Assembly: GCA_017547445.1 (NCBI GenBank)
Contig: JAFYPR010000011.1
Location: forward strand, 1 to 38,444
Origin: Clostridia bacterium
Lineage (GTDB): Bacteria > Bacillota > Clostridia > UMGS1883
Direction: 5' to 3'
Length of the DNA: 38,444 nucleotides
Each line of letters starts with the position of its first letter. The stretch's first letter is position 1. A program made the translations under genes and the position numbers. Below the pieces are notes generated by a model. The model was not told the origin of the DNA. It saw nothing but the letters and a program-made list of their open reading frames with translations, and did no database searches. This document shows, piece after piece, positions 1 to 38,444 of the stretch.

Positions 1-9
1 CGTGCAAGA

Positions 10-124
10 CTCCCTATGGGAGCCCTAAAATCGGCACTTTCGGCGGGGTGAATGCGATTAACCCCGCCTATTTTATTTGGGAAACCTTCTTTCCCAAACC
101 CTTCGCGATTGTGCGAAAAATAGG
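10..124. other. Hairpin-rich intergenic segment at the left edge
   Basis: No coding potential is visible here. There are several inverted repeats: CTCCC/GGGAG (10-14/18-22), GGCGGGGT/ACCCCGCC (42-49/61-68) followed by a T-rich run, TTTGGGAAA/TTTCCCAAA (76-84/90-98) and TTCGC/GCGAA (102-106/113-117). CCTATTTT (67-74) can also pair with AAAATAGG (117-124), enclosing the last two hairpins. The 42-75 element looks like a rho-independent terminator for a plus-strand gene to the left of the window. The others could be terminators, a structured RNA or a dispersed repeat; I cannot tell which. Confidence 0.4.
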
Positions 125-142
125 TTTATCGACAGTCTGAAC

Positions 143-180
143 AAAAATAAGGAAGAAGCGATTGCTTCTTCCTTATTTTT
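143..180 (-). terminator. Rho-independent terminator of lon-engB
   Basis: A perfect 17-bp inverted repeat (143-159 and 164-180) has a 4-base GATT loop and A/T runs at both ends, so it could terminate in either direction. It lies 8 bases past the engB stop codon. Its most likely job is to end the minus-strand lon-engB transcript. Confidence 0.9.
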
Positions 181-187
181 GTGCGAT

Positions 188-781
188 TTATTTTTCAACC
201 TCGCAGATTTCACATATAGCTTCCCAGGCATCATCAACACCTAAGCCTGTTTCGGCACTGAAGGGAATCATGATATCGTCATCTGTTAAGTTCAAAGTGT
301 AATAAATTTCGTCTAAGTGGTCGTTTAACTTTGTTTTTGCGATTTTATCGCACTTGGTGACAAAAATTAAGAGGTAACCGTGTCTTTCTCTTATCCAGTC
401 TGCCATCTGGGCATCTTCCTTTGTGGGTTTATGACGTGCATCCACTAAAAGAGCGGTAATCTTTAACTGTTCACGTGTGTGGAGATATGTTTCAATCATT
501 TTACCCCATTTTGCCTTTTCTTCTTTACTTACCTGGGCATAGCCGTAACCGGGAAGGTCAACAAAGTTAATTGCGTTATCAATATTATAAAAGTTGATTG
601 TTGCGGTTTTGCCGGGCTTTGAGCTTGTACGGGCTAAGCTCTTGCGGTTTAAAAGCTTATTGATAAAGCTTGATTTACCAACATTTGAACGGCCCGCAAA
701 TGCGATGTCGGGGAAATCTGTTTCGGGATACTGCCCGGGATTTACCGCTGAGATAGTCAGTGATGCGTTATGAATATTCAT
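188..781 (-). CDS. engB: Ribosome biogenesis GTP-binding protein EngB (YsxC/YihA)
   Basis: This 197-residue TRAFAC-class GTPase acts in assembly of the large ribosomal subunit. All G motifs are visible: G1 GRSNVGKS (30-37), the G2 region around PGKTATINFY (56-65), G3 DLPGYG (75-80), G4 TKCDK (142-146, the TKxD form usual for EngB) and G5 SAE (175-177). The length is typical. The start codon overlaps the lon stop codon as ATGA (778-781), so translation is probably coupled to lon. The lon-engB pairing is standard in Firmicutes. A strong hairpin terminator follows directly. Confidence 0.97.
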   Translation of the reverse strand: MNIHNASLTISAVNPGQYPETDFPDIAFAGRSNVGKSSFINKLLNRKSLARTSSKPGKTATINFYNIDNAINFVDLPGYGYAQVSKEEKAKWGKMIETYLHTREQLKITALLVDARHKPTKEDAQMADWIRERHGYLLIFVTKCDKIAKTKLNDHLDEIYYTLNLTDDDIMIPFSAETGLGVDDAWEAICEICEVEK

Positions 782-3174
782 GCTGTTACTCCTTTGTGTG
801 AACTGCCTCTTACATTTGTCTTTGGGAAAAGAGGCTCTTCTTTTTTTGTTTTTGCAGGTAAGAGCGCAGTGCCAATTACTTCGTCTGCATTTGAAACAAT
901 CTTAAATGCAATTTTTTCACGGATTTTTTCGGGGATATCCTTCAAATCCTTTTCATTATCACGGGGAATAATAATCGTATCTACCCCTGAGCGATATGCG
1001 GCAAGGACCTTTTCCTTTAATCCGCCTATGGGAAGCACTCTGCCTCTTATTGTGATTTCGCCTGTCATGGCAATGCGGGGGCGGACGGAGCGACCTGTAA
1101 GTGCGCTTACAAGAGCAGTTGCAATTGTTATACCCGCACTGGGGCCATCCTTTGGCGTTGCGCCTTCGGGAACATGGATGTGTATGTCGCAGTTTTTGTA
1201 GAAGGAGGGGTCGATTGAATATGCATCTGCCCTGGAGCGGATGTAGGAAATAGCCGCTTTTGCAGATTCCTTCATAATATCGCCGAGGCTTCCCGTCAAT
1301 TCAATTTTACCTGTGCCTTCCATTATGTTTACTTCAATACTTAATGTATCGCCACCGACCTGTGTCCATGCAAGACCTGTAACAATGCCTGTTTCGCCCG
1401 AATCGGATGCTTTGTCAAAGGTGTACTTCGGTGCGCCGAGATATTTTTCCAGAACGGGCTTTGTAATAGTGACACTCTTTTTGTTGCCTTCGGAGAGATC
1501 AAGAGCACACTTTCTGCATATAGAGGCAATTGTCCTTTCCAATGTACGGACGCCTGATTCCTTTGTATAGCCGTTGATGATATCAAGAAGAATTTCATCG
1601 GTGATTTTCATCTGTGACTTTTTAAGACCGTGGAGCTTTAACTGCTTTGGTACAAGATGGTCTGCTGCAATATGGAGCTTTTCTTCGTCTGTATAACCGG
1701 GAACTTCTATTAATTCCATTCTGTCCAAAAGCGGATGGGAAACTGTTGATAAGTCGTTTGCGGTTGTTATAAACATAACACGGGAGAGGTCAACGGGGAT
1801 TTCCATATAGTGGTCGGTAAAGGCGTTGTTCTGATTTGAATCTAAAACCTCTAAAAGAGCGGATGCAGGGTCACCCTTATAATCACGGGATAATTTGTCA
1901 ATCTCGTCAAGAAGGATTACGGGGTTTGAGGACTTTGCTTTTATAAGTGCATTTATAAGTCTGCCGGGAAGTGCGCCAACGTAAGTTCTTCTGTGACCCA
2001 TAATTTCGGCCTCGTCACGGACACCGCCTAAAGAAAATCGGGTATAATTCCTGCCCATAGCTTCGGCAAGGGATTTTGCAATTGAGGTTTTACCCACACC
2101 GGGAGGACCGTACAGACATAAAATAGCAGGAGCTTTGCCACCCGTAAGATTATGTACTGCAAGATGCTCAATAATCCTGTCCTTAACATCTCTCATGCCG
2201 TAATGGTCACGTTCTATAATTTCTTTTGATTTGGAAATATCAGATATTTCTTCTGTTGTCCTGTTCCAGGGAAGATCAAAGATAGTATCAAGATAACCTC
2301 TTGAAATTGCACTTTCGGGAGACTGGGGGCTGAGACGGGAATACCTGTCAAGCTCCTTCTTTATTCTGTCCTTTACGTATTCGGGGCAGTCAAGGGTGGT
2401 AAGCTTTTTTTCAAATTCCTCAACATCCTTTAAGTTGCCGTCCTTTTCGCCCAATTCAATTGCGATTGCCTTTGCTTCTTCACGAAGGAAATATTCACGG
2501 TTATTTTCGTCCATCTGTTCTTTTACACGAGCCATAAGGTCCGATTCAACCTGTAATACCTTTACCTCACGGATTAAATAGTCAATCAAAAGAAGAAGAC
2601 GGTTTTTAACATTCTTTGTTTCAAGAATTTTCTGCTTATCCTCGATTTCAGCAAGGAAGTTTTCTGCGATAGAGTCTGCAAGCGTCGAAGGGCTTTCCTC
2701 GTTGATACCCGAAATAAGTGTATCGGGGGAGGTTTTTGTATTTGCACGGAAATAAAGGTCAATAAGCGAATGAATCTGACGGGAAATTGCGCTGTATTCT
2801 TCGCTTCCAAGAGTTTTGAAGCTTGAATTCTGTTCTGTAATTTCAGCCTTTATATATTCACCTGTTGTATCGCAGGAGGTAAAGCTTGCGCGGCATACAC
2901 CTTCAGCCAATACACGGATGCCTTCGCCCGGAAGACGGATAAACTGCTTTATTTTAACTACCGTGCCTGTTTTGAATACATCATTTGCCGTAGGGTCTTC
3001 AATGCTGATATCCTTTTGAGTGGAAAGAAAGACAAGACCGTCACCTTGGGAGGCAACCTCCAGCGCACGGATAGACTTCTTTCTTATAACGTCAAAATGA
3101 AATACCATATGAGGAAAAACCACAAGCCCACGAAGGGCAATGGCGGGTATAGTTTTAGTTTTTATTTTAGACAT
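778..3174 (-). CDS. lon: ATP-dependent protease Lon (LonA type)
   Basis: This 798-residue cytosolic AAA+ serine protease degrades misfolded and regulatory proteins. Domains in order are an N-terminal LON substrate-recognition domain (about 8-200), a helical region (200-310), an AAA+ module and a proteolytic domain. The AAA+ module has Walker A GPPGVGKTS (356-364) and Walker B ILLDEID (420-426). The proteolytic domain (about 590-775) has the Ser-Lys dyad S679 (PKDGPSAG context) and K722 (GGLKEK context). The start is supported by an AAGGTGT ribosome binding site 8 bases upstream. No CIRCE or CtsR-like operator is seen at the promoter, so heat-shock control is not evident. The gene overlaps engB by 4 nt. 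Confidence 0.98.
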   Translation of the reverse strand: MSKIKTKTIPAIALRGLVVFPHMVFHFDVIRKKSIRALEVASQGDGLVFLSTQKDISIEDPTANDVFKTGTVVKIKQFIRLPGEGIRVLAEGVCRASFTSCDTTGEYIKAEITEQNSSFKTLGSEEYSAISRQIHSLIDLYFRANTKTSPDTLISGINEESPSTLADSIAENFLAEIEDKQKILETKNVKNRLLLLIDYLIREVKVLQVESDLMARVKEQMDENNREYFLREEAKAIAIELGEKDGNLKDVEEFEKKLTTLDCPEYVKDRIKKELDRYSRLSPQSPESAISRGYLDTIFDLPWNRTTEEISDISKSKEIIERDHYGMRDVKDRIIEHLAVHNLTGGKAPAILCLYGPPGVGKTSIAKSLAEAMGRNYTRFSLGGVRDEAEIMGHRRTYVGALPGRLINALIKAKSSNPVILLDEIDKLSRDYKGDPASALLEVLDSNQNNAFTDHYMEIPVDLSRVMFITTANDLSTVSHPLLDRMELIEVPGYTDEEKLHIAADHLVPKQLKLHGLKKSQMKITDEILLDIINGYTKESGVRTLERTIASICRKCALDLSEGNKKSVTITKPVLEKYLGAPKYTFDKASDSGETGIVTGLAWTQVGGDTLSIEVNIMEGTGKIELTGSLGDIMKESAKAAISYIRSRADAYSIDPSFYKNCDIHIHVPEGATPKDGPSAGITIATALVSALTGRSVRPRIAMTGEITIRGRVLPIGGLKEKVLAAYRSGVDTIIIPRDNEKDLKDIPEKIREKIAFKIVSNADEVIGTALLPAKTKKEEPLFPKTNVRGSSHKGVTA

Positions 3175-3212
3175 AACAGTTCACACCTTAAAAATATAAA
3201 TTATCCTATGAG

Positions 3213-3241
3213 ATTATACTATAACATAAGAAAAAATGCAA
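3213..3241 (-). promoter_or_regulatory. Sigma-A-type promoter of lon-engB
   Basis: On the minus strand, TTGCAT (3241-3236) and TATAAT (3218-3213) are separated by exactly 17 bases, about 40 bases upstream of the lon start codon. The divergently oriented htrA-like gene starts at 3314. I found no equally convincing promoter for htrA in the same gap. Confidence 0.75.
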
Positions 3242-3313
3242 TACACATATTCTTCTTGGCTTTGAATAAAAAAGAATTTCTGAGATGAAAATATAGAGGA
3301 GGTGTTTTTCGAT

Positions 3314-4405
3314 ATGAAAATATTAATTTATGCGGTATGCTTAGTGCTTGTGGGTGTATTTTCCTTTGCGGCGGGTGAGAATGCAAACCGTGCGGAGGAA
3401 GAAATTGTAAATGAGAGGATAAGCATTGAGGCTACATTGCCAAGTCCGATTATACCCAAGGTCGAAGAAAGCTTTCCCGATGTGGTGGAAAAGGTTTTGC
3501 CGTCTGTAGTGGGCATTGAAGCGGTGAGAAGAGGAAGTGAGAATACAGTAAGCTTAGGAAGCGGTGTTATTGTATCGGATATGGGTTTTGTGATTACAAA
3601 CCACCATGTTGTAGGAGATAAGCCCTACAAGATTGATGTGACTCTTTATGACGGAACAATAAAGGATGGCGAGCTTTGCTGGAGTGACAGAAGTCTTGAT
3701 GTTGCTGTGGTGAAATTTGAAGGAGAAGTGCCTGCAGTTGCCAGAATGGGCGAGTATGAAAGTATAAGAGTGGGCGAGGATGTATTTGCCATAGGAAACC
3801 CGTTAAGTCTGCAGTTTGAAAGAAGTGTTACAAAGGGGATTGTAAGCGCTAAGAACAGAACAATAAGTATAGATGATGATAAGGGAAAATTATACATGGA
3901 GGACCTGATACAGACGGATGCTTCCATTAACCCGGGAAACTCGGGAGGACCGCTTATGAATAATTTTGGGGAAGTTATAGGTATTAACACGGTAAGGGTT
4001 ACGTCTGCAGAGGGAATGGGGTTTGCGGTGCCTGTAAACATTTGCGAAAATGTAATTTCAGCATTGGAAGAGGATGGAAAATTCGAAACACCATATCTCG
4101 GTCTTTATGCATATACTGCTCAGACGGCAAAATATTTAAGAGGTGAAAGACCGCCGTCTGACGGGTTATATGTGATAAGCCTTGATGTAAAAGGACCTGC
4201 ATACGAAGGCGGTATACGATACGGAGATATAATAACCGGGATTAACGGTGTAAAAGTTAAAAGTATGCTTGAATTAAGGCGTGAACTTTTTAAATATAAC
4301 AGAGGAGACGAGATTGCTCTGAGTGTTGTGACACGAAAGGATGAAAAGGAAATAACGGTTACTGTAGATAAGCTGGATAACATATATTCAGGAGCAAATC
4401 AATAA
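3314..4405 (+). CDS. HtrA/DegP-like membrane-anchored serine protease with PDZ domain
   Basis: This trypsin-like S1C protease probably does extracytoplasmic protein quality control. I place the start at ATG 3314 (363 aa). The upstream in-frame GTG at 3302 lies inside the AGGAGG ribosome binding site (3297-3302), which is 11 bases from the ATG. Residues 1-20 form an N-terminal signal anchor. The catalytic triad is visible as H98 (TNHHVV), D129 (SLDVAV) and S210 (GNSGGP). One PDZ domain follows at about 262-350. The size and layout (one membrane segment, protease, single PDZ) match Firmicutes HtrA/YyxA proteins. The gene seems monocistronic, because a separate promoter precedes maf. Which HtrA paralogue it is cannot be decided. 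Confidence 0.93.
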   Translation: MKILIYAVCLVLVGVFSFAAGENANRAEEEIVNERISIEATLPSPIIPKVEESFPDVVEKVLPSVVGIEAVRRGSENTVSLGSGVIVSDMGFVITNHHVVGDKPYKIDVTLYDGTIKDGELCWSDRSLDVAVVKFEGEVPAVARMGEYESIRVGEDVFAIGNPLSLQFERSVTKGIVSAKNRTISIDDDKGKLYMEDLIQTDASINPGNSGGPLMNNFGEVIGINTVRVTSAEGMGFAVPVNICENVISALEEDGKFETPYLGLYAYTAQTAKYLRGERPPSDGLYVISLDVKGPAYEGGIRYGDIITGINGVKVKSMLELRRELFKYNRGDEIALSVVTRKDEKEITVTVDKLDNIYSGANQ

Positions 4406-4428
4406 TTTGAAATTTAGATAATATTTAG

Positions 4429-4464
4429 TTGAAAAGTGAACTGAAATATGATATGATATTTCAG
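4429..4464 (+). promoter_or_regulatory. Promoter with overlapping palindrome, maf-mre-min operon
   Basis: TTGAAA (4429-4434) and TATGAT (4452-4457) are separated by 17 bases, which predicts a transcription start near 4464. A perfect inverted repeat, CTGAAATAT-N6-ATATTTCAG (4441-4464), covers the spacer, the -10 box and the predicted start. It could be an operator for a repressor, or a short hairpin. No other promoter is evident before 12255, so this one may drive maf through the metallophosphoesterase gene. Confidence 0.7.
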
Positions 4465-4507
4465 TCAAGGAGTGTCTTGTCTTATTTGCATGGAAAGGAG
4501 CGGTATT

Positions 4508-5089
4508 ATGAAAAACTTTATACTTGCATCGGCATCGCCCCGCAGACAGGAAATATTGAGAGAAGCGGGTGTGAAACATACTGTGATACCCTCCGACGCA
4601 GATGAAAATATATCGCAGCTTCTTCCGCCTGAAAAATATGTAATGGAGCTTGCTCTTTTAAAGGGTGCGGCGGTAGCAAAGGGTGCAAAGAAGGAGGACA
4701 TTGTAATTTCTGCGGATACGGTTGTTGTGTCCGATGGTGAAATTATGGGAAAGCCTGAGGATTTTGATGATGCAAAAGCTATGCTGATGAAGCTTTCGGG
4801 CAAATGGCACAGCGTTCTGACAGGTTTTTGTGTTATATCGGGTGCCGACGGCTCTGCGAGCGTAAGATACGAAGAAACGAAGGTCAAATTTCGTGATTTT
4901 TCCGAGAAGGAGGCCCTTCGTTACATAAGAAGCGGTGAGAGCATGGATAAGGCAGGCGGTTACGGAATACAGGGTAAGGGAAGGCTTTTGGTCGAAAAAA
5001 TAGACGGTGACTATTTTAATGTTGTGGGACTTCCTATATGTGCTTTGTCAAAGATGCTGAAGGAAGATTTCGGAATTGATATACTGTAA
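4508..5089 (+). CDS. maf: Maf-family nucleoside triphosphate pyrophosphatase
   Basis: Maf proteins hydrolyse non-canonical or modified nucleoside triphosphates (dTTP/UTP for the YhdE branch) to monophosphates, and were named for septum inhibition when overproduced in Bacillus. I place the start at ATG 4508 (193 aa). AAGGAG at 4495-4500 lies 7 bases upstream, and the conserved N-terminus LASASPRRQEIL begins at residue 6. The SxSPRR signature is at about 8-13, the catalytic-region Asp in ISADTVV is D70, GKP is at 81-83, and the GGYGIQGKG and GDYFNVVGLP motifs are near the end. It is the first gene of the cell-shape operon, 16 bases before mreB, an arrangement shared by many Firmicutes. Confidence 0.95.
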   Translation: MKNFILASASPRRQEILREAGVKHTVIPSDADENISQLLPPEKYVMELALLKGAAVAKGAKKEDIVISADTVVVSDGEIMGKPEDFDDAKAMLMKLSGKWHSVLTGFCVISGADGSASVRYEETKVKFRDFSEKEALRYIRSGESMDKAGGYGIQGKGRLLVEKIDGDYFNVVGLPICALSKMLKEDFGIDIL

Positions 5090-5105
5090 TTAAGGATTGA
5101 TATAC

Positions 5106-6101
5106 ATGAGAGGAATTTGCGTTGATCTGGGCACCGGAAATACAAGCGTGTCCCTCGGGTCGGGCGGAAAGGCTTTTTGTGAGCCAAGCGTTGTAACGGT
5201 TGATATTGAAGATAATATAATAATTGATGCAGGTAGCATATCAAAAGAGGCAATCGGTAAAACTCCTGAGAACCTTCTGGCAATAAAGCCCCTGTCAGGT
5301 GGTGTAATTGCTGACTATTCAGCCGCTGAAGGTATGGTTAAGATGCTTGTTAAGAAGGCATACGGTAAAACCGTTTTTACAGGGGTAAATGCATTGGTAA
5401 CTGTTCCGTCAGGTGCAACACAGATGGAAAAACGTGCCGCGGCGGAAACTGTAAAGAATCTGGGTGTTTCCTCTGTATATACCATTGAAGGCAGTATGGC
5501 GGCGGCTCTTGGTGCCGGGGTAAATGTGCTGACACCTACGGGAAGTATGGTTGTGGATTTAGGCGCAGGAACTGCGGATTCGGGCGTTATTGCATTGGGC
5601 ACTATAGCTGCGGGCAACTGTATCAAGGATGCAGGCGACAGCATGGATGGTGCTATTGCAGCTTATGTAAAGCGTAAGTATAATCTTATGATAGGCGAAA
5701 ATACTGCTGAGAGAATAAAAATGGAGCTTGGCTGTGCAATAGCGAAGGAAAAAAATGAACTGAAAAAATATAAGGGCAGAGATATCTCTACGGGGTTACC
5801 CAGGGAGATTGCCATATACAGTGAAGAAATACGCCTTATTATGGCGGATATCATAAAAAAGATTATTGATTCGGTGGTTATAACACTTGAAAAGACCCCC
5901 TCTGAGCTTTTAAGCGACGTTATGGAGTCGGGTATTATACTTACGGGCGGATTGGCTAATATTTACGGAATAGCTGAGCTTTTCACAAAAAAGACAGGCT
6001 TTAAGACTACTGTTGCAGAAAATCCCGAAGGATGTACACTTCGTGGGGCAGAAAAGGTATTTGCGGATAAAAAGCTCAGAAAATTACTTAAAAACAACTG
6101 A
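5106..6101 (+). CDS. mreB: Rod-shape-determining protein MreB (actin-like)
   Basis: This bacterial actin homologue guides the lateral cell-wall synthesis machinery. ATG 5106 (331 aa) fits the AAGGA site 9 bases upstream better than the TTG at 5097. The actin-fold motifs are phosphate-1 VDLGTGNTSV (6-15), VPSGATQMEKRA (100-111), phosphate-2 VDLGAGTADSG (150-160), GENTAERIKMELG (197-209) and a late adenosine-loop GGLANIYG. It is somewhat divergent: phosphate-2 usually reads DIGGGT, and the segment after it lacks the usual GG before D(E/S)MD. It is followed by mreC and mreD, so the role is clear from context, but it could be a paralogue (Mbl/MreBH type) of another copy elsewhere. Confidence 0.9.
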   Translation: MRGICVDLGTGNTSVSLGSGGKAFCEPSVVTVDIEDNIIIDAGSISKEAIGKTPENLLAIKPLSGGVIADYSAAEGMVKMLVKKAYGKTVFTGVNALVTVPSGATQMEKRAAAETVKNLGVSSVYTIEGSMAAALGAGVNVLTPTGSMVVDLGAGTADSGVIALGTIAAGNCIKDAGDSMDGAIAAYVKRKYNLMIGENTAERIKMELGCAIAKEKNELKKYKGRDISTGLPREIAIYSEEIRLIMADIIKKIIDSVVITLEKTPSELLSDVMESGIILTGGLANIYGIAELFTKKTGFKTTVAENPEGCTLRGAEKVFADKKLRKLLKNN

Positions 6102-6140
6102 TTGACAGGTCGTCGGACAGTGCAAGGGATGTGAACACAG

Positions 6141-6959
6141 ATGCGGAAGTTTTCGAAAAATTTTTATATAAGACTGGCGGTTATAAGCGCACTTGTTTTA
6201 ATCGTTATGGCTGTATCGACCCTTTCTGACGGCAGGGCAGATATTGTAACAAATGTAGCCAATATGGTAATTCAGCCTGCCACAAAGGGGGTTTCCTTTG
6301 TGTATGACAAGCTGTCGGGTGTTGTGGATTCTTTTGTAAGAGCAGGCAGTTATGCGGAAGAAAACGAGCTTTTAAAGGCACGTATAGCTATACTTGAAAA
6401 CGATTATTCGGACATTGAAGCATATAAGGCAGAAAATGAAAGACTTCTTTCTTTGCTGAACATGAAATCGTCCATGCCCCAGCTTAATCTCCAGGGTGCG
6501 TCGGTTATCTCTATAGAAGCGGATAACTGGTACAATGTTATTACCATTGACAAGGGCTCGGGAATGGGCGTTAAGGTAAATGATGTTGTATTGACTGCCC
6601 AGGGACTTGTGGGTACTGTATATGAGGTTGGTACTACATGGGCGAAGGTGAGAGAAATTGTTGATATGTCATCGTCTATCAGTGTTGTATGCGGAAGAAC
6701 AGGGGACCGAGGCGTGCTTGAAGGGGACTTCCGTCTTGCTCAGAGAGGCAGATGCAAGCTTAATTATCTGCCGAAAAACTCAAAGGTTGTTATCGGTGAC
6801 AGAATTGAAATTTCCGATACGGGAAGTATTTATCCCCAAGGCGTTTATGTAGGCAAAATTGTTGAAATTTATGACGATGATGACGGACTTACACTTACTG
6901 CTATAGTTGAAAGTGAAGTCAACTTCAACTCATTAAGTGAGGTTTTGGTGGGAAGCTGA
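6141..6959 (+). CDS. mreC: Rod-shape-determining protein MreC
   Basis: MreC is a bitopic membrane protein that links cytoplasmic MreB to the periplasmic-side elongation enzymes, especially class B PBP2. The 272-residue protein has a short basic N-terminus, one membrane segment (about 10-28), a coiled coil (about 70-108, rich in E/K/L with AEENELLKARIAILEN) and a C-terminal beta-domain. That domain carries the family signatures DKGSGMGVKVNDVVL and GLVGTVYEVG. It lies between mreB and mreD in the same operon. An AAGGGA site is 11 bases upstream of the ATG. Confidence 0.96.
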   Translation: MRKFSKNFYIRLAVISALVLIVMAVSTLSDGRADIVTNVANMVIQPATKGVSFVYDKLSGVVDSFVRAGSYAEENELLKARIAILENDYSDIEAYKAENERLLSLLNMKSSMPQLNLQGASVISIEADNWYNVITIDKGSGMGVKVNDVVLTAQGLVGTVYEVGTTWAKVREIVDMSSSISVVCGRTGDRGVLEGDFRLAQRGRCKLNYLPKNSKVVIGDRIEISDTGSIYPQGVYVGKIVEIYDDDDGLTLTAIVESEVNFNSLSEVLVGS

Positions 6960-6977
6960 TTATAAGGAGGTGACGAA

Positions 6978-7490
6978 ATGAGCATGAAATTCAAATCTGT
7001 ACTGATACTTGCGGTTATAGCTTTTCAGCTGACAGTATTGCCTCATTTTGCACCTTTCGGGGTCGTCCCGAACTACACCTTGATTTTCGTGATTGCCGTC
7101 TGTCTTATTTCTGACGGGGTGGAGAGCGTGATTTTTTCGGGCGTAACAGGACTTCTGATGGATTTATTTACAGGGGCAAGGATTGGTCTTAATATTCTGC
7201 TTTATATGTATATTTCCATTGCACTTATAATGGTTATTGATGCAGTATACAATAAGAGATTAAGAGTTGTAATTCCCATGTGCTTTGTATCGTCGTTTAT
7301 ATATGAGCTGTTTTTCGGTGTGCTGAGCACACTTTTACGCGGTGCAACTTTTTATGCTGAAGCTGTATGGAAGGTTGTGCTTCCTGTTGCACTGATCAAT
7401 ACGGTTATTTTTATTCCCGTATACATTATACTTTCAAGGCTTCGCTTTGAGAAAAGGAAAAGGGGGATAAAATATGAACGTCAGATATAG
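6978..7490 (+). CDS. mreD: Rod-shape-determining protein MreD
   Basis: This 170-residue polytopic membrane protein has about five hydrophobic segments and works with MreC and PBP2 in cell elongation. MreD is poorly conserved in sequence. The call rests on size, hydrophobicity, the N-terminal pattern (VLPHFAPFGVVPNYTLIFVIAV, typical of the family's PDLLLI-like region) and position after mreC. A strong AAGGAGGTG ribosome binding site precedes the ATG. The last 17 bases overlap the PBP2 gene. It ends with TAG, the only intact gene in the window that appears to do so. Confidence 0.93.
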   Translation: MSMKFKSVLILAVIAFQLTVLPHFAPFGVVPNYTLIFVIAVCLISDGVESVIFSGVTGLLMDLFTGARIGLNILLYMYISIALIMVIDAVYNKRLRVVIPMCFVSSFIYELFFGVLSTLLRGATFYAEAVWKVVLPVALINTVIFIPVYIILSRLRFEKRKRGIKYERQI

Positions 7491-9516
7491 GGTTATATAT
7501 GTTATCCTTGCTGTAATAATTGTTGCCTTTTCCGTAAGGCTTATATCCCTGCAGCTTATCTCAGGGCAGTCTTACCGTGAGCAGAGCCAGCAGAGAACAA
7601 TGAAAACAAAGGTTAAGGAAGCTCCGAGAGGAGATATAATTGACCGATACGGACGTGTTATGGTTACAAACAAAATGTCGAATTCCGTGGTAATAAAGAA
7701 AGTAAGCGGACAGACGGATGAAGTGCTTAATGAGCTGATAAAGAATTTGTATATATTATCCGAAAACTCTTCCCAGTATGTTTCCACAACATTTCCCATT
7801 GTATATGAAAACGGAACGGTGAAGTTTTTCTTTGAAGAAAATGAGGCTGAGCCGAAAAAGAGGGAATATGCATGGAAAAGAAAATACGGCATTGAACCTG
7901 ATGCCAGTGCAAATGAAGCTTTGCAGTTTTTTTCTGAGAAATACTCGGTAAGTGAGCCTAATATGGGATACCGCCTTAAAATTACGGCTACCCGATATGA
8001 AATGACACTGAGAGATTTCTCATATACCACGGATTTTACATTTGCAAGTAATGTTCCTATGGATATGATTACTGTTATAAAGGAACAGCAGACTGCTTTT
8101 ACGGGCGCTGATATAAAAACCAGCGCCACAAGAGATTATAAATATCCTTCCATTGCAACGCATCTTCTCGGAAGAGTGGGTAAGATAAGCGCAGAGGAGC
8201 TTGAGGCTATGCGCGATGACGGGTATAACATAAACTCACTCATTGGTAAACAGGGTATTGAAAAATATGCAGAGAGCTACTTAAGAGGTACTGACGGTTT
8301 GGTGGGTGTTGAACAGACAAAGGGCGGTAAGAATATTTCCGAGGAAATTATCAAGGAAGCAAGAGCGGGAAATAATGTTACCTTAACCATTGACCTTGAC
8401 CTACAACAGGCGGCTCAAGAGGCTCTTTACGATACTATCGTGGATATAAGATCAAAGGCAAAGGATGCGGCAAGCGGGCGCTATGCTGATTCCGGTGCTG
8501 TTGTTGCCGTTGATGTAAATACAGGTGAAATTCTTGCAATGGCATCTTATCCTACCTATGATACGGCAAATTTCAATCAGAACTATTCCGAGCTGCTCAA
8601 TAATAATGCAAAGCCTCTTATTAACCGTGCTATTGCAGGCGAATATTCGCCCGGTTCTACCTTTAAGATGCTTATTGCGGCTGCCGCACTTGAAGAGGGG
8701 GTTATTACACCCGGAGAGATTATTACAGATAAGGGCATTTACACTTATTACAAGGATTATCAGCCACGTTGCTGGTCCTACCGTCAGCACGGAACAGTGC
8801 ACGGTGCTATAAATGTTACGGGCGCACTGCGTGATTCCTGTAACTACTTCTTCTATGATGTGGGCAGAAGGCTCGGTATTGAAAAAATTGATGAATATGC
8901 TCAAAAATACGGCTTCGGTCAGATTACGGGAGTTGAAATACCGTCTGAAGAACACAGAGGCGTTGTTGCTTCACCTGAAAGCAGAAAGGAAAATAACGGT
9001 ATATGGTACCCCGGTGATACACTGCAGGCATCTATCGGGCAGTCCGATACACTTGTTACTCCCATACAGCTTGCAAGCTATGTTTCGACTATTGCAAACG
9101 GGGGCACACGTTATCAGCTTCATCTCATAAAGAGTATTGAGGATGATGCCGGCAAGGTGCTTGAAGAAACAAAGAGCGAGGTTTTAAGCCGTGTTAAGCT
9201 GACAGATGAATCCTATGCGGCAATAACAAGGGGTATGCGCCTTGTGGTAACGGAGGGTACAGGTGAAAATGCATTTAAAAACTGTCCCGTGCCTGTTGCG
9301 GCAAAATCGGGTTCTGCCCAGATGGGACGCTACACAAACGGTATATACGTTGCATATGCGCCTTACGACAATCCCCAGATTGCCGTTGCGGTAGTTATGG
9401 AAAAATCGGGTGGCGGCAGTGATGCGGCACCCGTTGCAAGAAGGGTTATTGAGAAATATTTTGCAGGTGAGGTTGAAAATGACAGCTTTACCGCAAGAAA
9501 TGTATTGATTGGTTAA
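7474..9516 (+). CDS. mrdA: Penicillin-binding protein 2, class B transpeptidase (elongasome)
   Basis: This peptidoglycan transpeptidase acts in lateral wall growth with MreBCD and a SEDS glycosyltransferase. The 680-residue protein has an N-terminal membrane anchor (8-24), a PBP dimerisation domain (about 45-300, with the EAPRGDIIDRYGRV signature) and a transpeptidase domain (about 335-660). The penicillin-binding motifs are all present: SxxK STFK (395-398), SxN SCN (455-457) and KSG (611-613). It overlaps mreD by 17 nt. The usual partner rodA is not adjacent here. The symbol mrdA is used for the PBP2 role and not as proof of orthology. Confidence 0.95.
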   Translation: MNVRYRVIYVILAVIIVAFSVRLISLQLISGQSYREQSQQRTMKTKVKEAPRGDIIDRYGRVMVTNKMSNSVVIKKVSGQTDEVLNELIKNLYILSENSSQYVSTTFPIVYENGTVKFFFEENEAEPKKREYAWKRKYGIEPDASANEALQFFSEKYSVSEPNMGYRLKITATRYEMTLRDFSYTTDFTFASNVPMDMITVIKEQQTAFTGADIKTSATRDYKYPSIATHLLGRVGKISAEELEAMRDDGYNINSLIGKQGIEKYAESYLRGTDGLVGVEQTKGGKNISEEIIKEARAGNNVTLTIDLDLQQAAQEALYDTIVDIRSKAKDAASGRYADSGAVVAVDVNTGEILAMASYPTYDTANFNQNYSELLNNNAKPLINRAIAGEYSPGSTFKMLIAAAALEEGVITPGEIITDKGIYTYYKDYQPRCWSYRQHGTVHGAINVTGALRDSCNYFFYDVGRRLGIEKIDEYAQKYGFGQITGVEIPSEEHRGVVASPESRKENNGIWYPGDTLQASIGQSDTLVTPIQLASYVSTIANGGTRYQLHLIKSIEDDAGKVLEETKSEVLSRVKLTDESYAAITRGMRLVVTEGTGENAFKNCPVPVAAKSGSAQMGRYTNGIYVAYAPYDNPQIAVAVVMEKSGGGSDAAPVARRVIEKYFAGEVENDSFTARNVLIG

Positions 9517-9525
9517 GAGGTAAAA

Positions 9526-10128
9526 ATGAAGATTTCTGTTAAACTGGAAAAAGATACTTTAATATTGAAAATGGATGAGGAGAAAAGCTTTTCTGAGCAG
9601 AGGGACGAGGTTGAAAATTATCTGCTCGGTATGAAGAGCTTCCTCAGTAAAGGCGATGTAAGATTTGCATACGACGGAGCGGAGCTTTCCTTTGAAGAAG
9701 AAGTTGAGCTTTGCCATATTGCAGATAGTGCATTTGACCGTGAGGTTGATTTTATGCACAAAAAAATGCCTCCTCATGAAATGGTAAGGCATATGAATGC
9801 AAACGGTGAAAAGCTTGTTAAAAAGGTAATCGGCACCGTTAAATCCGGTGAGGTTATTGAATCCTCAGGTGACATTCTTGTTTTTGGGGATGTTAATCCG
9901 ACGGCACAGCTTAATGCCCAGGGCGATATATATGTGATAGGCACACTCCGTGGTGTTGCTCATGCAGGGTGTATGGGCAGGGAAAGTGCAGTTGTGTATG
10001 CTATGCATATGAACCCTGTTATGATTAAAATTGCAGATAAGATTGGTTTTAATCCGTCCACAAGTGAGGAAAATCGTAACGGACTTGCATGTATTGAAGA
10101 CGGGGAGATAAAAATTAAGCTGATTTAA
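9526..10128 (+). CDS. minC: Septum site-determining protein MinC
   Basis: MinC inhibits FtsZ ring assembly away from midcell and is brought to the membrane by MinD. The protein has 200 residues. The N-terminal domain (about 1-95) is divergent. The C-terminal beta-helix domain that binds MinD is clear, with GDILVFGDVN (115-124) and GDIYVIGTLRGVAHAG (133-148). It starts 9 bases after the PBP2 stop and is followed by minD, the standard order in clostridial mre-min operons. Confidence 0.95.
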   Translation: MKISVKLEKDTLILKMDEEKSFSEQRDEVENYLLGMKSFLSKGDVRFAYDGAELSFEEEVELCHIADSAFDREVDFMHKKMPPHEMVRHMNANGEKLVKKVIGTVKSGEVIESSGDILVFGDVNPTAQLNAQGDIYVIGTLRGVAHAGCMGRESAVVYAMHMNPVMIKIADKIGFNPSTSEENRNGLACIEDGEIKIKLI

Positions 10129-10147
10129 GAAAGGTTATGTGAAATAT

Positions 10148-10939
10148 ATGGGTGAAGCGATAGTTGTTACAAGCGGTAAAGGCGGTGCGGGAAAGACTAC
10201 ACTGTCTGCAAACCTTGGTGCGGCACTGGCATTGGAAGGACATAAGGTTCTTTTGGTTGATACAGATATCGGGTTGAGAAATCTTGATGTTCTTTTAGGC
10301 TTTGAAGATAAAATAGTTTATGACCTTGTTGATATATGCACAGGTAACTGTGATGCAAAAAAGGCAACGATTAAAGATAAACGGTTTGAAAACCTGTATT
10401 TCGTACCTGCATCCCAGGCAAAGGAAAAGGATGCTATAACCCCGTTGCAGATGAGGAATTTTATCTCCGAGGTTAAAGAAGAGTACGACTACATAATAAT
10501 TGACTGTCCCGCAGGACTTGAGCAGGGCTTTGAAAATGCGGTAGCACTTTGTGACAGGGCAATTGTTGTCGCAATGCCTGAAATGACATCCGTAAGAGAT
10601 GCTGACAGGATAATAGGATTGATTGAACAGAGAGGCATTGAAAAAACGGAACTTGTTATAAACAGAATGAGAAAGAGTCTTGCTGACAAGGGTGTTATGC
10701 TTCCGGTTGAAGAAATCCTCGAAATCTTAGCTGTTAATCTTATAGGTGTTGTACCTGAGGACGAAAGGATTATTGCCGCCGCAAACTGCGGTACACCTTG
10801 TGTACTTGACGAAAAATCAATGGCGGGCAAGGCATATAAAAATATTGCAAAGAGAGTAAAAGGTGAAGAAGTGAGTCTTCTTGACATTTCAGATAAACGC
10901 AATGTATTTGTACGTATTATAGAGGCTATCAAGAATTAA
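10148..10939 (+). CDS. minD: Septum site-determining protein MinD (ParA-type ATPase)
   Basis: MinD is a membrane-associating ATPase that recruits MinC. The deviant Walker A KGGAGKTT (11-18), the DTDIGLRNLD motif (38-47) and the switch/Walker B region DCPAGLEQG (119-127) are intact. The C-terminus VFVRIIEAIKN looks like the amphipathic membrane-targeting helix. I prefer ATG 10148 (263 aa) because family members begin MGExIVVTSGKGG. A GTG at 10139 would add three residues and lies 4 bases from the AAAGG site, so that start remains possible. minE would normally follow, but only 15 bases separate this gene from the next one. Confidence 0.95.
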   Translation: MGEAIVVTSGKGGAGKTTLSANLGAALALEGHKVLLVDTDIGLRNLDVLLGFEDKIVYDLVDICTGNCDAKKATIKDKRFENLYFVPASQAKEKDAITPLQMRNFISEVKEEYDYIIIDCPAGLEQGFENAVALCDRAIVVAMPEMTSVRDADRIIGLIEQRGIEKTELVINRMRKSLADKGVMLPVEEILEILAVNLIGVVPEDERIIAAANCGTPCVLDEKSMAGKAYKNIAKRVKGEEVSLLDISDKRNVFVRIIEAIKN

Positions 10940-10954
10940 AGAAAAGGGGAGATT

Positions 10955-11371
10955 ATGATGCATATCGCATTAATTGCACACGACAAGAAAAAAGAACTTA
11001 TGGTACAGTTCTGTATGGCGTATAAAAGTATTTTTGCAAAACATAAGCTTTGTGCAACAAGAACTACAGGCAGTATGATTACAGAAGCTACAGGCTTACA
11101 GGTTGAAAAGCTTCTTGCTGGTCATCAGGGCGGTGTTCAGCAGATTGCCGCACGTATCGCATTTAACGAAATTGACCTTGTGCTTTGCTTCCGTGACCCT
11201 GTTTCTGCACGCAGATATGAGCCCGATTTAAGTAACCTTATGTCCCTTTGTGACGTACATTCCGTGCCCATTGCAACAAACTCGGCAACTGCTGAAGTGC
11301 TTATGCAGGGACTGGAGAGAGGTGACCTTGATTGGAGAAATATCTTAAACCCCAAGAACAGACTGCAATAA
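10955..11371 (+). CDS. Methylglyoxal synthase-like protein lacking the catalytic Asp
   Basis: This 138-residue protein has the MGS-like fold. True MgsA converts dihydroxyacetone phosphate to methylglyoxal plus phosphate. The N-terminus ([10 protein letters not shown]), ATRTTG (34-39) and [21 protein letters not shown] match the family along the whole length. The conserved GGDQQ, whose Asp (D71 in E. coli) is the catalytic base, reads GGVQQ here (V61). The active-site PHxPD His (E. coli H98) is Tyr (Y88). The phosphate-loop Ser (E. coli S65) is Ala (A55), and TGTTG reads TRTTG. H9, D10, K13 and D91 remain. Each change was read from the DNA (GTT for V61, TAT for Y88). It is probably not a normal methylglyoxal synthase. 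It may bind a phosphorylated ligand as a sensor or do different chemistry. The downstream gene starts inside it. Confidence 0.8.
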
Positions 11372-12258
11372 GCCTGTTTGATAAAGAGCGTGAATTGCAC
11401 GAAGAGTCTTTGATTGCAAGAGTGTGGCTTATATCAGACTTGCAGCAGTCTATACCGGAAAAGGCGAAACGCAGTTTATATACGGCACTTGAAGATTTTT
11501 ATGAAATGAAGCTTAAGTGTGACAGGATATGGTACATGGGTGACAGTATTGAAGGCAGTGATATGAAGCATCTTGAAGAAATGACTGCAATGCAACAGGA
11601 TGCCTTTGAAAAGCTTGGTATACCCCTTTGCTACGTTATGGGTAACCATGATATGGATATAATGCACAAGGGGAAGGCGCCTGTGTTTTACAACATGGTA
11701 AAGGCACATAAGGATTGGAAATGCATTGATAAATGCGATGATTTCTATTTTGAAGATACTATAGGCAGTTTCAATGTTGTGTTTTTATCAGACCACTATG
11801 CAAAGGATTTATCATGGTGGGCATGTCATGGAAGAGTATACGGTGATGAGTCGGGATATCCCCATAGTGAAAAAGATTTAAAGGCGTTGAGCGAAAGGAT
11901 TAAGAATTCGGGAAAGAAGACATTGACGGTTTCCCATTATTCCTACCCCGGCGGAAACAGAGCCAGCAATTTTTTGGGTATGATGATGCCTTTGCCCGAG
12001 AATGTTTTTATGCATATTTACGGACATTCTCATATAGGTGATTTTACATGGGCAGGCAAAGATGTGATGCGTAAAATCAGCTGGGTAAATGATTGTGATA
12101 TTCCTCAGGTGGATATTGCATCGTTAGAGAAGGACAGGGGAAATGCCATAAGAAGTGCTTTTCTGGAAATTTATCCCGAAGCGGTTAAGATATCTTTCCG
12201 TGACCATGACAGAAAAATGTGGACGGAAAGTTTTACAAAAGCAATTTTTAACAGTTGA
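11332..12258 (+). CDS. Calcineurin-like metallophosphoesterase with DxQ first motif
   Basis: This 308-residue protein is a probable cytosolic metal-dependent phosphoesterase of unknown substrate. The metallophosphatase motifs in order are ISDLQ (34-38), MGDSIE (69-74), GNHD (104-107), SHYS (201-204) and GHSH (231-234). The first motif is D-x-Q instead of the common D-x-H, and the second is GDxxE instead of GDxxD/N. I chose TTG 11332 as the start because GAGGTGA (11319-11325) lies 6 bases upstream and no suitable ATG precedes the first motif. The gene therefore overlaps the MgsA-like gene by 40 nt, which suggests tight translational coupling. It is the last gene before a new promoter. CpdA-type nucleotide phosphodiesterases are one possible relative, but the family is too broad to assign a substrate. 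Confidence 0.85.
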
Positions 12259-12283
12259 AATATATTGTTTATACTGTTATAAT
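12255..12283 (+). promoter_or_regulatory. Promoter of DUF1934-argS; -35 box contains a stop codon
   Basis: TTGAAA (12255-12260) and TATAAT (12278-12283) are separated by 17 bases. The TGA inside the -35 box is the stop codon of the upstream metallophosphoesterase. The leader holds a small TGGCA/TGCCA hairpin (12292-12296/12304-12308). No T-box or other aminoacyl-tRNA-sensing leader is recognisable. Confidence 0.8.
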
Positions 12284-12327
12284 GCAAGGTATGGCACTAT
12301 TTTTGCCACAGGTTAGAAGGTGAAGGT

Positions 12328-12741
12328 ATGAAAAAGGTATACGTTTCAATTATAGGAGAAAGCCTTGTAGACGGTGACGGCGATAAGACGGAAATGGTCA
12401 CAGAGGGTGAGTATACCATGCGCGGAGGAAAGTATCTTCTGCGTTATAATGAGCATTTATCGGATATGGATGACGGTTGTACTACTGTTATCAGATTTGA
12501 TGAAAACTCGGTTGTGATGAGTCGCAGCGGCAACATAAACACACAGATGATTTTTGAAACGGGGAAAAGGCATGTAAGCCACTATGAGACGCCTCTTGGC
12601 AGTTTTACAATAGGTATCAGTACGGATGTACTAAAAAAGAACATCGGTGAAAACGGTGGGGACGTGGAAATAAAATACATTCTTGATATAAATAATTCCG
12701 CACAGGTGGAGAATTATCTGCACCTTAACATTCGCGGTTGA
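12328..12741 (+). CDS. DUF1934 (YwiB-like) beta-barrel protein
   Basis: This 137-residue protein of unknown biochemical function resembles the DUF1934/YwiB family, predicted small lipocalin-like beta-barrels. It is almost all beta-strand in character, with no signal peptide or membrane segment. Family-like features are the N-terminal VSIIGESLVDGDGDKTEMVTEGEY segment, YNEHLSDMDDGCTTVIRF and the central ETPLGSFTIGIST. In Bacillus the homologue ywiB also sits directly upstream of argS, which supports the identification. An AAGGTGA site precedes the ATG. The gap to argS is 19 bases, so the two are probably co-transcribed. Confidence 0.85.
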   Translation: MKKVYVSIIGESLVDGDGDKTEMVTEGEYTMRGGKYLLRYNEHLSDMDDGCTTVIRFDENSVVMSRSGNINTQMIFETGKRHVSHYETPLGSFTIGISTDVLKKNIGENGGDVEIKYILDINNSAQVENYLHLNIRG

Positions 12742-12760
12742 TGAAAGGAACTGACATAAA

Positions 12761-14437
12761 ATGTACACATTACAGAAGAAAAAAGCTGAAATTTATTCGG
12801 TTGTAGAAAATGCGATAAAAAATGCCTTTGCTGACTGCGAAGTGCCTGCCTTTGCCGTTGAAGAGCCACGCGATAAAGCTCATGGTGATTTTGCGGTAAA
12901 TGCGGCTATGCTTCTCGCAAAGGCACTTAAGAAAAATCCCCGTGAAATTGCAGGTGCAATTATCGAAAATATTGATAATTCCCATCTTAATGCATGTAAG
13001 ATTGAGCCTGCAGGTCCCGGATTTATCAACTTCACTCTTGATAAGGCATATATAAAGGAAGTCCTTACAGAAATTGAAGAAAAGGGAAATAATTACGGTG
13101 ATGTCAATGTGGGCGAAGGCAAGAAAGTTATGATTGAATTTGTCAGCGCAAACCCCACAGGTCCTATGCATATGGGTAATGCCCGTGGCGGTGCATTGGG
13201 CGATACATTGGCAAATGTGCTTAAGAAAGCTAACTGGGATGTAACAAGAGAATTCTACATCAACGATGCAGGTGCACAGATTGAAAAGTTTGGTAACAGC
13301 TTAGAGGGAAGATATATTCAGATTTTAAAGGGTGAGGATGCAATTGAATTTTCTCCCGACTGGTATCAGGGCGATGACATACGTGTTCATGCACAGAATT
13401 ATATAGATATACACGGTGATTCTCTTCTTGAGCTTGAAAGCGATGAAAGACGCAGAAGGCTTATTGAATATGCGCTTGAGCTTAATCTTGATTATCTTAA
13501 AGAAACCTTATCTCGTTACAGAATAGAATATGATGTCTGGTTCCGTGAGAGCGTTCTTCACGAAACAAATCAGGTTATGGAAACAGTTAAAAAGCTTCTT
13601 GAAAGCGGTAAGGCTTATGAACAGGATGGTGCTGTGTGGCTCAGAAGCACAGACTTCGGCAGCGAAAAGGATGATGTTCTTGTTCGTCAGAATGGTATTC
13701 CCACATATTTTGCCGCAGACATCGCTTATCATAAGAATAAAATTGAAGAAAGAGGCTTTGATCTTTGCATAAATATCTGGGGTGCAGACCATCATGGTCA
13801 TATTGCACGAATGAAGGGTGCTCTTGAGGCGGTAGGTCTTGATTCTGACAAGCTTATGGTTTTAACAATTCAGCTTGTGAGATTGATGAGTGAGGGACAG
13901 CCTGTCAGAATGAGCAAGAGAACAGGTAAGATGATTACGCTCTCTGACCTTATTGATGAAATCGGCATTGACCCCGCAAGATTTTTCTTCAACACAAGAG
14001 CGGCAGGAAGTCATATGGACTTTGATCTGGATCTTGCCGTTAAGCAGAGTAACGAAAACCCTGTGTTCTATGTTCAGTATGCTCATGCTCGTATATGTTC
14101 AATTATCCGTCTTCTTGCCGATGAAGGATGCAAGGTGCCTTCTGTGAAGGATATTGACCTTAGCATGCTTAATAAGGATGAGGAAGTTGAGCTTATGCGT
14201 CAGTTGGCACTTTTGCCGGAAGAAATCAAAAATGCGGCAGAAACTTTTGAACCCAGCCACCTTACGAGATACCTTATGGATCTGGCAGCTTGCTTCCATT
14301 CCTTCTATTCTGCGTGCAGAGTTAAGGATGATGATGTTAAGGTACGAGAAGCAAGACTTAAGCTCTGTGATTCTACAAGAGCTGTTATTAAGATTGTGCT
14401 TGATATCCTTGGTGTATCGGCTCCTGAACAAATGTAA
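12761..14437 (+). CDS. argS: Arginyl-tRNA synthetase
   Basis: This class I aminoacyl-tRNA synthetase charges tRNA-Arg. The 558-residue protein has the N-terminal Add-1 domain (about 1-95, with EEPRDKAHGDFAVNAAM), the catalytic Rossmann fold and a C-terminal anticodon-binding DALR domain (YAHARICSIIR onward). The HIGH signature is in SANPTGPMHMGNARGG, where the motif reads HMGN (137-140) with Asn in the last place. The KMSKS loop reads RMSKR (383-387). Both look like lineage variants because the flanking residues are well conserved. The GADHHGH motif is intact. Confidence 0.97.
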   Translation: MYTLQKKKAEIYSVVENAIKNAFADCEVPAFAVEEPRDKAHGDFAVNAAMLLAKALKKNPREIAGAIIENIDNSHLNACKIEPAGPGFINFTLDKAYIKEVLTEIEEKGNNYGDVNVGEGKKVMIEFVSANPTGPMHMGNARGGALGDTLANVLKKANWDVTREFYINDAGAQIEKFGNSLEGRYIQILKGEDAIEFSPDWYQGDDIRVHAQNYIDIHGDSLLELESDERRRRLIEYALELNLDYLKETLSRYRIEYDVWFRESVLHETNQVMETVKKLLESGKAYEQDGAVWLRSTDFGSEKDDVLVRQNGIPTYFAADIAYHKNKIEERGFDLCINIWGADHHGHIARMKGALEAVGLDSDKLMVLTIQLVRLMSEGQPVRMSKRTGKMITLSDLIDEIGIDPARFFFNTRAAGSHMDFDLDLAVKQSNENPVFYVQYAHARICSIIRLLADEGCKVPSVKDIDLSMLNKDEEVELMRQLALLPEEIKNAAETFEPSHLTRYLMDLAACFHSFYSACRVKDDDVKVREARLKLCDSTRAVIKIVLDILGVSAPEQM

Positions 14438-14452
14438 AAAAGGATTGATTTG

Positions 14453-15910
14453 ATGAAAAAGAAAAATATAAAGGCTATACTTGGTCTTGTTCTGGCAATT
14501 GTTCTGACAGCATCATGCTTTACTGCCATTTATGCCGAAGAGGTTGTTGTGCCCTCTGCATATGAGGCGGCAGTTATGAAGAACAGCATTGCAAATCTTT
14601 GTATGAGTATTGCCGATAACTATTATTACGGTGTAACGGATGAGGATTTGCTTTATCGTGCCCTTTGCAGTGCCATTGATAACGGCAAGTTTGACTTTGA
14701 TAAGGCTGTTGAAAAGATGGTAGGACTTTTGAAGGACGGCTACAGTGAATTTTATACATCTGAGCGATTTGAAAGCTTCTTTACTGATATTGTAGGTGAA
14801 TTTTACGGTATAGGTGTACAGATTATGCTTTCGGGCGACCATGTGGTTGTTGCAAGCGTTTTTCCTGATTCACCTGCCGAAAAAGCGGGCATACTGCCTT
14901 ATGACACCATTGTTTCCATTGACGGAACGGATATCTCCGGCTTCAGCGTTCAGGATGTTGCAACCCTTATTAAGCGCGAAAAGGGCAAAAGGGTCCAGGT
15001 TGGTATTATCCGTGACGGTAAGGGCATGATAATTGACTGCTTCTGTGATGAAGTAAGCCAGAATCCCATTTCATACGGAATAATGGAGGACGGTAAAATA
15101 GGATATATTTATATATCTACATTCTCTCTGACTCTTGATGAATTTATAACTCCCGTACTGGAGGAATTCAAGGAAAAAGGGATTAAAGATATTATCCTTG
15201 ATATAAGAAATAACGGCGGCGGCGAATTGAATGCGGCGATGGATTTAGCTAAGCATTTTGTGCCTGAGGGAACAATTGCAAAGCTTAAATACAAAGATCC
15301 TGCAAAAAACGAGGACGTTGTTATAACTAACGGAATGAAGGAATCGCCTTACAATATGGTGCTTCTTGTAAATGGTAACAGTGCATCTGCGTCTGAGCTT
15401 TTCTCAGGTGCGGTAAAGGACAGAAAGGCAGGTACAATAATCGGTACCACAACCTACGGTAAGGGAAGCATGCAGTCTGTATTCAGGCTTATGACAGGCT
15501 GCGGAATTAAGTATACAATTGCTGAATTCCATTCTCCAAATGATACAAGAATTCATACTGTAGGCGTTACACCCGATTTTGTTGTGGAAAACACCGTTCA
15601 TCATGTTACTGAGGAAGACTTTGAACCGATGGTGTTCAATAATACTGCAACAGATGAAAAGCTTAATATGGCAGTTGAACAGAGGCTTGAAGCCCTTGGT
15701 TGCTTCCATGAAGAGCCTGATAATGTCTTTGACGATAAGACAACCGATGCAATAAGACAGTTCCAGATGCTCAAAAATCTTGAAATATCCGGAGAATTGG
15801 ATATGTATACACTTGTTGCATTGAATGATATTATTTACGAATACGAGTACTCAGATGACGACCAGTTAGAAGCGGCAAAGAAATATCTTCTTACAGGCAG
15901 TATAAATTAA
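14453..15910 (+). CDS. S41-family C-terminal processing peptidase with PDZ and peptidoglycan-binding domain
   Basis: This secreted or membrane-tethered serine protease is of the CtpA/CtpB type. ATG 14453 (485 aa) has AAGGA 9 bases upstream. A signal peptide spans about 1-28 (likely cleavage after ...AIYA). A PDZ domain covers about 115-200 and the S41 domain about 210-380. The Ser-Lys dyad is S312 (NSASASE context) and K337 (TTYGKGSMQ), with the same 25-residue spacing as in E. coli Tsp. The C-terminus (about 400-465) resembles a peptidoglycan-binding type 1 domain (TDAIRQFQMLKNL). That suggests action at the cell wall. CtpB-like proteases serve sporulation signalling in Bacillus, but no sporulation gene is nearby. 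Confidence 0.93.
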   Translation: MKKKNIKAILGLVLAIVLTASCFTAIYAEEVVVPSAYEAAVMKNSIANLCMSIADNYYYGVTDEDLLYRALCSAIDNGKFDFDKAVEKMVGLLKDGYSEFYTSERFESFFTDIVGEFYGIGVQIMLSGDHVVVASVFPDSPAEKAGILPYDTIVSIDGTDISGFSVQDVATLIKREKGKRVQVGIIRDGKGMIIDCFCDEVSQNPISYGIMEDGKIGYIYISTFSLTLDEFITPVLEEFKEKGIKDIILDIRNNGGGELNAAMDLAKHFVPEGTIAKLKYKDPAKNEDVVITNGMKESPYNMVLLVNGNSASASELFSGAVKDRKAGTIIGTTTYGKGSMQSVFRLMTGCGIKYTIAEFHSPNDTRIHTVGVTPDFVVENTVHHVTEEDFEPMVFNNTATDEKLNMAVEQRLEALGCFHEEPDNVFDDKTTDAIRQFQMLKNLEISGELDMYTLVALNDIIYEYEYSDDDQLEAAKKYLLTGSIN

Positions 15911-15913
15911 TAG

Positions 15914-15950
15914 CAAAATGCTGTTGCGATTGCAACAGCATTTTGTTTTT
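15914..15950 (+). terminator. Rho-independent terminator after the S41 peptidase gene
   Basis: A 14-bp perfect stem (15914-15927 and 15932-15945) with a GATT loop is followed by five T. The loop and its closing bases (GC-GATT-GC) are the same as in the terminator at 143-180. Confidence 0.93.
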
Positions 15951-16015
15951 CAAAAAATTTACTTGAATTTTAAAAGCCATAATGCAAATAGTAATATTGT
16001 ATTGGGGGCAAGGAA

Positions 16016-16504
16016 ATGTACGAAAGCTTCTTGAAATGGAAGGGTAAAAAAATTTACGGTAAGGACACGAATAAGTACTATGGAAGGCTTTCGGATATAC
16101 TCGTCAATAAAGATACAAGTATGATAATAGGTATCATTTCAAAAAACGATTCGCTTATATACAAGCATCGGCTGTTTTTAATTAAGGATGTCATAAAATG
16201 GGACGAGGTATGTATATATGTGAAGGGTTACGGCGAGAAGTTCGTCAAAGTAGTACCTTTATTTGAGAATTTCAAAAGCTGTGAAAATGATATATATGGA
16301 AAGAGCGCTGTATATTCTGACGGCACAAGAGCAGGTCGGGTGAGGAATATCGGTTTTAACTTTGAGGCGGGAGAATTGGCTGCCTTTGAGGTTGGCTCTT
16401 CATTAGTTCAGGATCTTTTGTCGGGACGGTTGATATGCCCGGCCCAAAATACTGTTAATTATCTGCAGGATTGCATTGTTCTTGAAAAAGCAGATAAATT
16501 TTAA
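16016..16504 (+). CDS. PRC-barrel domain protein (YrrD-like)
   Basis: This 162-residue soluble protein has two PRC-barrel-like halves. The first (about 5-80) includes WKGKKIYGKDTNKYYGRLSDILVNK and the second (about 92-158) includes GKSAVYSDGTRAGRVRNIGFNFEAGELAAFEV. PRC barrels are small beta-barrels found in photosynthetic reaction centres and RimM. The function of this subgroup is not established. In Bacillus, yrrD lies in the same general region as the AI-2E permease yrrI and alaS, and that order is also seen here. A GGGGG site lies 7 bases before the ATG. No convincing promoter was found in the 65 bases after the preceding terminator. Confidence 0.8.
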   Translation: MYESFLKWKGKKIYGKDTNKYYGRLSDILVNKDTSMIIGIISKNDSLIYKHRLFLIKDVIKWDEVCIYVKGYGEKFVKVVPLFENFKSCENDIYGKSAVYSDGTRAGRVRNIGFNFEAGELAAFEVGSSLVQDLLSGRLICPAQNTVNYLQDCIVLEKADKF

Positions 16505-16515
16505 GAGGTGTTGAT

Positions 16516-16686
16516 ATGATTTTATCAAAGGGTTTTGTAACAGGCCTTCTGACGGGTGCTGTTGCAGGCGGAATTATGGGTATGTGCATTGACCCTTTGA
16601 AGGATAAGGATTCCCGGAGATTAAGAAAAAGTGCGGGGAAAATTATCCATTCCATGGAAAACATGGCAGAAAATATGCACTCTTAA
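16516..16686 (+). CDS. Small glycine-rich protein, YtxH-like
   Basis: This 56-residue open reading frame has a good ribosome binding site (AAGAGGTG, 16503-16510, 5 bases from the ATG) and starts 11 bases after the PRC-barrel gene. Residues 6-23 form one hydrophobic, glycine-spaced segment (GFVTGLLTGAVAGGIMGM) like the glycine zipper of YtxH proteins. A basic patch (DSRRLRKSAGK) and a Met-rich amphipathic tail follow. It probably encodes a single-pass membrane-associated protein of unknown function. A short hairpin terminator begins at its stop codon. Confidence 0.75.
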   Translation: MILSKGFVTGLLTGAVAGGIMGMCIDPLKDKDSRRLRKSAGKIIHSMENMAENMHS

Positions 16687-16705
16687 GGGGCAAATGCCCC
16701 TTTTT
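16685..16705 (+). terminator. Short hairpin terminator after the YtxH-like gene
   Basis: GGGGC/GCCCC (16687-16691/16696-16700) with an AAAT loop, flanked by pairing AA/TT, is followed by a run of T. The short stem and the close downstream gene suggest partial termination, which would lower AI-2E permease transcription instead of blocking it. Confidence 0.65.
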
Positions 16706-16723
16706 ACATAGGAGAGTGAAAAA

Positions 16724-17674
16724 ATGCGCGACAAAATGCTGTTTATATCATCTTTAATATTTGCATTTTTATATTTGTTATTTATTGCGGCGGTATTTTC
16801 GCCTTTAAGAGAAGTGTGTGCGCCATTTATTACGGCGCTTATTTTAGTATATCTGTTTTTGCCGTTGGTTAAGCTTTTGGAAAAACTGGGTATAAAGAGC
16901 ATTATAGCTACAGCTATTGTATACGTCATTATGGTTAGCACAGGTGTTTTTGTCCTTTTGTATGCCGTGCCTAAAATATATTCTGCAGTACTTGAAATAG
17001 GAGATGTTCTGAAAAGCTATGAGCTTTTTTCGGTGGAAAGAGTTCTTAACGGAGGATTTTTACAGAAGGGAATAGGCGGAGTATACACAACGGTGATTTC
17101 TGCAACGAAGGGGGCTTTCAATGTCTTTGTGGGGTTTGTGGCGGCATTTTATATCCTTTCGGACATTAAATCTGTAAAAAAGGCTCTGGCTGAATTCGTG
17201 CCTGTCAGGCTTATCCCGTCCTTCAGGGTGCTGATTGATGATGTAAAGCTTTGTCTTGACTCGTTTTTCAAGGGACAAGTGTTGATTGCATCAATACTTT
17301 TTGTAATTGATGCGGTATTTTTATATGTGATGAAAATACCCTACGCCATTGGTTTGGCATTTATTGCGGCAATTCTTGATATAATACCCTATGCAGGGGC
17401 ATTTATTGCCATGGGGATAATTATACTTGTTACCCTTATAAGTGCGCCGGGGAAGATTATTGTTATTATTGCAGGACTTCTTATTATACAGCAGATTGAA
17501 AATCATATTATAACCCCGAAAATCTCTTCAAGCACTCTTTCATTGCATCCTGCAGTTACGGTGCTTGCCCTTTATGTGGGGGCATACGGAGGCTTCTGGG
17601 GGATTTTGCTTGCCGTACCGCTTGCCTGTATATTCAAAAAAATTTTTTTCAGGTTTATTCAGTCAATAATATGA
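16724..17674 (+). CDS. AI-2E family transporter (YrrI-like permease)
   Basis: This 316-residue polytopic membrane protein belongs to the AI-2E/UPF0118 exporter family. About seven or eight hydrophobic segments are visible, with the family's conserved late region PYAIGLAFIAAILDIIPYAGAFIAMGI and the terminal HPAVTVLALYVGAYGGFWGILLAVPLA. Substrates differ within the family (autoinducer-2, Na+/H+ exchange), so none is assigned. A GGAGAG site lies 7 bases before the ATG. Its position two genes upstream of alaS matches yrrI in Bacillus. Confidence 0.92.
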   Translation: MRDKMLFISSLIFAFLYLLFIAAVFSPLREVCAPFITALILVYLFLPLVKLLEKLGIKSIIATAIVYVIMVSTGVFVLLYAVPKIYSAVLEIGDVLKSYELFSVERVLNGGFLQKGIGGVYTTVISATKGAFNVFVGFVAAFYILSDIKSVKKALAEFVPVRLIPSFRVLIDDVKLCLDSFFKGQVLIASILFVIDAVFLYVMKIPYAIGLAFIAAILDIIPYAGAFIAMGIIILVTLISAPGKIIVIIAGLLIIQQIENHIITPKISSSTLSLHPAVTVLALYVGAYGGFWGILLAVPLACIFKKIFFRFIQSII

Positions 17675-17684
17675 TAAAAAGTTC

Positions 17685-17713
17685 TTGATTAGTTTCCCGT
17701 TTGGGTGTATAAT
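17685..17713 (+). promoter_or_regulatory. Promoter of the TSCPD gene
   Basis: TTGATT (17685-17690) and TATAAT (17708-17713) have a 17-base spacer. They lie between the AI-2E permease stop and the GTG start of the TSCPD gene. Confidence 0.75.
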
Positions 17714-17755
17714 ATATGAAATTATGTCATATTATGCGCGGAAGGGGATGAAAAA

Positions 17756-18013
17756 GTGAGATACACTTACAAAACAAAGGGCACATGCGCATCGCAGATT
17801 TCTTTTGATATTGAAGGCGATAAGATTACAAACGTAAGCTTTCTGGGCGGATGTAACGGCAATCTTAAGGCGATATCAAGAGTTGTTGACGGAATGACAG
17901 TTGGTGAAATTGAAGAATATTTTTCAAATCTTACCTGCGGGTATAAGGACACAAGCTGTTCTGACCAGCTTGCAAAGGCGGTAAGATGTGCATATAACGA
18001 GCTGAACGCTTGA
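17756..18013 (+). CDS. TSCPD-domain protein (TIGR03905-type), putative metal-binding
   Basis: This 85-residue protein matches the stand-alone TSCPD family. That fold is also found at the C-terminus of some class II ribonucleotide reductases and is thought to bind metal through cysteines. Cys residues are C11 (GTCAS), C33 (GGCNGN), C61 (LTCGYKDTSC), C68 (TSCSDQLA) and C78. The TSCxDQLA signature is intact. The GTG start follows a GAAGGGGAT site; the nearby ATG at 17749 is out of frame and stops at once. The function is unknown. The promoter of alaS overlaps its stop codon. Confidence 0.88.
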   Translation: MRYTYKTKGTCASQISFDIEGDKITNVSFLGGCNGNLKAISRVVDGMTVGEIEEYFSNLTCGYKDTSCSDQLAKAVRCAYNELNA

Positions 18014-18039
18014 CAATTTATGCCGTAAATATGTATAAT
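18010..18039 (+). promoter_or_regulatory. Consensus promoter of alaS
   Basis: TTGACA (18010-18015) and TATAAT (18034-18039), both perfect consensus, have an 18-base spacer. The TGA in the -35 box is the stop codon of the TSCPD gene. The predicted leader is only about 20-25 bases, too short for a T-box, so alaS is probably expressed constitutively at a high level. Confidence 0.85.
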
Positions 18040-18068
18040 GGTTAAGATTATAAAGGAGTGAATTAATC

Positions 18069-20717
18069 GTGGAAAAACTTGGATTAAACGAAATCAGAGA
18101 GAGATACCTCAGCTTTTTTGAATCTAAGGGTCATCTCAGACTGCCGTCGTTCCCTCTTGTACCTCAGAACGATGACAGCTTATTACTTATAAATGCAGGT
18201 ATGGCTCCCTTGAAGCCTTACTTTGTCGGAAAGGAAATTCCCCCGAGAAATCGTGTTACAACCTGTCAGAAGTGTATCCGTACACCCGACATTGAGAGAG
18301 TTGGTAAGACTGCAAGACATGGTACATTCTTTGAAATGCTCGGCAACTTCTCTTTTGGCGACTACTTTAAGCATGAGGCAACAGCCTGGGCATGGGAATT
18401 TATCACAGAGGATTTAAAGCTTCCCAAGGACAAGCTCTGGGTAACTGTTTACGAGGATGACGATGAAGCTATTGATATCTGGGTAAACGAAGTTGGTGTT
18501 GAAAGAGAACGCATCAAGAGAATGGGTAAGGAAGACAACTTCTGGGAAATCGGTACAGGTCCCTGCGGTCCCTGTAGTGAAATCTACTTTGACCGTGGCG
18601 AAAAGGCAGGCTGCGGCAGACCTGATTGTGCTGTAGGCTGTGACTGTGACAGATTTGTTGAATTCTGGAACCTTGTATTTACACAGTTTGATAAGGACGA
18701 GGACGGTAACTACAATCGTCTGGCAAAGCCCAACATTGATACAGGTATGGGTCTTGAGAGAATTGCCGCAATCATGCAGGGCGTGCAGAACCTTTTTGAG
18801 GTTGATACTGTAAGAAATATTATGCTTGAAATCAGCAAGCTTGCAGGCGTTAACTATGGCGAAAACGAAAAGAGTGACGTTTCTTTACGTGTTATCACTG
18901 ACCATATCAGAAGTACAACATTCCTCGTTTGCGATGGCGTTGGTCCATCAAACGAAGGTAGAGGCTACGTGCTTCGCCGTCTTTTGAGACGTGCTGCAAG
19001 ACATGGCAGGCTCCTTGGTATAAAGGGTAACTTCCTTTACAATATCGCAGATACTGTTATTAACGAATCAAAGGATGCTTATCCTCAGCTTGAAGCAAAG
19101 AGAGACTATATCAAGAAGGTTATTCAGATTGAAGAAGCGAGATTTTCCGAAACTATCGACTCGGGTCTTTCAATCCTTGAAGAATATATTGCAGCCCTTG
19201 AAGAAAAGGGCGAAAAGCTTCTTGCAGGCAGCGATGCATTCCGTTTGTATGATACATACGGGTTCCCCATTGATCTCACGGCAGAAATCCTTACGGAAAA
19301 GGGTCTTGATGTTGACATGGATGCATTTGCAGCATGTATGAACGAACAGAAGAACCGTTCCCGTGAAAACAGAAACGTGGGCGAAGAGGCTGCATGGAGC
19401 GAAGACGTTTATATGCAGATTGGCAAGGAAGTATCCAGTGAATTTGTGGGATATGAAAACGAAAGTGCAGAGGGTAAGGTTATTGCAATCGTTAAGGATA
19501 ATGCCATTGCCCAAAGTCTTGCAGACGGAGAGAATGGTGTTGTAATCTTAGATAAGACAGCAATCTACGGCGAAAGTGGCGGTCAGAAGGGTGATACAGG
19601 CTTTATTACAGCTGACGGTGTAAAATTGGTTGTAAATGATGCAAAGAAGCTTGGCGACGGTAAAATCCTTCACTTTGTATATGTTGAAGAAGGCAGTATT
19701 AACGTAGGTGATACTGTTACAAGCACATATGACAAGGAAAGAAGAATGAATACTGCAAGAAACCATTCTGCTACACACCTTCTCCAGAAGGCATTGCAGG
19801 AGGTTGTTGGAAGTCATATTGAACAGGCGGGCAGCTTTGTTGACGATAAGAGACTTCGTTTTGACTTTACTCATTTTGAAGCTATCAGTTCTGAAGACCT
19901 TAAGAAGGTTGAAGCAAAGGTGAATGAAGCAATTATGGCTTCATACGACATTGACGTTAAGGTTATGCCCATAGATGAAGCTAAGAAGATGGGTGCTATG
20001 GCTCTCTTTGGCGAAAAGTACGGTGAAACAGTACGTGTTGTAAACATGGGCGGTTACTCTATTGAATTCTGTGGCGGTACTCACCTTAAGAATACTGCAC
20101 AGGCAGGTCTTTTCAAGCTTCTTAGCGAAGGCGGCGTTGCTGCAGGCGTAAGAAGAATTGAAGCTACAACAGGCAGAGGTGTACTTGAATACATTGCGGA
20201 AAAGGATGCAATTATTGCAGAAACTGCAGAAGTGCTCAAGACAAATCCTGCTGAAATTGTAAACAAGGCTGAAAGCATAACAGGCGAATTGAAGGCTATC
20301 CAGAAGAGCCTTGAGGAAGTTAAGGCGAAGATGGCATCGGCGGCTGCAAATGACCTTCTTACTTCCATCAAGCACGTAGGTGAGGTTGATGTGCTTACCG
20401 CTCAGCTTTCGGGTGTAAGTGCTGATGAGCTTAAGATGCTTACAGACAAGATGAAGGAAAAGTGTGAGTGCGGTGTTGCTGTGCTTGCTTCTGTAGATGC
20501 AGATAAGATTACTTTTGTTGCGGCAGCTACAAAGAAGGCGGTTTCAATGGGCGTTCACGCAGGTAATATTATTAAGGAAATCACAAAGGTTACTGACGGT
20601 CGAGGTGGCGGTAAGCCCGACATGGCACAGGGTGGCGGTAAGCTTGTTAATAAGGTTGACGACGCTCTTGCAATGGTTGACGATTTAGTAATTGCACAGT
20701 GTGGAGGTAACAAGTAA
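18069..20717 (+). CDS. alaS: Alanyl-tRNA synthetase
   Basis: This class II synthetase charges tRNA-Ala and edits Ser/Gly mischarging. The protein has 882 residues. The aminoacylation core (about 5-450) has motif 2 in RHGTFFEMLGNFSFG (83-97) and motif 3 in DTGMGLER (224-231). The editing domain has zinc ligands H566, H570 (HSATH) and C668, H672 (CGGTH). The C-terminal DHHA1 domain ends with RGGGKPDMAQGGG. The GTG start has AAGGAGTG 8 bases upstream. The codon choice looks like that of a well-expressed gene. The stop codon shares its last base with the start of the HIT gene. Confidence 0.98.
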   Translation: MEKLGLNEIRERYLSFFESKGHLRLPSFPLVPQNDDSLLLINAGMAPLKPYFVGKEIPPRNRVTTCQKCIRTPDIERVGKTARHGTFFEMLGNFSFGDYFKHEATAWAWEFITEDLKLPKDKLWVTVYEDDDEAIDIWVNEVGVERERIKRMGKEDNFWEIGTGPCGPCSEIYFDRGEKAGCGRPDCAVGCDCDRFVEFWNLVFTQFDKDEDGNYNRLAKPNIDTGMGLERIAAIMQGVQNLFEVDTVRNIMLEISKLAGVNYGENEKSDVSLRVITDHIRSTTFLVCDGVGPSNEGRGYVLRRLLRRAARHGRLLGIKGNFLYNIADTVINESKDAYPQLEAKRDYIKKVIQIEEARFSETIDSGLSILEEYIAALEEKGEKLLAGSDAFRLYDTYGFPIDLTAEILTEKGLDVDMDAFAACMNEQKNRSRENRNVGEEAAWSEDVYMQIGKEVSSEFVGYENESAEGKVIAIVKDNAIAQSLADGENGVVILDKTAIYGESGGQKGDTGFITADGVKLVVNDAKKLGDGKILHFVYVEEGSINVGDTVTSTYDKERRMNTARNHSATHLLQKALQEVVGSHIEQAGSFVDDKRLRFDFTHFEAISSEDLKKVEAKVNEAIMASYDIDVKVMPIDEAKKMGAMALFGEKYGETVRVVNMGGYSIEFCGGTHLKNTAQAGLFKLLSEGGVAAGVRRIEATTGRGVLEYIAEKDAIIAETAEVLKTNPAEIVNKAESITGELKAIQKSLEEVKAKMASAAANDLLTSIKHVGEVDVLTAQLSGVSADELKMLTDKMKEKCECGVAVLASVDADKITFVAAATKKAVSMGVHAGNIIKEITKVTDGRGGGKPDMAQGGGKLVNKVDDALAMVDDLVIAQCGGNK

Positions 20718-21058
20718 TGGATTGCCTTTTCTGTAAAATTATTGCGGGCGAAATTCCTTCCTCTAAGGTGTATGAGGACGAGTATGTTTATGCTTTTAAT
20801 GACATTTCTCCCGAGGCACCCGTTCACGTTCTGATTGTTCCTAAGGCACATATTGCTTCTGCAAATGATTTGACAGATGAAAATGCAGAGGTTGTTTCCG
20901 GAATTTTTCTTGCGGCAAAAAAGATTGCCGAGGAAAAGAATATCGCAGAAGGCGGATACAGAATCGTTAACAACTGCGGTGATGATGGCGGTCAGACAGT
21001 TAAGCATCTGCACTTCCACCTCTTAGGTGGTCGCTCTCTTAATTGGCCTCCCGGTTGA
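20717..21058 (+). CDS. HIT-family nucleotide-binding protein (HINT-like)
   Basis: This 113-residue cytosolic protein has the histidine triad H97-L-H99-F-H101-LLGG near the end and the N-terminal CLFCKIIAGEIPSSKVYEDE typical of the HINT branch. Members hydrolyse purine nucleoside phosphoramidates, including adenylylated side products of aminoacyl-tRNA synthetases. The one-base overlap with alaS (TAATG) therefore makes functional sense, though a direct link is inference. The length is typical. Confidence 0.95.
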   Translation: MDCLFCKIIAGEIPSSKVYEDEYVYAFNDISPEAPVHVLIVPKAHIASANDLTDENAEVVSGIFLAAKKIAEEKNIAEGGYRIVNNCGDDGGQTVKHLHFHLLGGRSLNWPPG

Positions 21059-21093
21059 TTTAAAAAAAGTTTCAATTTATTGCAAATTTACTC

Positions 21094-21122
21094 TTGACAT
21101 ATTGACATGTTGAAAGTATAAT
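21094..21122 (+). promoter_or_regulatory. Perfect consensus promoter of rpsU
   Basis: TTGACA (21094-21099) and TATAAT (21117-21122) have a 17-base spacer, the ideal sigma-A arrangement. A second TTGACA lies inside the spacer (21102-21107) but is too near the -10 box to serve it. The leader runs about 58 bases to the rpsU start and ends in GGGGAGGT. I see no convincing stable structure in it. Confidence 0.9.
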
Positions 21123-21186
21123 TTATTTGTCACTATATGCGGTTCTAACTCGTTCATACGGTAGAGTCGTGAGGGGAGGTACGAGA

Positions 21187-21363
21187 ATGTCTGAAATAAG
21201 AGTTAAGGATAATGAATCTTTAGATAGCGCTCTTAGGAGATTTAAGCGCTCCTGTGCGAAAGCCGGTGTTTTGTCCGAGGTTAGAAAGAGAGAACACTAT
21301 GAAAAGCCCAGCGTAAAGCGCAAGAAGAAGTCCGAAGCAGCAAGAAAAAGAAAGTTTAAGTAA
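21187..21363 (+). CDS. rpsU: 30S ribosomal protein S21
   Basis: This 58-residue, very basic small-subunit protein acts in translation initiation. The start at ATG 21187 is set by GGAGGT 6 bases upstream and by the family N-terminus [19 protein letters not shown]. The tail [15 protein letters not shown] is typical. The gene stands alone between its own strong promoter and a hairpin terminator. Confidence 0.98.
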
Positions 21364-21389
21364 TTAGATTTATTTTCCCTGCAAATGAC

Positions 21390-21426
21390 GAGCCATATTC
21401 CGAAAGGGATATGGCTCAATTTATTG
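21390..21426 (+). terminator. Rho-independent terminator of rpsU
   Basis: The 9-bp stem GAGCCATAT/ATATGGCTC (21390-21398/21409-21417) extends inward to 12 pairs, with one T-G pair, and is capped by a GAAA tetraloop. A T-rich tract follows. The compact tetraloop supports a real RNA hairpin. Confidence 0.85.
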
Positions 21427-21442
21427 TATAGGATTAGTCATT

Positions 21443-21925
21443 ATGTGTGATTTTAAAATAAGAACAATGAAAATGTCGGAATTTAATACTGTTGCAAGGC
21501 TTATTTATGACAGTGTGCACACCCTTTGTGTAAATGAGTATACCCCCGAACAGCTTGATGCATGGGTGCCGAAGGATTTGTATATGCCTTCCTTCCGCCG
21601 TTCGCTCTTTCGCACTTACGCCATTGTGGCGGTGGAGGGGAAAGAGATTATCGGCTTTATGTCAACTGAAAGAGACGGTTATGTAAACAGGCTTTATACC
21701 CATCCTTCCCGGGTAAACAAGGGGGTTGCTACCGCTCTTCTGGAAAATACGGAAAGCTGGGCAAAAGCGCATGGCGTGAGAAGTCTTGTGCTTGAATCAA
21801 GCAAGAGTGCTGAGGGTTTTTACCGTAAAAACGGGTTCGAGAAAATCGGGGAAATACGCAGTCTTAAAAACGATATTGAGTTTATCAGTGCAAAAATGAA
21901 AAAGGAGCTGAGAAATTGTGGTTAA
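21443..21925 (+). CDS. GNAT-family N-acetyltransferase
   Basis: This 160-residue acetyl-CoA-dependent acetyltransferase has an unknown substrate. The GNAT core is visible: beta-4 [28 protein letters not shown] (80-107, with the acetyl-CoA pyrophosphate loop around NKGVA) and the later [12 protein letters not shown] segment. The N-terminal part resembles YafP-like members. The ung gene starts within its last codons (8-nt overlap), so the two are translationally coupled. This may be chance or a DNA-damage or metabolic grouping. Confidence 0.88.
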
Positions 21926-22592
21926 GCTGGGAAATGATTGGGATAATATTATTGGAGAGGAATTTGAAAAGGAATATTATCTTAAACTGAGAGCTTTTTT
22001 GAAAGGTGAATATGCAAACTATACTGTTTATCCCGATATGTATGAGCTGTTTTCGGCACTGAAGGTAACAGGGTACGCTGACACCAAGGTTGTAATATTA
22101 GGTCAGGACCCTTATCATGAACCCAATCAGGCGCATGGTATGTGCTTTTCCGTAAAGCCGGGAGTACAGACGCCTCCGTCGCTTTTGAATATGTATAAGG
22201 AAATCCGCGACGAATTTGGGTTTGAAATTCCCAATAACGGATATCTTATGCCCTGGGCAGAACAGGGTGTGCTTCTTTTAAATGCGGTTTTAACTGTAAG
22301 AGAGGGGCAGGCGGGAAGCCATGCAAACAAGGGATGGGAAATCTTTACCGACAGTGTCATAAAGGCACTTAATAAAAGGGAAGACCCTGTGGTATTTTTG
22401 CTTTGGGGTAATTATGCAAGAAAAAAATCAGAATTCATTGATAAAAGCCGTCATTTTGTCCTTGAGGCGGCACATCCGAGTCCTCTTTCGGCTTCACGTG
22501 GCTTTATGGGGTGCGGGCATTTCAAAATGGCGAATGAAATTCTTGTAAAACTTGTAAAAACTCCTATTGACTGGAGAATACAAAATATATAA
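21918..22592 (+). CDS. ung: Uracil-DNA glycosylase, family 1
   Basis: This enzyme removes uracil from DNA to start base excision repair. The 224-residue protein has the water-activating motif GQDPYH (62-67, catalytic D64), the [21 protein letters not shown] segment (120-140), LLWGNYA (161-167) and the DNA-intercalation loop HPSPLSA (186-192, catalytic H186). The GTG start lies 10 bases after AAAGGAG inside the GNAT gene. Confidence 0.97.
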
Positions 22593-22605
22593 ATTTCCAA
22601 ATACT

Positions 22606-22637
22606 ACTTGATTTATTTGGACAAGTTGTGATAAAAT
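22606..22637 (+). promoter_or_regulatory. Promoter overlapped by an IscR-like dyad, Fe-S scaffold/GGGtGRT operon
   Basis: TTGATT (22608-22613) and TAAAAT (22632-22637) with an 18-base spacer form a reasonable promoter. The -35 box sits in an imperfect dyad, ACTTG-N11-CAAGT (22606-22626), which recalls the ACTTGAC/GTCAAGT halves of Rrf2/IscR-type sites. A second inverted repeat, CCAAATA/TATTTGG (22597-22603/22614-22620), overlaps it. Control by an iron-sulfur-responsive Rrf2 regulator is inferred, not shown. Confidence 0.55.
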
Positions 22638-22669
22638 ACCTGTATGAATTCTTGAAAGGAGAAGAGACT

Positions 22670-23362
22670 ATGAATTATTCACATGAAGTTGAGAATATGT
22701 GTGTGGTTAACAAGGGCGTAGGCCACGGTCCCGCACCTATTCCTCAGGAAGGCAAATGGACAGAGTCCAAGCAGATTACAGATATCTACGGTCTTACACA
22801 CGGTGTGGGCTGGTGTGCTCCCCAGCAGGGTGCATGTAAGCTTACTCTTAATGTTAAGGGCGGTATCATCGAGGAGGCCCTCGTTGAAACACTCGGTTGT
22901 TCCGGTATGACTCACTCTGCAGCTATGGCAGCAGAAGTTCTTCCCGGCAAGACAATCCTTGAAGCTCTTAACACAGACCTTGTTTGCGATGCTATCAACA
23001 CAGCAATGCGCGAACTTTTCCTCCAGATTGTTTACGGCAGAACTCAGACAGCTTTCTCCGAAGATGGTCTTCCCATCGGTGCAGGTCTTGAAGACCTCGG
23101 TAAGGGTCTCAGAAGCCAGGTTGGTACACTTTACTCCACAAAGGCTAAGGGCCCCAGATACCTTGAACTCGCTGAAGGTTATATCACAAGAATCGGTCTT
23201 GACGAAGAAGGTCTTACTTGTGGTTATGAATTCGTTCACCTTGGAAAGATGATGGAAAATATCCGTAAGGGTATGGATGCTAACGAAGCTCTCGCAAAGG
23301 CTAAGGGTAGCTACGGCAGATTCGATGAAGCTGCTAAGTACATCGATCCCCGTGTAGAATAA
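22670..23362 (+). CDS. NifU-like iron-sulfur cluster assembly scaffold protein
   Basis: ATG 22670 (230 aa) has AAGGAG 8 bases upstream. The central part resembles the NifU/IscU N-terminal scaffold, with LGCSGMTHSAAMAAEVLPGKTILEA (75-99) corresponding to the first ligand-Cys region and C106 to a second. Other cysteines are C11, C49 and C56 (GWCAPQQGAC) and C184. It is longer than classical IscU/SufU and has its own C-terminal extension. It is followed 17 bases later by the GGGtGRT gene, a pairing I know from anaerobic genomes, which suggests joint work. Whether it builds clusters for general use or for its partner is unknown. Confidence 0.8.
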   Translation: MNYSHEVENMCVVNKGVGHGPAPIPQEGKWTESKQITDIYGLTHGVGWCAPQQGACKLTLNVKGGIIEEALVETLGCSGMTHSAAMAAEVLPGKTILEALNTDLVCDAINTAMRELFLQIVYGRTQTAFSEDGLPIGAGLEDLGKGLRSQVGTLYSTKAKGPRYLELAEGYITRIGLDEEGLTCGYEFVHLGKMMENIRKGMDANEALAKAKGSYGRFDEAAKYIDPRVE

Positions 23363-23379
23363 GAAAGGAGGAAATTAAA

Positions 23380-24378
23380 ATGGCATTATTTGAAAGTTAT
23401 GAAAGAAGAATAAATCAGATTATTCCCGTTCTTGAAAAGTACGGTATTTCCTCCCTTGAGGAAGCAGAACAGATTTGTAAGGACAAGGGTATCGACGTAT
23501 ACAACCTTGTTAAGGGCATTCAGCCTATCTGTTTTGAAAACACATGCTGGGCATATATTACAGGTACAGCTATCGCAATCAAGAAGGGTTGCACAAAGGC
23601 GGCTGACGCAGCAGAAGCTATCGGTGAAGGTCTTCAGTCCTTCTGTATCCCCGGCAGCGTTGCTGACGACAGAAAAGTAGGTATCGGTCACGGTAATTTG
23701 GCTGCAATGCTTCTTCGCGAAGAAACAAAGTGCTTTGCATTCCTTGCAGGTCACGAATCCTTCGCAGCAGCTGAAGGCGCTATCGGTATTGCTAAGAGTG
23801 CTAATAAGGTACGTCAGCAGCCTCTCCAGGTTATCCTTAACGGTCTTGGTAAGGATGCTGCTCAGATTATCTCCAGAATCAACGGTTTCACATATGTTGA
23901 AACAAAGTTTGATTATATGACAGGTAAGGTTAACGTAGTATTTGAAAAGGCTTATTCCACAGGCGAAAAGAGCAAGGTTCGTTGCTACGGTGCTGATGAC
24001 GTTCGTGAAGGCGTTGCTATCATGCATCTTGAAGATGTAGACGTTTCCATCACAGGTAACTCTACTAACCCCACACGTTTCCAGCATCCTGTTGCAGGCA
24101 CATATAAGAAGGAATGTATCGAAAAGGGTAAGAAGTACTTCTCCGTTGCTTCCGGTGGCGGTACAGGTCGTACACTTCACCCCGATAACATGGCTGCAGG
24201 TCCCGCTTCCTACGGTATGACAGATACAATGGGCAGAATGCACTCTGACGCTCAGTTTGCAGGTTCTTCCTCTGTACCCGCTCACGTAGAAATGATGGGC
24301 TTGATGGGCGCAGGTAACAACCCCATGGTTGGTATGACTGTTGCATGTGCAGTTGCAGTTGAAGAAGCAAGCAAGTAA
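23380..24378 (+). CDS. GGGtGRT protein, function unknown
   Basis: This 332-residue soluble protein carries the family-naming GGGTGRT motif at 259-265 (VASGGGTGRTLHPDNMAAGP). Highly ordered glycine-rich segments follow (SYGMTDTMGRMHSDAQFAGSSSVPAHVEMMGLMGAGNNPMVG). Nine cysteines (33, 51, 56, 71, 89, 118, 202, 246, 323) make a cluster- or metal-bound state plausible. AAAGGAGG 8 bases upstream gives a strong start, and codon use in this gene and its partner looks optimised, which suggests high expression. No reaction is known to me. The scaffold gene next to it suggests an iron-sulfur-dependent role. A strong terminator ends the two-gene operon. Confidence 0.88.
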   Translation: MALFESYERRINQIIPVLEKYGISSLEEAEQICKDKGIDVYNLVKGIQPICFENTCWAYITGTAIAIKKGCTKAADAAEAIGEGLQSFCIPGSVADDRKVGIGHGNLAAMLLREETKCFAFLAGHESFAAAEGAIGIAKSANKVRQQPLQVILNGLGKDAAQIISRINGFTYVETKFDYMTGKVNVVFEKAYSTGEKSKVRCYGADDVREGVAIMHLEDVDVSITGNSTNPTRFQHPVAGTYKKECIEKGKKYFSVASGGGTGRTLHPDNMAAGPASYGMTDTMGRMHSDAQFAGSSSVPAHVEMMGLMGAGNNPMVGMTVACAVAVEEASK

Positions 24379-24384
24379 TTTAAT

Positions 24385-24422
24385 ACACAAAAAGAGGACG
24401 GGAAACTGTCCTCTTTTTGTGT
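24385..24422 (+). terminator. Rho-independent terminator of the GGGtGRT operon
   Basis: A perfect 15-bp stem (24385-24399 and 24408-24422) has an 8-base loop, with five T in the descending arm (24414-24418). Confidence 0.9.
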
Positions 24423-24461
24423 GTAAAATGTCACAAAACTACAATATATTGAGCTTTTTCA

Positions 24462-24490
24462 TTGACAACGATAGGCTAAAGTGGTAAAAT
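24462..24490 (+). promoter_or_regulatory. Promoter of the glycan biosynthesis operon
   Basis: TTGACA (24462-24467) and TAAAAT (24485-24490) have a 17-base spacer, followed by a leader of about 55 bases. All genes from 24554 to the right edge are separated by fewer than 40 bases or overlap. No internal terminator or clear promoter is seen, so this promoter probably drives the whole cluster. Confidence 0.8.
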
Positions 24491-24553
24491 AAATACAAGT
24501 ATGGGTTAGTGTGCCCTTTTTCAGAATTTTCTCGGAGTGAAGGGGGAACAGAT

Positions 24554-25537
24554 ATGACTATTGTAGTAACAGGCGGTGCCGGGTTTATAGGTTCAAATTT
24601 CATATTCTACATCATGAAAAAATATCCTGATTACAGGGTTGTTTGCCTTGATAAACTCACATATGCAGGCAATATTTCAACACTTAAGCCTGTGGAGGAC
24701 AAGCCGAATTTCACCTTTGTAAAGATGGATATCTGTGACAGAGGAGCAGTATATAAGCTGTTTGAAGAAGAGAAGCCCGATGTGGTTATTAACTTTGCGG
24801 CAGAAAGTCATGTTGACCGTTCAATCGAAAATCCTGAAATTTTTCTGGCAACAAATATTAAAGGGACATTAGTTCTGATGGACGCATGTCTTGAATACGG
24901 CGTTAAAAGGTTTCATCAGGTATCTACCGATGAGGTTTACGGTGACCTTCCTTTGGATCATCCCGAGCTTTTATTTACTGAAGATATGCCGCTTAAACCA
25001 TCTTCGCCTTATTCGTCAAGTAAAGCGGGTGCTGATTTACTGGCTCTGGCGTATTACAGGACATATAATCTGCCTGTGACGATTTCGCGGTGCTCAAATA
25101 ATTACGGACCGTATCATTTTCCCGAGAAGCTTATACCGCTTGCAATTATGAATGCGACAGGCGGGAAGAATATCCCTGTTTACGGTGAGGGTAAAAATGT
25201 TCGTGACTGGTTGTATGTGGAGGACCATTGTAAGGCTCTTGATCTTGTAATCCATAAAGGCAGACTTGGTGAGGTTTATAATATAGGCGGCCGCAGCGAA
25301 AAAAGCAACATTGATGTTGTTAAAACCATATGTAAATGCCTTGGTAAGGACGAAAGTCTTATTACATATGTTGCCGACAGAAAAGGGCACGATATGCGAT
25401 ATGGTATAGATTTTTCTAAAATTTCCCACGAGTTGGGATGGGTTCCCGAGGTTAAGTTTGATGATGGTATTAAAAAGACTGTACAGTGGTATCTGGAGAA
25501 CAGAGACTGGTGGGAACAATTGTCAGTAGTTGAATAA
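24554..25537 (+). CDS. rfbB: dTDP-glucose 4,6-dehydratase
   Basis: This extended SDR enzyme converts dTDP-glucose to dTDP-4-keto-6-deoxyglucose. I place the start at ATG 24554 (327 aa), 7 bases after GAAGGGGG and at the NAD-binding motif [12 protein letters not shown] (4-15). The dehydratase active-site T125-D126-E127 (STDEVYGD) and Y153-x3-K157 (SPYSSSK) are present. It is the first gene of the glycan operon. Its usual partners for dTDP-rhamnose (rfbA, rfbC, rfbD) are not in the window. They may lie elsewhere, or the product may feed another 6-deoxy sugar. Confidence 0.92.
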
Positions 25538-25574
25538 ATTAAGTTTAAATATATTTAGTACGGAGGAGATTGTC

Positions 25575-26816
25575 ATGAAAAAATACAAAATAGCAGTTGC
25601 AGGTACAGGGTATGTAGGCTTATCCATTGCCACGCTTTTAGCACAGAATCATACTGTTACAGCGGTGGATATCATTCCCGAAAAGGTTGAGATGATTAAC
25701 AATCGTAAATCGCCTATTCAGGATGATTATATCGAAAAGTACCTTGCAGAAAAGGATTTGGACCTTACTGCAACTCTTGACGCTAAGAGTGCTTACGAAA
25801 ACGCAGATTTTGTTGTCATTGCGGCACCTACAAATTACGATTCAAAGAAGAATTTCTTTGATACAAGCGCAGTTGAAGCTGTTATCGGGCTTGTTATGGA
25901 GTATAATCCCGAGGCAATTATGGTTATCAAGTCCACAATTCCCGTAGGCTATACAGAATCAGTCCGTGAAAGAATGGGTTGCCGTAATATTATGTTCAGT
26001 CCTGAATTTTTAAGAGAATCAAAGGCTTTGTATGATAATCTTTATCCTTCAAGAATTATTGTTGGTACAGATATGAAGGATGAACGTCTTGTTAATGCTG
26101 CCCATGAGTTTGCCGCTCTTTTACAGGAGGGCGCAATCAAAGAAGATGTTGATACTCTCTTTATGGGCTTTACCGAAGCCGAAGCAGTTAAGCTTTTTGC
26201 CAACACATACCTTGCATTGAGAGTTTCTTACTTTAACGAGCTTGATACATATGCTGAAATGAAGGGCTTGAATACTCAACAGATTATTGACGGTGTATGT
26301 CTTGATCCGAGAATTGGCTCACATTATAATAACCCTTCCTTTGGTTACGGCGGTTACTGTCTGCCTAAGGATACAAAGCAGCTTCTTGCAAATTATCAGG
26401 ATGTGCCTCAGAACATGATGAGCGCAATTGTTGAAAGTAACAGAACAAGAAAAGACTTTATTGCTGACCGCATTCTTGAAATGGCGGGTGCATACGGCGC
26501 AAATGATTCCTGGGACAAAGATAAGGAAAAGGAAGTTACAATCGGCGTTTACCGTCTTACTATGAAGTCCAATTCCGATAACTTCCGTCAGAGCAGTATT
26601 CAGGGTGTTATGAAGAGAGTAAAGGCAAAGGGTGCCAATATTGTGATTTATGAGCCCACATTAGAGGACGGAAGCACATTCTTCGGAAGCAGGGTTGTAA
26701 ACGACCTTGAAGAATTTAAGAAAATCAGCGGTGCGATTATCGCAAACAGATATGACTCTATCCTTGACGATGTGGCGGATAAGGTTTATACAAGAGACGT
26801 ATTCAGAAGAGACTGA
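25575..26816 (+). CDS. ugd: UDP-glucose 6-dehydrogenase
   Basis: This enzyme oxidises UDP-glucose twice to UDP-glucuronate. ATG 25575 (413 aa) follows GGAGGAG by 6 bases and begins at the Rossmann motif [11 protein letters not shown] (7-17). The UDP-binding centre has [20 protein letters not shown] (141-160), and the catalytic Cys is C262 in [15 protein letters not shown], the pattern of the short E. coli-type Ugd. It probably works with the epimerase at 34341-35393 to supply UDP-GlcA and UDP-GalA. Confidence 0.95.
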
Positions 26817-26834
26817 TCGTTTGGTGGTAAAGAT

Positions 26835-28061
26835 ATGAAAATCCTGCTCGTTAACAAGTTTCATAATATACACGGCGGCTCGGAAACCTATTATTTTTCT
26901 CTTGGAGAAATGCTTGGTAAGGCAGGATGCGATGTTATCTACTTTTCCATGAAGGATGAGGAAAACGAGCCTTGCGCTACGGAAGAATATTTCGTTGAAA
27001 ACGTGGATTTCAATGCCAGAATGAGCGTTGGAAAGACTTTGAAAACTGCTATTAAGCTTCTGTATTCCTTTGAAGCGAAAGAAAAGTTTGAAAAGCTTAT
27101 AAGGGATGAAAGACCTGATATAATTCATCTTAATCTCTTTCAAAGTCAGCTGACGGGCTCTGTTGTAGATGCGGCGAAGAAATATAATATTCCCATTGTG
27201 CACACGGCACATGACCTTAAGAGCATTTGTCCTAACTATAAGATGCTTAACAATGGAAAAATTTGTGAAAGGTGCATCAGAGGGAATTATACAAACTGCT
27301 TTAAGTCAGGTTGCATGAAAAATTCGAAGAGAAAGAGCCTTCTTGCAACACTGGAGGCTTATGTGTACAAGCTTATCGGTACATACAGAAAGCTTGATGT
27401 AATAATCACACCTTCGGAGTTTTACAAGAGGAAGATTCTTGATGCAAATGTGACTGACTGTGAAATTATTCACATGAAAAATTTCTTACCTTCAGGTACC
27501 GAATACAAACTGAGTAATGCGGGGGATTACCTTCTCTTTTTCGGCAGATTAAGCGAAGAGAAGGGGATTATATCCCTGCTTGAGGCTTATAAAAAAGCAG
27601 ATGTTGATAAGCCTTTGTACATTGTTGGCAAAGGTCCCATGGAAGAAGAGATAAGAGAATATATTGATAAAAATACCCTTGCAGATAAGGTTTTTCTTAC
27701 AGGTTTTAAAAAGAAAAATGAGCTTAAGAAAATAATAGAGGCTTCTATATGTGTATGCCTTATTAGTGAGTGGTATGAAAATTGCCCTTGCTCGGTGATG
27801 GAGGCAATGGCGATGGGGAAGCCTGTTATTGCAAATGACATTGGCGGACTTTCTGAAATCGTGAAGGATGGGGAAACAGGTTTTGTTGTGCCTGCCTTTG
27901 ACACAGATAAGTTAAGCTCTGCAATTGAGAGGATGTGCAATCTCACAAAAGAGGATTTGCTTGAAATGAGTAAAAATGCCCTTTTGTATGCGAAAGAGAA
28001 TTTTGACGATAAGAAGTATCTTGAAAAACTGCTCGGTATATACCGCAGTTTAGTAAAATGA
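26835..28061 (+). CDS. Glycosyltransferase, GT4-like (GT-B fold)
   Basis: This 408-residue cytosolic or peripheral-membrane sugar transferase probably adds one residue to the glycan repeat. The N-terminal acceptor domain begins MKILLVNKFHNIHGGSETYYFSLGE, with the glycine loop typical of GT4. A Cys-rich insert (ICERCIRGNYTNCFKSGC) is at about 155-172. The C-terminal donor domain has LLFFGRLSEEKGI and the E-x7-E-like motif in CPCSVMEAMAMGKPVIANDIGGLSEI. The donor sugar cannot be read from the sequence. Confidence 0.92.
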   Translation: MKILLVNKFHNIHGGSETYYFSLGEMLGKAGCDVIYFSMKDEENEPCATEEYFVENVDFNARMSVGKTLKTAIKLLYSFEAKEKFEKLIRDERPDIIHLNLFQSQLTGSVVDAAKKYNIPIVHTAHDLKSICPNYKMLNNGKICERCIRGNYTNCFKSGCMKNSKRKSLLATLEAYVYKLIGTYRKLDVIITPSEFYKRKILDANVTDCEIIHMKNFLPSGTEYKLSNAGDYLLFFGRLSEEKGIISLLEAYKKADVDKPLYIVGKGPMEEEIREYIDKNTLADKVFLTGFKKKNELKKIIEASICVCLISEWYENCPCSVMEAMAMGKPVIANDIGGLSEIVKDGETGFVVPAFDTDKLSSAIERMCNLTKEDLLEMSKNALLYAKENFDDKKYLEKLLGIYRSLVK

Positions 28062-28085
28062 CAGGGCAAAAGAAAGAGTGAAGAT

Positions 28086-29138
28086 ATGTTTGATTTAAGC
28101 TTTTATAAAGGCAAAAGGGTTTTTATAACGGGACATACAGGATTTAAAGGCTCATGGCTTTGCAAGATGCTCGCTAATGCCGGAGCTTTAGTGACAGGGT
28201 ATTCTCTGGAGCCTCCGACTAATCCTTCGCTTTATGATATTGCCGGGGTTGAAAATGATGTGGTAAGTATTATAGGCGATATAAGAGATTATGACAAATT
28301 AAAAACAGCCTTTGATAAAGCACAGCCTGAGGTTGTATTGCACCTTGCGGCTCAGCCTATTGTGCGAGATGGCTACAAGGACCCCAAGTATACCTATGAA
28401 ACAAATGTTATGGGAACTGTTAATATTTTAGAGTGTGTACGAAATTCGGATTGCGTAAAATCCTTTTTGAATGTTACCACTGATAAGGTTTATAAAAATC
28501 GGGAATGGGAGTGGGGTTATCGTGAAAACGAAGAGCTTGACGGCTTTGACCCTTATTCAAACTCCAAATCATGCTCTGAATTGGTAACACACAGCTATAA
28601 GCAGAGCTTTTTTGCAGATGGTAATGTTCCCATTTCCACTGCAAGAGCAGGCAATGTAATCGGCGGCGGTGATTTTGCAAACGACAGAATAATCCCGGAC
28701 TGTGTACGTGCAGCAATGATGAAAGAAAATATAATTGTGCGTAACCCTCATTCCACAAGACCCTTTCAGCACGTTTTAGAGCCGCTTTATGCTTATCTTA
28801 TGATTGTGGCAAAGCAGTATGAAGATGCGGGCCTTGCAGGATATTACAATGTGGGACCTGATGATGCGGATTGCTTAAGAACAGGTGCTTTGGTCGACTT
28901 GTTTGCGAATGAGTGGGGAGAAGGACTCAAGTGGATTAATAAATCTGACGGCGGACCTCATGAAGCAAGCTTTTTGAAGCTTGACTGCTCAAAATTGAAA
29001 AAGACCTTTGACTGGAAGCCTAAGTGGAATATTGAAAAAGCCATAGAAAAGACTGTTGAATGGTCAAAATGCTATATATCAGGCGGAGATATCCGTGAAT
29101 GCATGGATAGGCAAATTGAGGAGTTTTTAGGAGAATAA
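28086..29138 (+). CDS. rfbG: CDP-glucose 4,6-dehydratase
   Basis: This extended SDR enzyme makes CDP-4-keto-6-deoxyglucose, the entry to CDP-3,6-dideoxyhexoses. The 350-residue protein has the subfamily's NAD motif GHTGFKGSW (16-24), TTDKVYKN (131-138, K in place of the E of RfbB) and Y157-x3-K161 (FDPYSNSKS). These features separate it from RfbB. The next gene is rfbH, the following pathway step, 1 base downstream. The cytidylyltransferase RfbF that supplies CDP-glucose is not in the window. Confidence 0.95.
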   Translation: MFDLSFYKGKRVFITGHTGFKGSWLCKMLANAGALVTGYSLEPPTNPSLYDIAGVENDVVSIIGDIRDYDKLKTAFDKAQPEVVLHLAAQPIVRDGYKDPKYTYETNVMGTVNILECVRNSDCVKSFLNVTTDKVYKNREWEWGYRENEELDGFDPYSNSKSCSELVTHSYKQSFFADGNVPISTARAGNVIGGGDFANDRIIPDCVRAAMMKENIIVRNPHSTRPFQHVLEPLYAYLMIVAKQYEDAGLAGYYNVGPDDADCLRTGALVDLFANEWGEGLKWINKSDGGPHEASFLKLDCSKLKKTFDWKPKWNIEKAIEKTVEWSKCYISGGDIRECMDRQIEEFLGE

Positions 29139-29139
29139 T

Positions 29140-30480
29140 ATGGAAAACCGAAAAAATGAACAGGAAGCCAGAGAGCAAATCAAGGCTTTGGTTAAAGAAT
29201 ACTACCATGATTTTAAAGAAAAGAAAGAGCCTTTTTGTGAAGGTGACAGAATAAGCTATGCATCACGTGTGTTTGATGAAAAGGAAATGTGCGCATTGAC
29301 GGATGCTATGCTCGATTTTTGGCTGACAACAGGTCGCTTTGCAGATGAGTTTGAAAAGGAATTTGCAAAATGGATAGGTGTTAAATATGCACATCTCGTA
29401 AACTCAGGCTCAAGTGCAAACCTTATTGCTTTTATGGTGCTCACATCACCTGAATTAGGCGAGAGACAAGTTAAGAGAGGCGATGAGGTTATAACCGTTG
29501 CCTGTGGTTTTCCCACTACTGTTACACCCGTGTTGCAGTATGGTGCTGTGCCTGTTTTTGTGGATGTGACAATTCCCCAGTACAATATTGATGTGACAAA
29601 GCTTGAAGAGGCTTTAAGCGATAAGACTAAGGCTGTTATGATTGCCCATACCTTGGGTAACCCATTTAACTTAAAGGCAGTAAAGGAATTCTGCGATAAG
29701 CATAATTTATGGCTTGTTGAAGACAATTGTGATGCATTGGGCAGTGAATATACAATTGACTCTGTAACTAAGTTTACAGGTACGTGGGGCGATATCGGTA
29801 CAAGCAGTTTTTATCCGCCTCATCATATGACAATGGGCGAAGGCGGTTGCGTATATACAAATAATCCGCTTTTGCACAGACTTATTTTATCCTTCCGTGA
29901 TTGGGGCAGAGACTGTATTTGTCCTTCAGGACAGGACAACTTCTGTAATCACCGTTTTGACGGTCAGTACGGTCTGTTGCCTTTAGGTTATGACCATAAG
30001 TATGTTTATAGCCATTTCGGATATAACCTTAAGGTTACCGATATGCAGGCGGCAATAGGCTGTGAGCAGTTAAAGAAATTCCCTTCTTTTATTGAAAGGA
30101 GAAAGCATAATTGGTTAAGGCTGAGAAAAGCACTTGAGTGTGTAGAGGATAAATTAATTCTCCCTGCTCCTTGTGCAAACAGTGACCCTTCCTGGTTTGG
30201 CTTTCTTATCACAGCGAAAGAAGGCAGTAACCTCAAGAGAAACGACATAACAAGATATATTGAAGAACACAATATACAGACAAGACTTTTGTTCTCGGGT
30301 AATCTTATAAAGCACCCATGCTTTGACAGTATAAGAGGAACGGATGCTTACAGAGTATCGGGAGACTTGACTGTAACCGATTATATCATGAACAATACCT
30401 TCTGGGTTGGTGTATACCCCGGAATGACAGACGAAATGATTGATTATATGGCAAAGGTTATAATTGAAGCAGTAAGATAA
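29140..30480 (+). CDS. rfbH: CDP-4-dehydro-6-deoxyglucose 3-dehydrase (E1)
   Basis: This PMP-dependent iron-sulfur enzyme removes the C3 hydroxyl of CDP-4-keto-6-deoxyglucose. The 446-residue protein has the DegT/AHBA aminotransferase fold, but the PLP lysine is replaced by His (H228 in SSFYPPHHMTMGEGG), the hallmark of E1. The [2Fe-2S] ligand pattern C259-x-C261-x7-C269 with an upstream C197 agrees with the Yersinia enzyme. E1 needs an NADH-dependent flavin/iron-sulfur reductase (E3: AscD, DdhD or RfbI). None is encoded in the window, so a distant reductase must serve it. Confidence 0.95.
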   Translation: MENRKNEQEAREQIKALVKEYYHDFKEKKEPFCEGDRISYASRVFDEKEMCALTDAMLDFWLTTGRFADEFEKEFAKWIGVKYAHLVNSGSSANLIAFMVLTSPELGERQVKRGDEVITVACGFPTTVTPVLQYGAVPVFVDVTIPQYNIDVTKLEEALSDKTKAVMIAHTLGNPFNLKAVKEFCDKHNLWLVEDNCDALGSEYTIDSVTKFTGTWGDIGTSSFYPPHHMTMGEGGCVYTNNPLLHRLILSFRDWGRDCICPSGQDNFCNHRFDGQYGLLPLGYDHKYVYSHFGYNLKVTDMQAAIGCEQLKKFPSFIERRKHNWLRLRKALECVEDKLILPAPCANSDPSWFGFLITAKEGSNLKRNDITRYIEEHNIQTRLLFSGNLIKHPCFDSIRGTDAYRVSGDLTVTDYIMNNTFWVGVYPGMTDEMIDYMAKVIIEAVR

Positions 30481-30495
30481 CTGAGGAGATTTTGA

Positions 30496-32328
30496 ATGAA
30501 GATACGTTTGGCGGACTATGTTGCAGACTTTCTTGCATCCTGTGGCGTGAGTGACGTTTTCAGTGTTGTGGGAGGCGGTGCAATGCATCTTAACGATGCA
30601 TTCGGTCACCATGAAAAGTTACATGTAACATACAATCATCACGAGCAGGCATGTGCAATAGCTGCAGAAGCCTATGCAAGAATTGACAATAAAATAGCCG
30701 CTGTATGCGTAACAACAGGACCCGGAGGCACAAATGCACTGACAGGTGTGCTTGGAGGGTGGCTTGATTCAATCCCCATGTTTATAATAAGCGGACAGGT
30801 GAGATATGATACAACTGCACGTTATGCAATGCAGTTTACGGACGGATTGCCACTTCGTGCGGTGGGGGATCAGGAGTATGATATTGTAAAATCAGCTGAG
30901 CATATGACAAAGTATGCGGTAATGCTTGAAAATCCTCTTGACATCCGCTATTGTCTGGAAAAAGCATGGCATCTGGCAACAAGCGGGAGATGCGGCCCTG
31001 TGTGGGTTGATATTCCTGTAAATTTCCAAGGTATGTTTATTGAAACTGATGATTTGAAGGGTTATGACTGTACAGAAGATGATAAGCTGTTGCCCGAAGA
31101 GGTTTCGGATGATGTTATAGATGATGTGATAGAAGAGATTAAAAAGGCAAAGCGTCCTGTTTTGCACGCAGGCTACGGTATCAGATTGTCAGGAGGCTAT
31201 GAAGCTTTCAGAAGAGTTATCAAAAAGCTGAATATCCCCGTTGTAACCTATTGGAATGCAGTTGACCTCATTGAAGATGATAATCCTTTATATACGGGCA
31301 GAGCAGGGAATATGGGCGACAGAGCAGGTAACTGGGCAATACAGAATGCAGATTTGATTGTTGCCATAGGTACACGTATTTCTATCAGACAGGTAGGCTA
31401 TAACTGGAAAACATGGGCAAGATGTGCCCGTGTTGTCATGGTTGATATAGACCGTGCTGAAATGAAGAAGCATACAATCCATGTAGATATGCCCATCTGG
31501 GCAGATGCAAAGGGTTTTCTTGAAAAATTAGATGAAAGGCTCACCTTGCCATTAGATGAAAAGAGTGAATGGCTTACAAAGTGTGAGGGTTGGAAGAAAA
31601 ATTATCCTGTTGTGACAAAGAAACAGGAGGAGTATAATGATGATGGCGTAAATGTTTATGCATTTATGAAATACATGAGCTCAAGCTTACCCGAAGGAAG
31701 TCTTACGGCTGTTTCCAACGGAGCCTGCTGTGTTGTGGGAAATCAGGCTTTTGTTATAAAAAATGGCTCAAGAATGACAAACAACAGTGCTGTTGCGAGC
31801 ATGGGATACGGACTTCCCGCATCAATCGGCACATGTATAGCTTCGGGCAGACGTGATACAGTTTGTCTTGAGGGCGATGGCAGTATAATGATGAATTTGC
31901 AGGAATTGATGACTGTTATTACAAATAAACTGCCCATTAAAATTTTTCTCATAAACAACGAGGGATATCATTCTATAAGGCTTACACAGAATAATTTGTT
32001 TAAGGAAAAATCAAAGATTGGTATCGGTCCCGAGTCGGGAGATTTATCCTTCCCTGAATTTAAAAAGATTGCTGACGCCTTTGGCTACAGATATTACAGG
32101 GCGACAACCAACGAAGAAATGCGATGTGTTGTTGATGAGGTGCTTACTCTTGAAGGTGCCGTATTCTGTGAAATTTTTACTGATACAGAGCAGGTCTGGG
32201 AGCCTAAGAGCAGTACAAAAAGACTTGAGGACGGAACATTGGTAAGTCCGCCATTAGAGGATTTGGCTCCGTTTTTACCAAGAGAAGAACTGAAAGATAT
32301 AATGTGTATTCCCTTACTGGAGGAATAA
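30496..32328 (+). CDS. ThDP-dependent acetolactate synthase-like enzyme (YerE-like candidate)
   Basis: This 610-residue enzyme has the three-domain fold of acetohydroxyacid synthase: PYR domain with catalytic Glu E50 (NHHEQA), a middle domain (about 190-345) and a PP domain with the ThDP motif GDGS...NN (460-488). It sits directly after rfbG-rfbH and before a short-chain reductase, with no ilvN, ilvC or other branched-chain amino acid gene nearby. In Yersinia, YerE uses pyruvate to add a two-carbon unit to C4 of CDP-3,6-dideoxy-4-ketoglucose on the way to yersiniose. The same step is the best reading here. Which acyl donor and carbon are used is inference. Confidence 0.8.
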   Translation: MKIRLADYVADFLASCGVSDVFSVVGGGAMHLNDAFGHHEKLHVTYNHHEQACAIAAEAYARIDNKIAAVCVTTGPGGTNALTGVLGGWLDSIPMFIISGQVRYDTTARYAMQFTDGLPLRAVGDQEYDIVKSAEHMTKYAVMLENPLDIRYCLEKAWHLATSGRCGPVWVDIPVNFQGMFIETDDLKGYDCTEDDKLLPEEVSDDVIDDVIEEIKKAKRPVLHAGYGIRLSGGYEAFRRVIKKLNIPVVTYWNAVDLIEDDNPLYTGRAGNMGDRAGNWAIQNADLIVAIGTRISIRQVGYNWKTWARCARVVMVDIDRAEMKKHTIHVDMPIWADAKGFLEKLDERLTLPLDEKSEWLTKCEGWKKNYPVVTKKQEEYNDDGVNVYAFMKYMSSSLPEGSLTAVSNGACCVVGNQAFVIKNGSRMTNNSAVASMGYGLPASIGTCIASGRRDTVCLEGDGSIMMNLQELMTVITNKLPIKIFLINNEGYHSIRLTQNNLFKEKSKIGIGPESGDLSFPEFKKIADAFGYRYYRATTNEEMRCVVDEVLTLEGAVFCEIFTDTEQVWEPKSSTKRLEDGTLVSPPLEDLAPFLPREELKDIMCIPLLEE

Positions 32329-32329
32329 T

Positions 32330-33229
32330 ATGATAAAAAGAGCTGTGATTTCAGGTGCAACAGGCGCTATCGGCACCGCACTTATAGAAGAACTTACAGA
32401 TAAAGGATTGGAAGTACTTGTCCTTTTGAGAGAAGGCTCAGAGAGGAATGACAATGTTCCCTCTTCAAGCCTTGTAACAAAAAAGTATTGTGATTTGAAG
32501 GATTTTGAATCCATGCAGAACGATATGGGCAAGGAATATGATGTGTTTTATCATTTTGCATGGATGGGTACAACGGGCGAAGCTCGAAATGATATGTACC
32601 TGCAGAACATGAATGTTAAGTATGCTCTTGATGCAGTTAGTCTTGCCAAAAGATTAGGTTGCAAAACCTTTATAGGCGCAGGCAGTCAGGCTGAGTATGG
32701 CAGATGTGAGGGCGTATTGACACCGGGAACTTTGCCAAATCCCGAAACAGGCTACGGCATGGCAAAGCTTTGTGCAGGCTTTATGACAAGAAAGCTTGCC
32801 GGAGATTTGGGTGTGAAGCACATATGGGTAAGGGTTTTAAGTGTTTACGGAAAAAATGATACACCAAAAAGTATGGTTATGAGTACCGTAAACAAGCTTA
32901 AAAATAATATTGTACCAGAATTTACAAAAGGTGAGCAGATGTGGGATTATCTCAATTCTTCTGATGCGGCAAGGGCGTTTTATCTTTTAGGAGAAAAGGG
33001 AATTGACGGAAAAACCTATATTTTAGGCTCGGGCTGTGCAAAGCCTTTGAAAGAATATATTGAAATCATAAAAAATGTTGTTAAACCCAATTGTGAGATA
33101 AAGCTTGGTGCACTGCCTTATGCTGATAAGCAGATAATGCACCTTCAGGCAGATATAAGTGAATTGAAGAAGGATACGGGCTTTGAACCAAAGGTTAGTT
33201 TTGAAGACGGAATAAAGAGTTTATTGTAA
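32330..33229 (+). CDS. NAD(P)-dependent sugar epimerase/reductase (extended SDR)
   Basis: This 299-residue SDR has the nucleotide-binding loop SGATGAIG (8-15), GAGSQAEYG with the catalytic Ser region (about 118-126) and Y-x3-K in TGYGMAKLC. The length and the GSQAEYG motif recall CDP-abequose synthase (RfbJ) and related keto-sugar reductases. It starts 1 base after the ThDP gene and so probably reduces the product of that enzyme (YerF-like role), finishing the CDP-sugar. An epimerase role is the alternative. Confidence 0.78.
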   Translation: MIKRAVISGATGAIGTALIEELTDKGLEVLVLLREGSERNDNVPSSSLVTKKYCDLKDFESMQNDMGKEYDVFYHFAWMGTTGEARNDMYLQNMNVKYALDAVSLAKRLGCKTFIGAGSQAEYGRCEGVLTPGTLPNPETGYGMAKLCAGFMTRKLAGDLGVKHIWVRVLSVYGKNDTPKSMVMSTVNKLKNNIVPEFTKGEQMWDYLNSSDAARAFYLLGEKGIDGKTYILGSGCAKPLKEYIEIIKNVVKPNCEIKLGALPYADKQIMHLQADISELKKDTGFEPKVSFEDGIKSLL

Positions 33230-33241
33230 AGTGGTGATTGT

Positions 33242-34339
33242 ATGAAAATCGCAATGCTTGGACACAAGACAATACCCTCAAGAAAAGGGGGCGTTGAAAT
33301 CGTTGTAGGTGAAATTGCAAGCCGTATGGCAGAAAAGGGGCATAGTGTTGTATGCTATAACCGAAACGAAAAGGATGAGGTTAAATTAAAGGAATATAAG
33401 GGTGCGAAGCTCAAGTATGTTTTTACCGTTCATATGCGTGGAGCGGCGGCAATGAGTTCATCGTTTTTTGCAGCATTAAGAGCGGCATTCGGCAGATACG
33501 ATATTGTGCATTTTCATGCAGAGGGGCCTTCTGCAATGTGTTTTTTGCCCAAGCTTTTCGGAAAAAGGATTATTGTGACCGTACATGGTCTTGACTGGCA
33601 GAGGGATAAATGGGGCGGTTTTGCAACAAAATACTTGCTTTTGGGCGAAAAAATGGCTGTCAGGTTTGCTGATGAGATAATTGTTTTATCTGAAAACTTA
33701 AAGAAATATTTTAAAGATACATATAATCGGAAAACAGTGCTTATCCCCAACGGCATTGAAAAGCCTGAGATTATTCCTGCAGATTTGATAACAGAGAAGT
33801 GGGGACTTAAAAAGGACGGATACATACTGTTTTTGGGAAGAATTGTTCCTGAAAAGGGTATTGGGTATCTGGTTGATGCCTATGAAGAAATCAGCACCGA
33901 TAAAAAGCTTGTTATTGCAGGCGGTTCAAGTGATACAGACTCTTTCAGAAAAGAGCTTATGGACAGATGCAAAGATAATAAAAACATTATTTTTACCGAT
34001 TTTGTTCAGGGAAGAGAGCTTGAAGAGTTATTCAGTAATGCTTATATTTATGTTCTGCCGTCTGATTTGGAGGGCATGCCCATAAGCTTGCTTGAGGCAA
34101 TGAGCTACTCTAATTGTTGTGTTACATCTGATATTCCCGAGTGCACGGAGGCTGTGGGTGATATGGCAATAAGCTTTAGAAAGAGCGATATCCGTGATTT
34201 GGCAGAAAAGCTTCAGATGCTTTGTCAAAATGAAAATATTGTTTTTAAATATAAAAATTCCGCATCGGAGTATATTTGCGGAAAATATAATTGGGACAAT
34301 ATTGTTGATGAAACTTTAAAAATTTACGGAGGAAATTGA
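33242..34339 (+). CDS. Glycosyltransferase, GT4 with DUF1972-type N-terminus
   Basis: This 365-residue GT-B enzyme begins MKIAMLGHKTIPSRKGGVEIVVGEIASRM, the signature of the DUF1972/GT4 group that includes capsule rhamnosyl- and related transferases. The donor domain has YILFLGRIVPEKGIGYLVDAY and the acidic motif in PSDLEGMPISLLEAMSY. It sits between the CDP-sugar reductase gene and the UDP-glucuronate epimerase gene. It may use one of those sugars, but the donor is unknown. Confidence 0.9.
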   Translation: MKIAMLGHKTIPSRKGGVEIVVGEIASRMAEKGHSVVCYNRNEKDEVKLKEYKGAKLKYVFTVHMRGAAAMSSSFFAALRAAFGRYDIVHFHAEGPSAMCFLPKLFGKRIIVTVHGLDWQRDKWGGFATKYLLLGEKMAVRFADEIIVLSENLKKYFKDTYNRKTVLIPNGIEKPEIIPADLITEKWGLKKDGYILFLGRIVPEKGIGYLVDAYEEISTDKKLVIAGGSSDTDSFRKELMDRCKDNKNIIFTDFVQGRELEELFSNAYIYVLPSDLEGMPISLLEAMSYSNCCVTSDIPECTEAVGDMAISFRKSDIRDLAEKLQMLCQNENIVFKYKNSASEYICGKYNWDNIVDETLKIYGGN

Positions 34340-34340
34340 A

Positions 34341-35393
34341 ATGAGCAAGCAGATTATTGATTTGAAGGGAAAGACTGTTTTGGTAACAGGTGCGGCGGGC
34401 TTTATCGGTGCAAACCTGGTAAAGAGGCTGTATAATGACATTGAGAATGTTAAGGTAATAGGTATTGACAATGTGAATGACTATTACGATATTCGTCTTA
34501 AGGATTACAGACTTAAAGAGCTTGGTGAATACGAATCCTTTGAATTTATCAAGGGAAGCATTGCAGACAAGGCGATAATAACTGAGGTTTTTGAAAAGTA
34601 TAAGCCTTCTGTTGTTGTTAATCTTGCAGCTCAGGCGGGTGTAAGATATTCAATTACAAACCCTGATGTGTATATTGAAGCTAACCTTATCGGTTTTTAT
34701 AATATTTTGGAGGCATGCCGTCATTACGGAGTAGAGCATCTGGTTTACGCATCTTCCTCCAGTGTTTACGGCTCAAACAAGAAGGTGCCTTATTCTACTG
34801 AGGACAAGGTTGATAACCCCGTATCCTTATATGCGGCTACGAAAAAGTCAAATGAATTGATGGCACATGCATATTCAAAGCTTTACAACATTCCTTCGAC
34901 GGGTCTTCGTTTCTTTACTGTTTACGGACCTGCGGGAAGACCCGATATGGCATACTTTGGCTTTACAAATAAGCTTGTAAAGGGTGAAAAAATTCAGATT
35001 TTCAACTACGGTAACTGCAAGAGAGACTTTACATATGTTGACGATATCGTTGAAGGTGTAATCCGTGTTATGCAGGGTGCACCCGAGAAGGAGACGGGCG
35101 AGGACGGACTTCCGCTTCCTCCTTATGCAGTTTATAATATCGGTAACAATCAGCCTGAAAATCTTCTGGACTTTGTTACAATACTTCAGGAGGAGCTTGT
35201 CAGTGCAGGCGTGCTTCCTTCAGATTATGATTTTGAAGCACATAAAGAGCTTGTACCCATGCAGCCGGGTGATGTGCCGATTACATATGCTGATACAACA
35301 GCATTGGAAGAGGATTTCGGATTTAAGCCTTCCACATCTCTCAGAGAAGGCTTGAGACGCTTTGCAATCTGGTATAAGGAATTTTATTATTAA
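34341..35393 (+). CDS. UDP-glucuronate 4-epimerase (CapI/LspL-like)
   Basis: This 350-residue extended SDR interconverts UDP-glucuronate and UDP-galacturonate. The NAD loop is TGAAGFIGAN (16-25) and the catalytic set is SSSSVYG (138-144) with Y164-x3-K168. The segments NVNDYYDIRLKDYRL (44-58) and RFFTVYGPAGRPDMAYFGFTNKL are typical of the GlcA-epimerase branch and unlike GalE. Ugd in the same operon supplies the substrate. Confidence 0.9.
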   Translation: MSKQIIDLKGKTVLVTGAAGFIGANLVKRLYNDIENVKVIGIDNVNDYYDIRLKDYRLKELGEYESFEFIKGSIADKAIITEVFEKYKPSVVVNLAAQAGVRYSITNPDVYIEANLIGFYNILEACRHYGVEHLVYASSSSVYGSNKKVPYSTEDKVDNPVSLYAATKKSNELMAHAYSKLYNIPSTGLRFFTVYGPAGRPDMAYFGFTNKLVKGEKIQIFNYGNCKRDFTYVDDIVEGVIRVMQGAPEKETGEDGLPLPPYAVYNIGNNQPENLLDFVTILQEELVSAGVLPSDYDFEAHKELVPMQPGDVPITYADTTALEEDFGFKPSTSLREGLRRFAIWYKEFYY

Positions 35394-35410
35394 TTTCGGG
35401 AGAGATAAAA

Positions 35411-36487
35411 TTGGCAGGTAAGAAACTAAACGGCACGGTGATTGTTACATACCGATGTAATGCAAAATGCAATATGTGCAAAAGGTATCAGTCGCCTTCA
35501 TTGCCTGAGGATGAAATTACAATTGAAGCGATAAAAAAGCTGCCTGAGATGTATTTTACAAACATAACAGGCGGTGAACCCTTTATCCGTGAGGATATTA
35601 AGGATATTGTGTGCGAATTATACAAGAAAAGCGACCGTATTGTAATCTCTACCAACGGTTTCTTTACCGAAAAGATAATTGATTTGTGCAAGGAGTTTCC
35701 AAAGGTCGGGATAAGAATTTCCATTGAAGGGTTAGAGGAAACAAACAACTCTATACGTGGCTTGGAGGATGGCTTTAACAAAGGCTACAGCACTTTAATA
35801 AAGCTTAAGGAAATGGGATTAAAGGATATCGGCTTCGGTATGACGGTGCAGGATTGTAATGCCTGTGATTTAGTTCCGCTTTATGATATATCTGATGATT
35901 TGGATATGGAATTTGCAACGGCAGCAGTTCACAACAGCTTTTACTTTGTGGAGACGGGAAATATAATACACGAGAGAGAAAAGGTTGCTCTTGCTTTTGA
36001 AGAGCTTATAAACAAGCTTTTAAGGTCAAATTCACCTAAAAAGTGGATGAGAGCATATTTTAACCACGGATTAATCAATTATGTTTATTCACAGAAGAGA
36101 CTCCTTCCTTGCGATATGAGCTTTGACACATTTTTTGTTGACCCCTACGGTGATGTGGTGCCCTGTAACGGTACACGGGAAAAAGAGGTTATGGGGAACC
36201 TTAATAAGCAGAGCTGGGACGAAATATGGAACGGTGAAAAAGCTGAAGCGGTGCGTAAAAAGGTGCGATGCTGCAGTCGTAATTGCTGGATGATAGGCTC
36301 GGTTTCGCCTGCTATGCATAAGTATATTTGGGTGCCCGGAATGTGGGTAATGTGGCATAAGCTTAAATCTCTTTTTGCAAAAAAGCCATATTCCATGTAT
36401 GAGAACAAAATTGTGCGAGAATATCGTGACGGCAAAGTAACAAAAGAAGAGCTTGACAGATGTTCAACTTGTGAGGTGTTAAAATGA
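35411..36487 (+). CDS. Radical SAM protein with SPASM-like C-terminus
   Basis: This 358-residue radical enzyme binds a [4Fe-4S] cluster and S-adenosylmethionine through C16-x3-C20-x2-C23 (YRCNAKCNMCK). The SAM-binding TGGEPF motif follows at about 53-58. The C-terminal part (PYGDVVPCNGTREKEVMGNL, then CCSRNC, and a terminal DRCSTC) looks like a SPASM or twitch domain with auxiliary cluster cysteines. The start is TTG 35411, 6 bases after GGGAGAG. No precursor peptide is visible beside it, so a ribosomal peptide role is unlikely. It may modify a sugar, lipid carrier or protein in glycan assembly. The function is unknown. Confidence 0.88.
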   Translation: MAGKKLNGTVIVTYRCNAKCNMCKRYQSPSLPEDEITIEAIKKLPEMYFTNITGGEPFIREDIKDIVCELYKKSDRIVISTNGFFTEKIIDLCKEFPKVGIRISIEGLEETNNSIRGLEDGFNKGYSTLIKLKEMGLKDIGFGMTVQDCNACDLVPLYDISDDLDMEFATAAVHNSFYFVETGNIIHEREKVALAFEELINKLLRSNSPKKWMRAYFNHGLINYVYSQKRLLPCDMSFDTFFVDPYGDVVPCNGTREKEVMGNLNKQSWDEIWNGEKAEAVRKKVRCCSRNCWMIGSVSPAMHKYIWVPGMWVMWHKLKSLFAKKPYSMYENKIVREYRDGKVTKEELDRCSTCEVLK

Positions 36488-37566
36488 ATATAGATTTTTA
36501 CATAAGCAGTTTATCAGGTGGCGGTGCTGAAAATGTGCTTACAACTTTGGCAAAACAGCTTAAAAACAGCGGACACAGGATAAGCATTACATCTTTGGAG
36601 AAGAGACCTCAGTTTTATAATGTTGACGAGGGTATAGAGCTTATAAAATATGACAATAAGCATAAAGGAAAGATAAAAGAGATAATTGCCGATTTTAAAG
36701 CTATAAGAACACAGCTTAAGAAAAGAGGCGAGACTGATATTTGCGTTTCTTTCTTGTCAAGATGCAATATTCAGGTTTTACTTTGTTCTCTTTTCTTAAA
36801 GAAAAAGGTTGTTGTATGTGACAGAAATAATCCTTTGATGGAGCATTCGAAGCTGGTTTTCTGGCTCAGTAATCAGATTTACCGTTTAGCATCGGCTGTT
36901 TTTGTACAGACAGAGCAGATAAAGAGCTTTTATCCGAAATATCTGCAGAAAAAGATGTATGTTATTGAAAATACACTTGATACAGAAAAGCTTGACGGAC
37001 AATGCGAGGGAGAAATTGAACAGGAAAATACAATTATAAGCATAGGAAGGCTTGAACCGCAGAAGGATTTTAAAACATTGATTTCAGCCTTTGAAAAAAT
37101 TGCAGAAAAGTACCCTGACTGGAAGGTTAAGATTTTCGGCAAGGGTGATATGAAGGATGAATTACAGGAATTTATTGATAATAAAGGATTAGGTGAAAGA
37201 GTTCTTTTATGCGGAAGAACAGAAACGCCCTTTAAGGAACTAAAAAAATCGAAAATTTTCGTTTTATCATCCCATTATGAAGGCTTTCCCAATGTTTTAT
37301 GCGAGGGTATGTATGCGGGAATAGGCTGCATATCATCCGATTGCGTAAGCGGACCGAGTGAATTGATAAATGACGGTGAAAACGGTTTTTTATTCCCCGT
37401 TGGTGACGAAAAAGCTCTTGCCGGAAAGCTTGATTTATTGCTTTCTTCGGAAGAAATTTGTTCAATTATTGGAGAAAGAGCAAAGGAAACTGTTAAAAGG
37501 CTTGAATTGCCTGTGATTTGCGAAAAATGGTATAATTGTTTAAGGGGTGTGACAAATGAAACATAA
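36484..37566 (+). CDS. Glycosyltransferase, GT4 family
   Basis: This 360-residue GT-B enzyme overlaps the radical SAM gene by 4 nt (ATGA), so translation is coupled. The N-terminus [26 protein letters not shown] is the acceptor-domain glycine loop, and [20 protein letters not shown] opens the donor domain. [35 protein letters not shown] is the retaining GT4 acidic motif region, where the second Glu of E-x7-E appears replaced by Gly/Ile surroundings. Resemblance to GalNAc/Gal-transferring GT4 enzymes is general only; the donor is unknown. Confidence 0.92.
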
Positions 37567-38101
37567 AAAGCTTGTCGAACTATATGCACTTTTAATGAGT
37601 AGAAGCAATCCCAGAAAAAGGGCAGAAATTTACCGCAAAATGAATGTGTTTCATTCTATGGGTGAGCATTGTTTATTTCAACCTGTAAGCTTACCAAGTG
37701 AACCCGAGCTCGTTTCGATAGGTAATAATGTCAATATTGCAAAGGGCGTAGCCTTTGTGACACATGATGTTATTCATTCAATTTGGCATTATCAGAAGAG
37801 TGAAGATTACCCCTTTACAAAAAACAGATATTATATGGGTAAAATTGTTGTCGGTAACAACGTAATGATAGGTCAGAATGCAATTGTTATGTATAATGTA
37901 AATATCGGTAACAACGTAATCGTAGCGGCGGGTAGCGTGGTAACAAAGGATATTCCCGATGATGCAATTGTTGGCGGTAACCCTGCAAAAATAATTGGCT
38001 CAGCAAAGGATCTGGCAAATAGAAGAGCCGAATACACAGGCAATATGCCTGACAATCATGCAACCGAAAAAGAAATTGAAAAATATTTTTGGGGTGATTA
38101 A
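37556..38101 (+). CDS. Left-handed beta-helix acyltransferase (hexapeptide repeat)
   Basis: This 181-residue protein belongs to the acetyltransferases that act on sugars (maltose O-acetyltransferase/WbbJ type). Hexapeptide turns are visible at [16 protein letters not shown] (about 53-68, with the catalytic-His region FVTHDV) and in [38 protein letters not shown] (97-134), followed by the usual [11 protein letters not shown] end. It overlaps the preceding glycosyltransferase by 11 nt. It probably O-acetylates the glycan or a precursor. Confidence 0.9.
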
Positions 38102-38102
38102 G

Positions 38103-38444
38103 TTGAAGAGAATTGTTATTTTGGGTTACGGACTTTCCGGCGGCGGTGCTGAGAGAGTTTCTGCAATTGTTGCCAATTACTTTGCCGACAAAGGATATAA
38201 GGTGCTTTTTGTAGCAGCTTATTCTAAAGAAAGAGAGTACGAGCTTAATAAAGATATTTAGTATGTCGCAATAGAAACATCTTCAACAGTAGGTTATTTA
38301 AAGCTGATTGAAAGAAGCTTTAAAATTACAAGTGTTGTAAAAAAATTTAAAGCTGATATTGTATATTCGTTTATCTATTCTGAGCTTATACCCTTATCTT
38401 TGAGCAAAATTCCTGTAATTCCCTCCCTTAGGATTGACCCTAAA
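38103..38444 (+). pseudogene. Glycosyltransferase (GT4-like) interrupted by an in-frame TAG and cut by the window edge
   Basis: From TTG 38103 (GGGGTGA 5 bases upstream) the frame encodes a GT4 N-terminus, RIVILGYGLSGGGAERVSAIV... to ELNKDI, and then hits TAG at 38259-38261. The same frame continues without another stop to the window end, with normal family sequence: YVAIETSSTVGYLKLIERS, then VVKKFKADIVYSFIYSELIP and KIPVIPSLRIDPK. The protein similarity therefore runs through the stop codon. Possible reasons are a recent nonsense mutation (one base change from AAG or CAG), a sequencing error, or read-through. The 3' part lies outside the window. Confidence 0.75.

Follow-up and report, generated by a model that had tools for sequence, protein, structure and literature searches.

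A twitch-type radical SAM enzyme accompanied by two glycosyltransferases in bacterial polysaccharide loci

The polysaccharide cluster and its radical SAM gene

The window, i.e., the whole stretch of 38,444 nucleotides analysed here, is an entire contig of a clostridial genome bin with 60% completeness. Between positions 24509 and 38101 the main genes all lie on the forward strand; judged from Pfam and NCBIfam, their products are nucleotide-sugar enzymes, glycosyltransferases and an acyltransferase. The cluster is incomplete; the contig stops at position 38444, and the final complete gene before its end encodes a hexapeptide acyltransferase (37556..38101; Pfam Hexapep). The gene of interest (35411..36487, forward strand) encodes a protein of 358 amino acids. 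It begins with a TTG codon that is backed by alignment with relatives, and a GGGAGAG-like ribosome site is found ahead of it at 35398-35404. The original prediction of a radical SAM gene was borne out by the open frame, by a CxxxCxxC motif at residues 16-23 (35456..35479) and by the Pfam Radical_SAM profile (2.7e-13), and the motif together with the partial barrel core seen in Pfam, alignment, model and fold comparison places it in the superfamily. The Pfam SPASM profile also matches (2.8e-12, 47.2 bits).

The gene overlaps by 4 nt with a gene for a GT4 glycosyltransferase (36484..37566, forward strand) that is distantly PglH-like (NF050056, 175 bits against a cut-off of 600); both this overlap and the polysaccharide surroundings had been predicted and were confirmed. 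Directly upstream lies a gene for an NAD-dependent sugar epimerase (34341..35393; Pfam Epimerase), which by its motifs seems to be UDP-glucuronate 4-epimerase-like, and further upstream a gene for a nucleotide-sugar dehydrogenase of the UDP-glucose 6-dehydrogenase type (25530..26816; TIGR03026 above cut-off). Two more GT4 glycosyltransferases are encoded on the same strand: GT-A, with a cysteine-rich insert (26835..28061), and GT-B, a DUF1972 protein distantly similar to Cps2T (33242..34339). These lie 7.3 and 1.1 kb upstream of the radical SAM gene, respectively.

Protein family, cysteine pattern and predicted fold

A scan of genome contigs with the radical SAM enzyme yielded 122 relatives, and 80 of these were retained for further work. 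Four sequences that were fragments or repeats (L001, L035, L053, and L083) were left out, resulting in an alignment of 81 rows, and 68 of the 81 were used in a later alignment. Identity was 62-81% for relatives in Clostridia, 47-58% for records labelled Omnitrophota, Nitrospirae, Planctomycetota, Scalindua, Thermosulfurimonas, Acidobacteria, and others, and about 40% for Bacteroidales, Slackia, and Adlercreutzia; many of these relatives are metagenome bins and individual taxon labels may be wrong. Cultured carriers include Ruminiclostridium hungatei, Desulfosporosinus, Thermosulfurimonas dismutans, Slackia equolifaciens, and Barnesiella, and the enzyme is also encoded on plasmids of Segatella copri and Pseudobutyrivibrio xylanivorans.

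Only seven cysteines (16, 20, 23, 234, 252, 288, and 292) are invariant in the 68 aligned rows, and their spacing is identical in 65 of them; an eighth that is shared across these rows was not found. The first three are the SAM-cluster ligands, and the last four (Cx17C-x35-Cx3C; 36110..36286) are the predicted ligands of an auxiliary cluster. Cysteines 351 and 354, in a terminal CSTC, are confined to the close clostridial group and are a lineage extra. Other cysteines are conserved within particular groups, i.e., 93 in 97% and 74% of two groups, and 137 and 161 in 100% of a third. A SPASM domain is described as a seven-cysteine motif that binds two auxiliary clusters (PMC6231123), and a twitch domain as a truncated SPASM domain with cysteines for one auxiliary cluster (PMC6231123; PMC9012708). 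Because the seven invariant cysteines consist of the CxxxCxxC triad and four more, the pattern fits an enzyme of the twitch type, with one SAM cluster and one predicted auxiliary cluster, rather than a SPASM protein. The original prediction of many SPASM-like C-terminal cysteines is thus corrected: although the Pfam SPASM profile matches, the four that are invariant in the 68 rows are of the twitch type and do not make up the SPASM pattern of seven. For the same reason the enzyme lacks the cysteines for the two fully ligated SPASM clusters of anaerobic sulfatase maturases. Among the best 25 of 51 NCBIfam matches no named family reaches its cut-off (the top score is 71.1 against 170). A grouping with sulfatase or peptide maturases, which would have spoken against the original prediction, was not observed in these matches, in the cysteine pattern or at the N-terminus (see below).

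The AlphaFold2 model of the enzyme has a mean pLDDT of 92.6 and a pTM of 0.90. Invariant residues K210, R214, and N218 are placed one helical turn apart on a helix spanning residues 209-225, as seen by combining alignment and model, and could hold a phosphate or a sugar. A membrane-binding C-terminal helix was considered and rejected, as hydrophobic moments are low (0.16-0.31). The closest solved folds are the cytosylglucuronate decarboxylase BlsE (Z 22.9, rmsd 3.3 over 287 residues) and the sactipeptide maturase SkfB (Z 22.6, rmsd 3.1 over 266 residues), which are tied, followed by SuiB, sulfatase maturases, MoaA, DesII, BtrN (Z 15.9), and EpeE. Foldseek ranks 3-7 are sulfatase maturases and a sactipeptide enzyme. 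As BlsE and SkfB tie and the Foldseek ranks are of this kind, the substrate class is not settled by fold; the modelled shared fold alone does not choose between a sugar and a peptide.

The match to BlsE, which acts on a sugar carbon according to the account in PMC3715490, raises the question of whether the enzyme, like BlsE with its substrate cytosylglucuronate, removes the carboxyl group of a uronic acid residue by radical chemistry. The nucleotide-sugar dehydrogenase and the seemingly uronate-specific epimerase upstream would agree with such a reaction. These two genes are, however, linked to the enzyme in just 5 and 1 of 80 other loci, the fold match is shared with SkfB, and BlsE has a nucleoside substrate and a proposed second-cluster motif CxCxxC (PMC3715490) that differs from the Cx17C-x35-Cx3C found here. 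Decarboxylation is consequently regarded as quite unlikely, and a uronate-specific role was given up as the best reading because the uronate genes are unlinked at other loci.

The other tied fold points towards modification of a protein or peptide, e.g., a ribosomal peptide or a protein of polysaccharide assembly. SkfB, which likewise has a twitch domain, is also the top sequence match among solved chains, and SuiB and the sulfatase maturases are close folds. On the other hand SkfB is described (PMC6231123) as having a precursor peptide as well as a recognition domain at its N-terminus, and neither was seen here: the modelled core begins near residue 6, which leaves no room for a counterpart of the recognition domain, and across 81 loci none of the 135 small open reading frames lying up to 1.5 kb from the gene is shared, save among three related loci. 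This agrees with the predicted lack of a precursor peptide nearby, and the features of a leader-dependent maturase are missing at both points. Since it is glycosyltransferases that constantly accompany the enzyme, also in trans (see below), a protein or peptide substrate is considered improbable.

Two glycosyltransferases as constant partners

The enzyme family is found in many bacterial groups and is nearly always accompanied by the same two glycosyltransferases. After clustering of the neighbouring genes, a tree of the GT4 proteins was built, in which GT-B forms a clade of 63 members from 63 loci (support 0.986) and GT-A a clade of 56 members from 55 loci (support 0.833). The loci were then retyped by tblastn with each locus's own proteins excluded. 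Among the 81 loci, in which one place is counted twice (as L054 and L085), 72 had GT-B and 63 had GT-A; 59 contained both partners and 5 contained neither. For the 44 loci with 5 kb or more on each side of the gene, a set without the repeat, the numbers for GT-B, GT-A, both, and neither were 43, 40, 40, and 1, respectively. The partner was no more than 300 nt away from the enzyme match in 48 of the 72 loci with GT-B and in 39 of the 63 with GT-A. Similarly, 25 loci reached by other routes, one of which (L124) repeats L071, had GT-A in 21, GT-B in 21, and both in 18. Sequence distances of the enzyme covary with those of GT-B (r 0.825) and GT-A (r 0.643). The GT4 protein encoded by the gene that overlaps the radical SAM gene falls outside both partner clades, and its coupling to the enzyme was therefore dismissed as a functional clue.

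The order of the three genes varies: among the 59 loci with both partners GT-A is upstream and GT-B downstream in 32, both are upstream in 21, and 6 have other arrangements. The best NCBIfam match of GT-B is the beta-1,4-rhamnosyltransferase Cps2T, but the score of 110.7 bits is far below the cut-off of 500. In GT-A, cysteines 132, 144, 147, and 160 are invariant in 41 proteins from many phyla, which suggests that this GT4 glycosyltransferase has a site for a metal or a cluster.

Co-occurrence was also followed in whole genomes, where the large searches scored the top 4-8 first-look candidates of each genome. Of 247 Bacteroidales genomes, 21 carried the enzyme. Every one of these 21 was among the 31 genomes with GT-B, and 18 of them were among the 23 with GT-A. 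The probability of the overlap between enzyme and GT-B arising by chance is about 3e-23 (hypergeometric), a value that ignores kinship between genomes. The corresponding numbers for enzyme, GT-B and overlap were 3, 4, and 3 in 398 Bacillota genomes and 4, 6, and 4 in 28 genomes of the order to which the window belongs. The profiles used (A1-A3) were derived from linked loci, which biases these counts toward linked copies. Enzyme and GT-B are on separate contigs in two genomes (G169 and G462), so the link between them exceeds mere position. In G169 the enzyme on the one hand, and GT-A and GT-B on the other, are found in two separate polysaccharide clusters (L104 and L105).

GT-B without the enzyme was found in 10 of the 31 Bacteroidales genomes with GT-B, in 1 of 4 from Bacillota, and in 2 of 6 from the order; the enzyme is thus not indispensable to GT-B. 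Three such GT-B proteins fall within the clostridial GT-B clade, which reads as loss of the enzyme. It could be argued that the gene is a passenger that merely rides mobile polysaccharide islands together with GT-A and GT-B. Its patchy distribution, its plasmid copies and the occurrence of GT-B without it would all be explained in this way, but other GT4 types of the panel were present in just 14 of the 81 loci, the partners are retained when located on another contig, and the same pair recurs in distant phyla. We consider a passenger gene very improbable. A candidate replacement of the enzyme was seen in G551 (L142, 4659-8023), where an RmlD-type reductase lies between GT-A-like and GT-B-like genes in its usual place; this reading depends on a GT-B-like protein with only 34% identity.

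A candidate step in glycan assembly

The enzyme was originally suggested to carry out an unusual modification of a sugar, a lipid carrier or a protein during glycan assembly. The linkage to the same two glycosyltransferases across phyla, also on separate contigs, speaks strongly for a role in glycan assembly, although the glycosyltransferase whose gene overlaps that of the enzyme is not among the conserved partners; no observation supports a lipid carrier or a protein in particular. We lean toward the view that the twitch enzyme alters a sugar residue of the saccharide built by GT-A and GT-B. A saccharide is the suggested substrate because the glycosyltransferase pair is constant, no nucleotide-sugar pathway is constant, and no peptide substrate was detected. 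The enzyme, with its one predicted auxiliary iron-sulfur cluster, would be dedicated to one GT-A/GT-B saccharide unit. Cleavage of SAM would generate a 5'-deoxyadenosyl radical, which would abstract a carbon-bound hydrogen from one sugar residue of this saccharide. The substrate would probably be lipid-linked and be met once at least one of the two transfers has taken place; as the gene order varies, this order of steps is weakly supported. The sugar radical would then be either oxidised or re-reduced to give a keto, epimerised or otherwise altered residue.

Both outcomes have precedents in antibiotic pathways, where sugar radical SAM enzymes are reported to oxidise (BtrN and SpeY, both twitch enzymes) or to epimerise (NeoN; PMC10991966). 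BtrN, the 2-deoxy-scyllo-inosamine dehydrogenase of butirosin biosynthesis, combines a radical SAM core with a twitch domain whose auxiliary cluster is described as ligated by four cysteines (PMC9012708). The spacing of its first cysteine pair and the surrounding residues align with those of the enzyme studied here; the second pair lies beyond the aligned region. BtrN is also the more distant fold, acts on a small aminocyclitol and has no glycosyltransferase pair. The epimerases HygY, NeoN, and AviX12 and the dehydrogenase SpeY likewise bring about a radical change of a sugar but belong to antibiotic pathways; HygY (by a title cited in PMC10991966) and SpeY (by the title of its structure entry) are twitch enzymes.

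It is conceivable that the enzyme is a radical epimerase of the NeoN, HygY, and AviX12 kind, inverting one carbon of a transferred sugar with a hydrogen donor other than a family-wide cysteine. No partner reductase would be required, in agreement with its absence, and common sugars would suffice, in agreement with the lack of a conserved nucleotide-sugar pathway: none of the uronate and CDP-sugar pathway genes of the window has matches in more than 5 of the 80 other loci. In NeoN, Cys249 is reported to donate the hydrogen (PMC10991966), and the group-specific cysteines 93, 137, and 161 keep room for epimerisation here. These differ by group, however, and the donor described for NeoN has no invariant counterpart in the present family, so that epimerisation is rather unlikely, if worth keeping in mind. 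Known radical epimerases use an additional cysteine as hydrogen donor; as the seven ligands are the only invariant cysteines here, a two-electron change of the BtrN kind is slightly favoured. A keto-sugar product is argued against by the lack of a conserved reductase or aminotransferase to use it among the annotated neighbour clusters. The title of a study cited in PMC10991966 attributes to the twitch epimerase HygY a latent dehydrogenase activity once one cysteine is changed.

Twitch radical SAM enzymes are a known kind, but the subfamily and the three-gene module are without a name in Pfam and NCBIfam (for the enzyme, among the best 25 of 51 matches), and no paper on either was recognised by title or abstract start in the open-licence literature. 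The sugar diversity of bacterial capsules is usually traced to nucleotide-sugar pathways. It is plausible, although somewhat short of probable, that a radical SAM family spread over many phyla works alongside a dedicated pair of glycosyltransferases to edit a sugar already incorporated into a nascent surface polysaccharide, and that stereochemistry or oxidation state is thereby set on the glycan and not on the nucleotide sugar. If so, some sugars are remade on the chain and nucleotide-sugar genes alone cannot predict glycan structures. GT-A, the enzyme and GT-B provide a defined three-gene test set in cultured bacteria, e.g., Ruminiclostridium hungatei and Barnesiella.

Radical SAM genes that adjoin a glycosyltransferase have been described on Brachyspira plasmids (PMC4267127), but they appear to encode a different protein, as none of the four records listed in a search of plasmids was from Brachyspira. 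Three unverified faecal records filed as phage (L119, L120, and L121) carry the enzyme together with GT-A and GT-B. A phage origin was rejected as a scan of viral contigs revealed no relative of the enzyme, and the three are probably bacterial contigs. Finally, the genes between GT-A and GT-B in the window (28086-33229) encode two enzymes that exceed their NCBIfam cut-offs, CDP-glucose 4,6-dehydratase and RfbH, along with an acetolactate-synthase-like enzyme and a short-chain dehydrogenase. The block resembles a pathway for a branched dideoxy-sugar of the yersiniose type, here in the genome of a gut clostridial bacterium, and it recurs in another locus (L007) at 71-89% identity.
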